A stretch of DNA of 64,000 nucleotides from Desulfocarbo indianensis (GTDB lineage: Bacteria; Desulfobacterota; Desulfarculia; Desulfarculales; Desulfarculaceae), in NCBI GenBank assembly GCA_001184205.1, contig LBMP01000001.1, forward strand, positions 710,001 to 774,000, written 5' to 3'. Made by a program: the position numbers and the translations under genes. The notes under the pieces are model-generated. The model made no database searches. It worked only from the letters and a program-made list of their open reading frames with translations, and was not told the origin of the DNA. Below are positions 1 to 64,000 of this stretch, piece after piece. Every line of letters begins with the position of its first letter. The stretch's first letter is position 1.

Positions 1-2017
<2,017 letters not shown>

Positions 2018-2118
2018 TATACTCCTTATACGGAGCTTTTCAGACTCAGCTAAGACGTTGAAGCTGGGATAAAAATCATCTTCCTACATCGCGCGATTAT
2101 GGAAACTTGAATACAGTT

Positions 2119-2234
<116 letters not shown>

Positions 2235-2242
2235 TTAATCTT

Positions 2243-2276
2243 AAACCCCGTCCGGTTTTTACCGGGCGGGGTTTTT
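2243..2276 (+). terminator. Rho-independent terminator of the rRNA operon
   Basis: A GC-rich hairpin pairs 'aaccccgtccggt' with 'accgggcggggtt' and is followed at once by a T run. It sits ten bases after the 5S gene and would end the rrn transcript. Confidence 0.93.
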
Positions 2277-2353
2277 CCTGTCCTGGGCCTGGATCGCGCT
2301 TAATGGCCGGCGCCGGCCAGCGGGGCGCTTCAATCAGCGGAAAGGTCCGGCCG

Positions 2354-2911
2354 CTAAACTCGCCATTTCCTCACGTCCAGATAATTGCTCAGGAAATAGT
2401 CGTGGTCCTTGTCTGGGATTTCCCCAGTTTCAGTGACAACGTAGCGCGCTCGTCCGGTTTTGCGGGGTTCGTGCTTCAATTGCGCCCTTTGACCCTCCTC
2501 CAATACGCAGATGGTGTACTCGCGGTTGGCTTCATCGTATTCGGTGATTTGCACCTCCCCGCGAAACACCTGGAATTCATCCACGTTCTTGGCCAGCGGC
2601 TTGATGAAAAGATCAGAGCCCAGGTCGTGCTTGCTTTTTATGTAGCAAGACGTGCGATACTTCCCGTTGCGCTTTTCCAGGTTCAGCAGGGCCACCTCGC
2701 CGTAAAGCTCAGGCTTTTCGCCATAGGGAGTATCGATCAGCTTGAATTCTCCATTTCGAGCCAAACGGATGACCTCGCCCACGCCGTTGCGTAATTCGCA
2801 GCGGACGCCGGGTTTGGCCATGGTTTTGGGCTTGGCCATACCGTCAGCCCTGAGCCACTTCAAGCCGGATTTTAGGATATTGCCACTCTCCAAATAGGTT
2901 ACGCGCCACAT
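2354..2911 (-). CDS. Hypothetical protein, 185 aa, family not recognised
   Basis: The product is soluble and charged, beginning MWRVTYLESGNILKSGLKWL, with no signal peptide or membrane segment. I prefer the ATG at 2911 over an upstream in-frame ATG at 2932 because a strong purine-rich Shine-Dalgarno run (gggggaag) lies just before it. The residues after about position 50 look like beta strands alternating with charged turns (for example around GEFKLIDTPYGEKPELYGEV), which could be a small beta-barrel or SH3-like fold, but this is a guess. It stands alone, convergent with the rRNA operon. I do not recognise the family. Confidence 0.75.
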   Translation of the reverse strand: MWRVTYLESGNILKSGLKWLRADGMAKPKTMAKPGVRCELRNGVGEVIRLARNGEFKLIDTPYGEKPELYGEVALLNLEKRNGKYRTSCYIKSKHDLGSDLFIKPLAKNVDEFQVFRGEVQITEYDEANREYTICVLEEGQRAQLKHEPRKTGRARYVVTETGEIPDKDHDYFLSNYLDVRKWRV

Positions 2912-3278
2912 GCTTCCCCCTTTTGCCAACAAGGTTCATAGATTGTAAGCCTTGGACCACGCCGCCCGCCTCACGGCCCGAGCGGCCAATAAAAAAGCCT
3001 TTTTACCAGGGGATTTTGGGGGAAAGGCGGTCTTGACCTTTCCGGCGGCGGGCAGGACCCATATTAATCAGTATGCCGGGGCCGGCGGTTCAAGACAAGC
3101 GGAGATCCCCCCACAAGTTTACGGCCTTGGCGGAACTGGCTGACGGTCTAAAAAGGCGGTCCCGGCCTCATAAGCCTTGCCCCGGCCAAAGCGCGGTTTC
3201 ACCAGCTCGGGCGAATCGATGGTTACTTAGAAACGTTGGCAATATCCGGGTAGTTCCCGGCCCGCCGGGAGGGCACCC
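2912..3278. other. Intergenic region without a recognisable gene
   Basis: Some 370 bases separate the two minus-strand genes. Short plus-strand open frames here have no ribosome-binding site and read as low-complexity translation of GC-rich DNA. The promoter of the 185-aa gene is presumably near 2912-3000. Nothing else stands out. Confidence 0.5.
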
Positions 3279-4334
3279 TTAGGAGCCGGGCGCTTCCTCG
3301 CCCCAGCCCGGCTGCAATAGCTGGAGCAAGGGGGCGTAGGCGAAGCGCCGGCCGCGTTTTTGGCCGGTGGTTTCCACCAGAAGCGCCTGGCCGGCCAGCT
3401 TGTCCACCAGAAGCCCGGCGGTGCGTTGGGTGACGTCCAGCTTTTGGGCTATGGCGGGCAGGTCTATGACGGGCTGGCGCAGCAGGAGATCCAGCAGGCG
3501 CTTGGGGTTTTGCGGCGCGCGCACCCAGGTGTCGATGAGTTCGTGATGGGATTGGTTCAACTCGCGGGCGGCCATGGCCAAATCGCAGACGGAACAGGTG
3601 GAAGATTCCGCCGCGGCCAAGAAGGCCATGAACAGCCGCCGCCAGGCCCCCTCCTTGCGCACCTCTTCCATGAGGCCGCCGAGCCCGCCGGGAAGCTGCT
3701 TGGCGGCTTGGCGCATGCCCGGCCCCAAGCGGTCAAAGGCGTGGGCGGGCAGGCCCAGGCGGGGGGCCAGCCCGCAGAGAAACACGCGCCCGGCCCGGGA
3801 GCGGCGTTTGGCCGGGGGGCCTTCCCGCTCCCAGGCGGCCAGGGCCAGCCCGGCGGCCCACAAAGGCGGCAGGCCGCTGTGCAGCCAGCGGGGGGCCAGG
3901 GTCCAGGCGGCGGCGCCGGCCACCGGCACCTCCCTGGGCTTGGGCGGGCTGGCGCCACGGGCCAGGCCCGGAGCGTCAAGGTTTTCATATAGTTCCGTAA
4001 TCAGCGAAGGAACCAGGGGGTGCTCCAGGGGTTCGGCTTCCAGGCGGCGGCGGGTGAGCATGATGCCCACCGCCAAGCGCAGGGGCTTGGTGGGCCGGGA
4101 GGGCTGCGGCTGCGGGCCCAGGGCCAAAAGATCTGCGATATCAAGGGTAAAACCGCGCAGCTCCACCTCGCCCAGGGCGGACCAGGCGGTGAGCGCGCCG
4201 GCCGCGAACTCGGGCCAGGGCTCCCACAGGCGCTGTATGGACAGAAGCTCGCCCACCCGGCGTTCGGCCAGGGCCAAGATACGCGCGGCGGGAGCCTCCA
4301 GGACGAGGTTTTCCTGTTTTGGCTTGCTATCCAT
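3279..4334 (-). CDS. Winged-helix protein, Fic-associated/DUF1612-like, without Fic catalytic motif
   Basis: The 351-aa product ends in a clear winged-helix segment (about residues 285-340: a helix leading into PAIAQKLDVTQRTAGLLVDK, then a basic wing GQKRGRRFAYAPLL). This resembles the C-terminal DNA-binding part of Fic/DOC proteins and of RHE_PE00001/DUF1612 proteins. The N-terminal part (about 10-110) has the 'GEVELRGFTLDIADLL' type sequence seen in the same group. The Fic catalytic motif HPFx(D/E)GN(G/K)R is absent, so AMP transfer is not expected. A transcription-regulator or scaffold role is inference. It is followed on the complementary strand by no partner gene. GC content is high, like the chromosome. 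Confidence 0.6.
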   Translation of the reverse strand: MDSKPKQENLVLEAPAARILALAERRVGELLSIQRLWEPWPEFAAGALTAWSALGEVELRGFTLDIADLLALGPQPQPSRPTKPLRLAVGIMLTRRRLEAEPLEHPLVPSLITELYENLDAPGLARGASPPKPREVPVAGAAAWTLAPRWLHSGLPPLWAAGLALAAWEREGPPAKRRSRAGRVFLCGLAPRLGLPAHAFDRLGPGMRQAAKQLPGGLGGLMEEVRKEGAWRRLFMAFLAAAESSTCSVCDLAMAARELNQSHHELIDTWVRAPQNPKRLLDLLLRQPVIDLPAIAQKLDVTQRTAGLLVDKLAGQALLVETTGQKRGRRFAYAPLLQLLQPGWGEEAPGS

Positions 4335-4615
4335 AATTCATAATATCATCCAAAATTAGGTCATGTTCAACCATTTTATTATCTTGCTAGGGGTATTGGA
4401 GCCGCCAAACCCAGAGTTTTTCGCGCCCGAGGCAAACCCGGCCGCTTAGTTGACCCCTGACAACGGCGCGCATCACAGCGGCCGTGCCGGTCTGGCGTCT
4501 TCCCGCCAGGGGGATTACCCTGAAAGACAAAGCACATCGTTTTGGGAAGATCCCAAAATAGCGGCCGGGGATTGCTGGGCCCGCATGGGGCCTTGGCGGC
4601 TAACATGGCGAGGAT

Positions 4616-4957
4616 ATGAACAAAATAGGTTTGAGCTTGGTTTTGGGTTGCCTGCTGGCGGCGTCCTTGGTGGCCGGCATGGTTATCTGGGCCGCTGGCG
4701 ACCGCTGGCTGGAAGCGGCTCCGGAGGTGGTCCTGGACCGGCAGGGCGGCCGTAAGCTCATGCAAAACGCAGACTTGGACCGCAAGATCTATTGGCTGGA
4801 AATCCATGACGCCAAGCAAAAAAGGCGTTTCAAGCTGCCCCAGTTCATAACGCAGCCGGCCCCCCAGGGCTACACGGCCCGCTTGATTCCCGGCGAAAAG
4901 GCGGCCGCGCTAATAAACGGGAAAAAGGTGGCGCTGGAGCCTCTGCCGGTTGAGTGA
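4616..4957 (+). CDS. Small membrane-anchored hypothetical protein
   Basis: The 113-aa product starts with one hydrophobic helix (about residues 5-27, MNKIGLSLVLGCLLAASLVA...) that reads as a signal anchor, followed by a charged periplasmic domain of about 80 residues. No lipobox cysteine or catalytic motif is visible. The ribosome-binding site is weak. It precedes the perR-like gene by about 200 bases. I do not recognise the family. Confidence 0.6.
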   Translation: MNKIGLSLVLGCLLAASLVAGMVIWAAGDRWLEAAPEVVLDRQGGRKLMQNADLDRKIYWLEIHDAKQKRRFKLPQFITQPAPQGYTARLIPGEKAAALINGKKVALEPLPVE

Positions 4958-5110
4958 TTGATTTGATTGCCTTTTACAGTGAAAACAGCATGGCGCACTG
5001 CTTGAGTGCGATGATCACGGCCCAGCCAGGCCCGCTGGCCGTTCCCCGCGGCAGGCTGGCGATCATTTCCCTTGACCGGTAGAAGGGGATGTGTCAAGAT
5101 TATAAAAACT

Positions 5111-5134
5111 ATTATCTCTGGATAATAATTATCC
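5111..5134 (+). promoter_or_regulatory. Fur/PerR-type operator upstream of the perR-like gene
   Basis: Bases 5120-5134 form a perfect 7-1-7 inverted repeat, ggataat-a-attatcc, matching the core GATAATNATTATC of Fur-family boxes. A second inverted repeat, attatc-N4-gataat, overlaps it at 5111-5126, so up to two dimers could bind. It lies 19 bases before the first possible start of the regulator gene, which suggests autoregulation. A looser AT-rich sequence at about 5653-5680 before the catalase gene may be a second, imperfect site. Confidence 0.75.
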
Positions 5135-5152
5135 ATAACACATGCGGAACGC

Positions 5153-5617
5153 ATGAAGTCGGATCGGCAGCCGCCCATGACGGATGGCAAGCAACGGCTG
5201 GAAAACATGCTGGAGGCGCTAAAGAGCCGGGGTTACAGGATAACTCCCCAGCGGCTCGCCATCCTGAAAATACTGGCCCAAAGCCGGGGCCACCCCAGCG
5301 TGGAAAGCATACACAAGGAGGTGAAAGCTGTTTTTCCCACCACCAGCCTGGCCACCATATACAAGACCTTGACCTTGCTGAAGGAGCTGGGCCAGGTTTT
5401 GGAGCTGGGGTTTGCGGATTGGGGAAGCCGCTACGACGGCAACCGGCCTTATCCCCATCCCCACATCATTTGCACCAAGTGCGGGGCCATAGTTGACCCG
5501 GAGAGCGAGTCCATGTCCGTCATGACCCAGGAAATGTCCCAGGCCTCGGGTTTTAGGATAACCCACCACCGTTTGGATTTTTTCGGGCTTTGCCCTCAAT
5601 GTCAAAAAGAGGAATGA
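5153..5617 (+). CDS. perR: Fur-family peroxide-type regulator (PerR-like)
   Basis: The 154-aa product has the Fur fold: a winged helix at about residues 25-90 (RITPQRLAILKIL... TSLATIYKTLTLL) and a C-terminal dimer and metal domain. Features typical of PerR are present: the early helix His (HPSVESIHKEV), an Asp in SRYDGN, the HPHPHIICTKCG segment providing regulatory His ligands, and two CxxC pairs (CTKC and CPQC) for structural zinc. A second in-frame ATG at 5177 is also a possible start; neither has a strong Shine-Dalgarno. A Fur-type box lies immediately upstream and catalase directly downstream. A role as metal-dependent peroxide-sensing repressor of the catalase is well supported by family knowledge and context, though not proven. 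Confidence 0.92.
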   Translation: MKSDRQPPMTDGKQRLENMLEALKSRGYRITPQRLAILKILAQSRGHPSVESIHKEVKAVFPTTSLATIYKTLTLLKELGQVLELGFADWGSRYDGNRPYPHPHIICTKCGAIVDPESESMSVMTQEMSQASGFRITHHRLDFFGLCPQCQKEE

Positions 5618-5753
5618 TCGCTCGGGCTTATATTTTTTTAGCTGGACAGGAAAATAGTTATCTATAAATAATAATAATCTGCAATTAAAACGAGCCGCTG
5701 TTAACCTGAAATGAAGGGAAAACCCTATCCCAACCCAAGAAAGAGAGGCGGAT

Positions 5754-7265
5754 ATGAGTGAAGACAAAAAGACCTTGACCTCGGCTTTTGGCGCTCCCGT
5801 GGGGGACGACCAAAACAGTTTCACCGCGGGCCCCCGGGGGCCGGTCTTGATGCAGGACGTGCATCTGCTTGAAAAGCTTGGCCACTTCGACCGGGAGCGC
5901 ATACCGGAGCGGGTGGTGCACGCCAAGGGCGCCGGCGCTTACGGCTATTTCGAGGTGACCGCCGACGTCAGCAAATGGACCAAGGCCAAATTTCTCTCCG
6001 AGGTGGGCAAGCGCACCGATGTTTTCGCGCGGCTTTCCACGGTGGGCGGCGAAAAGGGCTCGGCCGACGCGGCCCGCGACCCTCGGGGCTTTGCCCTGAA
6101 ATTCTATACCGAAGACGGCAACTACGACCTGGTGGGCAACAACACGCCGGTTTTCTTCATCCGCGATCCCCTCAAATTCGCCGATTTCATCCACACCCAA
6201 AAGCGGAATCCGGCCACCAACTGCCCGGATCCGGACATGTTTTGGGACTTCCTCTCCTTGACCCCCGAGTCAATTCACCAGGTGACCGTGCTGTTCTCGG
6301 ACCGGGGCACCCCGGCCACCTTCCGCAACATGAACGGCTACTCCAGCCACACCTACAAGTGGTACAACGCCAAGGACGAGTATTTTTGGGTGCAATATCA
6401 CTTCAAGACCGACCAGGGCGTCAAGAACCTCACCCGCCAGGAAGCCGAGGTCATGAAGGGCAAGGACCCGGATCACGCCACCCGGGACCTGTACCAGGCC
6501 ATCGAAAATGGCGATTATCCCTCCTGGACCCTGGAGATGCAGATACTCACCCCGGAGCAGGCCAAGGATTTCAAATGGGACATCTTCGACATAACCAAGG
6601 TGTGGCCCCATAAGGAGGTTCCGCCCATCAAGGTGGGCAAGCTGGTCTTGAACCGCAACCCGGTGAACTACTTCGCCGAGGTGGAGCAGGCCGCCTTCAG
6701 CCCCAGCAACTTTGTGCCCGGCATAGCGGCCAGCCCGGACAAGATGCTGCAAGGCCGGCTCTTCTCCTATCACGACACCCATCTGCACCGCCTGGGCCCC
6801 AACTACCATCTGATTCCGGTGAACCAGGCCAAGAACTCGCCGGAGACCAGCTATCAGCGCGACGGCTTCATGCGGGTGGACGGCGGCGGCGGCCCCGGCC
6901 CCAACTACTGGCCCAACAGCATGAACGGCCCCGGCCCGGACCCCAGGGCCCTGGAGCCGGCCATCCCCTTGGAGGGCGAGGCGGGCCGCCACGCCTACAG
7001 CTTCCCCAATGACGATTTCGTGCAGCCGGGCAACCTGTACCGCGACGTCATGACCGATCAGGACCGGACTAACCTGGTGGGCAATATCGTGGATCACCTG
7101 GGCGGGGCCCAAAAGCGCATCCAGCTAAGGCAGGCCGCCATTTTCTATAAGGCCGACGCGGATTACGGCAGCCGGGTGGCCGAGGGACTCGGCTTGGATA
7201 TAGGCGAAGTCAAGAAATTGGCCGCGATGGGCGCCGAGGAGCGGGCCGCGGCCACCGCCAAGTAG
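5754..7265 (+). CDS. katA: Monofunctional heme catalase
   Basis: The 503-aa protein is a standard small-subunit catalase that disproportionates hydrogen peroxide to water and oxygen in the cytoplasm. Visible family signatures are the active-site helix [16 protein letters not shown] with the essential His at residue 56, the FFIRDP segment after the conserved Asn, and the heme-ligand motif [14 protein letters not shown] with Tyr at residue 339. The length fits a clade-3 enzyme without the C-terminal flavodoxin domain. The start is supported by the purine-rich 'agagaggcg' before ATG. It follows the PerR-like gene by 136 bases, and peroxide induction through that regulator is likely. It fits an anaerobe defending itself against oxygen. 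Confidence 0.98.
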
Positions 7266-7305
7266 CCTGTCTGTCTGGCTGATTATCGGGCTGAGGCTAA
7301 AAAGC

Positions 7306-7340
7306 AAGGGGGGCGGGAGTCGATCCCGCTCCCCTTTTTC
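7306..7340. terminator. Probable bidirectional terminator between katA and ddl
   Basis: A GC-rich hairpin (ggggcggga paired with tcccgctcccc, one bulge) is flanked by an A-rich stretch on the left and a T run on the right. It lies between two convergent genes and could end both transcripts. Confidence 0.75.
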
Positions 7341-7346
7341 GATCCT

Positions 7347-8321
7347 TTAGCCCTTGGCGCTTTCCAAGGCCAACTGCACCAGGCGGTGAGCCAGGGCCGG
7401 GAAATCCAGGCCGGCCTCCTGGGCGGCCAGAGGCAGCAGGCTGGTTTGGGTCATGCCGGGCACGGTGTTGGTCTCCAGGATGACCGGGCCCTCCTGGGTG
7501 AGGATGAAATCCGAGCGGGAATAGCCCTTGAGGCACAAGGCCCGATGGGCGGTGAGAGCCATCTCCTGAATTTGGCGGGTGGTGGCCTGGTCCAGCTCGG
7601 CCGGGCAGACTTCGTTGCTGGCGCCGGGCAGATACTTGGCCTCATAGTCAAAGAAGGAATACTTTTTATCTGGAATTATCTCTACCAGCGGCAAAGGCTG
7701 CAACTCGCTGTTGCCCAACACCGCGCAGGTTATCTCGCGGCCTTGGAGGAAGGCCTCGGCGATAACCTCGCGGTCAAGCTCCCAGGCCTGCTTGATGGCG
7801 GGAGCCAGGTCTTTTTTCAGGCGCACCACGCTGATGCCGAAGCTGGAACCCTCGCTCACCGGCTTGATCACCACCGGCAGGGAGAGCTTGGCCAGCACCG
7901 CCTCGGCGGGCTTGGCCAGGCCCCGGGGCAGCATCACCTGGGGCGCCACCTTGAGCCCGGCGGCCTGGAAACGCTCCTTGGCCACCGCCTTGTGCATGGC
8001 CAGGGCGCAGCCCAGAACCCCGGCGCACTGGTAGGGCACGCCCAGCAGATCCAAGAGCCCCTGCATGGCGCCGTCTTCGCCGCCCCGGCCGTGCAGCATG
8101 ACCAGGGCCGCGTCCAGGCTGGGCGCGTCGCGTACCAATCTGGCCAGGTCCACCACAGGATCATATACTTTTACATGGTAAAGTAGCGGATCAAGGGCAT
8201 TAGCCACGGCCCGGCCCGAGCGATAGGATACCTCGCGTTCGCTGGAGCACCCGCCCAGCAACACCGCCACCCGCAGGCGGCAACTGAGCTGGCTGGGTGG
8301 GGCTTCCCTGCGCGGCGGCAT
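7347..8321 (-). CDS. ddl: D-alanine--D-alanine ligase
   Basis: The 324-aa cytoplasmic ATP-grasp enzyme joins two D-alanines for peptidoglycan precursors. Family motifs seen are VLLGGCSSEREVSYRSG near the N-terminus, LHGRGGEDGAMQGLLDLLGVPYQC (substrate/omega region, about 78-100), PVVIKPVSEGSSFGISVV (ATP-grasp, about 150-167), EVIAEAFLQGREITCAVLGN, YSRSDFILTQEGPVILETNTVPGMT with metal-binding Glu and Asn. Its start codon overlaps the stop of the upstream HD gene by one base (TGATG), so the two are translationally coupled. It is the last gene of a mobB-HD-ddl minus-strand operon. Confidence 0.97.
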   Translation of the reverse strand: MPPRREAPPSQLSCRLRVAVLLGGCSSEREVSYRSGRAVANALDPLLYHVKVYDPVVDLARLVRDAPSLDAALVMLHGRGGEDGAMQGLLDLLGVPYQCAGVLGCALAMHKAVAKERFQAAGLKVAPQVMLPRGLAKPAEAVLAKLSLPVVIKPVSEGSSFGISVVRLKKDLAPAIKQAWELDREVIAEAFLQGREITCAVLGNSELQPLPLVEIIPDKKYSFFDYEAKYLPGASNEVCPAELDQATTRQIQEMALTAHRALCLKGYSRSDFILTQEGPVILETNTVPGMTQTSLLPLAAQEAGLDFPALAHRLVQLALESAKG

Positions 8322-8896
8322 CAGCTTGCGTCCAAGAGCATGATATCCTGGGGCGAGCGCCGCGGGCCGAGCGCGCTGAAGATAAGCCGCTCGGCCCGGC
8401 GGGCGTTGTCCAAACCGATCTTGATGCGGGCCAGGCGCTGGGCGTCTCCCAGGCCATAGCGGTCCGCGATATAGGCGAAACGGGCGTCCAGGTCCACGAT
8501 CCGGTCGTGGGTCACCCTTTTGTCAGCGTAATTGACCACCAGGGTCTCGTCCAGGGGATGATCCGAGGCCAGATACACGTGGTTGGCCACCATGTAGCCC
8601 AGCTCGGGGAAGCCCAGGCGGGTCACTATCTCGCCGCCTTCCTGGGCGTGCAGCTTGCTGGTGCCCAGGCAGGGGGTTTTGGCTATGTCATGGGCCAGGG
8701 CCCCCACCTCCACGGCCAGACGGCTCAGGCGAACCCCGGCCTCGGCCAGCCAGTCAGCCAGGGTGAGCGCCACCAGGCAGACCTTCTCGGAGTGATCCCG
8801 GATATTGTCCAGCATGGCGAACTCATCCCACCAGGCGCGCACTTGGCCGGGCTCGGGCAGGCGGGTTTCCGGGGTGATGGCCACGTATTCAGTCAA
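8321..8896 (-). CDS. HD-domain phosphohydrolase
   Basis: The 191-aa product has an HD-domain order of metal-binding residues: an early His in MLDNIRDHSEKV, then the HD doublet in EVGALAHDIAKTPC, a later His in KLHAQEGGE and ANHVYLASDHPLDE, and Asp in NYADKRVTHDRIV. Such proteins hydrolyse phosphate esters, often of nucleotides. The substrate cannot be told from the sequence. The start is a TTG at 8896, which overlaps the end of mobB by 8 bases; the stop overlaps the start of ddl. Tight overlaps on both sides indicate one transcript. Confidence 0.88.
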   Translation of the reverse strand: MTEYVAITPETRLPEPGQVRAWWDEFAMLDNIRDHSEKVCLVALTLADWLAEAGVRLSRLAVEVGALAHDIAKTPCLGTSKLHAQEGGEIVTRLGFPELGYMVANHVYLASDHPLDETLVVNYADKRVTHDRIVDLDARFAYIADRYGLGDAQRLARIKIGLDNARRAERLIFSALGPRRSPQDIMLLDAS

Positions 8897-9548
8897 TGAT
8901 CGTCACCTCTATCTGCTTGGGGTCGCTGCCGCCCTTCAAGGTTTTCACCATGCCCATGATGGCCGTTTTCAGGATTTGACCCACAAAGGGGTTCAACTCC
9001 AAATCTACGCCATTTACCGCCAGCTTTACCACCGGCATGTTGGTCGGCTTCAGGTCCGGCATTTTATTAAGTATGAAATCAGCCACTTGCCCTGGCTGGT
9101 CCGCGTCCAGCACCACCAGGCCCGCCTCCGGGGGGCCGCCGCCCCGGCGGGTGAGGGCCAATAGCCTGCCGCCTTTGGCCAACAACGGCTCCTTGTCCGG
9201 CCCCACAACTTCTATCTTGTCGATCTCGGCGGTCTTGAAGCCTTCCACCAGGACCAGATCCATGTCGGTCAAAAAGCCGTCCGCCACCTGGGCCGGGTCA
9301 TGGCATTTATTGGGCGGCGCGAAAAGCCACAGGCCGCCGGAATGGACCAGGGCCACCCGATGGGCCCCGGCCTGGGCCAGTCGGTCGCTGTCCTTGGGGC
9401 TGGCCGAGGATTGCAACGGCTCCGGGTGGCCGTGGTGCTTGATCACCCCCACTTTGAGCCCCTGCCGGCTGAGTTGGGAAACCACCCCGCACACCAGGGT
9501 CGTCTTGCCGGAGTTGGAGGCCCCGCAAAAGCCCAGCATGGGTATCAT
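8889..9548 (-). CDS. mobB: Molybdopterin-guanine dinucleotide biosynthesis adapter MobB
   Basis: A P-loop GTP-binding protein. The family start is visible as MIPMLGFCGASNSGKTTLVC with Walker A at about residues 9-17, followed by the typical GLKVGVIKHHGHPE and SDRLAQAGAHRVALV segments. MobB assists formation or insertion of the guanine dinucleotide form of the molybdenum cofactor. I place the start at 9548 rather than the longer in-frame ATG at 9665 because a gggaga Shine-Dalgarno sits 8 bases before it and homologues start here. The C-terminal 90 residues extend beyond the core fold. It heads the operon with the HD protein and ddl, though no molybdoenzyme gene is in the window. Confidence 0.9.
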   Translation of the reverse strand: MIPMLGFCGASNSGKTTLVCGVVSQLSRQGLKVGVIKHHGHPEPLQSSASPKDSDRLAQAGAHRVALVHSGGLWLFAPPNKCHDPAQVADGFLTDMDLVLVEGFKTAEIDKIEVVGPDKEPLLAKGGRLLALTRRGGGPPEAGLVVLDADQPGQVADFILNKMPDLKPTNMPVVKLAVNGVDLELNPFVGQILKTAIMGMVKTLKGGSDPKQIEVTIID

Positions 9549-9794
9549 GCCGGCCGTCTCCCCGCGAACCAGAACATTGCCGTGGCTATCACCTTTCCCC
9601 AAAAACGAAACGCCGCTTACGGCTTCCAGCAGAAACAGTCTATGCTCTCGGCCTATTTCGGTCAAGCCGGGCTCTAAGGCTTGCTCCGCCTTGCGGCTTT
9701 TGCTAAAAGTTGATTTGCGTTAGCCTTATTTTAATAGTCTAATTAGGGCAGGGATTGCGGGGCAACCCGGCCAAGGTAAAAATATGGAGGCAAG

Positions 9795-10391
9795 ATGGAC
9801 CGCAGAATCATGCGCGCGCTGTTAAGCGTCACCGATAAATCGGGTCTGGTTAAATTCGCCAAAGGTCTCGAAGAGATGGATATTACGATTATCTCCACGG
9901 GCGGCACCGCCAAGTCCTTGCGCGAGGGCGGGGTCAAGGTCAGCGACGTGGCCGAGGTCACCGGCTTTCCGGAGATGCTGGACGGCAGGGTGAAGACCCT
10001 GCATCCCCGCATCCACGCCGGCATCCTGGCCCGCCGGGACGATGAAAACCACCGCAAGCAACTGGCGGCGCAGCACATCGCCTCCATCGACCTGGTTTGC
10101 GTGAATCTTTACGCCTTTGAGGCCACCATCGCCAAGCCGGGCTGCACCTTTGAAGACGCCATTGAAAACATAGACATAGGCGGACCCACCCTGATCCGGG
10201 CCGCGGCCAAGAACCACTCCGGGGTGGCGGTGGTGACCGATCCCTCGGATTACGACGCCATCCTGGACGAGATGCAAAAAGCCGGCGGATCGCTCTCCGA
10301 CGCCACCCGTCGGCAATTGGCGGCCAAGGCCTTCCGGTTGACCAACAAATATGACGGAGCCATAGCCACTTACATGGAAAGAAAGTGCTAA
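9795..10391 (+). CDS. purH: Stand-alone IMP cyclohydrolase (PurH N-terminal domain)
   Basis: The 198-aa protein matches only the MGS-like N-terminal domain of PurH, which closes FAICAR to IMP in the last step of purine synthesis. Motifs: [77 protein letters not shown]. It stops cleanly after the domain, followed by an unrelated gene, so the AICAR transformylase domain is absent here. Known bacterial PurH is about 520 aa and bifunctional; split arrangements are known from some delta-proteobacteria. The Shine-Dalgarno ggaggc precedes the ATG. A separate transformylase must be encoded elsewhere if the pathway is complete. Confidence 0.95.
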
Positions 10392-10413
10392 CATCTTACA
10401 AATGGGGGAAGGA

Positions 10414-10695
10414 ATGGAGCAGACGGACTGGTTGAACATCATAAAGGAAGCGGCGGGGGCCTGCGGGTATGAAGTTAATCATTATGGGGAAAACGGCCTG
10501 GAACTGGACGCCGAGCGTAAAAACGCCATATCCTACTACATTAAATTTAACAGCTCTGGCTACTTAGAGGTTAGCGAATGGGAATGGGAAAAGGAAGAAT
10601 ATGGCAGGGCCGTTTATTCGCTTAGAGATTTGAGGGACGTGATCAGGTTTTGCAATATAGCCACCGATAGCTTCGCATTGAGGGCCAAACGCTGA
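10414..10695 (+). CDS. Small soluble hypothetical protein
   Basis: A 93-aa acidic product starting MEQTDWLNIIKEAAGACGYE. The ATG at 10414 is chosen over 10402 because the first candidate codon itself lies in the Shine-Dalgarno gggggaagga. No membrane segment or known motif is visible. It lies 22 bases after the IMP cyclohydrolase and before a good terminator, so the two are probably co-transcribed. Function unknown. Confidence 0.72.
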   Translation: MEQTDWLNIIKEAAGACGYEVNHYGENGLELDAERKNAISYYIKFNSSGYLEVSEWEWEKEEYGRAVYSLRDLRDVIRFCNIATDSFALRAKR

Positions 10696-10726
10696 ATTGC
10701 AGAAGATTGTTGCTTTAGTCTTGCCG

Positions 10727-10749
10727 GCCCCGCTTTGGCGGGGCTTTTT
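10727..10749 (+). terminator. Rho-independent terminator after the purH operon
   Basis: A perfect 7-bp stem gccccgc/gcggggc with a tttg loop is followed by a T run. Confidence 0.88.
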
Positions 10750-10952
10750 CATGAGGCGGGCAGCGCCATGTGGGCGGGCAGGGGCGGGGCGGCATGGCCG
10801 CGCCCGGCCTCTTGCCTGGAATTAGCGCTCATGGCATTCTGGCTTATCTTGGGCATTTGCGGTATTAGTAGGTTGGCGCGGCCGGCGGGCCTGGCGCCGC
10901 ATATAATCCCCGGTTTAAATCGCTCCCCTAGAAAACCATAGGAGCAGGCTCT

Positions 10953-12803
10953 ATGAAAGTATTGGTGGTGGGCGGCGGCGGCCGCGAACATGCCTTGGTG
11001 TGGAAGCTGGCGCAAAGCCCCAAAGTTACCGAGCTGTATTGCGCCCCCGGCAATCCGGGCATGCAGGAGGCGGCCCAACTGGTGGATATCGGGGCCGAGG
11101 ACATCCCCCAGCTTCTGTCCTTTGCCAAGGAAAAGAAGATAGATCTCACCGTGGTGGGGCCCGAGGCTCCCCTGGTGGCGGGCATCGCCGACGCTTTCGA
11201 GGCCGCGGGCCTTTTGGTGGCCGGCCCCTCGGCCTATGCCGCCCAGTTGGAGGGCTCCAAGGCCTTTGCCAAGGAGATGATGTACTGGAATCGGGTGCCC
11301 ACCGCCGAGTACAAGGTTTTCGACGACCCCGAGGAGGCCAAGAAATACGCCCGCGAGGCCGGCCGCAAGCTGGTGGTAAAGGCCGACGGGCTGGCCGCGG
11401 GCAAGGGCGTGCTCCTCTGCAAGGACGCCGCCGAGGCCGAGGCGGCCATAGACCAGGTCATGGTGGCCAAGGCCTATGGCGCGGCCGGGGACAAGGCGGT
11501 CATCGAGGACTGGCTGGAAGGCGAGGAAGCCAGCTTCCTGGTCTTCACCGACGGCAAGACCATCGTGGCCATGCCCTCCTCCCAGGACCACAAGGCCATC
11601 GGCGAGGGCGACGCCGGGCTCAACACCGGCGGCATGGGAGCCTACTCTCCAGCCCCGGTTGTGAGCAAAAAAGTACAAGAAATGGCGCAATGGTGGATAT
11701 GCCAGCCCATTATCGAGGCCCTGGCCAAGAAAGGGCATCCCTTCAAGGGCATCTTGTACGCCGGGCTGATGATAAACGAAAAAGGCGATCCCTCGGTGCT
11801 GGAGTTCAACGTCCGCTTCGGCGACCCCGAATGCCAGCCCCTGCTCATGCGCCTGGAATCGGACCTGTTCGACATCCTCTACAAGCTGGCCCAGGGCAAA
11901 CTGCATGAGGCCGAGGTCAAATGGTCGGACGACCCCACGGTGTGCGTGGTGCTGGCCAGCCAGGGCTACCCGGAATCCTATGAAAAGGGCAAGCCCATCT
12001 CCGGGCTGGAGGAGGCGGCCAAGGTGCCGGGGGTGGTGGTTTTTCACGCCGGCACCGCCGCCCAGGACGGCCGGATCGTCACCGCCGGCGGCCGGGTGCT
12101 GGGGGTCACCGCCAAGGGCCACAGCATCGGCGAGGCGGTGGACCGGGCCTATGAAGCCGCCGCTCTGATAAGTTGGGACGGAAAGTATCTTCGCCGCGAC
12201 ATAGCCCATAGGGCCATGGGCCGGCGGGCCAGGGAATATCCTGGGATATACAAAGGCGGGGCCATGCTGCATAAAACCGAGCCCGCCGTGCAGACGGGCC
12301 CGGTGGCCGGCGCGCCCCGCAAGGTGGGCATCGTCATGGGCTCGGCCTCGGACTGGGAGGTGATGAAAAAGGCCTGCGACACCCTGGATTCCCTGGCGGT
12401 GCCCTTCGAGGTGCGGGTGCTTTCGGCCCACCGCACCCCGGCCGAGGCCATGGAGTTCGCCCGCACCGCCCCGGACCAGGGCATCGGGGTCATCATCGCC
12501 GGGGCGGGCTGGGCCGCCCATCTGGCCGGGGCCATGGCGGCCCATTGCATCCTGCCCGTGATCGGGGTGCCCATTGATTCCTCGCCCCTGAAAGGTATGG
12601 ACGCCCTATTGTCAACGGTGCAGATGCCGCCGGGCATCCCCGTGGCCACGGTTTCCATCGGCTCCGGCGGCGCCAAGAACGCCGCCATCCTGGCCGCCCA
12701 GATCTTGGCCCTGGCCGACCCGGACCTGAAGGGCCGCCTGGCGGCCAGCCGCAAGCAGATGGCCAACGAGGTGCGCAAGGCCGACCGGAATCTGCCGCGC
12801 TAG
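10953..12803 (+). CDS. purDE: PurD-PurE fusion: GAR synthetase plus N5-CAIR mutase
   Basis: One continuous frame of 616 aa. Residues 1 to about 430 are phosphoribosylamine-glycine ligase: MKVLVVGGGGREHALVWKL, VVGPEAPLVAGI, ATP-grasp LVVKADGLAAGKGVLLC, SSQDHKAIGEGDAGLNTGGMG, EFNVRFGDPECQPLL. Residues about 457-610 are PurE: IVMGSASDWEVM, VLSAHRTPAEAM, IIAGAGWAAHLAG, VIGVPIDSS, STVQMPPGIPVATV, NAAILAAQIL. The linker (about 430-456) is proline/alanine-rich. It would catalyse steps 2 and 6 of purine synthesis in one cytoplasmic polypeptide. These two enzymes are normally separate. The ATG is preceded by 'ggagcagg'. The IMP cyclohydrolase lies just upstream, consistent with a purine locus. Confidence 0.96.
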   Translation: MKVLVVGGGGREHALVWKLAQSPKVTELYCAPGNPGMQEAAQLVDIGAEDIPQLLSFAKEKKIDLTVVGPEAPLVAGIADAFEAAGLLVAGPSAYAAQLEGSKAFAKEMMYWNRVPTAEYKVFDDPEEAKKYAREAGRKLVVKADGLAAGKGVLLCKDAAEAEAAIDQVMVAKAYGAAGDKAVIEDWLEGEEASFLVFTDGKTIVAMPSSQDHKAIGEGDAGLNTGGMGAYSPAPVVSKKVQEMAQWWICQPIIEALAKKGHPFKGILYAGLMINEKGDPSVLEFNVRFGDPECQPLLMRLESDLFDILYKLAQGKLHEAEVKWSDDPTVCVVLASQGYPESYEKGKPISGLEEAAKVPGVVVFHAGTAAQDGRIVTAGGRVLGVTAKGHSIGEAVDRAYEAAALISWDGKYLRRDIAHRAMGRRAREYPGIYKGGAMLHKTEPAVQTGPVAGAPRKVGIVMGSASDWEVMKKACDTLDSLAVPFEVRVLSAHRTPAEAMEFARTAPDQGIGVIIAGAGWAAHLAGAMAAHCILPVIGVPIDSSPLKGMDALLSTVQMPPGIPVATVSIGSGGAKNAAILAAQILALADPDLKGRLAASRKQMANEVRKADRNLPR

Positions 12804-12977
12804 CCATTGGCCGGCTTTGGCCTTTCAGTGTCATTTTCGCCCGGCGGGGGCGAAAATCGACCGTGGGCAGCGCTTTTAGGTTATGGTTGCCCCTAATACG
12901 GCGCGGCGGCGGCCCCCTGGGCCGCGCGCCGGCCGCAGAGACCAGGCAAGTTATTCTAGGACGTTATAAGCAGAGCC

Positions 12978-13604
12978 ATGCCCCATCTCATTACCCTGGA
13001 CCCCCACGCGCCGCCCGCCGACGCGCTGCAACGCGCCGCCGCTGTCTTGCGAAAAGGCGGCCTGGTGGTTTTCCCCACGGAGACTTTTTACGGCCTGGCC
13101 GCGGATATTGCTTCGCCGGAGGGTCTGGAACGCCTGGCGCTTATCAAGGGCCGCGAGGCGGAAAAGCCCTTTCCCCTCATCTTGGCCGGGCGCGAGCAGC
13201 TTACCCCTCTGGTGCGGGAAATACCCCAACTGGCCGAAAGGCTCATGGCGCGCCATTGGCCGGGGCCGCTGACTCTGGTGCTGGCCGCCAAGGCTGGAGT
13301 GCATAAGCGCTTGCTATCGCAGGATAACGGGGTGGGAGTCCGGGTCTCGCCCTGGGAGGCGGCCAGCGGCCTGGCCCAGGCCCTGGGCCGTGGCGTCACC
13401 GCCACCAGCGCCAACCTGGCCGGCGGCGCTCCGCCCCGCCGGGTGGCGGAGCTGGACCCGGAGCTGGCCGGGGCCGCGGATTTGGTGCTGGACGGCGGAC
13501 CCACCCCAGGCGGGCCGCCCAGCACGGTGCTGGACGTGCGCCAGGACCCGCCCCGGATTTTGCGGCGCGGCCCCATCGACATACCGGAAGCGGTTTTCTA
13601 TTAG
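12978..13604 (+). CDS. tsaC: L-threonylcarbamoyladenylate synthase (Sua5/YrdC/YciO family)
   Basis: The 208-aa protein shows the YrdC fold signatures: LRKGGLVVFPTETFYGLAADI near residues 28-45, LALIKGREAEKPFPLIL (lysines binding ATP/bicarbonate region), ARHWPGPLTLVL, GVGVRVSPWEAASGLA, and VTATSANLAGGAPPR. It makes threonylcarbamoyl-AMP for t6A37 of tRNAs decoding ANN codons. The length is that of the short TsaC/YciO form without a Sua5 domain. The catalytic subfamily (TsaC versus YciO) cannot be separated by eye. Confidence 0.92.
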   Translation: MPHLITLDPHAPPADALQRAAAVLRKGGLVVFPTETFYGLAADIASPEGLERLALIKGREAEKPFPLILAGREQLTPLVREIPQLAERLMARHWPGPLTLVLAAKAGVHKRLLSQDNGVGVRVSPWEAASGLAQALGRGVTATSANLAGGAPPRRVAELDPELAGAADLVLDGGPTPGGPPSTVLDVRQDPPRILRRGPIDIPEAVFY

Positions 13605-13858
13605 CCCGCATATTTCATGAGGATTGGGTGTCCGGCTGCGCCAGGTGCCCGCCGCCTGCGTTGCCGGCTGCGCCAAGTCGTCGCTGTAGTAACAACTACA
13701 CCTGCCTCCTTGGCTTGCCGGTCGCCTTGGCGGCAGCCAACTGGCTATGCCGGTCCGGGTGACGGAATGCGATCTTTCCATACGAGGCTTGTTCTTTTAT
13801 CCGCTCGCCATGATCGACAACTCCGCCATGACCACCCAATCCTTATGAAATATACGGG
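13605..13858. mobile_element. Putative MITE-like element, 254 bp, with 26-bp terminal inverted repeats
   Basis: The first 26 bases (13605-13630) and the last 26 (13833-13858) are reverse complements with only two mismatches, both transitions. The arms begin ccc(g)(c/t)atatttcat and end ggattgggtg when read inward. The interior contains a small hairpin (gtagt-aaca-actac near 13684) and short GC-rich repeats but no intact gene. No target duplication is evident. It begins immediately after the stop of tsaC. The remaining 238 bases up to the thiolase gene are AT-richer and hold the thiolase promoter, with no other gene seen. Confidence 0.7.
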
Positions 13859-14096
13859 CCAGCCCGAAGCTTAAAAAACCTGACCCAGGCATCTATTTAG
13901 ACAAAAAACAGAGCTGGCCACCGGCGCGGGCGAGAGCCGCCGCTAAATACTGAGTAATGATTCACCATTCATATCAACCGCTTACAATTTAAAGGCTTCC
14001 AATAAAAACAAATACTTGACTAACGTGGGCCGCTTTTGTATCCTGGCCTACCAACTCCCAGAATCCACTGTAATCATTCAGAGGAGGTAACCCGCT

Positions 14097-15302
14097 ATGT
14101 CAAACCGCGATGCGGTGATCGTGGCCATGGGACGCAGCGCCATCGGCGATTTCGGCGGCTCCCTGGTCTCTTTAAGAGCCCACCAACTTGGCGCCCAGGT
14201 ATTGAGCGCCGTTCTGGAAAAATCCGGCATCGACCCCAACATCATCGATGATGTCGTCCTGGGCGATTGCGTGCAGTGCCCCGAGGAAGCCAACACCGCC
14301 CGCACCGTGATGCTGGCCGCCGGCCTGCCCGACCATATCCCGGCGGTGACCATCCAGCGCCAGTGCTCCAGCGCCATGCAGGCCATGGCCCAGGCCGCCA
14401 CCTATATCAAGGCCGGCGAGTACGACGTGGTGGTGGCCGGCGGCATGGAATCCATGTCCAACGCGCCCTATGTCTTGCCTTCGGCCCGCTGGGGCGCCCG
14501 CCTGCAGCACGGCCAGATGATGGACGCCATGTGGGAGATGCTGCATTCTGGCTCCAACCTCCTGGAAGGCAGGGGCAAGGGCTACATCATGGGTCAGACC
14601 GCCGAGAACCTGGCCCGTAAATACGAGATCCCCCGCGAGGAGCAGGATATCATCGCCCTTCGCTCCCACCAGAACGCCGAGGCGGCCATCAAGTCCGGCA
14701 AGTTCGCCCAGGAGATCATCCCCCTCAAGATTCCCCAGCGCAAGGGCGACCCCAAGATCGTGGACACCGACGAGCACGTGCGATCCGGCCTCACCATGGA
14801 GGCGCTGGCCAAGCTGAAACCCGTGTTCGCCAAGGACGGCACGGTCACCGCGGGCAACGCCTCCGGACTCAACGACGGGGCGGCCATCTGCCTGCTGATG
14901 AGCCGGGAAAAAGCCCAGGAGCTGGGCCTGGAGCCCATCGCCAAGATACATTCCTTTGCCGCCGCCGGCTGCGACCCCAAAATCATGGGCTGGGGCCCGG
15001 TGCCCTCCACCCAGAAACTGCTCAAGAAAACCGGGGTCAAGCTCTCGGATATACAGCTCATCGAGCTTAACGAGGCCTTCGCGGCCCAATACCTGGCCTG
15101 CGAAAGGGGCCTGGAGCTCAACCGCGACATCACCAACGTGAACGGCTCCGGCGTGGGCCTGGGGCATCCGGTGGGCTGCACCGGGGCCCGCATCGTCATC
15201 TCCCTTTTGGGCGAGATGAAGCGCCGGGGCAACACCCTGGGCTTGGCCACCCTCTGCGTGGGCGGCGGCATGGGCATGTCCATGTTGTTGGAGATAGAGT
15301 AG
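14097..15302 (+). CDS. Acetyl-CoA acetyltransferase (thiolase)
   Basis: The 401-aa enzyme condenses or cleaves acyl-CoA units. Catalytic features: nucleophilic Cys at residue 90 in QRQCSSAMQA, the His in GSGVGLGHPVGCTGAR at residue 357, and the C-terminal Cys at 387 in TLCVGGGMGMSM. Its length and motifs fit type II biosynthetic or degradative thiolases. The Shine-Dalgarno aggaggtaa lies 8 bases before ATG. An acyl-CoA dehydrogenase follows on the same strand after a block of palindromes, pointing to beta-oxidation or butyrate-type metabolism. Which chain length it prefers cannot be read from sequence. Confidence 0.96.
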   Translation: MSNRDAVIVAMGRSAIGDFGGSLVSLRAHQLGAQVLSAVLEKSGIDPNIIDDVVLGDCVQCPEEANTARTVMLAAGLPDHIPAVTIQRQCSSAMQAMAQAATYIKAGEYDVVVAGGMESMSNAPYVLPSARWGARLQHGQMMDAMWEMLHSGSNLLEGRGKGYIMGQTAENLARKYEIPREEQDIIALRSHQNAEAAIKSGKFAQEIIPLKIPQRKGDPKIVDTDEHVRSGLTMEALAKLKPVFAKDGTVTAGNASGLNDGAAICLLMSREKAQELGLEPIAKIHSFAAAGCDPKIMGWGPVPSTQKLLKKTGVKLSDIQLIELNEAFAAQYLACERGLELNRDITNVNGSGVGLGHPVGCTGARIVISLLGEMKRRGNTLGLATLCVGGGMGMSMLLEIE

Positions 15303-15311
15303 CGGGAATGC

Positions 15312-15555
15312 GGGGGGAAACTTTTGTGAACAAAAGTTTCCCCCGCACCCCCCGTCAAAAAACTTTATTGGCATGAAGAGGCTTTCGACTAAACCAAATC
15401 ATTTGATTTGGTTTAGTCGAAAGCCCAATAAAGTTCTTTGGGAAAAGGGTGGTTAGACCCATAACGGGTGCTCCGGCTATGCGGTCAATCAGCTAAAGTT
15501 TTTTAGGAAGGGGGTCTGGGGGAAACCCTTTTCTTCAGAAAAGGGTTTCCCCCAG
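15312..15555. repeat. Composite block of nested palindromes between thiolase and acyl-CoA dehydrogenase genes
   Basis: Three long hairpins occupy this 244-bp gap. At 15312-15345 arms of about 17 bases meet over a 2-base loop. At about 15380-15425 arms of 22 bases match perfectly with a tt loop, and are extended outward by a further matching arm (aactttattgg) after a 9-base interruption. At 15516-15555 arms of 19 bases match perfectly over tc. The outer two hairpins with their flanks (aaagtttttt... gggggt... gggggaaac) are themselves similar to each other in inverted orientation, so the whole gap is one large inverted repeat with a palindrome at its centre. It could be a REP/MITE-type insertion and may also act as an attenuator or mRNA stabiliser. 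Confidence 0.85.
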
Positions 15556-15582
15556 CCGCTTACCCCATAAGGAGACAAGCCG

Positions 15583-16743
15583 ATGCTGTATGAACTGACC
15601 GAAGAGCAGCGGATGTTGCAGGACATGGTGCGCCGTTTGGCCAGGGAGCAGATAGCCCCCGGCGCGGCGGAGCGCGATAGGAAGGGCGAGTTTCCCTGGG
15701 ACATGGTGGAGGTTTTCCGGGAGAACGGGCTTTTCGGCTGCGATTTCAAGGAAGAATACGGCGGCTCCCAGATGGGGGTTCTGGCCTATTGCCTGGCGGT
15801 GGAGGAGGTGGCCAAGGTATGCGCCAGCAGCTCGGTGGTGCTTCTGGTGCATGAGCTGGGCTCCATGCCCATGCTTTTGGCGGCTTCCGACCAGCAGAAG
15901 AAAAAGTGGCTGCCCGGCCTGGCCAGCGGCGAGCATTTGATCGCCTTCGGCCTTACCGAGCCGGGAGCCGGCTCCGACGCGGCGGGCATCCGCACCGTTG
16001 CCATAAAAAAAGGCGATAAATACATTATCAACGGCACCAAGCAGTTCATCAGCCATGCCGATGTGGCGCAATACGTTTGCGTGGCTTGTAAGACCGATGC
16101 GGACCTGCCGCCTCACAAGGGCGGCTTGAGCATCATCGTGGTGGAAAAAGGCACGCCGGGCTTTGCCATCGGCAAAAAAGAAGACAAGATGGGCATCCGG
16201 GCCTCCACTACCTGCGAGTTGATTTTCGAGGACTGCGAGGTGCCGGCGGAAAACATCCTGGGCCGGGAGGGCGACGGTTTCGCAATTCTGATGAAGACCC
16301 TGGATTTCACCCGGCCCTGCGTGGCGGCCCAGGCCCTGGGCATCGCCCAGGGGGCGCTGGACTACGCGGTGGCCTATGCCCGCGAGCGCCAGCAGTTCGG
16401 CCGGGCCATCATCAAAAACCAGGGCCTGGCCTGGATGCTGGCCGACATGGACACCGCGGTGGAGGCCTCGCGGCAATTGGTCTACAAGACGGCGGCGGTC
16501 TTCCAGGAGATCAGCAAGGATCTCTCCAAGGTGCCCCGGGAGGCCATCCGGCTTTCCGCCATGAGCAAGCTCATGGCCGCCGAAACCGCCATGAAGGTCA
16601 CCACCGACGCGGTGCAGGTTTTGGGCGGATACGGCTATGTGAAGGAATATCCCGTGGAGCGCATGATGCGCGACGCCAAGATCACCCAGATCTACGAGGG
16701 CACCAGCCAAGTGCAGAAGATGGTGATAGCTTCATGCTTATGA
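15583..16743 (+). CDS. Acyl-CoA dehydrogenase
   Basis: A 386-aa flavoenzyme of the acyl-CoA dehydrogenase family, oxidising an acyl-CoA to its enoyl-CoA and passing electrons to ETF. Visible: N-terminal helical domain, the FAD/substrate signature AFGLTEPGAGSDAAGI (about 125-140), the middle beta domain YIINGTKQFISHADVA, second signature QFGRAIIKNQGLAWMLADM, and catalytic Glu at residue 372 in QIYEGTSQVQ. It probably shares a pathway with the upstream thiolase. Start supported by 'aaggaga' before ATG. Substrate range not determined. Confidence 0.96.
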   Translation: MLYELTEEQRMLQDMVRRLAREQIAPGAAERDRKGEFPWDMVEVFRENGLFGCDFKEEYGGSQMGVLAYCLAVEEVAKVCASSSVVLLVHELGSMPMLLAASDQQKKKWLPGLASGEHLIAFGLTEPGAGSDAAGIRTVAIKKGDKYIINGTKQFISHADVAQYVCVACKTDADLPPHKGGLSIIVVEKGTPGFAIGKKEDKMGIRASTTCELIFEDCEVPAENILGREGDGFAILMKTLDFTRPCVAAQALGIAQGALDYAVAYARERQQFGRAIIKNQGLAWMLADMDTAVEASRQLVYKTAAVFQEISKDLSKVPREAIRLSAMSKLMAAETAMKVTTDAVQVLGGYGYVKEYPVERMMRDAKITQIYEGTSQVQKMVIASCL

Positions 16744-16837
16744 TATTTTGACCATGTAAAGTGATTTAATATGCCCACAATGCCGTCAAGCCTCGGCTTG
16801 AGCCGGGCGGCATGGGCGGTTGCAAAGTGTGCCCTCT

Positions 16838-16872
16838 AGCCCCGGCCCGTCATAGCGGGCCGGGGCTTTATG
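16838..16872 (+). terminator. Rho-independent terminator after acyl-CoA dehydrogenase
   Basis: Perfect 11-bp arms gccccggcccg/cgggccggggc with a 6-base loop followed by tttat. Confidence 0.88.
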
Positions 16873-17076
16873 CCTTAGGCCAGCGGTGGCCAGGAACTGG
16901 CGAGCCTTGAAGCGAAGGCCGCATAGCTCCCGGCGGGCCAGCCCAGGGCCTCCCCCGCCCGGAGACTTATTCCGGTTTCTTCTCGCGACGAATCAGGTGC
17001 CTCCGCCAAACCAGCCCATGGCCGGGGCGGTGTTCCTGCGCCAGCCCCGCTTGGCCGGCCGCAAAGCCATGCCGGG

Positions 17077-17118
17077 TTGCCTCGGGCCGCGTAGCGGCCC
17101 GAGGCGGAGGTTTTTTGT
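17077..17118 (+). terminator. Strong hairpin plus T-run upstream of the diguanylate cyclase
   Basis: Perfect 12-bp arms gcctcgggccgc/gcggcccgaggc with a 3-base loop, followed by 'ggaggttttttg'. It lies 68 bases before the cyclase start, and 205 bases after the previous terminator, so some transcript that starts in 16873-17077 appears to end here. That stretch has no convincing gene. It could be a short RNA or an attenuated leader of the cyclase gene. Confidence 0.75.
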
Positions 17119-17185
17119 TACGCAATGCAAACATTATGGTAAATATTATATAGTCTTTATTCTGCGGGATTCCAGGAGAGCTGTG

Positions 17186-18547
17186 ATGGTGGAAGTAAGC
17201 GATAAAGAAAAAGACACCAAATACTTGCGTGAGCGGATCCTGGAACTGAACTGGGAACTGGATCAATGCGAGAACCGCCATAAGGAAGCGGAAGACGCCT
17301 ACCGCGAGGTTTTGGCGGCTCTGATCAGCCTTTCCGAGCCCCATCTGAACAAGCAGCAAAAAAAGCTGCTCAAGAAAATCAAGAAGGCCTATGAAGGCGA
17401 AACTCCGGAGCCCGCGACCATGCGCGAGGCGCTGGCCGAGCTGAAAAACGCGCTTTTGAACGGTTCCGATCCGGAGGACAAAGCCAAGCCGGCCGAAGGA
17501 GAAGAAGAAGCCGGCCGCCACGTGGTGCTTGCCCTGATGGAGGGCCTGCGGCTGGGCGATCCGGAGTTCGACGCCAGTCTCGAAAAAGACATACAAGAAA
17601 TACAGCAGTTTATATCCACCAACCAAGTCCGGGCCGCCATGGTCTTGACCATGGACCTCATGGACCGCTTTCGCCGGGCCCTGGAGCGGCGCAGCCGCCG
17701 GGCCGAAAGCGCCTTCCGGGAGGTGGTGGGCGAGGTTTTGAAAACCGAGGAGGTTCTGGCCGAGGCGGTGAATGAAGCCCAGGACGGAATCATGGAGGTT
17801 GGCCGCGAATTCGATGCCCAGGTGGCGGCTTCCATGGGCGGCCTGGCCCAGGCCCTGCGGGAATCCAATACCATGGAGAGCATGAAAGCCAGGGCGGTGG
17901 AGCATTTGCGAACCCTGCGCGAGGGCATCAAGGCCCGCCAGGAAAAAGAGCAGAGCCTGCTGAAGGCCACGCGCCGCCAATTGGAGCAGGTGCGCACCAA
18001 CCTGGGCAGCCTGCGGGAGCGGGTGCGCCAGGCTGAAAAGGCCAGCGAACGCCTGAGCGAGGAGGCGCTCACCGATCCCCTGACCAAGATTTGGAACAAG
18101 CGGGCCTTCAGCCAGCGCATCGCCGAGGCCTTGGAACATGCCGACCAGAATCCGGTTTCCCTGATCATCTTCGATATCGATAATTTCAAAGGCGTCAACG
18201 ACACCTACGGCCACCAGGCCGGTGACAAGGCCTTGCAGGCCATAGCCGACCGGGCCTCCAGCGCCCTGCGCCGTTCCGACTCGCTTTTCCGCTACGCGGG
18301 CGACGAGTTCGCGGTGGTGCTGGAAAACGCCCCCCTGAAAGCGGCGGTGGAGGCGGCAGAGCGCATCCGCCAGGCCACGGAAACCATCCGCTTCACCTAT
18401 CGCGGCCAGGGCGAACTGTATATCACGGTGACCCTGGGCGTGGCTGAGGCCACCAAGGGCGAGGACATGGCCAGCCTGTTCGAACGGGCGGACCAGGCGC
18501 TCTTGAAAGCCAAGCGCGACGGCCGCAACCGGGTGGGCCTGGCCTAG
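17186..18547 (+). CDS. GGDEF-domain protein (AGDEF variant), likely diguanylate cyclase
   Basis: The product is 453 aa from the ATG at 17186, which has 'ccaggagag' at the right distance; longer in-frame starts lie upstream of a terminator. Residues 1-270 are charged, mainly helical and coiled-coil-like, without membrane segments. The GGDEF domain is about 290-450: DPLTKIWNKRAFSQRI, SLIIFDIDNFKGVNDTYGHQAGD, then the signature as RYAGDEFAVVL at 371-375, and TVTLGVAEATKGED with FERADQALLKAKRDGRN. The first Gly of GGDEF is Ala; AGDEF proteins are active in some characterised cases. No inhibitory RxxD site is obvious. It would make c-di-GMP in the cytoplasm under control of the N-terminal helical region. 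Confidence 0.9.
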   Translation: MVEVSDKEKDTKYLRERILELNWELDQCENRHKEAEDAYREVLAALISLSEPHLNKQQKKLLKKIKKAYEGETPEPATMREALAELKNALLNGSDPEDKAKPAEGEEEAGRHVVLALMEGLRLGDPEFDASLEKDIQEIQQFISTNQVRAAMVLTMDLMDRFRRALERRSRRAESAFREVVGEVLKTEEVLAEAVNEAQDGIMEVGREFDAQVAASMGGLAQALRESNTMESMKARAVEHLRTLREGIKARQEKEQSLLKATRRQLEQVRTNLGSLRERVRQAEKASERLSEEALTDPLTKIWNKRAFSQRIAEALEHADQNPVSLIIFDIDNFKGVNDTYGHQAGDKALQAIADRASSALRRSDSLFRYAGDEFAVVLENAPLKAAVEAAERIRQATETIRFTYRGQGELYITVTLGVAEATKGEDMASLFERADQALLKAKRDGRNRVGLA

Positions 18548-18986
18548 CCTTTTCATTTCATACCGTAAAAAATCATAAGCAATGTGACCCCCGGAGCGGC
18601 GGGCCTTTTTAGCGGCCAGCTATGGGCCGGACGCTGGGATATGCGCTTTCGCGGCTGACCCAGCCCGGCAAAGGCGGCTGGTTGGGGCGGAAATATGGCC
18701 ACAGACATGAAAATGACCCATGAGTCACATAAATGATGAGGGTCTAGCTTTAAATCCGGTTAAATAAACCAATAATAACAATAATTTGCCGGCATCTACC
18801 GCGATATAAGCATAATATAATAATAAAAACAGATGAGTACATGATACAGGGCCGCCACGGCCTCCGCAGAGCGCTTTCAAGGCCCCGAATAGACTAAAAT
18901 GACCTATTGGTCAACAAAATGAGCGCAAAAAGCCGGCCCACCGGTCCGGCTTATCGCTAATGATTCGTAATAATGCCTTGGGAGAA
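18548..18986. other. Intergenic region with operator-like palindromes
   Basis: No gene is seen in these 440 bases. AT-rich central part (18735-18840). An inverted repeat tgacc-tatt-ggtca at 18900-18913 resembles a TetR-family operator half-site pair, and tgacccatgagtca at 18715-18728 is a second imperfect dyad. No regulator gene is adjacent. Confidence 0.45.
18925..18952 (-). terminator. Terminator of the alpha/beta hydrolase gene
   Basis: Read on the minus strand, agccgg/ccggct arms are followed by a T run, 35 bases after the stop codon of the hydrolase. Confidence 0.75.
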
Positions 18987-19703
18987 TCAGGAAATCGCCT
19001 TCAGGATGGCCTGGCCCACCACGGGAGGATTGATGAAAAGGGTTTCATGCCCGCCGGCAAGCTGAATAAGCTGGTGCTGGCCCAGGGCCTGGGCCATGCC
19101 CAGATAGGCCCCCGGCGGCAGCGACCTATCATCCTGGCAGAAGATGACGGTGCGCTGAACTGTTAAGTCATTGAAAGGCAAGGAATTTATCTTGGTGGTG
19201 AACAGGGAGAGGGGCTGCGGCGCCAATTGCCCTATCAGCTCGTCCTGCTGGGCGGGCGTGGCGTCCTGCATCAAGGCCTTCCGCACAAAGTCCTCGTCCA
19301 CCGGTATGCAGAGATCGGGCGAGGCGTGGGCGGCCATGGTCATGCCCTCGGCCACCTCCACCGGCACCAGATCAAACTGGCTGTGCTCATGGGGCAGGAT
19401 AAAGGCGTTGACAAAAACGATGTGCTCGATCTTGTCAGCCACCAGGGGCGCGGCCGATTGCATAAGATGACCGGCGCTGGAATGGCCCACCAGGGTCACC
19501 GGGCCGGCTTGAGAAGTGATGGCATCCTTAATAGCATTAATATAGCTACCGTAAGTAATTCCCTTGCGGTTGTCACTGGCCCCATGACCGGGCATGGTGG
19601 GGGCCAGGCAGGAATGGCCTTGGGACTCCAAGTACTCTTTGACTCCGCGCCAGCACCAGCCGCCATGCCAGGCTCCATGCAGGAGCACGAACTGTTTGCC
19701 CAT
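18987..19703 (-). CDS. Alpha/beta-hydrolase, esterase EstC/salicylate-esterase-like
   Basis: The 238-aa protein has the plant-esterase-like layout: FVLLHGAWHGGWCW oxyanion region at residues 5-18, nucleophile elbow GHSSAG with Ser near 80, acid in the FCQDDRSLPP region, and catalytic His in LAGGHETLFINPP near the end. The start at 19703 is preferred over 19739 because of the aggggac Shine-Dalgarno and homologue starts. Cytoplasmic. The natural substrate is unknown; this group includes carboxylesterases acting on small esters. It is monocistronic with its own terminator. Confidence 0.9.
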   Translation of the reverse strand: MGKQFVLLHGAWHGGWCWRGVKEYLESQGHSCLAPTMPGHGASDNRKGITYGSYINAIKDAITSQAGPVTLVGHSSAGHLMQSAAPLVADKIEHIVFVNAFILPHEHSQFDLVPVEVAEGMTMAAHASPDLCIPVDEDFVRKALMQDATPAQQDELIGQLAPQPLSLFTTKINSLPFNDLTVQRTVIFCQDDRSLPPGAYLGMAQALGQHQLIQLAGGHETLFINPPVVGQAILKAIS

Positions 19704-19896
19704 GATGTCGTCCCCTTTCTGAATATGCAATCCATCCAAACCGCCCAGCCGAGCCTAATCTACCCTTTGGCAAGGGCCGCTGTCCAGTTGCCGTAGGCAA
19801 AAGAGAGAGGCCGAGGGGCGTGAAAGCCGCCATAGGGATAGTATGGTAATAAAAAAAGCGGAATAAGCGGTAAACTAAGGACCGGCTTGCCCGGTT

Positions 19897-21387
19897 TCAG
19901 CCCTTGATCACGGCCAGGGGACGGGTGCGGACCACTTTGCGGGCCAGGCCGGAGCCGTGCATCACCTCCACCACCTGGGCGGCGTCCTTGTAGGCCTCGG
20001 GCATTTCCTCGGCCAGGGTTTTCAGGTTGGCGGCCCGCACCAAAACCCCGCGAGCGGCCATTTCCTCGGTCAGGCTGCGGCCCCTGGCTTCTTTCTTGGC
20101 CCTGGTGCGCGACATCCGGCGGCCGGCGCCGTGGGCCGAGGAGGCGAAGGTCTCGGCTTCGGCCTTTTCGGTGCCGCAGAGCACGAAGCTGGCCCGGCCC
20201 ATGTCGCCCGGCAGCAAGACCGGCTGGCCAACCTGCTGATATTGGGCGGGAAGCTCGCTATGGCCCGGCCCCAGGGCCCGGGTGGCGCCCTTGCGGTGCA
20301 CCCAAAGCTCGCGGCGCCGGCCCTGCCAAAGGTGGTTCTCCAGCTTGGCCACGTTGTGGGCCACGTCATAAACCAGGCTCAGGCCCAGCTGCGCCGGGCC
20401 CAGGCCCAGGGCGCGCTGCATGGCCTCCCTGGCCAGGTGGGTGAGCGCCTGGCGGTTGGCAAAGGCGTAGTTGGCCGCCGCCGCCATGGCCGCCAGATAG
20501 GCCCTCCCGGCGGGGGAGGCGGGCGGCGCGGCGATGAGCTGCCTATCCGGCGGGCGGATGGCCTCCGGGGATTTGGCCAGGGAGCGCAAGGCATCGTCGC
20601 AGACCTGATGCCCCAGGCCCCGGCTGCCGGAATGAATCCACAGCACCAGTTGGCCCTCGCGCAGGCCGAAAGCCTCGCTGACCCGCTGGTCATAAACCTG
20701 GTCCACCTGGGCTATCTCCAGGAAATGATTGCCCGCGCCCAGGGTTCCCACCTGGCAGGAGCCGCGCTTCAAGGCCCGGGGGCCCACTTCCTCGGGGTCG
20801 GCGCCGGGAAGCGCCCCAAAGGATTCGCAGAACTCCAGATCCGACTCCACCCCCATGCCCCGGCCCACCACCCAGGCCGCGCCCTGACTCAAGACCCTGC
20901 GCAGGTCCTTTTCGCTGAGATTAAGGCCGCCGCCCACCCCCACCCCGGCGGGAATCCCGGCGGCCAGCACGTCGGCCAGGTTCCGCAGTTGGCCGGGGCT
21001 CAGGTCCTGGGCCGAGAGCTTGCTTCGAAGAAGCCGCACCCCGCAGTTGATGTCGTAACCCACGCCGCCGGGGGAGACCACGCCGCCGGCCGGATCAAAG
21101 GCCGCCACCCCGCCGATGGGAAAGCCGTAGCCCTGGTGGGCGTCGGGCATGGCCAGGGAGGGTCCCACTATGCCCGGCAGGGAGGCCACGCCCCGCACCT
21201 GCTCCAGCACCCCCTCGCGGAGCATCTCGGCCAGAAGGGCCTCGCTGGAAAAAACCAGGCCCGGCGAATTCATGCCGACTGCTTGGGGAATCTGCCAGCG
21301 ATAGTCATCTATTTTTATAATATCTGTCATATCAGCGGCTATGGCGTTGCAATCCAGAGAGCCCAAATCCCAGGGCCTTTGAAACAT
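19897..21387 (-). CDS. rtcB: RtcB-type RNA ligase
   Basis: The 496-aa (or 477-aa from an internal ATG at 21330) protein matches RtcB, which seals RNA 2',3'-cyclic phosphate or 3'-phosphate ends to 5'-OH ends with GTP and Mn. Motifs: PDAHQGYGFPIGGV, GGVGYDINCGVRLL with metal-binding Asp and Cys, GTLGAGNHFLEIAQVD, WIHSGSRGLGHQV, SLVYDVAHNVAKLE and VHRKGATRALGPG, the last bearing the His that takes GMP in this family. Neither start has a clear Shine-Dalgarno. Archease, the known activator of RtcB, lies upstream on the same strand at 26198-26617, but the two are separated by a 5-kb insert on the opposite strand. Confidence 0.96.
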   Translation of the reverse strand: MFQRPWDLGSLDCNAIAADMTDIIKIDDYRWQIPQAVGMNSPGLVFSSEALLAEMLREGVLEQVRGVASLPGIVGPSLAMPDAHQGYGFPIGGVAAFDPAGGVVSPGGVGYDINCGVRLLRSKLSAQDLSPGQLRNLADVLAAGIPAGVGVGGGLNLSEKDLRRVLSQGAAWVVGRGMGVESDLEFCESFGALPGADPEEVGPRALKRGSCQVGTLGAGNHFLEIAQVDQVYDQRVSEAFGLREGQLVLWIHSGSRGLGHQVCDDALRSLAKSPEAIRPPDRQLIAAPPASPAGRAYLAAMAAAANYAFANRQALTHLAREAMQRALGLGPAQLGLSLVYDVAHNVAKLENHLWQGRRRELWVHRKGATRALGPGHSELPAQYQQVGQPVLLPGDMGRASFVLCGTEKAEAETFASSAHGAGRRMSRTRAKKEARGRSLTEEMAARGVLVRAANLKTLAEEMPEAYKDAAQVVEVMHGSGLARKVVRTRPLAVIKG

Positions 21388-21603
21388 GATACCAGGCTCA
21401 AAGAGTCAAGGTTAGCCTTTGACCGCCGGAATTTCAGATGGGCAACCCGGCCAGGGCTCGCCAAGGCGGGGAGGACCCGGCCGCGAGGCCGGATAAGGAT
21501 TTGTGACCGCCTTCCGGTGAGACCCGCTGGGGGTTTTGTCCATACTGCCTCCTATGGAAAAACTATCCCCGCGCCATAACGCGGGCGCGAACAGGAGGCG
21601 TAT

Positions 21604-22911
21604 ATGCGCTCTGTGAAAGTACAACACGATTGGCAAGAACAGACCGGGAACGGTATCAATTTGATGCCGGATTTGGAGCCGGTCACGGTTTCCCTGTGCC
21701 CCAGGTTCGATGGCCAGGGCCGTTTCGATTACGACGCCACCATAAGGGAGGTGGAAAATAAGTTGCTGGAGGCCTGGAAGCTCTCCATCGATCTGCGCAA
21801 GCAGGCCCAGGTGCCGGAAGGTTTCGAGGTTTTTCTTAAAGAGGTGGTAGCCGAGACCCAGATCCAAGAAAACTCCGATGTGCTGGGGGAATTTTGTCTG
21901 GACTCGCCGTCCCTGAGCGGAGGGACCCTGGGGCTGGCTTTGGGCCTGAAAATGAGGGAATCCGGCTACGGGTTCAGCCTGGAATGGCTCCCCGGTCCGG
22001 AGGGCGAGTTGGACGGAGCCGCCGTGGTCGAGGCCTTGGCCCAGGCCTATCGGGAGGTATACGCCCTGCCCGGCGGCCACCCGGCTTTCACCGCGGCGCA
22101 AAAAGGCGATCTGGAGCAAAAGGCCCCGGCCTGGGCCCAGGGCCTCTTGCAAGAGGCGGGCTTTGTGCTGCCCAAGGCCGAGGTGGATTTGCAAAGCGCC
22201 GAATGGGTGGATGGCGCGCTACGTTTGTGGATAAACCTGCACGCCGACAAGACAAGCAAGCATGCCTTGCTGGTGGGGGTGAGCGGAGAGGGCGGGGTCG
22301 ATCTTTCCGGCCTGGACCAGGTGGCCGCCCAGATGGCCCAGGAATGGTGCGCCAGCCTGGGAATTGCCAGCGCGCAATGGCTTTGTGCTAAACTGTCGCG
22401 GGAAATCGAACCCGAGGCTCGGGAATACGCCGCCTGGATCATCCAGGAGGAGGACAGGATACGGGCCGAGTTCTGGGCCGCCATGAACCGGGAGCTGGAA
22501 GGCCACCTGCAAAAGGCCGAAGATCTACGCAAGGCCGCCGAGGCCTGGCGGCAGGATTACGATTCCTGGGCCAAGAGCCGCGATCGGATCAAAATACAGG
22601 CGTCCGAAAAGGCCGATGGGGGGGCCGGCGCGGAAATCACCGTCCAAGTAGCCGATATACCCCAAGAAAAAAAGTCGAGCCTGCGGTTGATCTGGGAAGG
22701 GCTTTGCCAATTGCCCGGCGCGGTGGCCAAGGGCATGGAGGGCAAGGTGGATGACATGGCCAAGGGAGCGGAGTTCGGCTTCCGCGCGGGTGGGGTTGTC
22801 GTGTCAGAGGCAGCCTGGATGGTAATAAAAGATGTATTTAATTCCGTTTTATGGGCTGTTGCGCCGGAACCTACCGTTAAGTTTATTGGAAGGAAACTCG
22901 CAAAAAAATAG
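21604..22911 (+). CDS. Hypothetical protein, 435 aa, at the head of the AT-rich island
   Basis: The family is not recognised. The start is supported by aggaggcg. Residues 1-270 mix beta-like and helical segments (an internal weak repetition of 'L..EAGFVLP..EVDL' and 'L..QAQVPEGFEVFL' type). Residues 275-330 are strongly charged and coiled-coil-like (EPEAREYAAWIIQEEDRIRA...). Residues 365-425 are amphipathic to hydrophobic (AGGVVVSEAAWMVIKDVFNS). Codon use is GC-rich like the chromosome until about base 22800, then becomes AT-rich for the last 35 residues and stays so through the following genes. The stop overlaps a Shine-Dalgarno for a micro-ORF, linking it to the island. A polymorphic-effector or bacteriocin-like arrangement is possible but is inference only. 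Confidence 0.75.
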   Translation: MRSVKVQHDWQEQTGNGINLMPDLEPVTVSLCPRFDGQGRFDYDATIREVENKLLEAWKLSIDLRKQAQVPEGFEVFLKEVVAETQIQENSDVLGEFCLDSPSLSGGTLGLALGLKMRESGYGFSLEWLPGPEGELDGAAVVEALAQAYREVYALPGGHPAFTAAQKGDLEQKAPAWAQGLLQEAGFVLPKAEVDLQSAEWVDGALRLWINLHADKTSKHALLVGVSGEGGVDLSGLDQVAAQMAQEWCASLGIASAQWLCAKLSREIEPEAREYAAWIIQEEDRIRAEFWAAMNRELEGHLQKAEDLRKAAEAWRQDYDSWAKSRDRIKIQASEKADGGAGAEITVQVADIPQEKKSSLRLIWEGLCQLPGAVAKGMEGKVDDMAKGAEFGFRAGGVVVSEAAWMVIKDVFNSVLWAVAPEPTVKFIGRKLAKK

Positions 22912-22934
22912 GAGATCGCAATGCAAGTTATGCA

Positions 22935-23087
22935 ATGAATGATATAGATAATCTGTTGAATGTATCGGAAAGAACATTATTTGTTGTTAATTTGATCGGA
23001 GATGTAAATGGCATGGGAGAAAAGGCAATAAATATTAGTGATGAAATATTAAACATTAAAAAGATGGTGTTCGTAAATGGTAAATAA
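22935..23087 (+). CDS. Small ORF of 50 aa, translationally coupled to the 435-aa gene
   Basis: The product starts MNDIDNLLNVSERTLFVVNL and ends VFVNGK. A five-codon micro-ORF (22921-22938) with a ggag ribosome-binding site overlapping the previous stop codon ends in an ATGA that overlaps this start, a classic reinitiation arrangement. Composition is AT-rich like the downstream array. No membrane helix is evident. The family is unknown and expression is unproven. Confidence 0.4.
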   Translation: MNDIDNLLNVSERTLFVVNLIGDVNGMGEKAINISDEILNIKKMVFVNGK

Positions 23088-23121
23088 ATTTAATTAACCT
23101 ATTAATCGGATATAATATTTC

Positions 23122-23553
23122 ATGGAATATGCACATGTAGTGGTAGAAACGACATTAGATGTATTGAGGTTTTTAACTAGCGAATGGCTTTTTTATCGCC
23201 TAGGGCCAGTGTGTTTAGTGGTGGAGAGCTTTATTGTATATAAATACTATGCGCATGAAAAAAAATATAATAGCGTGGAAGAGCGGAAGAAAAGCCTTAA
23301 ATTGTATTGGAAAATAAACGTGGCTAAGTTAGGTTTTATGTTGTGTTTAATTTATCTGCTAATGGATGAAAGTAATAGATATTTATATAACAGAATGTTA
23401 AATTTAATGCTTCTATACTATTTGTTTACATTGACAATTGTAGTGATATCGTTGTTGCCCGTGAGGAATAATGTTAAAGATAATAAAAAATTTTGTTCGA
23501 CAAGACCTGAAGGCAATAAAAACACTGATGAGTTAAAGAACGATTTCAGATGA
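23122..23553 (+). CDS. Small three-helix membrane protein, array copy A1
   Basis: 143 aa. The segment FLTSEWLFYRLGPVCLVVES (about 17-36) is the array signature and forms most of the first predicted membrane helix (about 22-42). A basic loop EERKKSLKLYWKIN follows, then helix 2 (about 66-81, KLGFMLCLIYLL) and helix 3 (about 92-114). The C-terminal tail is hydrophilic and ends DELKNDFR, identical to the end of copy A4. The Shine-Dalgarno is weak; 'tataat' lies about 10 bases upstream. The family is unknown. Size and topology resemble immunity proteins or small membrane effectors, but no homology to a known family is recognised. Confidence 0.8.
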   Translation: MEYAHVVVETTLDVLRFLTSEWLFYRLGPVCLVVESFIVYKYYAHEKKYNSVEERKKSLKLYWKINVAKLGFMLCLIYLLMDESNRYLYNRMLNLMLLYYLFTLTIVVISLLPVRNNVKDNKKFCSTRPEGNKNTDELKNDFR

Positions 23554-23558
23554 GCGAC

Positions 23559-23615
23559 TTGCTTGAATATTTGGGGTAAATTAACCGCTTATACGATCAG
23601 GCTGCTGGTTTGACG
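23559..23615 (+). pseudogene. Remnant of a B-type array gene after A1
   Basis: The same start context as copies B2 and B3 is present (agcgacttgcttgaa) but the frame stops after six codons. Further on, tatacgatcaggctgctgg resembles the tataacgaggttgct of B3. The rest of the gene is gone. This marks A1 plus B1 as the oldest or most decayed unit. Confidence 0.55.
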
Positions 23616-23667
23616 ATTTGCGGAAAATCAATGATATTGGCAGTTAAAAATTATCCTGTGACAACTA

Positions 23668-24066
23668 ATGGAATTTATAGAAGTAGCAAAAAACATTATA
23701 TTGACGCAATACGACTGGTATAAATTTCTAACCAGTGAATGGCTTTATTTTCGCCTGGGGCCGGTGTGTTTAGTGATTGAAAGCATTATTACATATATAC
23801 TTGTCGCAAAGAAAGACGAAAATGAAAGCGCGGAAGAACGTAAAAAAAGCCTGAAATTTTATTGGAAAATAAACATTTGGAAAATAAGTTTCGTGTTATT
23901 TTTAACATATTTAATCCTGAGCGGTAGCGGTAGGTTCACCTATTCCAGGCTCATGGGCATAGTGCTGTTTTACTATTTTTATACAGCGGTGTTAGTGGCC
24001 GCGCTAACAATTTCATTGTTTGCAAAGGTTGTTAAAAAAGCGGTCGGCAAAGATAACATCGAATAA
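23668..24066 (+). CDS. Small three-helix membrane protein, array copy A2
   Basis: 132 aa. It begins MEFIEVAKNIILTQYDWYKF, nearly the same as A4, with the signature FLTSEWLYFRLGPVCLVIES, then a loop AEERKKSLKFYWKIN, and helices at about 67-82 and 92-115. The frame ends at TAA eight codons before the place where A1 and A4 end; the DNA beyond that stop still encodes LKNDFR in the same frame, so a point change has truncated the tail. No clear ribosome-binding site. Function unknown. Confidence 0.8.
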   Translation: MEFIEVAKNIILTQYDWYKFLTSEWLYFRLGPVCLVIESIITYILVAKKDENESAEERKKSLKFYWKINIWKISFVLFLTYLILSGSGRFTYSRLMGIVLFYYFYTAVLVAALTISLFAKVVKKAVGKDNIE

Positions 24067-24092
24067 TTAAAGAATGATTTCAGGTAAGCGAA

Positions 24093-24505
24093 TTGCTTGA
24101 ACATTTACTTAAAATCTATAATCATTATAATGATGTTGCTGATTTTTTAGCCGGTTCATGGCTGTTCGTCCGCTTGGCTCCTGTTTGTTTGGTGGTTGAG
24201 AGCACTATTGCCTACATGCTTACCAAATATAGCGGCGTTAACCAGAATAAAAAAAAATTGAAAAGGGAGTATCTTCAGTATGGAAGTTCTTCTTGGCAAA
24301 GTTATTCTTTTTAATAATGGAATTGCTTGTAATTTTTAGCGAACCTGAAAAAACAGGGCCAAGGTGGGAATTGTATATGATGGTCTTTTATTATATTTAC
24401 ACTCTTGGAATGGTAGTGCTGTTTATATCCTATTTTGTCTCGGGCGACTTGAAATTCAACAAGCCTGGTATTTCCGAGGAAGAAACTACCGACAAAGATG
24501 CTTAA
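24093..24505 (+). pseudogene. B-type array gene with a frameshift at an A9 run (copy B2)
   Basis: Read from the TTG at 24093 the product begins MLEHLLKIYNHYNDVADFLA and carries the variant signature WLFVRLAPVCLVVES, then runs out of frame after the nine-A run at 24249-24257. In the -1 frame the similarity to intact copy B3 resumes (VWKFFLAKLFFLIMELL, then VFYYIYTLGMVVLFISYF) and ends at 24505. It is either a broken gene, a sequencing error in a homopolymer, or a product of slippage on the A run. The TTG start is shared by B3. Confidence 0.7.
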
Positions 24506-24603
24506 AATATTGGCCTTATGGCATGTAGGTAGCTGATGAACTACTAGGACATGTAAGTTGTATAAATAAGTCCAGCAAGTAATTATAAATACAAAATGCG
24601 AGG

Positions 24604-25113
24604 ATGCCTGGTTGGCATATGCTTGAAAAAATTATAGTCGGGACAATTAATATAATAGGAGATTTAATATCCTTTTTGAAGCCGTTGGTGTTTCTGCTAT
24701 TCGATACGCTAAATTATCTAGCTAGCGAATGGCTTTTTTTGAGACTGGGGCCAATGTGTTTAGTAATTGACAGCATTATTACATATATAATTGTCGCAAA
24801 GAAAAATAAAGATCGCATAGCGGCGGAGCGGAAAAAAGCATTTAAATTGTATTGGAAATTCACATTTGCCAAGATATGTTTTGTTTCATATTTAGCGTAT
24901 TTAATAGTAAGTGACAAAGGAGAAATAACATATTCAAGCCTTATGAATATAATGCTGGTATATTACATCTATACAGCATCGCTAGTGCTTTTCTCGACGA
25001 TTTATCTGTTTTTAAGAGACAATAAAAGCGACGACCGAGAGGTAAAAGATATTGCTACGATAAGACGAAAAGGCAATGATGGCAATGAAAGGCCTGGTGC
25101 AAAAATATCTTAG
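24604..25113 (+). CDS. Small membrane protein with N-terminal extension, array copy A3
   Basis: 169 aa from the ATG at 24604; an ATG at 24619 would give MLEKIIVGTIN. About 35 extra residues precede the signature and form an additional hydrophobic helix (IIGDLISFLKPLVFLLFDTL). The core is LASEWLFLRLGPMCLVIDS, then loop AAERKKAFKLYWKFT, helix near 95-112 and helix near 122-145. The tail is basic and diverges from the other copies. No B-type unit follows it. Function unknown. Confidence 0.78.
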   Translation: MPGWHMLEKIIVGTINIIGDLISFLKPLVFLLFDTLNYLASEWLFLRLGPMCLVIDSIITYIIVAKKNKDRIAAERKKAFKLYWKFTFAKICFVSYLAYLIVSDKGEITYSSLMNIMLVYYIYTASLVLFSTIYLFLRDNKSDDREVKDIATIRRKGNDGNERPGAKIS

Positions 25114-25250
25114 ATATGCGACAGATGAATGAAATAATTGAGAGCAAATCAGTAGCCTATATATTGAAAAAAGCGGGGATACACTGAAACGCCACGAGCG
25201 GTAACAGCCCCTCGTTCGAATAATAATCAGAATGAATCTTCTGACGCAAC

Positions 25251-25706
25251 ATGGAATTCGTTGAATCCATAAAAACAATTCTGCTAACTCAATATGAGTG
25301 GTATAAGTTCTTAACCAGTGAATGGTTATTTTTCCGATTGGGGCCGGTGTGTCTGGTGCTGGAAAGTGTTATTGTCTATATATACCTTGCGCGCGAGAAA
25401 GAATATAATAACCAGGAAGAACGGGAAAAAAGCTTTAAGTTGTATTGGAAATTAACCGCTTTTAAAATTGGTTTTATGCTGTATCTGACATGTTTGATAC
25501 TTAACGATACAAGCAGATCTCTATATATTGAACTAATGGGTATAATGTTGGCTTATTATATCTATACAACGGTGCTAGTAATTTTATTTATAATTTCATT
25601 ATTCATAAAAGACACCCAAGATAACGGCAATTGCGAGGAGAGTATAGGTCCGACAATACCGGAAAATAATGATGGTCCTGATGAGTTAAAGAACGATTTC
25701 AGGTAA
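25251..25706 (+). CDS. Small three-helix membrane protein, array copy A4
   Basis: 151 aa, starting MEFVESIKTILLTQYEWYKF, with FLTSEWLFFRLGPVCLVLES, the loop QEEREKSFKLYWKLT, helix 2 near 71-86 and helix 3 near 96-120, and a hydrophilic tail ending DELKNDFR. It is the best-preserved A copy and is followed after only 5 bases by the intact B3 gene, so A4-B3 looks like the functional unit of the array. Function unknown. Confidence 0.82.
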   Translation: MEFVESIKTILLTQYEWYKFLTSEWLFFRLGPVCLVLESVIVYIYLAREKEYNNQEEREKSFKLYWKLTAFKIGFMLYLTCLILNDTSRSLYIELMGIMLAYYIYTTVLVILFIISLFIKDTQDNGNCEESIGPTIPENNDGPDELKNDFR

Positions 25707-25711
25707 GCGAA

Positions 25712-26125
25712 TTGCTTGAACATTTACTTATAATCTATAATCATTATAACGAGGTTGCTAATTTCTTGTCTAGTTCATGGCTATTCCTACGTCTGGCTCC
25801 TGGTTGCCTGGTGGTTGAGAGCACACTAAGCTATCTCCTATGTAAATATGATAAATCACGTAATAGTGTTGCCGAAAAACAGAAGTCGCTGCGGACTTTT
25901 TGGAAATTTATCTTGGTGAAACTAATTATGTTCATTGGTTTGCTCTTTTTAATATATCTCAATTCAGACGAAAAAGAAGCCTACATAAGAGCTTTGGATG
26001 GGATGCCATTTTATTATGTTTATACCTTTGGGGTAATAGTCGTTTTCGTAATCAGCATAGTTAAAAGAAATTTACAGTTTAAAGTGCCTCCCCTGCTCCA
26101 AGAAAAACCAGACGGCAGAGACTAG
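25712..26125 (+). CDS. Small membrane protein, array copy B3 (TTG start)
   Basis: 137 aa, read from a TTG with 'caggtaag' upstream. It begins MLEHLLIIYNHYNEVANFLS, then WLFLRLAPGCLVVES, a loop with AEKQKSLRTFWKF, and hydrophobic helices near 66-86 and 97-118 (FYYVYTFGVIVVFVISIV). B copies have RLAP where A copies have RLGP, and share the LEHLL start. Intact here, frameshifted in B2 and lost in B1. The start choice rests on conservation among B copies. Function unknown. Confidence 0.78.
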   Translation: MLEHLLIIYNHYNEVANFLSSSWLFLRLAPGCLVVESTLSYLLCKYDKSRNSVAEKQKSLRTFWKFILVKLIMFIGLLFLIYLNSDEKEAYIRALDGMPFYYVYTFGVIVVFVISIVKRNLQFKVPPLLQEKPDGRD

Positions 26126-26197
26126 CGGATTTCGGTGGCAGACGCCAAGCCGCTCCCCGCGAGCGCGCATGCATGGCGCCCTTAGCATATCCCCCCG

Positions 26198-26617
26198 CTA
26201 AACATCCAAGATCACATGAGCTTTCCAGCCGGAGCCGCTCCGGCTCACCTGGGCCTCGTGATAGGTGACCGCCTTCACCGGCTCGGCCGGCTCATGCAGG
26301 GAAGGCTGCAAGGGGACGAAGCCCAAACGTGCCTCCAGCGAGGTTTCGCTAAGGCTGCCTATCTCCGCCGCCGCCAGCAAAAGCCCCTCGGCGTCGGACT
26401 GATACACCACCTCGGCCAAAAGCTGCACCAGAAGCTCGGCCCGGTCCAGGCCCTGGGCTTGGAAAGGCTGCCAGGTTAGCCGGCCGTCCCTGGGGCCCGC
26501 GTACATGAGGGTGGCCAAGGCCACCGCCGCCGCGCTGAACAGCTCGGGGGCGCTGTCCGCCTCCACCCACAAACCCAGGTCCGCGGTGTGGGAGCTGGTG
26601 CCGCTTCGGGAACTCAT
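26198..26617 (-). CDS. Archease family protein
   Basis: The 139-aa product starts MSSRSGTSSHTADLGLWVEA, equivalent to the DHxADx metal-binding start of archeases, and ends with VKAVTYHEAQVSRSGSGWKAHVILDV, the family C-terminal motif with metal-binding Asp as penultimate residue. Archease speeds guanylylation and turnover of RtcB RNA ligase. A GGAGG lies 11 bases before the ATG at 26617, so the longer start at 26656 is not needed. On the same strand, rtcB lies downstream but about 5 kb away behind the island, suggesting that an archease-rtcB operon was split by insertion. Confidence 0.9.
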   Translation of the reverse strand: MSSRSGTSSHTADLGLWVEADSAPELFSAAAVALATLMYAGPRDGRLTWQPFQAQGLDRAELLVQLLAEVVYQSDAEGLLLAAAEIGSLSETSLEARLGFVPLQPSLHEPAEPVKAVTYHEAQVSRSGSGWKAHVILDV

Positions 26618-26668
26618 GCCGGGCAAAACCTCCGGAGGCGCGGCCGGGCCGCGCAACGGGGCAATATC

Positions 26669-27490
26669 CTATTTCCAAACGATATCAGGCGTTTTGCGAA
26701 GTGGAATCCGCTGGTATTTATACTTGGGCTTGCCCAGCATCATGGAGCCGAAAACCTGGTGGCCTTCGGGCAGGCCCAATTCCTTGGCCATGGGCGGATG
26801 TAAAAGCGGGGCCATGTTGAAGAACCCGGCCCAACAGGCCCCCAGGCCATGGGCGGCGGCGGCCAGCTCCAAATAGGCCATGGCGATGGTGCAGCCCTGG
26901 GGAGCGGTGCGGTCGTCTTTGGGCGCGTGAACCTGCACCAAAACCGGCGCGCCGCGCAAAATGGTGTCCATGCCGGACTCCCAGCGAGCCACCACCCTGT
27001 CCAGATGGAGCATCTCCGCCAGTTGGTGCTTGGCCTTGACCAGGCCGCGCAGCCAATCCACCACCAGGCCGGCCAGGCGCTTCAGCTCGGCGCGGTCATC
27101 GCGCACAACCCAGTGGCATGGCTGCATATTATGGCCAGAGGGCGCGTAGGAGGCGATGCGGATGAGGCTCTCAATGGTCTCGCGGGGCACGGGCTCGTCC
27201 TGGTAAGCCCGGATGGAGCGGCGCGAGGTGAGAAACTGGCCGGCCTGGGGGCCGGTCAGGACCAGTTCCTTATCAAGGGGCTGGCAGGCCTCCACGGCCA
27301 TGGCCCGGTGGGAGAGCGCGCCGTGGGGACAGACCGCCACGCAATGGCCGCAGGTTATGCAAAGCTCCTCGGCCTCGGCGGAGGGTTTGGGGTTTTCGCC
27401 TTTGCTCCAGTCGATGATGCCCATGGGGCACACCGCGGCGCAGATGCCGTCCTTTTTGCATTTGCCGGCGTCAACCGTGAACAAGCTCAT
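26669..27490 (-). CDS. Nitroreductase with N-terminal 2[4Fe-4S] ferredoxin domain
   Basis: 273 aa. Residues 1-60 hold two ferredoxin cysteine sets (CKKDGICAAVCPMGI and CITCGHCVAVCPHG). Residues about 85-270 are an FMN nitroreductase fold: SRRSIRAYQDEPVPRETI, ASYAPSGHNMQPCHWVV, GCTIAMAYLELAAAAHGLGACWAG, GSMMLGKPKYKYQRIPLR. Such fused enzymes are common in strict anaerobes and pass electrons from ferredoxin-type clusters to FMN. Substrate unknown. Cytoplasmic. It lies 52 bases upstream (in transcription order) of the archease gene. Confidence 0.93.
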   Translation of the reverse strand: MSLFTVDAGKCKKDGICAAVCPMGIIDWSKGENPKPSAEAEELCITCGHCVAVCPHGALSHRAMAVEACQPLDKELVLTGPQAGQFLTSRRSIRAYQDEPVPRETIESLIRIASYAPSGHNMQPCHWVVRDDRAELKRLAGLVVDWLRGLVKAKHQLAEMLHLDRVVARWESGMDTILRGAPVLVQVHAPKDDRTAPQGCTIAMAYLELAAAAHGLGACWAGFFNMAPLLHPPMAKELGLPEGHQVFGSMMLGKPKYKYQRIPLRKTPDIVWK

Positions 27491-27556
27491 GACAGGGCCC
27501 TCCAGTATGCATGGGATTAAAGCGGGCGCGCGCTTCCGCCCCCCCTTGGCAAAAGC

Positions 27557-28348
27557 CTACCACAAGCCCAGTTCCCGTAAAGCCTGCAAAGTTATCCGCT
27601 TGGCCCTGGGGCCGTAGGCCTGGTCGGCGCCCCGTAGCAACGCGGCGAAAATATAGACGCCCTGGGGCCGCTCCACCCAGCCGACGAACCAGCCCAGCAC
27701 CCATTTGCCCGCGATCCGATCGGAGCCGGTCTTGCCCCGCAGAAGGGCTTCGCCGCTTTTATCAAGCAAAATAACATCCTTGACCGCCAGCATCGCCTTT
27801 GGGCTCACGGGCAGCTCTTCCCGGTATAGCTTGCTCAGAAAAGCGATCTGCTCGCGGGGGGAGATTTTCAGACTGCTGGAGAGCCAAAAAATCTCCAGCC
27901 CGCCGGAGCTGTCCTGGTTTCCATATGAGAATTCAGCCAGATAGCGCGCCATATCTCGCGGGCCGATCTTGCCGGCCAGGCGCTGGAAATACCAGACCAC
28001 CGAACCGGCCATGGCCGAACGCAGGGTGTGGTCCTTTTGCCAGTGGGGGTAAGCTTGGGGCGAACCGTCCCATTGGAACGATGTGTCGCCATCTTTAAGA
28101 ATCCCCAAATCGAGCCCGATCAGGGCATGGGGTATCTTGAAGGTGGAGCAGGGGGAATAGCGCTGGCCGGCCAGGGCGGGGTTGAGCTGGCAAACATAGC
28201 TGTCGCGCTGGAGGTCATAGACCAGGAGGCAGGCGTCGAACCCCTTTAAAAGCCGGGCGATGTCGGGCTCGGCCGCCGGGGCGGGCGAGGTCAGGTAGGG
28301 GAGCCCGAGCAGGAGCGCAATTAGTATGTAGGCGGTTTTCTTTGCCAT
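27557..28348 (-). CDS. Class D (OXA-type) beta-lactamase
   Basis: 263 aa with a signal peptide (hydrophobic residues 6-20, cleavage after APA near 26). The class D active-site set is complete: YSPCSTFKIP with Ser68 and Lys71, SVV at 116-118, YGN at 142-144, the FWLSSSLKIS segment with the Trp that stabilises carboxylated lysine, and KTGSD at 206-210. It should acylate and hydrolyse beta-lactams in the periplasm. It is far from known mobile OXA contexts and has chromosomal base composition, so it is probably an intrinsic gene. Whether it confers resistance is not known. Confidence 0.93.
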   Translation of the reverse strand: MAKKTAYILIALLLGLPYLTSPAPAAEPDIARLLKGFDACLLVYDLQRDSYVCQLNPALAGQRYSPCSTFKIPHALIGLDLGILKDGDTSFQWDGSPQAYPHWQKDHTLRSAMAGSVVWYFQRLAGKIGPRDMARYLAEFSYGNQDSSGGLEIFWLSSSLKISPREQIAFLSKLYREELPVSPKAMLAVKDVILLDKSGEALLRGKTGSDRIAGKWVLGWFVGWVERPQGVYIFAALLRGADQAYGPRAKRITLQALRELGLW

Positions 28349-28540
28349 ATGCCACCTGACCGGCCGGGGTTGATCTTGGCGGGATTATACTGGAGCACGG
28401 TAATGGGCGCGAGCCGGCGGCCGTGGTCAAAGGCCCAGGCCCGGAGGCGCGGCGTAGATGGTTTCGTACACATGATCGATTTTTATTCGCGCCCCCCAGG
28501 CCCGGACGCGCGGGGGGCGATGGGGGGCGGAAGTAATCAG

Positions 28541-29557
28541 TCAGTCGTGTTCGGCCTTCAGCTCGCGGGTCATTAGTTCGCGCAGCACTTCCAAAGGCTT
28601 GCGGCCCTCGTAGATGACCTGGTAGACGGCCTGGGTGAGAGGCATCTCCACGCCGGACTCCCCGGCCAGGGCTCGCACGGTTTTGGTGTTTATGACGCCC
28701 TCGGCCACCATTTTCGTGGAGGAGGTGATGGCCTCGATGGTTTCGCCCCGGCCCAGGCGGGAACCCACGGTGCGGTTGCGGGAAAGATCGCCGGTGCAGG
28801 TGAGCACCAGGTCGCCCAGGCCGGCCAGGCCGCTCAAGGTGGCCAACTGGCCGCCCTTGGCCTGGGAAAGGCGGGTCATCTCGGCCAGGCCCCGGGTGAT
28901 GAGGGCGGCCAGGGTGTTGTGGCCCAGGCCCAGGCCGGAAACCATGCCGGCGGCGATGGCCAGGGGATTCTTGATGGCCCCGCCCAGCTCCACCCCCACC
29001 AGATCGGGCGAGGTGTAGACCCTGAACATGGGAGCGGCGAAGACTTTTTGCACCATCTGGGCCTTGCGGGCCGAACGGCTGGCCACGGTCACCGCGGTGG
29101 GCGCGCCGGCGGCCACTTCCTTGGCAAAGCTGGGGCCGGAGAGACAGCACAGACTGCGGTGAAAGTCCTTGGGCAGAACATCCTCGGCCACCTCGCACAT
29201 GGTGAAGCCGGTGTCGGCCTCTATGCCCTTGGTGCAGGAGACGAAAGCCGCCTCGGTGGGCAGATGGGGCGCGGCCTGGCTGAGCACCTGGCGGAAAAAA
29301 TGGCTGGGCACCACCATGACCACCGCCTGGGCGCCTTGCAGTGCAGTAGCCAGGTCGTTGAAGGCGGTAACGTTGTCGGGGAAAGTGAAGCCGGGCAGAA
29401 ACACGGGGTTGCTGTTTTCCTGGTTGATGGCCTGGGCCACCTCCGGCTCCAGGGCCCAAAGGCGCACCTCATGCCCCACGCCGGCCAGGTGTTTGGCCAG
29501 GGCGCTGCCCCAGGAGCCGGCTCCGATCACGCTGACTTTACAGGTTTGATTGGTCAT
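28541..29557 (-). CDS. gpsA: Glycerol-3-phosphate dehydrogenase [NAD(P)+]
   Basis: 338 aa from the ATG at 29557, where the family start KVSVIGAGSWGSALAKHLAG (Rossmann GxGxxG) follows directly; the upstream in-frame extension is not homologous. Other motifs: VMVVPSHFFRQVL, SCTKGIE, LSGPSFAKEVAAGAPTAVTVAS, GVELGGAIKNPLAIAAG with catalytic Lys, GLAGLGDLVLTCTGDLSRNRTVG. It reduces dihydroxyacetone phosphate for phospholipid synthesis. Stands alone between gyrA and the beta-lactamase gene. Confidence 0.97.
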   Translation of the reverse strand: MTNQTCKVSVIGAGSWGSALAKHLAGVGHEVRLWALEPEVAQAINQENSNPVFLPGFTFPDNVTAFNDLATALQGAQAVVMVVPSHFFRQVLSQAAPHLPTEAAFVSCTKGIEADTGFTMCEVAEDVLPKDFHRSLCCLSGPSFAKEVAAGAPTAVTVASRSARKAQMVQKVFAAPMFRVYTSPDLVGVELGGAIKNPLAIAAGMVSGLGLGHNTLAALITRGLAEMTRLSQAKGGQLATLSGLAGLGDLVLTCTGDLSRNRTVGSRLGRGETIEAITSSTKMVAEGVINTKTVRALAGESGVEMPLTQAVYQVIYEGRKPLEVLRELMTRELKAEHD

Positions 29558-29818
29558 GAGGTTGTAACCCGTTTCCCCAGGGTGGAGGCGGCGCGGCCAT
29601 GGCTGGTGAACCCATGAGTTTTGGGGCAGGCAAGCTCGATTCCCGATCAAAAAAACCGGCGCTCGGCGGCTGCGGGCAGTAACGGCTTCTTGGGGGCCTC
29701 CCGCCATGGATAACCATCAGCGTCGCAACGGAATCTCACCCAAAATGGCCGACAAGCGCAATATGCCTATGCCCTGGATACTTAGCCACGTTAGCCCCGG
29801 ACTATGGCCGGATGGCGG

Positions 29819-32314
29819 CTAGTCTTCGGCCGAAGGCGCGACCGCGCCGTCAGGGCCAGGCTCGCCCAGTTCTTCCTCGTCGCCGTTATCCGATTCGGCC
29901 AAGCGGGCCACGCTGACCAGACGCTCGTCCGGGTCCAGCCCGATGAGCTTGACGCCCTGCGTGTTGCGGCCGATAACGCGCAAGTCACCTATTTTCATAC
30001 GGATGATCTTGCCCTGGTCGGAGATGAGCATGACCTCGTCATCCTCGCCGACCAAAAGCGCGCCCACCACCGGGCCGTTGCGCTCGGTGGTTTTGATGGT
30101 GATCACGCCTTTGCCGCCCCGGCGCTGCAAGGGGTATTCATCTATCTGGGTTCTCTTGCCGTAGCCGTTTTCGGTCACGGTCAAAAGGGCCGGAGCCCCG
30201 GCCACGGCCTCCATGGCCACCAGGCCGTCGTCCTCGGCCAGATCAATGCCCTTGACGCCGGCGGCGGTGCGGCCCATGGAGCGCACGCCTTCCTCCCGGA
30301 AACGGATGGCCTGCCCCTTTTTGGTGGCCAGGAAGATCTCCATATCGCCGTCGGTGAGGCGCGCGGAAACCAACTTATCGTCATCACCGATGTTTATGGC
30401 GATAATCCCGCCGGCGCGCGGCCGGCTGAAGGCCATGAGGTCGGTCTTTTTGATGGTGCCGTTTTGGGTGGCCATGACCACCTGGCGGCCTTCGCTAAAC
30501 TCGCGCACGGCCAAAACCGTGGCCACGTGATCGCCGGGCTCCACGTTGAGGAGATTGACGATGGCCTTGCCCCGGGTGGCGCGGCCGCCCTGGGGCAGCT
30601 CGTGCACCTTTATCCAGTAAAGGCGTCCCTTGGTGGTGAAGACCAGCATGTAAGAATGGGTGGAGGCGACGAAAAGGCTCTCCACGAAATCCTCGTCCTT
30701 GGGCACCATGCCGCGCACGCCCTTGCCGCCCCGGCGTTGGGAGCGATAGAGGCTGATGGGCGAGCGCTTGATATAGCCGGCGTGGGAGATGGTCACCACC
30801 ATCTCTTCCTCGGCGATCATGTCTTCCAGCTCGATATCCGTGCTGGCGGCCACGATCTCGGTGCGGCGCACGTCGCCGTAATCCTCGGCCAGGGTTGATG
30901 TCTCCTGGCGGATGATGGCCAAAACCTTTTCCTCGGAGCCGAGGATCTCACGCAATCTTGCGATTTCCTTGATGATGTCTCGATACTCCTGGAGTATCTT
31001 GTCCCGCTCCAGGCCGGTGAGGCGTTGCAGCTTCATATCCAGGATGGCGCTGGCCTGGATTTCGCTGAGGCTCAGCTCCGCCATCAACTGGGCGCGGGCC
31101 TCGGGCGGGCTCTTGGCCGCGCGGATAAGCTCGATCACCCGGTCCAGGTGGTCCAGGGCAATTTTGAGGCCTTCCAGGACATGGGCCCTGGCCTCGGCCT
31201 TTTTCAGCTCGAAAGCGGTGCGCTTCAGGATGATGGTGCGGCGGTGATCGATGAAATGCTTGAGAACCTGTTTGAGGGTGAGCACCTCCGGGCGGTTGTT
31301 CACGATGGCCAGGAGATTCACCCCGAAGCTCATCTGCATCTGGGTGAACTTGAAGAGCTGGTTCAGGATGATCTGGGGCTGCACATCGCGGCGCAGTTCC
31401 AGCACCACGCGCATGCCGTCGCGGTCGCTTTCGTCGCGTATGTCGGTTATGCCATCGATTTTCTTTTCTTTTACCAGCTCGGCAATGCGCTCCAAGAGGC
31501 GGGCCTTGTTGACCTGGTAGGGCAGCTCGCTAACGATGATGGAGGTCTTCTTGCCCCTGGCCGCCACCTCGATATTGGCCCTGGCCCTCAGGTGCAGGGT
31601 GCCTTTTCCGGTGCGGTAGGCGTCCTTGATGCCCTGGCGGCCGAAGATGAAGGCCCCGGTGGGGAAATCCGGGCCGGGCACGTGCTGCATCAATTCGGAT
31701 ATGTCGATTTGCGGGTTGTCGATGAGCGCCACCACGGCCCGGCAGATTTCGCCCAGGTTGTGGGGGGGTATGTTGGTGGCCATGCCCACCGCGATGCCGG
31801 AAGAGCCGTTGACCAGAAGGCTGGGCACCTTGGCGGGCAGCAAGGCCGGCTCGGTAAGCGAGCCGTCGTAGTTTTCCACGAACTCCACGGTTTCCTTGTC
31901 GATATCCTCAAGGAACTCGTGGGCCAGCTTGGACATGCGCACCTCGGTGTAACGCATGGCCGCCGGCGCGTCGCCATCGATGGAGCCGAAGTTGCCCTGG
32001 CCGTCCACCAGGGGATAGCGCATGGCGAATTCCTGGGCCAGGCGCACCAGGGCGTCGTAGACCGCGGAATCGCCGTGGGGGTGATACTTACCTATGACAT
32101 CGCCCACCACGCGGGCGGATTTCTTATATGGCTTATTGAAATCATTGCGCAATTCGCGCATGGCAAAGAGGATGCGGCGGTGAACCGGCTTGAGGCCGTC
32201 GCGCACCTCGGGCAAGGCCCTGCCGATGATCACGCTCATGGCGTAATCCAGGTAGGACCTTTTTATTTCCTCTTCGATGAGGATTTCCTGCTGTCGCTGA
32301 TCGGTTGGTAGCAA
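29819..32314 (-). CDS. gyrA: DNA gyrase subunit A
   Basis: 831 aa. The breakage-reunion domain has catalytic Tyr122 in RYTEVRMS, and the quinolone region GDSAVYD has Ser83 and Asp87, the susceptible-type residues in E. coli numbering. The coiled-coil region and six C-terminal beta-propeller blades follow, including the GyrA box QRRGGKGV (about residues 530-537, and echoed in later blades). The C-terminus is acidic. It works with GyrB to introduce negative supercoils. The first codon is read as TTG and lacks a clear Shine-Dalgarno, but homology begins at once ([20 protein letters not shown]). gyrB is not in the window. Confidence 0.98.
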
Positions 32315-32582
32315 AGGCTGACTCTATACGCTATGCGTTCGTGATTATAAGCCGACGCCGGCCGAAAAGAAGCGGCGCGGCGGACCACCTCAGGGAGCGC
32401 GCCGCCAAGGTCCCGATAAGGCAGGGGAAAAAGCGCTCGCTCCACCTGGCGTCCAACTGAAGGAGTGTACCACTAACCATTGGAAAAGGCAAGGTAATTG
32501 AGCTTGGGCCGGGGGGCGGCGCATATGGCCCCAAGCCATGAAGAATCGCGAAGTTGAAGCGCCGCAGAAAAGGAGCTTCCGA

Positions 32583-33077
32583 TCAGGCGATGGCCCGCTG
32601 CAAGGCGTTATCCAGTTTGCTGAGAACCAGGCGGGCCACATTGGGGGAAGGCACCTGATGCAAAACCTCGGAAAGCAGCTTGTCGCGCAGACCGCCGCCC
32701 AGTTCCAAGCGCTCCACCCCGGCGGCGGTGATGATAAGCCGCCGGGCGCGTCCGTCGGTGGGGTCCTTTTCCCGCTCCAAAAATCCTGCTTCTTGCAGCT
32801 CCGCGGCGATGCCCGACAGGGCCTGGGGGCGCACACCCAGGCGATAGGCCGCGTCCGAGACGGTTATGCCCGTGGTGCCGGCGGAGTTTACGATGGAGAG
32901 CAAGGAATACACCGGCAGCCGAAGGCCGGCGGCGCGGGCCTGCTGGGAGCGGATGCGGTCCAGGCCGCGACCCAGGGAATCAACCAAGTCCAGGACGTCC
33001 TGGGCGTCGCGTTTGAGGCGGGGGTCCTGGTCGCGGATCAGGTCCGCCGGGCTGGCTTTAGCGGTGGTCTGCTCCAT
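32583..33077 (-). CDS. MarR-family transcription regulator
   Basis: 164 aa from the ATG at 33077 (Shine-Dalgarno ggag at suitable distance; the longer start at 33152 has none). A winged helix is visible: LPVYSLLSIVNSAGTTGITVSDAAYRLGVRPQALSGIAAELQEAGFLEREKDPTDGRARRLIITAAG, the last part being the characteristic wing with DxRxxR. MarR proteins bind palindromic operators as dimers and respond to small ligands. No obvious divergent target gene is present, since the upstream 1.8 kb is almost empty. Confidence 0.88.
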   Translation of the reverse strand: MEQTTAKASPADLIRDQDPRLKRDAQDVLDLVDSLGRGLDRIRSQQARAAGLRLPVYSLLSIVNSAGTTGITVSDAAYRLGVRPQALSGIAAELQEAGFLEREKDPTDGRARRLIITAAGVERLELGGGLRDKLLSEVLHQVPSPNVARLVLSKLDNALQRAIA

Positions 33078-34699
33078 AAAAAGCTTCTCCGGAAAAAAAA
33101 GGTCTGATGCCTGGCCGCCCAAGGCAGGGAAGAACGGCGCGAAGGTTGGCAAAGGGACGGGAAGTGGAATCAGGCTGGCCTTGGGCGGGGAAAATAAACG
33201 AAAGTAACTGAAGTATTGCCTTGGCCGGCTGCTTTATTGCCGCTTTGCCGGCAAGCAAGGAGGCCATATTGATATGCTGTGAACTTGCTCCCACCCTGAA
33301 TACTCATCCCAGAAAAAGATGAACCCGCCGACGTTGAATATCCTGTTGCCTGCCTGCTCCGCGGCCCTTGCCCCAATGCCTATGCGCACCCTCCCGCCCC
33401 CAACGGCCAAAGAAGGTGAACGCGATTCACTGAGATTAGGATATGAAATAAACTTACATATGTCAAGAGCATAAAATCGCCCGCCGGACAATTGGCCAAA
33501 AGACAAGAAAAGCGCTCTTTTTGTAAGGCAAGGGCACGATCGGAGGGTTTTTGGGATAATATGTTGATAATATACAAATTATATGGCAAAGGTCCTTTCG
33601 GGAAATAGCAATGGATTGGGAGCCGCAAGTGAATCATTAGCGGAAATATTATTTTGAACTTGTATGATATTATTATATAAAATATGATTTGAATAAAAAA
33701 GGCCCCAGGGAGGACAAATTAGCCGGAAAATCTTGCGGCATCGCGGGCGGGACTGGTGAAAAAGGGAGGATGACCTTGGGGGGCGGCGGCCGGATAGCAG
33801 GAGGAATAGAGGCTGGGGCTGCGCGGCCAGGCCAAAGTAGCCAAGGCCCAGAGCCGGAGTTCGGGCCAAGGCAAGGGCATGGCTCAGCGGGCAGAGGGCC
33901 GGTTTTTGGCAATGCGAAAGTGTTTTACACAAATAAAAGCCGGCCAGGGCAAGCAAGCGGAGAGCTTAACAGGCGGGAAACAAGAGCGCCTAAGCTGGAT
34001 ACTAAAATAAGCCGGCAACATGAGCAAGAAGTAATTGCCGGCTTGTGTAGCTGGTTTACAATTAATGTTACTTGTAGGCACGCCTGGCGGCTTCTCCAAA
34101 AACAAGGGACGGGTTTCGAAAGCCGTTCGGGACGATCCCACTACGATTAATGCTTAAAAACACAATAAATAACGTTGAGTACATATTAAACTTTAAGGTC
34201 CCGCGCTGGCGGTGAATGACCGCTCAAACCTGGGAGAATACCCTAAAGCGAAATATTCTTTAGCATCTCGGCGATAATGTAAAAACAAGCCGGCAAAACG
34301 CCTTTCCACGCCAAGTTCAGGCCGCCGGCCCGGCTCGCGGCCTTGCACTGCCCGGAAAACGCCGCGCCTGGCCTGGGCAGCCCTCGCGCGGTGGAGTGGG
34401 CGGGCCAAGGCCAGTCCAAGCCACTGTCAGGATGAAGGCCGCCGCCCGGAACCGGAAGCGCCGGGCTGGGCGGCGCTGAAAGCAGCGGGAGTCGCCCGCC
34501 AATCTCAACAAAAGGTCAGACCGGTTCTTTTGAGGTCTTCGCAAAACCCAAAAACCCGGCGCGGCGGGCTTCGAGGTTTGGGGCTTAAACAAAACGCGAT
34601 GGATACCGCCGGCGATTATTTGCCGTACGGCCGAACAGCGCTGGCTAGTGACAGAAAATAATTAATTAATACACATAAGTACAAATTAAGAAGAAATTG
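33078..34699. other. Long intergenic region without a convincing gene
   Basis: Some 1.6 kb. Base composition alternates between AT-rich (33400-33690) and GC-rich low-complexity DNA (33780-33900, 34310-34520). Open frames here, such as 33689-34150 on the plus strand, have low-complexity Gly/Arg-rich translations and no Shine-Dalgarno. A small dyad ctaaag-N9-ctttag lies at about 34240-34260. I see no tRNA. It may hold decayed genes or unannotated RNAs. Confidence 0.45.
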
Positions 34700-34915
34700 A
34701 GTGCCCATCGGCGGGCGGGTCCCTGGCTATCCGGTGGGAGAAGCCTGGATTCTTGCGCCCGCCGATGGTAAATACCATTTGAGTAAAGGTACTCAACGAA
34801 AAGGACTAATCACCTACGGGCGCGTAGATATTTACACTCCGCGCGGCCTGGAGTATTCTAGGTTGCGTGCTAAAAGGTGGGCCCCTAACCGCCATTCAGC
34901 CCAGGGCATATCACA
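34700..34915 (+). promoter_or_regulatory. Structured 5' leader of the cysK-cysS-like fusion gene (possible cis-acting RNA)
   Basis: A series of perfect short hairpins precedes the gene: a 13-bp stem 34705-34717/34756-34768; atggta-aa-taccat at 34765-34778, which shares four bases with the first stem so the two exclude each other; ttgagta-aagg-tactcaa at 34779-34796; ctacg-ggcg-cgtag at 34814-34827; actcc-N9-ggagt at 34836-34854; and ggtgg/ccgcc at about 34876-34893. An AT-rich promoter-like stretch lies at 34655-34695. I could not match it to a known riboswitch or T-box consensus. Given the downstream gene, a cysteine, sulfur or tRNA signal is plausible, but this is inference. Confidence 0.5.
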
Positions 34916-37234
34916 ATGACCATTCGCAAGGTTGACAACATACTGGAGCTAGTGGGCGATACGCCCCTGGTGCGTATAAACCGCCTCAATACAAATCCCA
35001 AGGTGGAGATATTCGCCAAGCTGGAGTTCATGAACCCCGGTGGCTCGGTCAAGGACCGCCCGGCGCTCAAGATGATAGAAGAGGCTGAAAAAACTGGCGA
35101 ACTCACCAAGGACAAGATCGTGCTGGAGGCCACCAGCGGCAACACCGGCATCGGCCTGGCCATGGTCTGCGCGGTGAAGGGCTACAAGATGCTTTTCGCC
35201 ATGAGCGAGAGCGCTTCCCAGGAACGTCGCAAGATATTGCGGGCTTATGGCGCGGATATCCTTTTGACCCCGGCCCATCTTTCCACCGACGGCGCCATCG
35301 AGGAAGCCTACCGCATGGCCCGCGAGGAGCCGGACAAGTATTTCCTGGTGGATCAGTTCAACAACGAGAACAACTGGCGGGCCCATGATGAAACGGGCAC
35401 CTCCAGGGAGATATTCGAGGCCACCGAGGGCAAGGTGGACGTGGTGGTGGTGAGCATGGGCACCACCGGCACCCTCATGGGGCTCACCAGGGGCATCAAG
35501 GCGCTGAAACCCCAGGCCATGGTGGTGGGGGTGGAGCCCTACCAGGGGCACAAGATCCAGGGCCTCAAGAACATGAAGGAGTCGTATCCGCCTGGAATAT
35601 TCAACCCTTCCGAGGTGGCCCGCATAGAATTCGTGGATGACGACGCGGCCTATGAAACCGCCCGCAAGCTGGCCAGGGAGGAAGGCATCTTCGTGGGCAT
35701 GAGCGCCGGGGCCTCCATGCGGGTGGCCCTGGACCTGGCGGCCGAGATGGAAACCGGCACCATAGTGGTGCTCCTGCCCGACGGCGGCGAGCGCTATCTC
35801 TCCACCCCGCTGTTCGTATCGGAAAAGGTTCCCATCCCGCTCAAGTTTTTCAACACCCTCAGCCGCCAGGTGGAAGACCTGGTGCCGGTGCGGCCGGGCC
35901 GGGTGGGCATCTACGCCTGCGGCCCCAGCCTGGACGGCCCCCCGGACCTGGGCCTCTGCCGCCGCATGATCTTCGCGGATTTGCTGCGCCGCTGGCTGGA
36001 GTTCCGCGGTTTTGAAGTGAAATTGGTGATCAATATCGCCGACATCGACGACCGCACCGTGAGCCAGTGCCTCAGCGAGGGCGCCAAGCTGGATGAGTTC
36101 ACCAGCCGCTGGCTGAAGGTGTTTTTCGCCGACATGGCCACCCTGCAAATGGCCCCGGCCCACGATTACCCCAAGGCCAGCGCCCATGTCAGCGATATGA
36201 TAGACGAAACCAGGCAATTGCTCGACAAGGGGCTGGCCTATGAGAAGTTGCGCTCGGTTTATTTCAACATCAGCCGCTTTCCCGAATACGGCAAGCTCTC
36301 CGGCGTGGACCTGAACGCCATCCAATGCGGCAAGACGGTTGATTTTGACTATTATGAAAAAGACAACCCGCGGGACTTCACTCTTTTCAAGCGCGCCTCC
36401 CTGGCCGAGCTGAAGGCCGGGATTTATTGGCAGACGCCTTGGGGCAACGTGCGGCCCGGCTGGCACGTGGAATGCGCCACCATGGCCACCCACCACCTGG
36501 GCCAGCCCTTTGATCTGCACCTGGCCTCGTCCGATCTGGTTTTCCCCCATGGCGACAATGAGATAGCCGTGGCGGAGAGCCTGCACGGCCAGCCCCTGGC
36601 CCGCATGTGGCTGCATTCGGAAGTGGTGATGGCCGAAGGTAAAAAGATTTCGCGCACCGGCGGCAACGACCTCACCTTGCGCGATTTGCTGGCCCAGGGG
36701 TGGGACCCGGCGGCCATACGCTACTGGCTGCTCACCCATCACTACCGCCGGCCGCTGACCTGCTCCGACGAGGAGCTGGAGCTGGCCGCCAAAGCGGTGC
36801 GCCGCCTTAACGAGTTCGTGGCCCGCCTCATGTTCTCGCCCAGCGGCGAGCCGGCGCCGGATCTGGATCAGATGATCCACAAGACCCGGCACGAGATGCA
36901 GGCCGCCATGGACAATGATCTGGGCATGCCCAAATCAATGGGGATTCTGTTCAGCTTCATCAAGGAAATCAACCGCATGCTTTCGGCGGGGCTCCTGGAG
37001 GCGGAGCAAAAGGACAAGGTTCTGGCCTTCATGCGCCTGGTGAACACGGTCATGGCGGTGATGGATTTCAACCAGGCCAGCCCGGACCCCGAAGTGGACC
37101 GCCTGCTGGCCGAAAGGGAAAAGGCGCGCAAGGCCGGGGATTTCGCCAGCGCCGACGCCATGCGGCGGCAATTGAGCGCCATGGGCGTGCAGGTGATCGA
37201 CACCCCCCAGGGCACCCGCTGGCGCAGGGCGTGA
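34916..37234 (+). CDS. Cysteine synthase fused to a cysteinyl-tRNA-synthetase-like domain with degenerate HIGH motif
   Basis: One frame of 772 aa. Residues 1 to about 295 are a PLP cysteine synthase: LVGDTPLVRIN, NPGGSVKDRPAL with PLP Lys46, EATSGNTGIGLAMV, VSMGTTGTLMG, GMSAGASMRVALDLA. Residues about 325-770 are CysRS-like: YACGPS with zinc-type Cys335, NIADIDDRTV, RPGWHVECATMA, DLVFPHGDNEIAVAES. Where class I synthetases have HIGH, this has DLGL (344-347), and the KMSKS position reads KISRT (577-581). The zinc ligands are mostly kept. ATP activation of cysteine may therefore be impaired or altered. Possible roles: cysteine or persulfide chemistry, or amino-acid transfer to something other than tRNA. 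The leader upstream is structured. Confidence 0.92.
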   Translation: MTIRKVDNILELVGDTPLVRINRLNTNPKVEIFAKLEFMNPGGSVKDRPALKMIEEAEKTGELTKDKIVLEATSGNTGIGLAMVCAVKGYKMLFAMSESASQERRKILRAYGADILLTPAHLSTDGAIEEAYRMAREEPDKYFLVDQFNNENNWRAHDETGTSREIFEATEGKVDVVVVSMGTTGTLMGLTRGIKALKPQAMVVGVEPYQGHKIQGLKNMKESYPPGIFNPSEVARIEFVDDDAAYETARKLAREEGIFVGMSAGASMRVALDLAAEMETGTIVVLLPDGGERYLSTPLFVSEKVPIPLKFFNTLSRQVEDLVPVRPGRVGIYACGPSLDGPPDLGLCRRMIFADLLRRWLEFRGFEVKLVINIADIDDRTVSQCLSEGAKLDEFTSRWLKVFFADMATLQMAPAHDYPKASAHVSDMIDETRQLLDKGLAYEKLRSVYFNISRFPEYGKLSGVDLNAIQCGKTVDFDYYEKDNPRDFTLFKRASLAELKAGIYWQTPWGNVRPGWHVECATMATHHLGQPFDLHLASSDLVFPHGDNEIAVAESLHGQPLARMWLHSEVVMAEGKKISRTGGNDLTLRDLLAQGWDPAAIRYWLLTHHYRRPLTCSDEELELAAKAVRRLNEFVARLMFSPSGEPAPDLDQMIHKTRHEMQAAMDNDLGMPKSMGILFSFIKEINRMLSAGLLEAEQKDKVLAFMRLVNTVMAVMDFNQASPDPEVDRLLAEREKARKAGDFASADAMRRQLSAMGVQVIDTPQGTRWRRA

Positions 37235-37281
37235 GCCGGTCGCATCGGCGGGGATGGTCGCCATGAGGGGGGAGTGACATT

Positions 37282-37689
37282 ATGAGATGGCTGAAGATAT
37301 TTCTGGTGATCGTCCTGGTCCTGGCCGCCGGCGCGGTGGGCGCGGGCTACTGGGGCATCCATAGCGCCGTCAAGGGCGCCGTGGATTTGGCCCAGGAAAA
37401 GCACCCTCACCCCGGCGACGACGTGGCGGCCCTGTCGGCTTATGTGGATGCCGGCCAGCATCCCTTTGAAAAGCGCAATCGCGCCGTGTGGGCCCTGGGC
37501 CGCTTGGGCGATGCCAAGGCCCTGCCCACGCTGAAGCGCCATTTCGACGGCAAGCCTTGCGACCATGAAAAACGCCTGTGCCAGTATGAGCTGGCCAAGG
37601 CCATAAACCAATGCCTGGATAGCCTGCCCCATCGTCCTCAGGGACCCTCAACCAACGCCGAGGATTATGAACCGCCCCGCAAGGATTGA
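37282..37689 (+). CDS. Membrane-anchored HEAT-like small protein
   Basis: 135 aa. An N-terminal hydrophobic helix (residues 5-27) anchors or exports a domain with a HEAT/PBS-lyase-like segment (KRNRAVWALGRLGDAKALPTLKRHF) and two Cys (KPCDHEKRLC). A proline-rich tail follows. A good Shine-Dalgarno (gggggag) precedes the ATG. It overlaps the 5' region of the next gene's open frame, so the two are probably co-transcribed. Function unknown. Confidence 0.7.
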   Translation: MRWLKIFLVIVLVLAAGAVGAGYWGIHSAVKGAVDLAQEKHPHPGDDVAALSAYVDAGQHPFEKRNRAVWALGRLGDAKALPTLKRHFDGKPCDHEKRLCQYELAKAINQCLDSLPHRPQGPSTNAEDYEPPRKD

Positions 37690-37715
37690 AACCAGCAGAT
37701 AGGTGTTGCAAAGTC

Positions 37716-38102
37716 ATGGCGAACAAAGACAAGAAGACCGAGCACTTACGTTGGGTGGAAGGCCTGCGGGCCTATCCGGCCGTGTTCACGCCCGTACCGG
37801 AGGGCGGTTTCGAGGTGGTGTTTCCCAACTTCCCCGGCCTCAAGGCCTATGGGGTGAAATACGAAACCGCTGAAAAGGCGGCCAGGGAAATCCTCACCGC
37901 CGATCTCCTGGAACGCCTGCGCCAGGATTACCAGACCCCCAAGCCCAGCGACCCGGACAAGCTCATACCCGACCCGGACGAACCCGAAGGCACCCGGCTG
38001 GTCATGCTGGAGCCGGACAAGGCCGCCCTGCGCAAACGCCTGGGCCTGGTCAAGCAGGACCGGGGCGCGGCGATAAAGTCCTTCGGCGTGTTCGGCCGCT
38101 AG
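37716..38102 (+). CDS. HicB-like domain protein without a HicA partner
   Basis: 128 aa from MANKDKKTEH. The core YPAVFTPVPEGGFEVVFPNFPGLKAYGVKYETAEKAAREIL is the HicB beta-alpha-beta pattern (partial RNase H-like fold). The C-terminal region is charged and ends IKSFGVFGR. In HicAB toxin-antitoxin modules hicB is the antitoxin beside a small hicA toxin; no hicA-like ORF is next to it. It is GC-rich like the chromosome. A general regulatory or orphan role is more likely than an active TA module. Confidence 0.7.
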   Translation: MANKDKKTEHLRWVEGLRAYPAVFTPVPEGGFEVVFPNFPGLKAYGVKYETAEKAAREILTADLLERLRQDYQTPKPSDPDKLIPDPDEPEGTRLVMLEPDKAALRKRLGLVKQDRGAAIKSFGVFGR

Positions 38103-38226
38103 GGGCTTGTTGTCTTCTTTGGCTAAGGTGTTTAACAATGCTAATAGCTAAAAATATAGTGTGGTCCTGACATGTTAGGATGTGGTCCATAACGTGTGGA
38201 AGTGAAAAATATCAAAGGGGGGAAAC

Positions 38227-38433
38227 ATGGCTTTGTATTTTGTAAACAAAAATGCGCAGGCCAATGGTGACCATGAAGTTCATACCTCGGATTGTCAGTA
38301 TTTACCCAAATCAGAGAATAGAATTAAATTAGGACATTTTAGTAACTGTCGGGATGCGGTTCAGGAGGCTAAAAAGTACTACAACCAAGTAGATGGCTGT
38401 TATTATTGTTCAAGTCCCTGTCATACTAGCTAG
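38227..38433 (+). CDS. Small Cys/His-rich protein, 68 aa
   Basis: MALYFVNKNAQANGDHEVHTS is followed by CQYLP, FSNCRDAV and a C-terminal CYYCSSPCH cluster, giving six Cys and several His, a pattern suited to a metal site. I recall similar short proteins with the NGDHEVH and GCxYC motifs in varied bacteria, but no assigned function. A strong ggggggaaac Shine-Dalgarno supports expression. Base composition is AT-richer than the neighbours, suggesting recent acquisition. Confidence 0.75.
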   Translation: MALYFVNKNAQANGDHEVHTSDCQYLPKSENRIKLGHFSNCRDAVQEAKKYYNQVDGCYYCSSPCHTS

Positions 38434-38493
38434 ATAAGCCACCTGACAGTATATATCTGGGTCGGGTGGGCGGAAGTTAAACAGGATACGGGC

Positions 38494-39231
38494 CTACCAC
38501 CTGCCCGGCCCCTGCCATTTTCGCAAAAGCACATACATGGCTCCGGTGCCGCCGTCGCCCTGCAGGGCGGTGCAAAAGGCAAGCACCCGTTTTCGCAGGC
38601 GTTTGTGCGAGAGGGCCTGGGTAAGGGCTTTTTTCAGCACCGGCACCCCGCCGGGCGAGCCGCTGCCCTTGCCGTGCACGACGAGCACGTGGCGCAGCCC
38701 CTTGGCGGCGGCCTCCATCAGAAAGCGTTCCACTTCCTTGAGGGCCTCCTCTTGGCTAAGCCCGTGCAAATCCAGGTAATCCTGGATGGGGAAAGCGCCG
38801 GAAGCCAGGCGGTCCATCAGCTCCGGGCCCATGCCCGGCGAGGCCCCCCACACGTACTCGTCCGAGTAGCGCAAGTCCATGTCAGCGGTTCCGCTAATCA
38901 AATCTGCCAGTTGCGCCATGACTTCCAGATCGTCGTCCACCGCCTGGTTGAAAAGGGGGCGTTTGGGGTCTGGTTGGGCGTTCACGCGGTCCCGCTGCTT
39001 GGCGGGCAGGGGCCGGACGTCGCCCATGGCAGTCAGGAAAACCTGGCCCTCGTCAAGGGGCTCTTCCGGCTCCGCCGGGGGCGCGGCGGGTGAGGCGCTC
39101 TCCGGGGCGTCATGCAGGGCGGCGTTCTTAAGGGCCTGTTTGAGGCCCGCGAAGGGAGCGTTCAAGGGGCCCTCCGGCTTGGGGGCCGCGCCAGGAGATG
39201 AAGATGTCTTGCGTTTTTTCTTTTTAGCCAT
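38494..39231 (-). CDS. Smr-domain protein
   Basis: 245 aa from the ATG at 39231. The N-terminal half is basic then Pro/Ala/Glu-rich and probably disordered. The C-terminal Smr domain (about 165-245) has LDLHGLSQEEALKEVERFL and LRHVLVVHGKGSGSPGGVPVLKKALTQAL, the two signature motifs, ending in an aromatic/basic tail. Smr domains of the MutS2 C-terminus have nicking endonuclease or RNA-cleaving activity; stand-alone proteins have been linked to ribosome rescue and DNA transactions. Its exact role here is unknown. Confidence 0.88.
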   Translation of the reverse strand: MAKKKKRKTSSSPGAAPKPEGPLNAPFAGLKQALKNAALHDAPESASPAAPPAEPEEPLDEGQVFLTAMGDVRPLPAKQRDRVNAQPDPKRPLFNQAVDDDLEVMAQLADLISGTADMDLRYSDEYVWGASPGMGPELMDRLASGAFPIQDYLDLHGLSQEEALKEVERFLMEAAAKGLRHVLVVHGKGSGSPGGVPVLKKALTQALSHKRLRKRVLAFCTALQGDGGTGAMYVLLRKWQGPGRW

Positions 39232-39374
39232 GCCTAGATAATACCTTGAAGCCCTTGGCCGGGGCAAACAGGGCGTTGCAAAGGCTGAGGCAAAAGCTCG
39301 ACAGAGGCCGCGCCTGGGGTTAGGATAAATTAGTCAAGCAGATCTGGGCCAAGGGGGAGTAAAGGAGTGCTTTC

Positions 39375-39998
39375 ATGGCGAGAGTGGATGATTATCAGCA
39401 AAGCTTTGATCTGGCCGCCGCGGAGCTGAAGACCCGCAATTTCCTGGACGTGGCCCGGCGGGCCGGCGCCAGGCACGCCGAGGACGGCGAAAGCATGGAA
39501 TTAGATTATTATGGCCGCCCGGTGAAGATCGGCCGCGAGCCCATGAGCGTGGAGCATTTGGACCAGGGCCCGGAAATCCCCATCGCCGAGAAAGCCCTGA
39601 TCCTGCATTACCTGGTGAACGCCGACGGCTCCGAGCCGGCCGGCGAATGGGTCACCTTCCGCGAGGTGCCTTCCGGCGAGTTCTACTGGTCGGCCTTTGT
39701 GAAAAGGGCTAAAAGCCCCCTGGTGGGTTTTTTCGGTGAAAGGCCCCAATTGCTCCTGGACCTGGCCCCCAGGGTGGGCGGCCTGTCGGCCGAGGGCCAT
39801 GCCGGCGACGCGGCGGTGATAGTGCGGGCCTTCCCCCGGGTGGCCTTCATGCTGCAACTATGGGCGGGCGACGAGGAGTTTCCCCCCGAGGGCAACGTGC
39901 TCATGGATCCCACCATCAGCAATTATCTTTCCACCGAGGACGTGGCCCTGGCCGCCGGGTTGCCCATATATAAGATGATGGCCATGGCCAGGCAGTAA
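39375..39998 (+). CDS. DUF3786 domain protein
   Basis: 207 aa. The C-terminal LMDPTISNYLSTEDVALAAG and central VGGLSAEGHAGDAAVIVRAFPRVAFMLQLW match the DUF3786 pattern I recall from anaerobes, often near corrinoid or CO dehydrogenase/acetyl-CoA synthase genes. No catalytic motif is known. The Shine-Dalgarno aaaggag precedes the ATG. The CooC-type ATPase and a 2Fe-2S protein downstream on the same strand support a link with C1 metabolism. Confidence 0.8.
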   Translation: MARVDDYQQSFDLAAAELKTRNFLDVARRAGARHAEDGESMELDYYGRPVKIGREPMSVEHLDQGPEIPIAEKALILHYLVNADGSEPAGEWVTFREVPSGEFYWSAFVKRAKSPLVGFFGERPQLLLDLAPRVGGLSAEGHAGDAAVIVRAFPRVAFMLQLWAGDEEFPPEGNVLMDPTISNYLSTEDVALAAGLPIYKMMAMARQ

Positions 39999-40358
39999 CT
40001 ATAGCCGCTTTAAATTAATATTTGTTGGTGAAATTAATATTACCAGGGGTTGTTGGTGGCGAGGCCGGCGGGGCGGGGCGGATAAGAGAAAAGAACCTGA
40101 CCATCAGCCCGGCGGGCAATGCTAATTAAGGGGCGAAAAGGACTCTTGCTGGCTGGCGTCAGCGCCGGAAATGCATAAAGGCTGATTTTGCCGTCCGAGG
40201 GGCTGGCCAAGGCCTGAGTCAGGACTTATTATCAAAAAGGTGGCGACAGGGATCGCCGGGTAATGACACGGCCGGGCGTTCGCAAAAAGCAAATTTTGCG
40301 GGTTGAGGGCCTGGAGGGTAAAAAGGCTGACCAAAAACTCGGGGGTATTTTGACTGAT
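39999..40358. other. Intergenic region with AT-rich direct repeats
   Basis: At 40013-40043 the sequence aaattaatatt occurs twice, about 20 bases apart, and a similar ttaatat-containing stretch recurs at 40712-40742 ahead of the CooC gene. These may be promoter or regulator sites. No gene is seen. Confidence 0.4.
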
Positions 40359-40697
40359 ATGAGTGGGATGGACCAAAAAAACGGCTGCGGTTGTGGGTGT
40401 GATCACCATCATGGTTCGGGCTATGCGGCCTATGACGGGCCGGACTGGACCCGGCAGCCCGACGACGCCGTGGTTTGCCATTGCCTGGGAGTGACCAAGG
40501 CCCAGGTTTTGGACGCCATCGCCAAGGGCGCCTATACGGTGCCGCTGTTGAAGATCATGGCGGGAACCGTCCACGGCGCGGACTGCAAGAAAAAGCATCC
40601 CCTGGGCCGCACCTGCGAGGTGGACCTGGCGGAGCTGATCCGGCTCTATCAGAGCGAGCCGCCGCCCTTGGAACCCAGCGGCGGATGCGGCTGTTAG
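40359..40697 (+). CDS. (2Fe-2S)-binding BFD-like protein
   Basis: 112 aa if read from the ATG at 40359; 40368 is also possible. An N-terminal Cys/His cluster (NGCGCGCDHHHG) is followed by a BFD-like domain: VVCHCLGVTKAQVLDAIAKGA with CHC, then TVHGADCKKKHPLGRTCEV with two more Cys, giving four candidate ligands. The C-terminus ends GGCGC. BFD-like domains carry a 2Fe-2S cluster and occur in CopZ-type chaperones and in iron release. The extra N-terminal and C-terminal Cys clusters suggest metal handling. It lies before the CooC gene. Confidence 0.8.
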   Translation: MSGMDQKNGCGCGCDHHHGSGYAAYDGPDWTRQPDDAVVCHCLGVTKAQVLDAIAKGAYTVPLLKIMAGTVHGADCKKKHPLGRTCEVDLAELIRLYQSEPPPLEPSGGCGC

Positions 40698-40813
40698 TGG
40701 AGTTTTGACGGATTTAATATCATATTACCTGAATTAATATGCCATGAATGGCAGACACAACCCGGCCGCGTGAATTCGGCGGGCGGTTCCGGGGTTGGCG
40801 ACAAGGAGCGGGC

Positions 40814-41596
40814 ATGAAAATAGCTGTCAGTGGCAAGGGCGGCGTGGGCAAGACCACCTTTGCGGCCATGCTGGCCAGGGCTCTGGCCGAGCGGGGCCTC
40901 AAGGTGTTGGCGGTGGACGCGGACCCCGACGCCAACCTGGGCCAGGCCTTGGGTTTCCCGGAATACGACAAGCTGGTGCCGGTGAGCGACATGAAGGCGC
41001 TCATCGAGGAACGCACCGAGGCCAAGGACGCGGCCAGCGGCATCGGCTCTTTTTTCAAGCTGAACCCCACGGTGAACGACCTGCCTGACAAGCTGTCCAC
41101 CGAGCACAAGGGCGTGCGCCTCATGGTGATGGGCACCGTGAAAAAGGGCGGCGGCGGCTGCATCTGTCCGGCCTCCACCATGCTTAAGGCCCTGATGACC
41201 CATCTGGTGCTGTTGCAGGAGGACGTCCTGATCCTGGACATGGAGGCCGGCCTGGAGCACCTGGGCCGGGGAACCTCCCGGGGCGTGGATTTCCTGGTGG
41301 TGGTGGTGGAGCCGGGCCGCCGCTCCATCGACACGGCCAACCACATCCGCCAACTGGCCAAGGACATCGGCCTCACCAGAATACTGATCGTGGGCTCCAA
41401 GACCAGGGGCGAAAAGGACCAGGCCTTCCTGCAAGAGGCCTTGCAAGGCTTTGACTTCCTCGGGTTCATCGATTACGACGAGGAGATAATCTCCTGCGAC
41501 ATGCAGGGGGTTTGCCCGGCGGACTCCGCGGAAAAGGCCAAGGCGGCGGTCGCCAAGATGGCCCAGACCCTGGTGGACATGGCGCAGAAGGGCTGA
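40814..41596 (+). CDS. cooC: CooC-type carbon monoxide dehydrogenase accessory ATPase
   Basis: 260 aa from MKIAVSGKGGVGKTTFAAML, whose GKGGVGKTT is the MinD/NifH deviant Walker A. The Shine-Dalgarno aaggagcgg confirms this start over longer frames. DADPDANLGQALGF, then GGCICPAS with the CxC pair that binds nickel or zinc at the CooC dimer interface, and LILDMEAGLEHLGRGT (Walker B, switch). It helps insert Ni into CO dehydrogenase. The CODH genes are outside the window; DUF3786 and a 2Fe-2S protein lie upstream. A perfect terminator follows. Confidence 0.94.
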   Translation: MKIAVSGKGGVGKTTFAAMLARALAERGLKVLAVDADPDANLGQALGFPEYDKLVPVSDMKALIEERTEAKDAASGIGSFFKLNPTVNDLPDKLSTEHKGVRLMVMGTVKKGGGGCICPASTMLKALMTHLVLLQEDVLILDMEAGLEHLGRGTSRGVDFLVVVVEPGRRSIDTANHIRQLAKDIGLTRILIVGSKTRGEKDQAFLQEALQGFDFLGFIDYDEEIISCDMQGVCPADSAEKAKAAVAKMAQTLVDMAQKG

Positions 41597-41619
41597 GCCC
41601 GGGCGAATCCATAAATAGC

Positions 41620-41653
41620 CCGAAAGGGTCCGGCCATGGCCGGACCCTTTCGG
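41620..41653 (+). terminator. Terminator after cooC (perfect palindrome)
   Basis: Two 17-base arms form a perfect dyad centred on ccatgg: ccgaaagggtccggcc then its complement. It lies 24 bases after cooC. The T run is short, so the assignment as terminator is likely but not certain. Confidence 0.75.
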
Positions 41654-41661
41654 TTGCTGAT

Positions 41662-41762
41662 AAAGCCCCATCTGCGTCGTTGCTGCGGAAAAGGCTGAAA
41701 CTCACGTAGGTTCCACTACGCTTCGTTCCGGCCTTTTCCTCGCGCCTAGCATCCGGGGCTTT
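41662..41762. repeat. Palindromic intergenic element of about 101 bp
   Basis: Outer arms aaagcccc/ggggcttt, an inner perfect stem ggaaaaggc (41687-41695)/gccttttcc (41731-41739) and an apical gtag/ctac pair fold the whole segment into one long hairpin. It contains 'tgcgtcgttgctgcggaaaa' and 'cttttcctcgcgcctagcat', which I recall as similar to repeats scattered in delta-proteobacterial genomes. It follows the terminator directly. The remaining sequence to the next gene holds only its promoter region. Confidence 0.75.
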
Positions 41763-42024
41763 CTGAGCAGCCTGGTCAGCTTGATGACAAAGCCAAGCTT
41801 TCGCTTGGCCCAGGCCTCCCCTTGATTCCTGAAAGGCCCTGCCAAAAGTCGCGCGATATTATCCTGAAATAACTATCAGTTATCGATAGAGGCCCTGCTT
41901 GGCTTGCCGCAACGCCCAAACAGTGCTAGGTTCTTTATATCTATATTTTATAGTGTATTAAGGTTAATCGGCGAGACATCGCCCGGCTATTCGTACTGCA
42001 CCACCAAAACCTGGAGAGCGACCC

Positions 42025-42471
42025 ATGGCAGAGACCAAGAATTTCCTGATCGTGGTTAACACGCCACCCGACCGCCCCTATAACCACTACGCGGCCTACG
42101 TGGTGGCCTTCCTGGCCAAGAAACTGGGCAACGTGCCCACGGTTAACGTTTATTACGGCCCCGAAGGCGTGCAGATGACCAAAAAGGGCCAACTGGCCAA
42201 ACTGGGCTGCAACGACGACCTCAAGAACCTGATCGCCGGTCAGATCGAGGGCTTGAACGCCAGCGACCTGCCCGACAACATGGAGCAGATGGCCCGCTTC
42301 TGCAAGGACCAGTTGGGCGTGGGCATCTTCTCTTGCGGCACCTTCCACGTGGTGGACGGCGTGGGCAAGAACCTGGACGACACCTCCGGCATCGAGGACT
42401 TCATCGTGCCCCTGAAGCTGCCCCAGGCCGCCGAGGCCCTGTTGGCCGCCGACAAGATTCATTACCTATAG
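42025..42471 (+). CDS. DsrE-like family protein
   Basis: 148 aa. NFLIVVNTPPDRPYNHYAAYVVAFLAKKLGNVPTVNVYYGPEGVQMTKKGQL is the DsrE Rossmann-like start, and GVGIFSCGTFHVVDGV carries a Cys at the usual active-site place, with IEDFIVPLKLPQAAEALLAADK closing the fold. DsrE/F-type proteins relay persulfide sulfur or bind it as oligomers in the cytoplasm. Start supported by ctggagagc. Monocistronic with a terminator. In a sulfate reducer or other sulfur-active anaerobe this fits sulfur trafficking; the exact partner is not visible. Confidence 0.85.
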   Translation: MAETKNFLIVVNTPPDRPYNHYAAYVVAFLAKKLGNVPTVNVYYGPEGVQMTKKGQLAKLGCNDDLKNLIAGQIEGLNASDLPDNMEQMARFCKDQLGVGIFSCGTFHVVDGVGKNLDDTSGIEDFIVPLKLPQAAEALLAADKIHYL

Positions 42472-42530
42472 GCCCCTGGCCCGCCAGGCCGGCCCAACCA
42501 CCGGGCCGGCCCGCGGGCACCTAAAATCAG

Positions 42531-42564
42531 CGGGCGCCAGCGGCCATGCCGGCGCCCGTTTTAT
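42531..42564 (+). terminator. Terminator after the DsrE-like gene
   Basis: cgggcgcc/ggcgcccg arms with a loop that itself pairs ggc/gcc, followed by ttttat. The rest of the gap up to 42806 is promoter region without a gene. Confidence 0.85.
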
Positions 42565-42806
42565 ATGGCGGACATGCCGCCCAGGCGAAAGTCATGGCCG
42601 GCTTGGCTGTTTTCAGCGCCGAAGCGGACTTTTTCGGCGGGTCAGGCCGCCTTTGTTCGCCTATTTGATTGACCAAACAAAACAATTAACCTAATCTTCA
42701 GATGAAAGTTCTGGTTTTTTAGAACCAACGGCCGCGCTCCCTGACGCCTGCCGGGCCGGCCGACCCATTACCGAAAACCGATCAACAGCTACCAAACGGA
42801 GCCGCC

Positions 42807-44624
42807 ATGCGAAAGACTCTCGCGCTGTTTCTGTGCCTGACCTGCGTGTTCCTGGCCGGCGGCGCCTTGGCCAAGATAGGCGAAGGCAGCCTCGCGGGCT
42901 ATTACACCATCGACCCCGTTACCTACAGCTTTCAGAACAAGAGCCTGGGCAAGCGGTCCTTCACCACCGCCACCAATCACATCTTCTATTCGTTCCATCA
43001 AGCGGACCACGAATGGGAAAGCAAGCCCTTGTTCGTGATGCTGAACGGCGGGCCCGGAGCCGGCACGGTGACCAATCTGTTCAGCATGAACACCGCGCCC
43101 TATACCCTGGACCGCGAACACCAGCCCCAGGGCAGCCCCGGTTACAGCGTCAACCAATACAGTTGGACCGAGTTGGGCAACGTGCTCTACCTGGACGCCC
43201 CGGCCACCGGATTTTCCTATCTCACCGACCCCGCCTCGGGCGACATCGAAACCAGGCTGCGGATGTTCTTCTTGAACGGCAATTTCAACCCCTATGTGGA
43301 CGCCGCCCAGATGGTGCGGGCGGTGCTCAAGTTTTTGGGCGACCACCGGGAGATCAAGGCCAACCAGGTGATTCTGGTGGGTGAGAGCTATGGCGGCACC
43401 AGGGTTTCCACCATGCTCAACCTGCTTTTGTTCCATCCCCACTACCGGGACGGCAGCAAGCTTTACCGGGACTCGGCGCTGGTGGAGGAGATCGAAAAGC
43501 ACTTTCAGGACCTATACGGCAAGGACGCCGAGCTGACCCCGGAGGTGGTGGCCCGCCAGTTCAGCCGGCAGGTTCTCATCCAGCCGGAGCTGAGCGGGGT
43601 GTATCAGGACGAGATAGCGGGAAAAATGTTCTACGGCGAAGCTCCGTATAATGATCCCGTCATCAAAAACCTGGCCAGGGAGACCGGGCAAAGCTTCCCC
43701 GCCGATCCCTGGTGGACCAGAGTGCTGGGCAAGGCCGCCCGGGTGCTCATGTATTACCTGCCCGACAAATTCAAGCGCGACGGCTACAACTGCTCCAAAA
43801 GGAACACCTGGTCCGACGAGCTGGAGGCTTACGCGGCCAAGAGCCTGCGCGACCTGGAGGCCCTTTCCACGGTGCTGCAATACGATGTCATGGACATTGA
43901 AATGATGAAGGCCAAACACCGCGACGACGCCTTCCGCATGATAATCGGCGTGCACACCAGCCAGGGCTATTTGCTGGAAGACGGCATCACGGCCGATGAC
44001 GAGTGGATGTTCGATCCCGCCCATCAATGCTACCTGCCCGGCAACCCCGATACGCTGCAGCGTTTGAAGGCCTACGCCGCCTCCCAGGAGTACCTGGAGA
44101 ATTTGATCCACCAGGATTTGGAAAGCCTCAAAACCCCGCTTTGGGACAAGCTGGGCACCTTGCATATCTGGGACGGCTATCTGCTGGAGATGAACCTGGC
44201 GGTGTATCTGGCCTTCACCCTGGACGCCTCGGCCGAGTCCGGCTACGAGGTCAATCCCGACGGCTCGCCCATCTACGGCCGCATGTTCCTGGAAAACCTG
44301 GCCCTGGTGAAAACCTTCCTCACCGACGCCGAGTACGACCTGGTCATCTATTCCCCGGCCATACCCGAGGCCCTGAAAAAATACAAGGACCTGGTGGCGG
44401 AGGTGGCCTACGCCAGGGGCAGGGACCTGCCGGACCAGAACCGGGGCTATTTCAGGGTGAAGTACCGTGAAAACTCCCTGGCCCATACCGCCACCCCGGA
44501 GCAGGTGGAGCTTTACTATCCCTATTACAATATTTCCGGCCATTCGGTCTCCTCGGCCCAGCCGGGAAAATTCCGCGACGACGTGAAGGCCTGGCTCGCT
44601 TGCCCCGTGGGCGTTTGCGATTGA
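42807..44624 (+). CDS. Secreted serine carboxypeptidase (peptidase family S10)
   Basis: 605 aa with a signal peptide (MRKTLALFLCLTCVFLAGGALA). S10 landmarks: SKPLFVMLNGGPGAGT (oxyanion region), NVLYLDAPATGFSYL, nucleophile ILVGESYGGTRVSTML with Ser194, and near the C-terminus YNISGHSVSSAQP with His579 in the position of the family GHxVPxDxP. The catalytic Asp should lie between, in the YDLVIYSPAIPEAL region. This alpha/beta-hydrolase fold removes C-terminal residues from peptides at acid pH. The family is typical of eukaryotes and rarer in bacteria. The enzyme is longer than usual by a helical insertion (about 220-400). Shine-Dalgarno cggag. Confidence 0.9.
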   Translation: MRKTLALFLCLTCVFLAGGALAKIGEGSLAGYYTIDPVTYSFQNKSLGKRSFTTATNHIFYSFHQADHEWESKPLFVMLNGGPGAGTVTNLFSMNTAPYTLDREHQPQGSPGYSVNQYSWTELGNVLYLDAPATGFSYLTDPASGDIETRLRMFFLNGNFNPYVDAAQMVRAVLKFLGDHREIKANQVILVGESYGGTRVSTMLNLLLFHPHYRDGSKLYRDSALVEEIEKHFQDLYGKDAELTPEVVARQFSRQVLIQPELSGVYQDEIAGKMFYGEAPYNDPVIKNLARETGQSFPADPWWTRVLGKAARVLMYYLPDKFKRDGYNCSKRNTWSDELEAYAAKSLRDLEALSTVLQYDVMDIEMMKAKHRDDAFRMIIGVHTSQGYLLEDGITADDEWMFDPAHQCYLPGNPDTLQRLKAYAASQEYLENLIHQDLESLKTPLWDKLGTLHIWDGYLLEMNLAVYLAFTLDASAESGYEVNPDGSPIYGRMFLENLALVKTFLTDAEYDLVIYSPAIPEALKKYKDLVAEVAYARGRDLPDQNRGYFRVKYRENSLAHTATPEQVELYYPYYNISGHSVSSAQPGKFRDDVKAWLACPVGVCD

Positions 44625-44635
44625 GCGATACGCCA

Positions 44636-44672
44636 TGGGCCGCTCCCCGACGATTGCGGGGGGCGGCCCAGG
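44636..44672 (+). terminator. Hairpin after the S10 peptidase gene
   Basis: gggccgctcccc pairs with ggggggcggccc across an 8-base loop. There is no clear T run, so terminator function is tentative. Confidence 0.55.
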
Positions 44673-44786
44673 CCGTATATGGGCGGCAAGAAGCCGGCGG
44701 TTTGGTATAATTCATCGCCAGACGACCAGCCCACCGGGGCCAACGCCCCCTGAATCAGAAAACCGGATAAAAAAAGAGAGCTGAAA

Positions 44787-45785
44787 ATGACCGGCAGACC
44801 ACGTGCACGCGCGATCTGTACCCTGGCCTTGCTTTGCCTTTTCACCCTGGGCATAACCGCCGAGGCCTGGGCCAGAGTGGGCGGCGGACGCTCCATGGGC
44901 AGCCGCGGCTTCAGCCGCCCCAGCCCCACCCAAAGGCCCAGCCAGCGGCAAAACCCCAACTCCCAGCAGCAGGCCAGGCCGGCCGCTCCCCAATCGGCCG
45001 CGCCCGGCGGGTTCATGCGCGGCCTGGGCGGAGGGCTTTTGGGCGGATTCCTGGGGTCCATGCTTTTCAGCGGCATGGCCGGCGCCGGCAGTGCGGGCGC
45101 CGCCGGCCAGGACGGCTCCGCCGCCGGTTCCAGCGGTCTGGGCCTGTTGGATATTCTGCTCATAGGCGTGCTCCTGTACCTGGCTTACCGCTTTTTCATG
45201 AAGCGGCGGCGGCAGGCCGCCCAAGCCCAGAGCGGTTCCTATTACCAAAGCCAGGCCGCGGAGCCGGAAATGTTCGGCGGGCAGGCCGTTCCGCCGCCGC
45301 CACCGCCGCAAGGGGGGTATGATGACCACGGCAACGATCTGGAGCGCGGCCTGGCCCACATAAAAAGCATGGAGCCGGAGTTCGACGAAGCGTTTTTCCA
45401 GGACCGGGCCATGGACGTGTTTTTCAAATTGCAGGCCGCCCACGGCCAGCGCGATATCTCCGGGGTGCGCGATCTGCTCTCCGATGAAATGGCCGGCGAG
45501 CTGCAAAGGGACCTCGATCTGCTCAAAACGCAGGGCAGGGTGAACCGCCTGGAAAACATCGCGGTGCGCTCGGTGGATATCGTGCAGGCCTGGCAGGAGA
45601 TGGGTCAGGACTATCTGGCGGTGCGTTTCCTGGCCAACCTCCTGGACTACGTGGTGGACGATAAGACCGGCGCGGTCCTGGAGGGCAGCAACAGCCAGCC
45701 GGTGAAGTTCGAGGAGTACTGGACCTTCACCCGCCCGGTGGGCCCCGGCCCCTGGCGGCTCTGCGCCATTACCCAGCCCAATTAG
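44787..45785 (+). CDS. Tim44-like domain membrane protein
   Basis: 332 aa. A signal-like segment (7-28) is followed by a Gly/Ser/Gln/Pro-rich linker (GGGRSMGSRGFSRPSP...), a Gly-rich hydrophobic patch (about 75-110, GGGLLGGFLGSMLFSGMAGAG), a membrane helix (about 118-136, LLDILLIGVLLYLAYRFF), then a basic stretch and a proline run. The C-terminal 140 residues (FDEAFFQDRAMDVFFKLQAAHGQRDISGVRDLLSDEMAGELQRDL... ) are a Tim44-like/MRPL45 fold. This matches bacterial Tim44-domain proteins of unknown function tied to the inner membrane. Shine-Dalgarno gagag before ATG. Confidence 0.88.
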   Translation: MTGRPRARAICTLALLCLFTLGITAEAWARVGGGRSMGSRGFSRPSPTQRPSQRQNPNSQQQARPAAPQSAAPGGFMRGLGGGLLGGFLGSMLFSGMAGAGSAGAAGQDGSAAGSSGLGLLDILLIGVLLYLAYRFFMKRRRQAAQAQSGSYYQSQAAEPEMFGGQAVPPPPPPQGGYDDHGNDLERGLAHIKSMEPEFDEAFFQDRAMDVFFKLQAAHGQRDISGVRDLLSDEMAGELQRDLDLLKTQGRVNRLENIAVRSVDIVQAWQEMGQDYLAVRFLANLLDYVVDDKTGAVLEGSNSQPVKFEEYWTFTRPVGPGPWRLCAITQPN

Positions 45786-46051
45786 CCCCGGTCCCGTCCG
45801 GCCTCGCGGCGCAGGCAGGCGAGGCCGGACGGCCTGCCCGTCGGGCCCGCGTGATTGGCCGGCCCTCTTCTCCCTCGCGGTTCCCGCGGCGCATGGCCGC
45901 CGAGGCGTTCTTTAGCGGCCCGCGCGGGCGGCTGCGGGCGGGAAGCCCGCGATTCCATTTTCAAAACCTTTTGACCACAACCCTTGGCCCCGCCTCCTTG
46001 CTGAGCTTACAATAAAACCTGATCGAAAAAACCCAACGGATAGGGGCGAGC

Positions 46052-48535
46052 ATGACCTTAGCAGCCATCAAATCCGAGGAAGCGGCGGCCGTTTCCCTTG
46101 ACCAGGCGTTTCAGCGCCTGGCAAGCGGCCGGGAGGGCTTAAGCCAGGAGGAGGCGCAACGCCGCCTGAAGGAACTGGGCCCCAACCTGGTGCGGGAGCG
46201 CAAGCAAAGCCCCCTGCTGAAACTCTTGGGCTATTTCTGGGGCCCCATCCCCTGGATGATCGAGGCCGCCGCCCTGCTCTCCCTCATCGTCAGGCATTGG
46301 ACCGACATGATCATCATCTGCGTGATGCTGGTCTTCAACGCGGCGGTGGGGTTCTGGCAGGAGAGCAAGGCGGGCAACGCCCTGGAGGCCTTGAAGGGCG
46401 AATTGGCCTTGAAGGCCCGGGCGCTGCGCGGCGGCGCTTGGCAGGAGATACCGGCCGAGGATCTGGCGCCCGGCGACGTGGTGCGCCTGCGGCCCGGCGA
46501 CATCCTGCCCGCTGATTTGAAATTGTTCGGCGGCGATTACCTGAGCGTGGATCAGTCGGCCCTCACCGGCGAATCCCTGCCCGTGGAAAAGAACGAGGGC
46601 GGCGTGGCCTATTCCGGCTCGGTGGCCCGGCAGGGGGAGATGCTGGCCCTGGTGACGGCCACCGGCGCGGACACCAAGTTCGCCCAGACCGCCAAGCTGG
46701 TGGAGAGCGCCGAAGCGCCCTCGCATTTCCAGAAGGCGGTGCTCACCATCGGCGACTACCTCATATACATGAGCCTGGGCCTGGCCGCGGTTCTGGTGCT
46801 CACCCAATTGATGCGCGGCGACTCGGCGCTGTCGGTGTTCCAGTTCGTGCTGATTCTGGTGGTGGCCTCCATCCCGGTGGCCATGCCGGCGGTGCTCTCC
46901 CTCACCATGGCCCTGGGCGCCTTGGGCCTTTCCAAGCAAAAGGCCATCGTCTCCCGTCTGCAATCCATCGAGGAGATCGCGGGCATCGATATCCTCTGCT
47001 CGGACAAGACCGGCACCCTGACCAAGAACCAGTTGACCCTGGGCCGGCCGGAGGTGTTCCAGGCCGAAAATGAGCAGGACCTGATCCTGGCGGCGGCCCT
47101 GGCCTCCAAGGAGGAAAACCGCGACGCCATCGACGACGCGGTGCTGGCGGGGCTGGAGGACAAGAGCCGGCTGGGCGGGTTCAGCCAGGATAAATTCGTG
47201 CCTTTCGATCCCAAGGGCAAGCGCACCGTAGCCACCCTGACCGATAAAAAAGGCGGCCTGTTTCAATGCAGCAAGGGCGCGCCCCAGGTCATCATGGAGC
47301 TATGCGGCGTGCAGGGCAACGAGCGCCGGCGCGCCCAGGAAGCGGTGGACCGGCTGGCGGCCAAGGGCTACCGCACCCTGGGGGTGGCCCGCAAGGAGGA
47401 AGACGGCGCCTGGCGGTTCCTGGGCATATTGCCCCTGTACGATCCGCCCCGCGATGATTCCGCCGAAACCATCCGCCAGGCCGGCCAGCACGGCATCGAG
47501 GTGAAGATGGTCACCGGCGACAACCTGGCCATCGGCCGCGAGATAGCCCGCCAATTGCAGATGAAGTCCGATATAAAGGCGGCGGACGAGCTGTTCGGCC
47601 AGGGCGTGGACCCCCAGCACATGTCCGGCGACCTGGAGGCCCAGGTGGAAAAGGCCGACGGCTTCGCCCAGGTGTTTCCCGAGCACAAGTACGGCATCGT
47701 AAAGGCCTTGCAGAATCGCGGCCATCTGGTGGCCATGACCGGCGACGGCGTTAACGACGCCCCGGCCCTCAAGCAGGCCGACGTGGGGGTGGCGGTTTCC
47801 GGGGCCACCAACGCGGCCCGGGCGGCGGCCTCCCTGGTGCTCACCGCGCCGGGGCTCAAGGTCATCATCGGCGCGGTGGAGCAGGCCCGCATGATCTTCG
47901 AGCGCATGAACTCCTACGCCATCTACCGCATCACCGAGACCATCCGCATCATGTTCTTCGTGGTGCTGGCCATGCTGGCCTTCAACGTCTATCCCATCAC
48001 CACCGTGCTGGTGATCCTCCTGGCCCTTTTGAACGATCTGCCCATCATGACCATCGCCTACGACAACACCTGGCTGGACCCCAAGCCGGTGCGCTGGGAA
48101 ATGCGGCGGGTGCTCACGGTCTCCACGGCGCTGGGCCTGATCGGCGTGGCCGAGACGTTCCTGCTTTTGTGGTTCGCCAGGGATTATCTCTCGCTCACCA
48201 CGGCCCAGATGCAGTCCTTCATTTATCTGAAGCTGGCCGTGGCCGGGCATCTGACCCTTTTGGTGGTGCGCACCAAGGAGCCCTTCTGGAAGCGGCCCCA
48301 TCCCGCGCCGCCCCTGTTGTGGGCGGTGCTGGGCACCCAGGCCGTGGCCGCCCTCATCGTGGGCCTGGGCATCATCGTGGAGCCCATCGCCTGGAAGCTG
48401 GTGGGGCTGGTGTGGGTCTATTGCCTGGCCTGGATGTTCATCGAGGATTTGGCCAAGTTGCAGCTCTACCGCCACCTGGAGCTGGGCGGCAAGCACCATC
48501 TCCGGTTCCTGGGCAGGCTCAAGGCCAGGGGATAG
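46052..48535 (+). CDS. P-type (P3A) proton-translocating ATPase
   Basis: 827 aa inner-membrane pump. Cation-ATPase N-terminal domain (about 15-80), membrane helices near 60-105, actuator domain with ALTGESLPVEKN (TGES), two helices, then phosphorylation site DKTGTLTKNQLTL with Asp318, nucleotide domain with KGAPQ, MVTGDN and MTGDGVNDAPALKQADVGVAVSGAT, and a six-helix C-terminal membrane part. The membrane segment before the P-domain has VASIPVAMPAVLSLTMALGA (the P3A proton-pump pattern like fungal and plant H+-ATPases). It likely exports protons using ATP. It lacks a long regulatory tail. Monocistronic. Confidence 0.93.
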   Translation: MTLAAIKSEEAAAVSLDQAFQRLASGREGLSQEEAQRRLKELGPNLVRERKQSPLLKLLGYFWGPIPWMIEAAALLSLIVRHWTDMIIICVMLVFNAAVGFWQESKAGNALEALKGELALKARALRGGAWQEIPAEDLAPGDVVRLRPGDILPADLKLFGGDYLSVDQSALTGESLPVEKNEGGVAYSGSVARQGEMLALVTATGADTKFAQTAKLVESAEAPSHFQKAVLTIGDYLIYMSLGLAAVLVLTQLMRGDSALSVFQFVLILVVASIPVAMPAVLSLTMALGALGLSKQKAIVSRLQSIEEIAGIDILCSDKTGTLTKNQLTLGRPEVFQAENEQDLILAAALASKEENRDAIDDAVLAGLEDKSRLGGFSQDKFVPFDPKGKRTVATLTDKKGGLFQCSKGAPQVIMELCGVQGNERRRAQEAVDRLAAKGYRTLGVARKEEDGAWRFLGILPLYDPPRDDSAETIRQAGQHGIEVKMVTGDNLAIGREIARQLQMKSDIKAADELFGQGVDPQHMSGDLEAQVEKADGFAQVFPEHKYGIVKALQNRGHLVAMTGDGVNDAPALKQADVGVAVSGATNAARAAASLVLTAPGLKVIIGAVEQARMIFERMNSYAIYRITETIRIMFFVVLAMLAFNVYPITTVLVILLALLNDLPIMTIAYDNTWLDPKPVRWEMRRVLTVSTALGLIGVAETFLLLWFARDYLSLTTAQMQSFIYLKLAVAGHLTLLVVRTKEPFWKRPHPAPPLLWAVLGTQAVAALIVGLGIIVEPIAWKLVGLVWVYCLAWMFIEDLAKLQLYRHLELGGKHHLRFLGRLKARG

Positions 48536-48656
48536 GGATAAGGAGCAGCGAAATCAAGGCGGGTTGGAGCTTGGGTTTGGCCCGCGGCGGGTAACCGGCC
48601 GCCGGCAGGAAGAAGGGTTGACGGCTTGCTGAGTGGTGCGCGGCCCGTTGGCTTCG

Positions 48657-49067
48657 CTATTTTCGCCGCAAAAGCTTTAGCCCCACCGCCGCCACCACCA
48701 CCGCCGCGGCCGAGGCCAGGCCCAGGGCGGCGCGCCACACCTGGCGGGAATCCTTGCGCCCGGTCTTGCAATAGGTGGCGAAGTGTTCGCAGTTGTTGAA
48801 GGCCAGGTTATAGCCCTGCCGGCCCACCTCGGCCAAGGCCAGCCTCACGCTTTCCTCGGGCGGCAGGGCCTGGCCCGGCGGATAAGCCACCACCACGGCC
48901 TGCCCGCCCTTGAGGAACGCCTCCAGGCTGGTCGCCCGCACCATGGCCTGGGGCATGTCCTTGCCCGGCTCGCCGAAATGCACCACGCGCCCGTCGCCCA
49001 GGTCGATGCCGTGGTGGGCGTAGAGCAGGCCGAAGCGCCTGACCTTGATGTGATCTCCCCTGGCCAA
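48657..49067 (-). CDS. LRAT/NC-domain protein with C-terminal membrane helix
   Basis: 136 aa if started at the TTG at 49067 (gagagg at 7 bases); a GTG at 49073 is an alternative. LARGDHIKVRRFGLLYAHHGIDLGDGRVVHF is the start of a permuted NlpC/P60 (LRAT-like) domain with its His, and YNLAFNNCEHFATYCKTG holds the NCEHF motif with the catalytic Cys. A hydrophobic helix near the C-terminus (LGLASAAAVVVAAVGLKLL) anchors it. LRAT-like proteins are thiol acyltransferases or hydrolases of lipids or peptides. The bacterial function is uncertain. The annotated open frame extends farther upstream but without support. Confidence 0.78.
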   Translation of the reverse strand: MARGDHIKVRRFGLLYAHHGIDLGDGRVVHFGEPGKDMPQAMVRATSLEAFLKGGQAVVVAYPPGQALPPEESVRLALAEVGRQGYNLAFNNCEHFATYCKTGRKDSRQVWRAALGLASAAAVVVAAVGLKLLRRK

Positions 49068-49296
49068 AGTCACGCCTCTCGTTGCAAACTTATTCGCGCG
49101 GCTGGATAGCCCCCCACTTGGCCGGCCGCCCGAGCTGAAAATCCTTTGCCAGAAACATAAGTCACAAAGGCGTGGAACACAATCGCCATCTTGCATTTGT
49201 CACGCGGGGCGGCGATGGGTATGGCCGAGCCGGTTCTGGTGAGGACCAAAAAGCTGTGGGGGCAAAGGCTTTCCCGGCCCGCATAGGTCGCTAAAA

Positions 49297-49336
49297 GTCA
49301 AGGCCTCGGACGACTAACGCCGTCCGAGGCCTTGAC
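49297..49336. terminator. Long perfect hairpin between two minus-strand genes
   Basis: 16-base arms gtcaaggcctcggacg and its complement are separated by 8 bases, with an A run on the left and a T-rich run on the right, so it can act in both directions. It likely ends transcripts from 49498-50307 on the minus strand. The remainder of the 49074-49497 gap shows no gene. Confidence 0.8.
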
Positions 49337-49497
49337 TTTGCCTTTTGTTTTAGATTGCCCGCGACAGGGGCTGACTCGGATCCGCCCGTCCCGTCTGTCC
49401 GCGATACCCGGTCAACCCCTGCCGCCGGCAGGGCGGAGCCGCCTGGGGGAACGGCTCCTAACTTTTATGGCGAGCCCTGTCTTGATCGGACTTGCCG

Positions 49498-50307
49498 TTA
49501 TTGCATTTTATCCTTTTCCGGCTTGTTGATCTGATCACGGTCGCGGTCGCGATCCAGATCGCCGTTTTGCTCTCCCTCTTGGTTCCGGGTGTAGTGCAAC
49601 TGCACGTGCACCAGGCTGTCTTCCCTTGCTATTACTATAGCATACCATATCCCGCCCTGCGGGAAATGGTGAATGCATCGGGCATTGCCATTTTGGCTGA
49701 AAGCGCTGCAATCATAATCGGTTTCCGCCGGCGGCCTCCCGGCCTTGGTGAAGAGCGCCGCGCTGCCCAGGCTGGTGTGCAGATTGGCCTTGAACAGATT
49801 GGTCCCTTCAGGCAGGGTGATGGCGTAGGTCTTGGCTTGGCCCGCGGCCAGGGCGTCCTGCTGCCAGGCGCTGTTTTCCGGCTGGCCGGCCAGGGCGTAG
49901 GTGGCGGTCAGAATGCCGCCGGCCGGTGACTGGCTTGTCACAACCATGTAATAGGTTCCCGCCTGGGGTGTGGCATACTGACAGGCCAGACCGCCGGCTC
50001 CGCTCTGGGCGCATTCCCAGGAGCCGGGGTCGCCGGGATCGGGCGCGGAGCCGAAATTGACGCCCAGGCTCAAGGCCGGGCCGTCCGGCGCCGCGTGCAA
50101 GTCCACCACCAGCCCCATGGCGCCCTGGGGCACCGTGATGGCGGCGGCGGCGTAACCGCCCTCGGGGGAGGTGATGGCCACCTCGGCGGGCTGGCCATTG
50201 ACCAATTCCTGGGCGGCGACCGGGGAGGCGAAAAGCAACGTGCAGGCGGCAAGCCGTACAGCGTTTTTATGGAAGGCCGTGCAAAGCATTGCTATCCCTA
50301 TCCCCAA
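49498..50307 (-). CDS. Secreted protein with two PPC-like beta domains
   Basis: 269 aa. Signal peptide near residues 15-33 (AACTLLFASPVAAQ). Two copies of a pre-peptidase C-terminal-like beta domain follow: about 40-135 (VTITVPQGAMGLVVDL... GTYYMVVTS) and about 155-245 (YAITLPEGTNLFKANL... GGIWYAIVIARE). Such domains are usually attached to secreted peptidases, but no peptidase domain is present here. The C-terminus is a charged repeat tail of alternating Asp-Arg (DLDRDRDRDQ). It may start at an internal ATG (50289). Periplasmic or secreted; binding role is a guess. Confidence 0.75.
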   Translation of the reverse strand: MGIGIAMLCTAFHKNAVRLAACTLLFASPVAAQELVNGQPAEVAITSPEGGYAAAAITVPQGAMGLVVDLHAAPDGPALSLGVNFGSAPDPGDPGSWECAQSGAGGLACQYATPQAGTYYMVVTSQSPAGGILTATYALAGQPENSAWQQDALAAGQAKTYAITLPEGTNLFKANLHTSLGSAALFTKAGRPPAETDYDCSAFSQNGNARCIHHFPQGGIWYAIVIAREDSLVHVQLHYTRNQEGEQNGDLDRDRDRDQINKPEKDKMQ

Positions 50308-50590
50308 AAACTTGGACTCGTTACTGTGTTATATAACAGCAATTATCGTGCCATGGAACGATAAGGCATATCATGTTGAAAATAATATAATATTTTTTGA
50401 CGGGGCAGGCGGCGGACAATTACGGGATCGTGTGTGTTACGATATGGTAATTACCAATTGGTAATAGTGCACGGTTTTTTCACACCGTCATCCTTCTCTT
50501 GCCATTATAGCCCCAGCGGGGTAAAAACAGCAGACCGAAGTCATGGCTTCGGCAAAACCCTAATGTTTAAATTGCCAAGGAGTGTGGGTC
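50308..50590. promoter_or_regulatory. AT-rich divergent promoter region with several palindromes
   Basis: A perfect 16-base palindrome, attaccaattggtaat, lies at 50450-50465. Others are gttatataac within ctgtgttatataacag near 50324-50339 and atcgt-N8-acgat near 50344-50362. The region separates the divergent PPC-like and small acidic protein genes and is markedly AT-richer than the genome. These look like operators, but the regulators are unknown. Confidence 0.5.
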
Positions 50591-50776
50591 ATGGCCAAGG
50601 TTACGCTTACTTTCGTGGACACTGACGACGGCGTGGAATTCGACGCGATTTTCGAGCCCGAGATCCCAGAGGAATTGAGCGACGAGCAACTGGACCAGTT
50701 GAGCGAGGCCCAACTGGTGGCCCTGGATATCATGGATTACCTTTCCGGCGAGGACGAGGAGGACGAGGCCAACTAG
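50591..50776 (+). CDS. Small acidic protein, 61 aa
   Basis: MAKVTLTFVDTDDGVEFDAIFEP then EIPEELSDEQLDQLSEAQLVAL and a tail of Glu/Asp (SGEDEEDEAN). The aaggag Shine-Dalgarno supports the ATG at 50591, not 50582. The first 25 residues look like two beta strands; the rest is helical and acidic. It lies 32 bases before the PAS/HisKA gene, so they are probably one operon. Function unknown. Confidence 0.72.
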   Translation: MAKVTLTFVDTDDGVEFDAIFEPEIPEELSDEQLDQLSEAQLVALDIMDYLSGEDEEDEAN

Positions 50777-50808
50777 ACCACGGCCCGCTGGCCCGGAGGA
50801 GCCTGCCC

Positions 50809-51528
50809 ATGGAACACCCCCGTGAGCCTGACTATCTGCAAAAGCTGTTCGAGGCGATTCCGGTTCCATCCTTCGCCTTGGATGAACAACTCAGGGTGCA
50901 GATACAAAACCGGGCCGCCTCGGATTTTCTGGGGACGGTTTCCAAAGACAACGTCAGACGTTTTCCCGGCGACATCCTGCGCTGTCTCAACGCCTTGGAA
51001 GCCCCGGACGGTTGCGGCAGCGGCGAGGCTTGTCCCGACTGCGTGGTGCGGCAGGCGGCCCAGGCCGCCCTGCGGGGCCGCCAGGTCTTCCGCCGGGAGG
51101 CCGCCTTGCGCTTGGACCTGCCGGGCGGCGTCAGGGACGTGGCCCTGAAAGTCACCGCTTCCCCCTTTATGGTGGGGGGAAGCGTGCACGTGCTGCTCAG
51201 TATGGAGGACATGAGCGACGCCAAGCGGGCCGAGGTGGAACGGGAAGAAAAGGACCGCCTGCGGGGCGCCCTGGAAATGGCCGGGGCGGCGGCGCATGAA
51301 TTCAGTCAGCCTTTGCAGGTCATCCTGGGCGAATTGGAACTGGCCCTGGAGGATCTCTCCGCGGACCATCCCCTTTATACTTCATTGCTATCGGCCATGC
51401 GGAGCAGCGAGCGCCTGGCCCAGACGGTGCACAAGGTGCAAAGCCTGACCCTGTACCGCACCACCGATTATCTGGAGGGCAAGCGCATAATCGATTTGGA
51501 CCGGGCGTCTCGGGACAGCCGGGCCTGA
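50809..51528 (+). CDS. PAS-HisKA protein lacking a kinase ATPase domain
   Basis: 239 aa. Residues 8-145 are PAS-like with an inserted Cys cluster (GDILRCLNALEAPDGCGSGE then CPDCVVRQA) that I recall from sensor PAS domains in delta-proteobacteria. Residues about 150-220 are a HisKA dimerisation helix pair: GAAAHEFSQPLQVILGELEL, where His in AAAHEFSQPL is the phospho-acceptor. The frame ends before any N/G boxes of a HATPase domain, so it cannot autophosphorylate by itself. A partner kinase, a natural truncation, or a loss linked to the mobile remnant immediately downstream are possible. Soluble. Confidence 0.8.
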   Translation: MEHPREPDYLQKLFEAIPVPSFALDEQLRVQIQNRAASDFLGTVSKDNVRRFPGDILRCLNALEAPDGCGSGEACPDCVVRQAAQAALRGRQVFRREAALRLDLPGGVRDVALKVTASPFMVGGSVHVLLSMEDMSDAKRAEVEREEKDRLRGALEMAGAAAHEFSQPLQVILGELELALEDLSADHPLYTSLLSAMRSSERLAQTVHKVQSLTLYRTTDYLEGKRIIDLDRASRDSRA

Positions 51529-51561
51529 AAGCGCCGGCCCGCGGCGGGCATTGTTCCCCGC

Positions 51562-51753
51562 ATGGATAGCAAATTTTTCCACGACCTGCGTCTGCCCGCG
51601 GTCCGCAACATGGTCAAAGCAGGTATGCCGGAGCGGTTGGCCATGAGCATCTCCGGACACAAGACCAGGGCGGTCTTCGAGCGCTACAACATCGCGAGCC
51701 TTGATGATTAGAAGGCGGCGGTGGAGAAGTTGGAGCTATATCTGAAGAAGTAG
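51562..51753 (+). pseudogene. C-terminal remnant of a tyrosine recombinase (phage-type integrase)
   Basis: The frame from 51562 gives [20 protein letters not shown] then [20 protein letters not shown], the HxLR...HxxT...Y C-terminal segment of phage integrases. The second Arg of the usual HDLRR is Leu, a TAG at 51709 interrupts the frame, and KAAVEKLELYLKK continues after it to a stop at 51753. The N-terminal two thirds is absent. It marks a decayed mobile element directly beside the AT-rich toxin-antitoxin genes. Confidence 0.85.
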
Positions 51754-51804
51754 CGTAGGGTTGAGTGAACAGGACTAATGCTTATCAAAACCGAACAGAA
51801 CCAA

Positions 51805-52275
51805 TTAAAAAGTCCATCCTTCCCGTTCCATAAATCCTTCAATGTTTGTACATTCTATCCCGTAATGTTTGCATACGTTAGGGATTTTAGCCGCATTCGG
51901 TTTGTATTGTTCCATGGTGACAACACATCCATTATTGTGTTTGGCAGATGCGATTACGAACGGGTCAGCAACAGGATTACCTATTAATCTACTTTTCTGA
52001 GGAATTAGATGGCGAAAATGTGGATTTAAAAATATATCAGTCACAAATTTCATTTCATCCTCTGAAGGAGTAAAAAATAATCCAGGATGATCTTTTACCC
52101 AATCATTCATAAATTGGTGTTGAATACGTCTAACTAGTTCTCTTTTAACCTCTCTAACTGATACAATAGAACCATCTGCAATAATTTCATCAAATTTTTC
52201 CCAGAGCGATGGAAATCTACTGGGATAATATTGTTGAAATACATGGAATGCACTTGTATCAAAAGTATATATCAT
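51805..52275 (-). CDS. DUF4411 PIN-like protein, probable toxin
   Basis: 156 aa. MIYTFDTSAFHVFQQYYPSRF has the N-terminal Asp of PIN-like nucleases; further acidic residues lie at REVKRELVRR and NPVADPFVIASAKHNN, then CVVTMEQ. This is the DUF4411 pattern, a group repeatedly paired with ImmA/IrrE-type regulators. It follows the XRE-ImmA gene by 7 bases on the same strand, the usual order. AT-rich and unlike the chromosome. RNA cleavage is family inference. Confidence 0.85.
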   Translation of the reverse strand: MIYTFDTSAFHVFQQYYPSRFPSLWEKFDEIIADGSIVSVREVKRELVRRIQHQFMNDWVKDHPGLFFTPSEDEMKFVTDIFLNPHFRHLIPQKSRLIGNPVADPFVIASAKHNNGCVVTMEQYKPNAAKIPNVCKHYGIECTNIEGFMEREGWTF

Positions 52276-52282
52276 GGCAAAG

Positions 52283-53434
52283 CTATGACTTCAATGCATA
52301 TTCTTCTAAACCAAAAAAACTGGACGATTTAACACTCAAATAATCTGCAGCCTCCTCTAAAGTAATTTTGCCGTCATAGTATCTGTTGAAAACAAGCCGT
52401 AAGTATTTGCTCCCAAGATAGGTTGCTTGTGTTGCATAATAATTGCCTCCCCTTCCCCGGGTCATGTTTTCAAATTCTGATATCCATTTATCTGTAAAAA
52501 ATCTATAATCATCTCTGGATATATAGCCATGATCGTAGAACTTTCTAAGAATAACTTCTCTGCTAACCTTAAACTTTTGAGATATGTCATTAATGTCTTT
52601 TTCATCGAAATTATTTGTTAAATATTGCTGTATGGAATCAGTTGGCACAATAAGTTCAGCAGCGACTCGATTGCAGAATTGTTCAATGCTATGATCTACA
52701 TCAATCGCAGATGTTAAGTAATAATCTTTGGTCTTTGATATGTGGTTATTGTGCAGTAATAGATGGGCAAGTTCATGGGCAATGCTAAAGATTTGTCTGC
52801 TTTTAGAGTTCCCATTATTTAGAAAAATTATTGGATATTTAGAACCATCAAGGCAAAAACCAGATATGCCTTTTTGTTTGAATGATCTTTTAAATACGTA
52901 TATCCCAACATCTTGTACAGAATCACGCCATTCTTTGAGGGCGTCTTCCATTGTCCGCCAACTAATTTGTTGTGAGATATCAATGTCTAAATATTCCCTG
53001 ATTTTATTGGCAGATTCTTTAATTTCATCGTCAACTGAAAGCGCAATATCATTAATAATGTTTTTTTCTCGTTGGTTTTCATCAGCACCCAATTCGTCTA
53101 AAGACAACTGTAGTGATCTGGCGTACCTTAGTGCAAATAAGGTGTCAGCAGATAAATCCTCAATCTCAAAGTCTGGGATTGTTCGGAAAGACTCTTTTAT
53201 ATCGAGCTCTTCTGGCACGTCGGGAAAGAAAAATAAAGCTAATGGCCTTTTGTAAATATCATAGGCCAATTTTTCTAATTGGCCGTAGGTCGGCTGGGCC
53301 TCACCGGTCTCCCATTTTTCTATGATTTCTACGGGTTTGTTAAGTTTGGCAGCTATTTCTTGTATATTGTGCCCAGAGCACTTTCTTGCCCATATGAGAA
53401 TGGCAGGGTTACAAGATGTTGCATAAACGGCCAT
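52283..53434 (-). CDS. XRE-family regulator with ImmA/IrrE metallopeptidase domain
   Basis: 383 aa. Residues 5-70 form a helix-turn-helix (ILIWARKCSGHNIQEIAAKLNKPVEIIEKWETGEAQPTYGQLEKLA). Residues about 175-290 are the M78 peptidase domain with HELAHLLLHNNH as zinc site and NRVAAELIVP carrying the third ligand. The C-terminal 100 residues are helical. It is likely the antitoxin and transcription regulator for the DUF4411 protein downstream. AT-rich composition and a neighbouring recombinase remnant indicate horizontal origin. Confidence 0.92.
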   Translation of the reverse strand: MAVYATSCNPAILIWARKCSGHNIQEIAAKLNKPVEIIEKWETGEAQPTYGQLEKLAYDIYKRPLALFFFPDVPEELDIKESFRTIPDFEIEDLSADTLFALRYARSLQLSLDELGADENQREKNIINDIALSVDDEIKESANKIREYLDIDISQQISWRTMEDALKEWRDSVQDVGIYVFKRSFKQKGISGFCLDGSKYPIIFLNNGNSKSRQIFSIAHELAHLLLHNNHISKTKDYYLTSAIDVDHSIEQFCNRVAAELIVPTDSIQQYLTNNFDEKDINDISQKFKVSREVILRKFYDHGYISRDDYRFFTDKWISEFENMTRGRGGNYYATQATYLGSKYLRLVFNRYYDGKITLEEAADYLSVKSSSFFGLEEYALKS

Positions 53435-53966
53435 TGATTAAAGACTTTTAATTTGATTATTAACTGGTTGCATCAGATGTGCCTTCCCCCAAAACGCATC
53501 TTAACATATAATATCTCTACGAATCAAAAATATCAACATGTGTTGCCTTGCTGGCCGTCTGATTTGGTCACGTTAGCTGAAAAATATTAGGGCAAAAGGC
53601 GAAGGAACAAAAAGGTGAAAGAACATTAAAACAAAATGCAGATTGAAACACGCTATCTCAGGCACTATCGCTTGAGGGCAAAATGATCATAGCCTTTACC
53701 CTCTGCATTAAAACGCCGTTTTCTCCAGCGAACGCAATTAGGGAACAGTAAGCACCTCCCCCGGTCAAATTTTAAAAAGGCCAGGGCGAGCGCCCTAAAC
53801 CTTTGTTTCCACTTTAGTGGAAGTGCATGGGAATCGAACCCGCTTGCCACCTTGCGCAGACGGCACACCGAATTTGAAGACGCGGGGACGATCACCAAGT
53901 GACCCTGAAACTGATCGCGCCGCCGGCGGCCCAGGGGCCCCGGAGCTTCCCGGGCGGGGCGGGGGC
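53435..53966. other. Right edge of the AT-rich island
   Basis: AT-rich up to about 53690, then GC-rich. The stretch holds the promoter region of the XRE-ImmA gene, the tRNA-Sec remnant at 53818-53879 and a small dyad ccactttagtgg at 53809-53820. No protein gene is seen. Confidence 0.5.
53818..53879 (-). pseudogene. 3' half of a tRNA-Sec gene (UCA anticodon loop to acceptor), likely att-site remnant
   Basis: On the minus strand an anticodon loop cttcaaa (UCA) at 53873-53879 leads into a long variable arm (gccgtc/ggtggc paired with G-U), a T arm gcggg-ttcgatt-cccat and an acceptor strand gcacttcc at 53819-53826. The matching 5' acceptor strand ggaagtgc and the 5' anticodon stem are missing upstream; a D-arm-like ggtcac-ttg-gtgatc near 53888-53902 is at best a degenerate echo. 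No CCA is encoded. This is what is left when an element integrates in the anticodon loop of selC and duplicates the 3' half. Confidence 0.6.
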
Positions 53967-54479
53967 TTAGGGCTTGCTGATGACGTCCTTTTCCAGCTTG
54001 CGCAGCCGCCAGTCCATCACCTGTAGCTTGGCGTCCAGGGTGTCCAGGCGTTTCATTATCTGTTCCAGCATCTTGCGTTCCACGGGCGGTTGGGCGGCCG
54101 CCGTCGCCATGCCCCCGGCTCCCGACCTGCCCGCCGCGGCGGCCGGATAGGTGGGGGTGGAAGACGGGGCCGAGGCCTTGGGGCGCACCGGTTCCTGGAT
54201 CATCTTGGCGTCGATGCGCTGGCCGGTGTGGTCGTTGCGCAGCTCTTTGCCGTTGAGGACGCTGACGCTCTGATAAGGCAGCCAGCCATAGGCGATCTCC
54301 TGATCCGCCGGATTGATGATCTGCCAGGACGAGCCGTCGTACAGCTCTATCAATTGCCCGGATTCCTTTACGCTTTTTATCTTGTGCCCTTCCGAGGTTT
54401 CGGCCTGGGCCGCGTGCGGCAGGGCGGCGAGGGCCAACATGACTAAGCCGCTGATTAACAAGCCAACGTATTTGGACAT
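53967..54479 (-). CDS. Periplasmic hypothetical protein with C-terminal coiled coil
   Basis: 170 aa from MSKYVGLLISGLVMLALAAL (signal peptide, cleavage near AQA). The mature N-terminal region (about 30-75) reads as a small beta domain IKSVKESGQLIELYDGSSWQII. A Pro/Ser/Ala linker follows, then a C-terminal coiled coil ERKMLEQIMKRLDTLDAKLQVM. Location is periplasmic. Its terminus lies just beyond the tRNA-Sec remnant. Function unknown. Confidence 0.72.
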   Translation of the reverse strand: MSKYVGLLISGLVMLALAALPHAAQAETSEGHKIKSVKESGQLIELYDGSSWQIINPADQEIAYGWLPYQSVSVLNGKELRNDHTGQRIDAKMIQEPVRPKASAPSSTPTYPAAAAGRSGAGGMATAAAQPPVERKMLEQIMKRLDTLDAKLQVMDWRLRKLEKDVISKP

Positions 54480-54997
54480 ATCCGCCACCCTGTTTTGGGG
54501 TTGTAGTTTTCACGCGCCTTGGGCGCATTGTCTGGTCCGCGAATCTGGAAACATACTACATCAAAGAGGCCGCGCACCCAAGGGCGGCGGATTGTCACAG
54601 AAAAGCCACACTTTTGCAATCTACAGTCATTAAAGGAAAAATCAGGACAAGCAATGCAAGAAATGCCTTGACGTATCGTCTGGGCGAGGAGAAAATCTTA
54701 AATAAGAATAGTCCGCGTCAATTCCGATGGCTTGTCTTTTAGCCGCTCCAGAGACCCCGGGATAAGGCCGGGCTTTGCTATGGCATGACCGCGCCCGGCT
54801 TAGGGCGATTAATACGGCAGCATGGCGGTCTTGCCATTTTAACTGGTTTTTATGGGCGATCAAAATTCAGGCCTGTCTGCTGAGGAATCCTTAAGCGGTT
54901 TCAGCGTCATGCCGGCCCTATGGTTGATAACCCGGCCGTTCGCGGCAGGCGGCTTGCCCATGGCGGGCCGCGCAAAGAAGAATTTGCTTGATCTAAA
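54480..54997. other. Intergenic region without a recognisable gene
   Basis: Some 520 bases between divergent genes. Short frames here have no Shine-Dalgarno and no conserved motif. A palindromic stretch ccgggataaggccggg near 54757 is present. Likely contains promoters in both directions. Confidence 0.45.
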
Positions 54998-56491
54998 ATG
55001 GCGGTGGAAGACAACGAAAAAACCGAGGTCGGCAGGCAGCCGGTTCATTTGGGCCAGTGGGTGGAGGCCAAGCGCCCCCGTTTGCACCCCACCAGGCGCA
55101 AGGTGCTGGCTGGGGTGGCGGACTTCAGCCAGGGCGGCGCTTGGACCACCAGCAGCGAGGTACGCCAAGAGGTGGACATAAGCCAGCAACTGCTGAATCG
55201 TCACCTGCGCGCCCTGGAAGCCGAGGGTTTGGTGCGCTTGGACCATCCCGGTCCGGGCCTGCCGCTGAAGGTCCAGGCGACCGGCGCCGGCCTGCGGGCC
55301 CTGGGGCTGCGTGGGCCCCAGCCCTTGCCGCCGGCGGAGCGCATTGAGCCCCCGGCGGATTCGCCACCGGCCCCGGAAGCCTTGCCGGCGATCGCCGAGC
55401 CAACGCGGGAGGCCGAGGCCGTCCAGCCCGGCGGGAAAACACCCGCCTTGCTCTATGTCTCCCTGGATGACCTGCCCGCCCAGCCCGCTCCTCCCCCGCT
55501 GGAGCGCCGGCCCAACATCCGGCTCAAACGGCGGTCCTATGAGTTCCTGGAAGGCCTTTGCGATTGCCTGGCGCCCTTTTTCAAGAATCTGGAGCGGGAA
55601 GACTTCTTCCACCTGGCCGGGCCGGCCCTGGACAAGCGGCCGGTCTTGGGGGCGTTGTACGATGCCCTGTCGCCCCACTTGCCGGGCGTGGGCGTGGGGG
55701 AGTTCAAGGAAATCCTGGCCAGCTTGTTCAAGCCCAAAGCGCGGGAGCCGGAAGCGGAACCGGCCAAGCGGCCGCCGGGGCAGGCCAAGCCCAAGGACCA
55801 GGAGCCGCCCCCCTTGAGCCCGCCCGAAATAGCCCTGGAGGAGCAGCTTTCCCGCACCATGAACCAGGCCTACGCCGGCTTGGCCTGGCACCGGCGCACC
55901 AGGCTCATGAGCGATGAATGGGACCGCGCCCGCCGCCGCAGGCTGGGCTGCTTCAATACCATCTTCGTGAATTTCGGACCCCGCTGGCAGCGCCGCGATT
56001 GGAACGACTTCAATCAGGCCCGCCGCCAGGCCGATCACCGCGGCGCGGATTACGCCCAGTGGGTGACGGTGCAATTCGACCGGGTGACCCCGGAAGGCAA
56101 CTGCGAAGTGCGCCCGTCCGATTTGCACGGCGAGCGGGCGGTGGCGGCCTATCTGGAATACCGCCGGGAGGACGAAGGCGACAGGGACCGGGAACTGGGA
56201 CCGCCGCCCTACACCGCCCAGAGCTTCAACCCCCACGATGCGGCCCATCTGGAATACGCCCAGCGGCTCATAGGAGAAACCATAGCCTTGGCCGAGCGGA
56301 TCATGGCCGGCGAGCCCCAGGGCCCGGCCCGGCTCCTGGCCCAGGCCGTGCGTTCGGGGGCCTTGCCCCAGGCCGCCCTGGATTTGGCGCCCGGCCAGCG
56401 CGAGGCGGTGCTGGAAATCCTGCGGCGCGACGCCGGCCAATACATGCCTCTGCGGCCCGTGGCCGGACCCCAGCCCAAGGTCATCATTTAA
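54998..56491 (+). CDS. Large hypothetical protein with N-terminal winged helix
   Basis: 497 aa. Residues about 25-100 read as a winged helix (RRKVLAGVADFSQGGAWTTSSEVRQEVDISQQLLNRHLRALEAEGLVRLD). A Pro/Ala/Glu-rich linker (105-170) follows. The C-terminal half has helical, basic and Trp-rich segments (GLAWHRRTRLMSDEWDRARRRRLGCF, then FNTIFVNFGPRWQRRDWNDFNQARRQADHRGADYAQWVTVQFDR) that do not match a family I know. DNA-binding regulator with a ligand or protein-binding tail is plausible. Not associated with obvious target genes. A palindromic repeat begins 13 bases after the stop. Confidence 0.72.
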   Translation: MAVEDNEKTEVGRQPVHLGQWVEAKRPRLHPTRRKVLAGVADFSQGGAWTTSSEVRQEVDISQQLLNRHLRALEAEGLVRLDHPGPGLPLKVQATGAGLRALGLRGPQPLPPAERIEPPADSPPAPEALPAIAEPTREAEAVQPGGKTPALLYVSLDDLPAQPAPPPLERRPNIRLKRRSYEFLEGLCDCLAPFFKNLEREDFFHLAGPALDKRPVLGALYDALSPHLPGVGVGEFKEILASLFKPKAREPEAEPAKRPPGQAKPKDQEPPPLSPPEIALEEQLSRTMNQAYAGLAWHRRTRLMSDEWDRARRRRLGCFNTIFVNFGPRWQRRDWNDFNQARRQADHRGADYAQWVTVQFDRVTPEGNCEVRPSDLHGERAVAAYLEYRREDEGDRDRELGPPPYTAQSFNPHDAAHLEYAQRLIGETIALAERIMAGEPQGPARLLAQAVRSGALPQAALDLAPGQREAVLEILRRDAGQYMPLRPVAGPQPKVII

Positions 56492-56503
56492 ATAAAACAA
56501 AGA

Positions 56504-56645
56504 GGTTGTTGCAAAAGGCCTTTCCGGCCCATTGCCATCCCAACTTGGCAAGAACGCGGCTCTGCCCGGTTGGGCGATTCGCTTTTTTTCAAAAGCGCGC
56601 AAATCGGCGGGCCGGGCGCGGCCTGGCAACGCGGGGCGTTTTGCG
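56504..56645. repeat. Palindromic repeat, copy 1 of 2
   Basis: A unit of about 142 bases that starts ttgttgcaaaaggcc, contains attgccatcccaacttggca, a hairpin around a T run (gattcgcttttttt...aaaagcgcgcaaatc) and ggcgggccgggc, and ends gcggggcgtttt. The same order of blocks occurs at 57029-57174. It may be a short mobile repeat; the hairpin with T run could also end transcription of the 497-aa gene. Confidence 0.75.
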
Positions 56646-56653
56646 CTGCCCCG

Positions 56654-56872
56654 CTAGGTCAGGCTTTTACGGCTGGGTCCCGAGGAAAGGGGACGGCTGT
56701 GCCGCGCGCCCTGACGGGGATGGCATTGCTGGCAGCCGCATTGGGGACACTCCTGGTAGGCTTCATGCCGGCCGGGCCTCTCCAGAGGCAGCACCCGGTC
56801 CACCCTCACTTCCAAGGGTTGTCCGCAGCCGGGGCACCAAGTGACGCTCACCTCATGAATGGCCGAACACAT
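56654..56872 (-). CDS. Zinc-ribbon protein, 72 aa
   Basis: MCSAIHEVSVTWCPGCGQPLE gives CPGC, followed by CPQCGCQQCHPRQG, together a four- to six-Cys zinc ribbon. A strong gggaggtcg Shine-Dalgarno precedes the ATG. The C-terminus is basic and may run into the repeat. The gene is bracketed by two copies of a palindromic repeat. Likely a small metal-binding or nucleic-acid-binding protein; function unknown. Confidence 0.7.
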   Translation of the reverse strand: MCSAIHEVSVTWCPGCGQPLEVRVDRVLPLERPGRHEAYQECPQCGCQQCHPRQGARHSRPLSSGPSRKSLT

Positions 56873-57028
56873 GACGACCTCCCTAGGCAGACGTTAGTGC
56901 CTACTTCCTAACCTGGGGCATGGCCCATTGTCCTGTCAAGGGTAAGGATTTGCCCTGAGCAGAGCTTTCGCGGTAACTTTGCCGGCTTTCGCCTCATAAA
57001 CGCCACCCCCAGACGGCGTTTTCCCTGA

Positions 57029-57174
57029 AGTTGTCGCAAAAGGCCTCCCGGCCCTTTGCAATCCCAATTTGGCAAGAATTCTGGTTTTGCCAAGCCCGCC
57101 AATTAGCTTGTTTTTTTTAAGCTGCGCAAATTGGCGGGCCGTCCATGGCCCGGCGGCGCGGGGCGTTTTTCAAC
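57029..57174. repeat. Palindromic repeat, copy 2 of 2
   Basis: Same block order as copy 1: ttgtcgcaaaaggcc, atcccaatttggcaag, a long hairpin gcccgccaatt-agctt...aagct-aattggcgggc, and gcggggcgttttt. The stem is more nearly perfect here than in copy 1. It ends six bases before the stop codon of the asparaginase gene and could also serve as its terminator. Confidence 0.78.
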
Positions 57175-57180
57175 TCCTTG

Positions 57181-58287
57181 CTAAAGATCGAACATGGGCC
57201 GGAGCTGCGCCACCGCTTCATTGCGGTGGTTGAGAAATTGGGGCGCGTGCAGGTCCTGGAGGGGCCCCTCCAGGGCCTCGTGGCCCAACTGGTCCAACTG
57301 GTGCAGAAGCTCGGTCACCACCGGGCCCAAGGCCCGCATGTTGCCGTCCTCCACCTGGATGCCCACGCCGATGCCCTCCTTGACCAAGGCCAGGGCATAG
57401 GTGCCTTCGGCGCCGGTCTTGGCCAGGAAAGCGCCCGGCGCCGCCTGCATGACCCTGGTGCACAGCCGGTCGCTGCCGGCGATCATCTCGGGATGCTCCA
57501 GACAGCCGGCCATCAGCCTTTTGATGGCGGCGGTTTTTTCCGGGGTCAGGCCGGCCTTTTCGGGGGCGGCCAGGCGGGCGTAGGCCCCGGCCAGGCTGAT
57601 GAGGGGCAGACGGAAGACCGGCACCCCGCAGCCATCGATGCCCACCCCCACCTGCTCGGCCGGGTAGGCGCACATGGCGGCCACCTCCTGCAGGATGAGC
57701 CTCTGCACCGGATGGTCCGGCTGGCTGTAGCCCTGGGGGTCAAAGCCGAGATGGGAGCAAAGGGCCAGCATGGCCGCGTGTTTGCCCGCGCAGTTGTTGT
57801 GGAGTTCGCTGGGTTTTTCGCCGGCGGCCGCCAGGGCCTTGGCCGTGGGGGCGTGGCTGGGGCGGTGCACGCCGCAGGCCAGCATCTCGGGTTTCATGCC
57901 CGCCTTGGCCAGGATGGAGCTCACCGCCGCCACCTGGAAATCCTCGCCGTTTAAAGAGCCGCAGCAGCAGGCCAGCTCGGCCGGGGTCAGGCCGAAGGCG
58001 TCGGCCGCGCCGCTGGTGATGAGCGGCAGGGCCTGCAAGGGCTTGGCCGTGGAGCGCAGGAAGGTGGGCATGGCCGGATGGCCCAGGCCCTTTTGGCGGA
58101 CGCCGTCAGGGGTGCACACCACCACCGCGCCCCGGTGCACGCTTTCGGTGAGGCCTCCGCGCACCAGTTCCGCCAAGGGTTCGGAATATTCGATGGGCGC
58201 GCCGCCCCTGGCGTGCTCGTGGGAATGGTCGTGTCCATGTCCGTGATGGTGGCCCAGATGGCGGTTAAGGGGCAAGTGATACAGCAT
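57181..58287 (-). CDS. L-asparaginase II-type (class 3, ReAV-like) with His-rich N-terminus
   Basis: 368 aa. The class 3 asparaginase signatures are GAVVVCTPDGVRQKGLG, RSTAKPLQALP with Ser79-xx-Lys82, CCGSLNGEDFQVA, CGVHRPSHAPTAKAL, NNCAGKHAAMLALC and VGIDGCGVPVFRLPL. This family, typified by the Rhizobium inducible enzyme, binds zinc near the active site and hydrolyses asparagine to aspartate and ammonia. The first 28 residues are extremely His-rich (GHHHGHGHDHSHEHARGG), which is not part of the catalytic domain and suggests metal binding. Cytoplasmic; no signal peptide. Confidence 0.92.
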   Translation of the reverse strand: MLYHLPLNRHLGHHHGHGHDHSHEHARGGAPIEYSEPLAELVRGGLTESVHRGAVVVCTPDGVRQKGLGHPAMPTFLRSTAKPLQALPLITSGAADAFGLTPAELACCCGSLNGEDFQVAAVSSILAKAGMKPEMLACGVHRPSHAPTAKALAAAGEKPSELHNNCAGKHAAMLALCSHLGFDPQGYSQPDHPVQRLILQEVAAMCAYPAEQVGVGIDGCGVPVFRLPLISLAGAYARLAAPEKAGLTPEKTAAIKRLMAGCLEHPEMIAGSDRLCTRVMQAAPGAFLAKTGAEGTYALALVKEGIGVGIQVEDGNMRALGPVVTELLHQLDQLGHEALEGPLQDLHAPQFLNHRNEAVAQLRPMFDL

Positions 58288-58426
58288 GGGATACCTCTTG
58301 ATAGCCTAACTATTTGATCTGTTATGCGATTGTTCGTTCAGCCGTCTATTCATTATTGCCCAAATGGACTGGCGGGGCAAGGGAATTGCTCAGGCCCGGA
58401 CCTCTTAACTAAATTATGTCTAAACA

Positions 58427-58625
58427 TTGACATGTATAGATAATGGCATTATTCTTTAACCAGGAAGTATTCAACGAGCAATAACCCCTTTGAGGTGTCC
58501 GGCTCTGCGAACGCGGACGGTTCCACCCCCTCTACCGCCGGGGACGTTTTGCCGGACACCCTTCCTCCTCTCCTCCCCGAGGGCCTCGGAGCCAGCCAAG
58601 CGCCGAGGCCCTCACCCTTTTCAGG
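58427..58625 (+). ncRNA. Candidate intergenic small RNA with promoter and terminator-like hairpin
   Basis: A promoter-like pair ttgaca (58427-58432) and tattct (58450-58455) is spaced by 17 bases. Downstream, ggtgtccggc/gccggacacc pair over about 60 bases, with a smaller stem tccg/cgga inside, and gagggcctcgg/ccgaggccctc form a perfect 11-bp hairpin (about 58578-58612) followed by acccttttc. That gives a transcript of about 160 bases with no good ribosome-binding site. It does not match SRP, 6S, tmRNA or RNase P patterns I know. The rest of the 58288-58931 gap shows no gene. Confidence 0.4.
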
Positions 58626-58931
58626 CCGGATGACAAAAAACGCGACCGGGCGCGGCCCCTGGCAAACCAAGCTATGGGCGCTTTGGCGGCGCCTGGCTGG
58701 CCCAAGCGCCGAACTACCGCCGGCGGCGCGGCCAAATAAGGTTGACCGGCGCGGGCCGGCTGATATAAGTTCAAAAGCCTTCCCAGCCGGCCAGCGGCCC
58801 GAAAAAAGGGGACAAGCCGCCCTTTTCGCCCCTGAACATCGGCTAGCTCTGAACCAGGATCGATGCGAAAGGCCCGCGTTATTCACGCGGCGAACCCAGG
58901 ATTGCTTTAGGTTGCGGCAGCGGTAAGCTTC

Positions 58932-60107
58932 ATGAAACAGCCCGTCCTCATGCGCGCGGAAAAAGAGCGGCCCGAATTGGCCGCGCCCGCCGCCGCCAGG
59001 TCCCATTGGATCGATTTCTTAAAGGGCGCGGCCATTCTCTGCATCCTGCTGAACCACACCGAGATGTTGACCTATCAGCCTTATTACTTGATATCATTCC
59101 TTTATCAACCAACGGGCCTGGTTACCAACGCCGAGATCTTCATTTTCCTCTCCGGTATCCTCACGGGCTACGTCTATTTGCCGGTGATGCAAAAATCGGG
59201 TTGCAAGGCCTCGTTCATGAAAGCCGCCAAAAGGTCGCTGCAACTCTACTGGTTCCAACTGCTGGCCCTGGTCTTGAGCTTGGCGGTTATCTGGTTTTTC
59301 CATGGCCTGGCCGCCCCTTTTCCCCTGCCGGATAACCTGGCGCCTTTTTTTGCCGATCCCTGGTCCAGCCTGGGCCGGTACGCGACCTTCACCATGTTCC
59401 CCAGCTTTTTCGATGTGTTGGAAATATATATCTTCTTCCTGCTGCTCACCGCGCTCCTCCTGCCTTGGCTGCCAAGCAAGCCCCTTCTCCCCTGGGCCGT
59501 GGCCCTGGCCCTGTATCTGGGCGGCAACCTCCTGAACAAGCTGGGCTTTGATAGCCTGGTCCATCCGGCGGGCTTGTTCTTCAATCCCTTTGCCTGGTAT
59601 CTGCTTTTTTTCATCGGCGTGTGGCTGGGGGTGAAAAAAAGAGACGGCTCCCTGGCCATCCCCGACTCGAAGGCCATCCTCTGCCTGGCAATTGGCTTGG
59701 GCGCTTTCATATTCATCAATTACAAGCTGTTTCCGCTCCTGGGCCGTTTCAGCGGGGAGGCGGACCCCAGGCCCCTTTTCCTGCTGAGAGGGGTTTCCCT
59801 CGCCGACCTGGGGCCCACCAGGCTGCTGACCTTCCTGGCCTTGGCCCTTATAACCCACCGGCTGGTCAGGGGCGGGACGCTCTCTCTGCGCAACCCGGCC
59901 ATAAGAGGTTTCTGTTACTGCGGCAGGTTTTCCCTGGAGGTCTATGCCCTGGGCCTGGTGCTGACCCATCTCAACTACGGCCTCTACCATTTGCTGGGAG
60001 GGGGCGGCTGGGTTCTGGTGCCGCTGGAGCTGGGCTCGGCGGCCTTGTCCATGGCCCTGGCTTTTTATTTGGCCAGGCGCAAGTCCCTCCCCCCAAGCGG
60101 ATATTGA
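58932..60107 (+). CDS. OpgC-like membrane acyltransferase
   Basis: 391 aa with about ten membrane helices. The family start WIDFLKGAAILCILLNHTEML (catalytic-type His in LNH) and FIFLSGILTGYVYLPVM match OpgC/acyltransferase-3 relatives, which add succinyl or acetyl groups to periplasmic glucans or other glycans. TNAEIFIFLSG and a C-terminal CGRFSLEVYALGLVLTHLNYG are typical. No osmoregulated glucan synthase (OpgGH) is in the window, so the acceptor is unknown; the NamZ-like and glycosyltransferase genes downstream on the same strand suggest a cell-envelope role. Confidence 0.88.
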   Translation: MKQPVLMRAEKERPELAAPAAARSHWIDFLKGAAILCILLNHTEMLTYQPYYLISFLYQPTGLVTNAEIFIFLSGILTGYVYLPVMQKSGCKASFMKAAKRSLQLYWFQLLALVLSLAVIWFFHGLAAPFPLPDNLAPFFADPWSSLGRYATFTMFPSFFDVLEIYIFFLLLTALLLPWLPSKPLLPWAVALALYLGGNLLNKLGFDSLVHPAGLFFNPFAWYLLFFIGVWLGVKKRDGSLAIPDSKAILCLAIGLGAFIFINYKLFPLLGRFSGEADPRPLFLLRGVSLADLGPTRLLTFLALALITHRLVRGGTLSLRNPAIRGFCYCGRFSLEVYALGLVLTHLNYGLYHLLGGGGWVLVPLELGSAALSMALAFYLARRKSLPPSGY

Positions 60108-60368
60108 ACCGCCCGCGGCCGCCGCGCCCGGCGCTGGCGGGCATCCCTTACAGTCTCAGACCGGTTTTCGCCAGACCTTGCCCCCCAATCCATCCGGCGG
60201 GTGCCGCCGGCGGGCCCAAGCGGTCCCGCTTCTTGGTCCGAACTATGGTTCCAAGCTTGAACTGCGTGATAATTATGCTATTCTAGCCATACGCCCCGGC
60301 GGCGGCCCGGATGCGCCCGGCGCGCCGGCTCTGGGCGACTCTCCGTCACCAAGTTCTCTGGAGGCTTT

Positions 60369-61580
60369 TTGCGACCATCCGCCGCTAGTCCGGCCTTGAA
60401 AACCGGGCGGGTAATCACCGGGTTGGAGTCGTTTTGCGCAAATCCGCCCGCGGGGCTCAAAAAGGCCAGGCTGGGGATGTTGTGCAACCAGGCCTGCGGC
60501 TTGAGCGATCTCACCCCCGCGCCCGAGGCGGTGGCCCAGGCCCTGCCCGGAGCCCTGAAGGCGGTGTTCGGGCCCCAGCACGGCTTTTTCGGCGACAAGC
60601 AGGACAACATGGTGGAATCGGACCATGGGGTCCATCCCGGCCTGGGGGTGCCGGTATACAGCCTCTACGGCCGGAGCCGCCGGCCCGCGCCGGAGATGCT
60701 GGCCGGCCTGGACGCGCTTCTCATAGACTTGATCGACGTGGGCTGCCGGGTCTACACCTTTGCCACCACCGCGCTTTATTGCCTGGAGGAAGCGGCGCGG
60801 GCCGGGGTTGAGATCTGGCTGCTGGATAGGCCCAACCCCCTCGGCCGGGGGGAGGAAGGGGCCATCCTGCCGGAATCATTGGAGAGTTTCGTGGGGCCCC
60901 ACGCCATGCCCCTGCGCCACGGCCTGAGTTTGGGCGAGCTTTGCCGGCTGATGGCCCAGGAGCGCGGCATTCAGGTGGATTTGCAGGTGATCCCCTGCCA
61001 GGGCTGGCAAGGCGGCGATCTGGCCGCCAGCGGGATTCCCTGGGTGATGCCCTCGCCCAACCTGCCCACCCTGGAGGGCTGCCGGGTGTATCCCGGCCAG
61101 GTGCTTATCGAGGGCACCACCCTGTCCGAGGGGCGCGGCACCACCCGCCCCTTCGAGATATTCGGCGCGCCGGGCCTGGACCCCCAGGCCGTGGCCGCCG
61201 AGGTGGAGCCCCAGGCCCTGCAAGGGGCCAAACTGCGGCCCCTGTTTTTCGAGCCCACCTTTCACAAGCACGCGGGCCGCACCTGCGGCGGCTTCCAAAT
61301 TCATATCACCGACCCCCAGGCCTATCGCCCGGTGCGGGCCAGCCTGGCCCTGCTGGCGGCCGTCAACCGGGCCCACCCCGGCCTGTGGGATTTCCGGCCG
61401 CCGCCCTATGAATATGAGCGCGAGCGCCGCCCCCTGGATCTGCTCCTGGGCGATGCCCAGGCGGCGGAGCTTCTGCTGGCCGGCGAGCCCGCCGGCAAGC
61501 TGACCCCGCGCTGGGAAAAGGGCCTGGCTGAATGGCGCGAACGGGCCGCGCGGCATCTCATATACCCCGCCGGCCTTTGA
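60369..61580 (+). CDS. DUF1343/NamZ-like exo-beta-N-acetylmuramidase family protein
   Basis: 403 aa from a TTG with ggaggc 5 bases upstream. Family motifs: GMLCNQACGLSD, VFGPQHGFFGDKQDNM, DALLIDLIDVGCRVYTFATT, IWLLDRPNPLGRGEE, PLRHGLSLGELCRLM, EGTTLSEGRGTTRPFEIFGAP, and the late PPYEYERERRPLD. NamZ cuts terminal MurNAc residues from peptidoglycan fragments. No signal peptide is visible, so this copy looks cytoplasmic or uses another start, unlike secreted relatives. Followed after 42 bases by a glycosyltransferase gene, probably one operon. Confidence 0.92.
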   Translation: MRPSAASPALKTGRVITGLESFCANPPAGLKKARLGMLCNQACGLSDLTPAPEAVAQALPGALKAVFGPQHGFFGDKQDNMVESDHGVHPGLGVPVYSLYGRSRRPAPEMLAGLDALLIDLIDVGCRVYTFATTALYCLEEAARAGVEIWLLDRPNPLGRGEEGAILPESLESFVGPHAMPLRHGLSLGELCRLMAQERGIQVDLQVIPCQGWQGGDLAASGIPWVMPSPNLPTLEGCRVYPGQVLIEGTTLSEGRGTTRPFEIFGAPGLDPQAVAAEVEPQALQGAKLRPLFFEPTFHKHAGRTCGGFQIHITDPQAYRPVRASLALLAAVNRAHPGLWDFRPPPYEYERERRPLDLLLGDAQAAELLLAGEPAGKLTPRWEKGLAEWRERAARHLIYPAGL

Positions 61581-61622
61581 ATACAGGCGGGCCGCGGCTC
61601 GCGCGGCCGAGAGGAGAAAAAC

Positions 61623-62879
61623 ATGGGATTCAAGTCCGCCCTCAGGGGCTACACCTACAAGCGTCTGGAAGAGATCGAACAAGCCGACATCCTGGTGGGC
61701 GTGCCCTGTTTCAACAACGAGGCCACCGTCGTGCACGTCATCCAGATGCTCACCCACGGCCTGGCCAAGCATTTCAAGGACAAGCGCTGCGTGATCCTCA
61801 TCGCCGACGGCGGCTCCACCGACGACACCCGCGAGGTGGCCCGGGATTTCGAGATCAAGCCCTGGCAAGAGAAAATCGTGAGCATCTACCGGGGGCCGGG
61901 CGGCAAGGGCAGCGCCCTGCGCAGCATCTTCGAGGCGGCCGAAAAGCTGAAGGTGAAGGCCGTGGGCATGGTGGACTCGGACCTGCGCTCCATCACCAGC
62001 GACTGGGTGAAATATCTCCTGGAGCCGGTCATGGAGGAGGGCTTCGATTTCATCGCGCCGGTCTACCTGCGCCATAAGTACGACGGCACCATAACCAACA
62101 ACATCGTCTACAACCTCACCCGCTCCCTGTACGGCCAGCGCATCCGCCAGCCCATCGGCGGCGATTTCGCCATCAGCCGGGGCATGGCCAAGTACTACAC
62201 CGAGCAGGAGGTCTGGGATACCGAGGTGGCCCGCTACGGCATCGACATCTGGATGACCACCAACGCGGTGACCGGCGGCTTCAAGATCGGCCAGGCCAAC
62301 CTGGGCGTGAAAATCCACGACGCCAAGGACCCCGGCACCCATCTGGCCCCCATGTTCCGCCAGGTCATCTACACGCTCTACAGCCTCATGGAGGATCACG
62401 AATCCTATTGGAAGGCCGTCAAGGGCTCGGTCACCGTGCCCACCTTCGAGCACAAGATCAAGGCCGAGCCCGAGGAGGTGAAGGTCAACCTGGACAACAT
62501 CCTGCAGCAGTTCAAGGTGGGCTACAAACAGTTCAGCTCCCTGTGGAAGGAAATATTCTGCGAAGACTGCTTCGACGAAATCCAGAAGATCGCCCGCCTG
62601 GGCAAGAAAAAATTCCACATGCCCACCAACACCTGGGTGCAGATACTCTACGAGCTGGCCGGCACCTTCCACGCCTGGGAGCACAACCGCATGCGGCTGG
62701 TGGAGCTGGTGACGCCGCTGTATTACGCCCGGGTGGCCTCTTTCGTCATCCAGACCATGAATATGAGCTCCGAGGAGGCGGAGGATTTGGTGGAAGAGCA
62801 GGCCCAGGAATTCGAGGCCAACAAGGACTACCTGATTCATATCTGGGACCGCAAGGCGGCCGAGGCCGGCAAGGCCTGA
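61623..62879 (+). CDS. Family 2-type glycosyltransferase (GpgS/GT81-like)
   Basis: 418 aa. GT-A fold: ILVGVPCFNNEATVVHVIQM at the start, LIADGGSTDDTREVA, RGPGGKGSALRSIFEAA, MVDSDLRSITSDWV (DxD metal site), then FIAPVYLRHKYDGTITNN and PIGGDFAISRGMAKYY. The combination resembles glucosyl-3-phosphoglycerate and mannosylglycerate-type synthases (GT81), which make compatible solutes or polymethylated polysaccharide precursors. Helical C-terminal 130 residues extend it. Cytoplasmic. Shine-Dalgarno gagagg. The donor and acceptor are not proven. Confidence 0.85.
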   Translation: MGFKSALRGYTYKRLEEIEQADILVGVPCFNNEATVVHVIQMLTHGLAKHFKDKRCVILIADGGSTDDTREVARDFEIKPWQEKIVSIYRGPGGKGSALRSIFEAAEKLKVKAVGMVDSDLRSITSDWVKYLLEPVMEEGFDFIAPVYLRHKYDGTITNNIVYNLTRSLYGQRIRQPIGGDFAISRGMAKYYTEQEVWDTEVARYGIDIWMTTNAVTGGFKIGQANLGVKIHDAKDPGTHLAPMFRQVIYTLYSLMEDHESYWKAVKGSVTVPTFEHKIKAEPEEVKVNLDNILQQFKVGYKQFSSLWKEIFCEDCFDEIQKIARLGKKKFHMPTNTWVQILYELAGTFHAWEHNRMRLVELVTPLYYARVASFVIQTMNMSSEEAEDLVEEQAQEFEANKDYLIHIWDRKAAEAGKA

Positions 62880-62985
62880 CGGGCTTGATATCCGCTCCGG
62901 TCCCGGCCTGAAACGGCCCCGCGAGCCATGCCATTGCGGCCCGCCGGCGTTAGGGGCCGGCCCCTTCATGTGGAGAGCATAGCCC

Positions 62986-63702
62986 ATGCCCGAGCTCATC
63001 AGCCTGGAAAGCCTCATAGCCCTGGTGGCGCTCACCGCCCTGGAGATCGTCCTGGGCATAGACAACGTGGTGTTCATCGCCATCCTCACCAGCCGGCTGC
63101 CCAAGGCCAGCCAGGCCAGCGCCCGCCGCCTGGGCCTGGGCCTGGCCATGCTCACCCGGATAGGCCTCTTGTTCGCCATATCCTGGACCATGAGCCTGGT
63201 GCGCCCGGTTTTCAGCCTGTGGGAGCATGCGGTGAGCGGCCGCGATCTCATCCTGCTGGCCGGCGGGGCGTTTCTGCTTTTCAAGGCCACCCACGAGCTG
63301 CACGGCCAGGTGGAGGGCGGCGGCTCGCCGGAAAAGCCCCAGAAGGCCCCCGGCGCCTATTGGGCGGTGGTGGCCCAGATCGGGCTTTTGGACATAATCT
63401 TCTCGCTGGATTCGGTCATAACCGCGGTGGGCATGGCCAGGCACATAGCCATCATGATCACGGCGGTGGTTATAGCCGTCATCATCATGATCGTGTTCGC
63501 CGGCTCGGTGAGCGCCTTTATCGAGCGCCATCCCACCATGCGGGTCCTGGCCCTTTCCTTCCTGATACTAATCGGCGTGATGCTGGTGGCCGAGGGCCTG
63601 GGCCAGCACATAAACCGGGGCTATATCTATTTCGCCATGGCTTTCAGTATGGGCGTGGAGCTGATCAACATGCGGGTGCGGAATAAGCCTAAGACGGCTT
63701 GA
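62986..63702 (+). CDS. TerC-family integral membrane protein
   Basis: 238 aa with seven predicted membrane helices. Family motif LTALEIVLGIDNVVFIAIL with the conserved Asp-Asn pair at residues 25-26, then LLDIIFSLDSVITAVGMA with a second Asp, and FIERHPTMRVLALSFLILIGVMLV. TerC proteins are linked to tellurite resistance and to manganese export coupled to Sec-dependent processes (Alx/MeeY/MeeF types). The context gives no more detail. Shine-Dalgarno ggagag. Confidence 0.93.
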   Translation: MPELISLESLIALVALTALEIVLGIDNVVFIAILTSRLPKASQASARRLGLGLAMLTRIGLLFAISWTMSLVRPVFSLWEHAVSGRDLILLAGGAFLLFKATHELHGQVEGGGSPEKPQKAPGAYWAVVAQIGLLDIIFSLDSVITAVGMARHIAIMITAVVIAVIIMIVFAGSVSAFIERHPTMRVLALSFLILIGVMLVAEGLGQHINRGYIYFAMAFSMGVELINMRVRNKPKTA

Positions 63703-63835
63703 AATGTAACCATTATTTTATTGAAACTTTTTGCCCCAAATGTTTAACTTTTAGTTGTATCGTTCCGCATAGCCTTTTGGACGCTGGCGGTGGGGCGGGT
63801 CCGAGACTGTTGCTGCGTCTCTAATGGAGTTTTTC

Positions 63836-64000
63836 ATGCGCAAGCTCTGGCTGATCCTGACGCTCTTGGCCGCGTCGCTGGTTTGCCTGACCCCGGCGTT
63901 GGCCGGGCAAAGCGATGGTTTCATCGCTTCCTCCGCCGTGAGCGAAAGCGGCGACCAGCCCCAGGTGTTCTGGACCCCGGAAAAGATAAGCCAGGCCCTG
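63836..64000 (+). CDS. Secreted protein, N-terminal part only (runs off the window)
   Basis: MRKLWLILTLLAASLVCLTP is a signal peptide ending in ALA-G near residue 23, followed by QSDGFIASSAVSESGDQ. A ggag Shine-Dalgarno lies before the ATG. No stop codon is reached by base 64000. The family cannot be told from 55 residues. Confidence 0.7.
   Translation, partial: MRKLWLILTLLAASLVCLTPALAGQSDGFIASSAVSESGDQPQVFWTPEKISQAL

What the first reader, a model, noticed from the sequence alone, without database searches (positions are those of the whole stretch)
22800..26130. Tandem array of small three-helix membrane proteins in an AT-rich island, family not recognised
Six related units share a strongly conserved core (F-L-x-S-E/S-W-L-F/Y-x-R-L-G/A-P-x-C-L-V-V-E/D-S) followed by a basic loop with YWK/FWK and two more hydrophobic helices. 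They fall into A-type (RLGP) and B-type (RLAP, LEHLL start, TTG) genes, arranged A1-remnantB1, A2-frameshifted B2, A3, A4-intact B3. The core is more conserved than the helices or tails, so selection acts on it. The array sits downstream of a GC-rich 435-aa gene whose last 35 codons are already AT-rich. That layout (large gene, switched 3' end, downstream array of paralogous small membrane genes) resembles polymorphic toxin or bacteriocin loci with an immunity-gene array; immunity proteins of pore-forming colicins are likewise small 3-4-helix membrane proteins. Function is inference; the array and its signature are seen directly.
Basis: partly seen in the sequence, partly recalled or inferred. 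Interest (0 to 1): 0.85.

Follow-up and report, generated by a model that had tools for sequence, protein, structure and literature searches.

The report
Variable-tip gene with membrane partner array
A small gene island in a sulfate-reducing bacterium carries one large protein whose end has been swapped between relatives, followed by a row of small membrane proteins that change along with it, which is the layout of bacterial weapon genes with their protective partners, although no toxicity has been tested and how the weapon would leave the cell is unknown.

Summary
The array is real: four A genes, an intact B3, a frameshifted B2 and a 9-codon B1 stub at 23122-26125, with one short core much more conserved than the rest. 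The island (21388-26197) separates rtcB from archease, genes that adjoin in 12 of 15 relatives' rtcB loci. The large gene upstream belongs with the array: five related large genes (window plus four) all have 3-helix membrane genes next door on the same strand, and a sixth locus keeps only the tip plus one small gene. In relatives the large protein's first 300 residues are 65-96% identical, while residues 350-500 are 8-40% identical. Tip and adjacent small gene change together, and older small genes stay downstream when a new tip plus partner arrives. The same N-terminal domain also carries an unrelated beta-rich tip, with a TPR protein as neighbour. This is polymorphic effector-immunity architecture. 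No known toxin, immunity or trafficking family matched, and T6SS (TssC) and T4SS (VirB4) markers were found in 0 of 6 carriers. Toxicity, immunity and delivery are inferred or unknown. The window's own large gene leaves its frame at an A7 run, so it may be broken, frameshifted or mis-sequenced.

The parts
21388..26197 (.). Island between rtcB and archease
   Evidence: rtcB and archease named by Pfam; within about 160 bases of each other in 12 of 15 relatives with rtcB
21604..22911 (+). Large gene, 435-aa frame
   Evidence: relatives 500-543 aa in the ORF listing
21604..22143 (+). N-domain shared with other large genes of the family
   Evidence: profile A5
22642..22911 (+). Start of the exchangeable C-terminal tip, AT-rich at its 3' end (boundary approximate)
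   Evidence: identity drop after residue about 300-350, GC drop
22908..23087 (+). Open -1 frame (59 codons) after the A7 run 22902-22908, possibly the rest of the tip
   Evidence: chance 0.009; no relative of the peptide found at E 0.01
23122..23553 (+). A1 small membrane protein
23550..23579 (+). B1 remnant, 9 codons, ATG overlaps the A1 stop
   Evidence: sequence, junction repeat D3
23668..24066 (+). A2 small membrane protein
24093..24505 (+). B2, broken between two frames near 24260, just after an A9 run
24604..25113 (+). A3 small membrane protein
25251..25706 (+). A4 small membrane protein; first row of the AF2 model
25712..26125 (+). B3 intact B-type small membrane protein

Best explanation
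The island is a polymorphic effector-immunity locus. Shown: the large protein has a conserved N-terminal part and an exchangeable C-terminal tip; the small membrane genes travel with the tip; in relatives older small genes remain as a displaced array, while in the window the array carries tandem repeats of A and A-B units. Inferred: the tip is the toxic part and acts in or at the inner membrane; each adjacent 3-helix protein sits in that membrane and blocks its cognate tip; older or duplicated copies protect against kin that use other tips; the N-domain serves delivery. The delivery route is unknown.
For: Linkage: in the 20 family genomes searched, every small-protein match (5 genomes) lies in a locus that holds the large gene or its tip, and the divergent small trio of G010:C565 follows its own large gene. 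Swap: G005, G006 and G009 large proteins are 65-96% identical over residues 1-300, 45-73% over 300-350 and 8-40% over 350-500. At DNA level G006 and G005 match at 86% up to G006 position 1283, have no match from 1284 to 2246, then match at 84%. Co-variation: G003 and G009 share the tip (73% over 150 aa) and the small gene (75% over 119 aa). Displacement: G005 and G006 share distal genes c (70%) and d (83%), but G005 has a different tip and two extra small genes between tip and c; G009 keeps the 3' end of d and its downstream DNA at 90%, G003 a 5' fragment of d. Shuffling: the N-domains of G010 C565 and C388 are 52% identical, yet C388 has the tip class and TPR partner of C67 and C97, whose N-domains are 15-18% identical to its own. 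A TPR-like gene follows all three beta-tip genes. dN/dS of c, d and the G009/G003 small gene is 0.20-0.42. Such arrays are described for V. cholerae T6SS (PMC5361080: abstract and one section read).
Against: No toxin, immunity or trafficking family is recognised and no confident fold match exists. No signal peptide is evident by eye in the large protein, and no tested delivery machine is shared: TssC 0 of 6 carriers, contractile sheath 2 of 6, VirB4 0 of 6. Tips are only weakly hydrophobic (best 19-residue window 1.31) and badly modelled (residues 369-520 all under pLDDT 50). The 3-helix-class tips are distant homologues of each other (for example window and G006 46% over 68 aa), so part of the divergence could be fast evolution and not exchange. 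The small proteins keep a conserved core where a specificity surface might be expected to vary, and their dN/dS is no higher than that of the N-terminal part (0.25-0.44). Only six loci of this class are known. The window's own large gene may be broken.
Confidence: 0.62

Rival explanations
1. A phage-defence or suicide module: the large protein is a cytosolic sensor whose tip varies under an arms race, and the small membrane proteins are the effectors that it switches on.
For: No signal peptide evident and no shared T6SS, sheath or VirB4 marker; a membrane partner encoded with a variable partner would also co-vary; presence is patchy (6 of 20 family genomes).
Against: No PADLOC match for 6 proteins; arrays of up to five partner genes and partners left behind after a tip change are expected for immunity genes, not obviously for effectors; the beta-tip partners look exported by eye, where a cytosolic sensor would not meet them.
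Confidence: 0.14
2. A lineage-specific envelope module without conflict: the large protein docks through its C-terminus on a membrane or periplasmic partner, and both have co-diverged.
For: Confined to one family in the samples searched; partners are membrane or exported proteins; weakly hydrophobic tips; purifying selection.
Against: Exchange of tips behind a near-constant N-part between close species, and displaced partners, need a diversifying pressure; patchy presence; different chromosomal sites in the two genera.
Confidence: 0.16
3. A decaying selfish island in the window: the large gene and B2 are pseudogenes, and the small genes are relics of duplication without present function.
For: Frame breaks in the large gene and B2, B1 reduced to 9 codons.
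Against: Five small genes are intact in AT-rich DNA; five other homopolymers of 7-8 in the island lie inside intact frames; relatives have intact large genes; dN/dS 0.27 for A1/A4 and 0.17 for A3/A4, though silent sites are near or at saturation. It would not explain the family-wide pattern.
Confidence: 0.08

Closest known systems
V. cholerae T6SS effector-immunity clusters with orphan immunity arrays (PMC5361080; abstract and the array-model section read)
   Same: A new effector end plus immunity gene replaces the old effector end and pushes older immunity genes downstream
   Different: No TssC found in any of 6 carriers; unrelated N-domain, tips and partners; the window array shows tandem duplication, which that paper argues against for its own arrays
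CDI ionophore toxins CdiA-CT/CdiI (PMC11630599; passages read)
   Same: Helical toxin domain acting in the membrane, with a small polymorphic membrane immunity protein encoded with it; the low-confidence tip model here also has five helices
   Different: CdiI there are 72-100-residue two-helix hairpins; here 119-281 residues with three or more hydrophobic segments; no CdiA parts recognised
Polymorphic toxin systems (Zhang et al. 2012, PMC3482391; passages read)
   Same: Constant N-terminal part, exchangeable C-terminal tip, adjacent partner, poly-immunity loci
   Different: N-domain, tips and 3-helix partners match no Pfam family above cut-off; [quoted passage not shown]
Pore-forming colicins and their 3-4-helix immunity proteins (recalled; one search listing)
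   Same: Small multi-helix membrane partner; a long helix (residues 257-326) before the C-terminal part in the model
   Different: No sequence or fold match found; N-part unrelated by Pfam; a lysis gene was not looked for

Membership tests
Polymorphic toxin systems | Conserved N-terminal part with a C-terminal tip exchanged by recombination | tested here: met
Polymorphic toxin systems | Small partner gene directly downstream that co-varies with the tip | tested here: met
   Adjacency 6 of 6 for 3-helix tips (G003 tip remnant counted) and 3 of 3 for beta tips; co-variation seen in G003/G009
Polymorphic toxin systems | Displaced or multiple partner genes (poly-immunity) | tested here: met
   G005/G006 c and d, d remnants in G009 and G003; window array
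Polymorphic toxin systems | Known toxin domain in the tip | tested here: inconclusive
   No Pfam or NCBIfam match above cut-off; tip model too poor for a fold search
Polymorphic toxin systems | Known trafficking domain or secretion system | tested here: inconclusive
   No known domain; TssC, sheath and VirB4 not shared; other routes not searched, most carriers are draft genomes
Polymorphic toxin systems | Tip is toxic and the partner neutralises it | not testable with these tools
   needs expression
T6SS effector-immunity pair | T6SS in the same genome | tested here: not met
   TssC PF05943 in 0 of 6 carriers, 1 of 20 family genomes, control genome positive; drafts, so a single absence could be a gap
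CDI CdiA/CdiI | Very large CdiA with two-partner secretion parts | tested here: not met
   435-543 aa; no Pfam match above cut-off for the window protein
CDI ionophore immunity (CdiI) | Two-helix hairpin of 72-100 residues | tested here: not met
   119-281 residues, three or more hydrophobic segments; AF2 model
Pore-forming colicin immunity | Sequence or fold relation to a colicin immunity protein | tested here: inconclusive
   No Pfam match above cut-off, no PDB match at E 0.001 or sequence match at E 1
Known anti-phage defence system | Match to a described defence protein | tested here: inconclusive
   No PADLOC match for 6 proteins; absence from a library does not exclude it

The most novel reading that the evidence does not exclude
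A previously undescribed polymorphic toxin family of one family of sulfate reducers: its N-domain (GVxLLPE type) defines a delivery route that is none of T6SS, contractile injection particles or VirB-type T4SS, and it carries at least two tip classes, one guarded by 3-helix membrane proteins and one by exported TPR proteins.
Probability: 0.33. Interest if true: 0.75.

Novelty: new variant of a known kind. Interest (0 to 1): 0.57.

Why it matters
If right, it adds a compact (about 500-residue) toxin-immunity family with new toxin, immunity and trafficking domains, in a lineage for which the three literature searches made here listed no such system. It also shows tip exchange and partner displacement between close relatives at one chromosomal site. 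The missing delivery system is the testable question: the N-domain uses an unknown export route, or the protein is released by lysis like a colicin, or it acts inside the cell. The different partner kinds (membrane, apparently exported) would point to where each tip acts.

Tried and rejected
Known family: Pfam, NCBIfam, PHROGs and PADLOC gave nothing above cut-off for the large or small proteins scanned (PHROGs and PADLOC have no curated cut-off here: one PHROG of unknown function at E 0.037, no PADLOC row at E 0.1). Weak Pfam and NCBIfam rows (DUF2569, AgrB, DUF6728, Acyl_transf_3, TetA(P), Exop_C and others) are all below their curated scores.

Fold: the small-protein model gave 17 PDB matches at E up to 10, none at 0.001 or below; best second-look Z 6.6, a level that helical bundles often reach. 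The large model is poor (mean pLDDT 56) and gave no match at E 0.001; profile matches to ribosomal protein uL6 at E 0.05 and weaker are taken as chance. The absence of a match says nothing about novelty of the fold.

Programmed frameshifting at A_AAA_AAA: the 86 nt from 22900 fold no better than shuffles (z 0.84), so nothing supports it beyond the run itself; not excluded. Sequencing error: both breaks lie at or just after A runs of 7 and 9, but five other runs of 7-8 in the island lie inside intact frames; unresolved.

B as the type d of relatives: the tree leaves B2 and B3 unplaced. Wider spread: N-domain in 2 of 395 phylum-sample genomes, small proteins in 3 of 395, all in the same family. 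In one search the row 'win(to 23087)' was translated in frame 0 through stops, so only its residues 1-435 mean anything.
Full report
WHAT IS THERE. The window is G000:C1:710001-774000 of a 5.1-Mb draft genome. Three relatives' contigs are public records: JAHJPG010000079.1, JAHLLJ010000163.1 and JAIPDO010000013.1, the last named Desulfarculaceae bacterium; their lengths equal those of G005:C75, G006:C321 and G009:C98. The family is therefore probably Desulfarculaceae (inference). DNA repeats show tandem duplication (276-nt A unit x4, 164-nt B unit x2, 78-nt A/B junction x3); in the tree A2, A3 and A4 group together (89/96), while A1, B2 and B3 are not firmly placed. A 20-residue core has mean pair identity 0.69 against 0.22-0.45 in the other segments. 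The model of A4 has four helices, mean pLDDT 75.6.

ISLAND. rtcB (19897-21387, minus) and archease (26198-26656, minus) are named by Pfam. Of 15 relatives with rtcB, 12 have archease within about 160 bases of it; in the other three, G001 and G004 show no archease in the stretch held and G010's rtcB is at a contig end. In the window 4.8 kb with genes on the opposite strand separate the two. In a sister genus (G003, G005, G006, G009) the locus lies instead beside cobB (4 of 4) and near dsrB (3 of 4; the G006 contig ends first).

THE LARGE GENE BELONGS. A profile of the window's small proteins hit 5 of 20 family genomes; the large protein hit 6 of 20. Five genomes are in both sets (G000, G003, G005, G006, G009); the sixth, G010, has a divergent large gene followed by three divergent small genes with three or more hydrophobic segments. 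Gaps from large gene or tip to the first small gene are 31-348 bases (the window's 34 is counted from the end of the -1 frame). In the phylum sample the N-domain is in 2 of 395 genomes and the small proteins in 3 of 395, all in this family. In the class the N-domain is in 6 of 63 genomes, one of them (G002) a 41-residue remnant. The genome-contig scan with the large protein, which reaches close relatives only, gave three loci, the three named above.

TIP EXCHANGE. Between G005, G006 and G009 the large protein is 65-96% identical in each 50-residue block up to residue 300, 45-73% in the next block, and 8-40% from 350 to 500. At DNA level G006 and G005 match at 86% up to G006 position 1283, have no match from 1284 to 2246, then match at 84% through the distal small genes and the flank. 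G003 and G009 share the tip (73% over 150 aa) and the adjacent small gene (75% over 119 aa), although G003 has lost the N-terminal part. G005 and G006 have different tips but share small genes c (70%) and d (83%); G005 has two more (a, b) between its tip and c. G009 keeps the 3' end of d and its downstream DNA at 90%, G003 a 5' fragment of d. This is the order expected if a new tip plus partner arrives and pushes older partners downstream, as described for V. cholerae T6SS (PMC5361080, abstract and one section read). The tips of this class remain distant homologues (window and G006 46% over 68 aa, window and G010 41% over 49 aa), so fast divergence may add to exchange.

DOMAIN SHUFFLING. The N-domain occurs with three kinds of C-terminal part. 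(i) Helical tip with 3-helix genes: window, G005, G006, G009, G010:C565. (ii) A tip that looks beta-rich by eye, with a TPR-like gene downstream: G010 C388, C67, C97, 3 of 3. The TPR match is above Pfam cut-off for C67, below it for C97, and C388's was not scanned but is 34-37% identical to the other two; signal peptides were judged by eye. (iii) A 643-aa form in G005:C82, split into several frames in G009:C44 and G006:C36, facing PEGA/FGE-sulfatase-like proteins on the opposite strand (one such protein named by Pfam). The C388 and C565 N-domains are 52% identical, but C388 has the tip class and partner class of C67 and C97, whose N-domains are 15-18% identical to its own. So the partner follows the tip and not the N-domain. 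C67 and C97 repeat the pattern inside one genome: N-domain 70%, tip 38%, TPR 51%.

HOW IT MOST LIKELY WORKS. Shown: modular large protein, exchangeable tip, co-travelling partner, displaced and duplicated partners, and dN/dS of 0.20 (G009/G003 small gene), 0.40 (c) and 0.42 (d), against 0.25-0.44 in the N-terminal part; for the window's own pairs silent sites are near or at saturation. Inferred: the tip is toxic and acts at the inner membrane, since its partner is a membrane protein; the beta tip acts in the periplasm, since its partner appears exported; partners are immunity proteins; the array protects against kin with other tips. Unknown: delivery. TssC is in 0 of 6 carriers, VirB4 in 0 of 6, a contractile sheath in 2 of 6. 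Release by lysis, an unknown export route or an intracellular role all remain.

AGAINST. No toxicity evidence, no known domain, weakly hydrophobic tips, a poor tip model, six loci only, and a window gene that leaves its frame at A7 (22902-22908). The -1 frame is open for 59 codons (chance 0.009 in a Markov null), which would fit recent breakage, sequencing error or real frameshifting; its peptide found no relative at E 0.01, and the RNA there folds no better than shuffles. B2 also breaks just after an A9 run. The window's own large protein may therefore not be functional even if the family is.

VERDICT. It works like a polymorphic effector-immunity system, and the genetic features of such systems that could be tested are met. 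Membership is provisional, because toxicity, immunity and trafficking are not shown. It is not a T6SS pair and not CDI by the features tested. Literature: Desulfarculaceae with toxin (8 papers, listing only), Desulfobacterota with polymorphic toxin (none) and Desulfarculus with bacteriocin (3 papers, listing only) showed no description of this locus by title or opening of the abstract; the library holds open-licence PMC papers only.

Noticed in passing
window 27557-28348 (minus): Class D beta-lactamase-like gene: best NCBIfam match bla_class_D_main at 225 bits, just below its cut-off of 250; Pfam Transpeptidase above cut-off.
   Followed up: partly
window 51805-53434 (minus): Second AT-rich patch with a DUF4411 gene directly beside an IrrE/M78-domain gene (both above Pfam cut-off; weak, below-cut-off likeness to the spr1629 antitoxin family), perhaps a toxin-antitoxin pair.
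   Followed up: partly
window 22902-22908 and 24249-24257: Both frame breaks of the island lie at or just after A homopolymers (7 and 9); assembly error and real change cannot be told apart, though five other runs of 7-8 in the island lie in intact frames.
   Followed up: partly
L052 4399-6330; L053 4369-6272; L039 724-2629: Third N-domain form: one 643-aa frame in G005 but several frames in G009 and G006, facing PEGA/FGE-sulfatase-like proteins on the opposite strand.
   Followed up: partly
L038 10091-10869 (minus): Two small frames that look by eye like Nif11-type leader peptides, on the contig of a G010 N-domain gene.
   Followed up: no
L031 8742-10310: About 1.6 kb in G009 without match to G006 between the d-gene remnant and the DUF6125 gene, a further insertion or change at the same site.
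   Followed up: no
window 1-2950: Only short frames that look by eye like those opposite to rRNA; possibly part of an rRNA operon.
   Followed up: no
L054 5827-6348 (minus): 41-residue N-domain remnant in G002, the other genome of the window's genus, near genes that look CRISPR-associated by eye.
   Followed up: no
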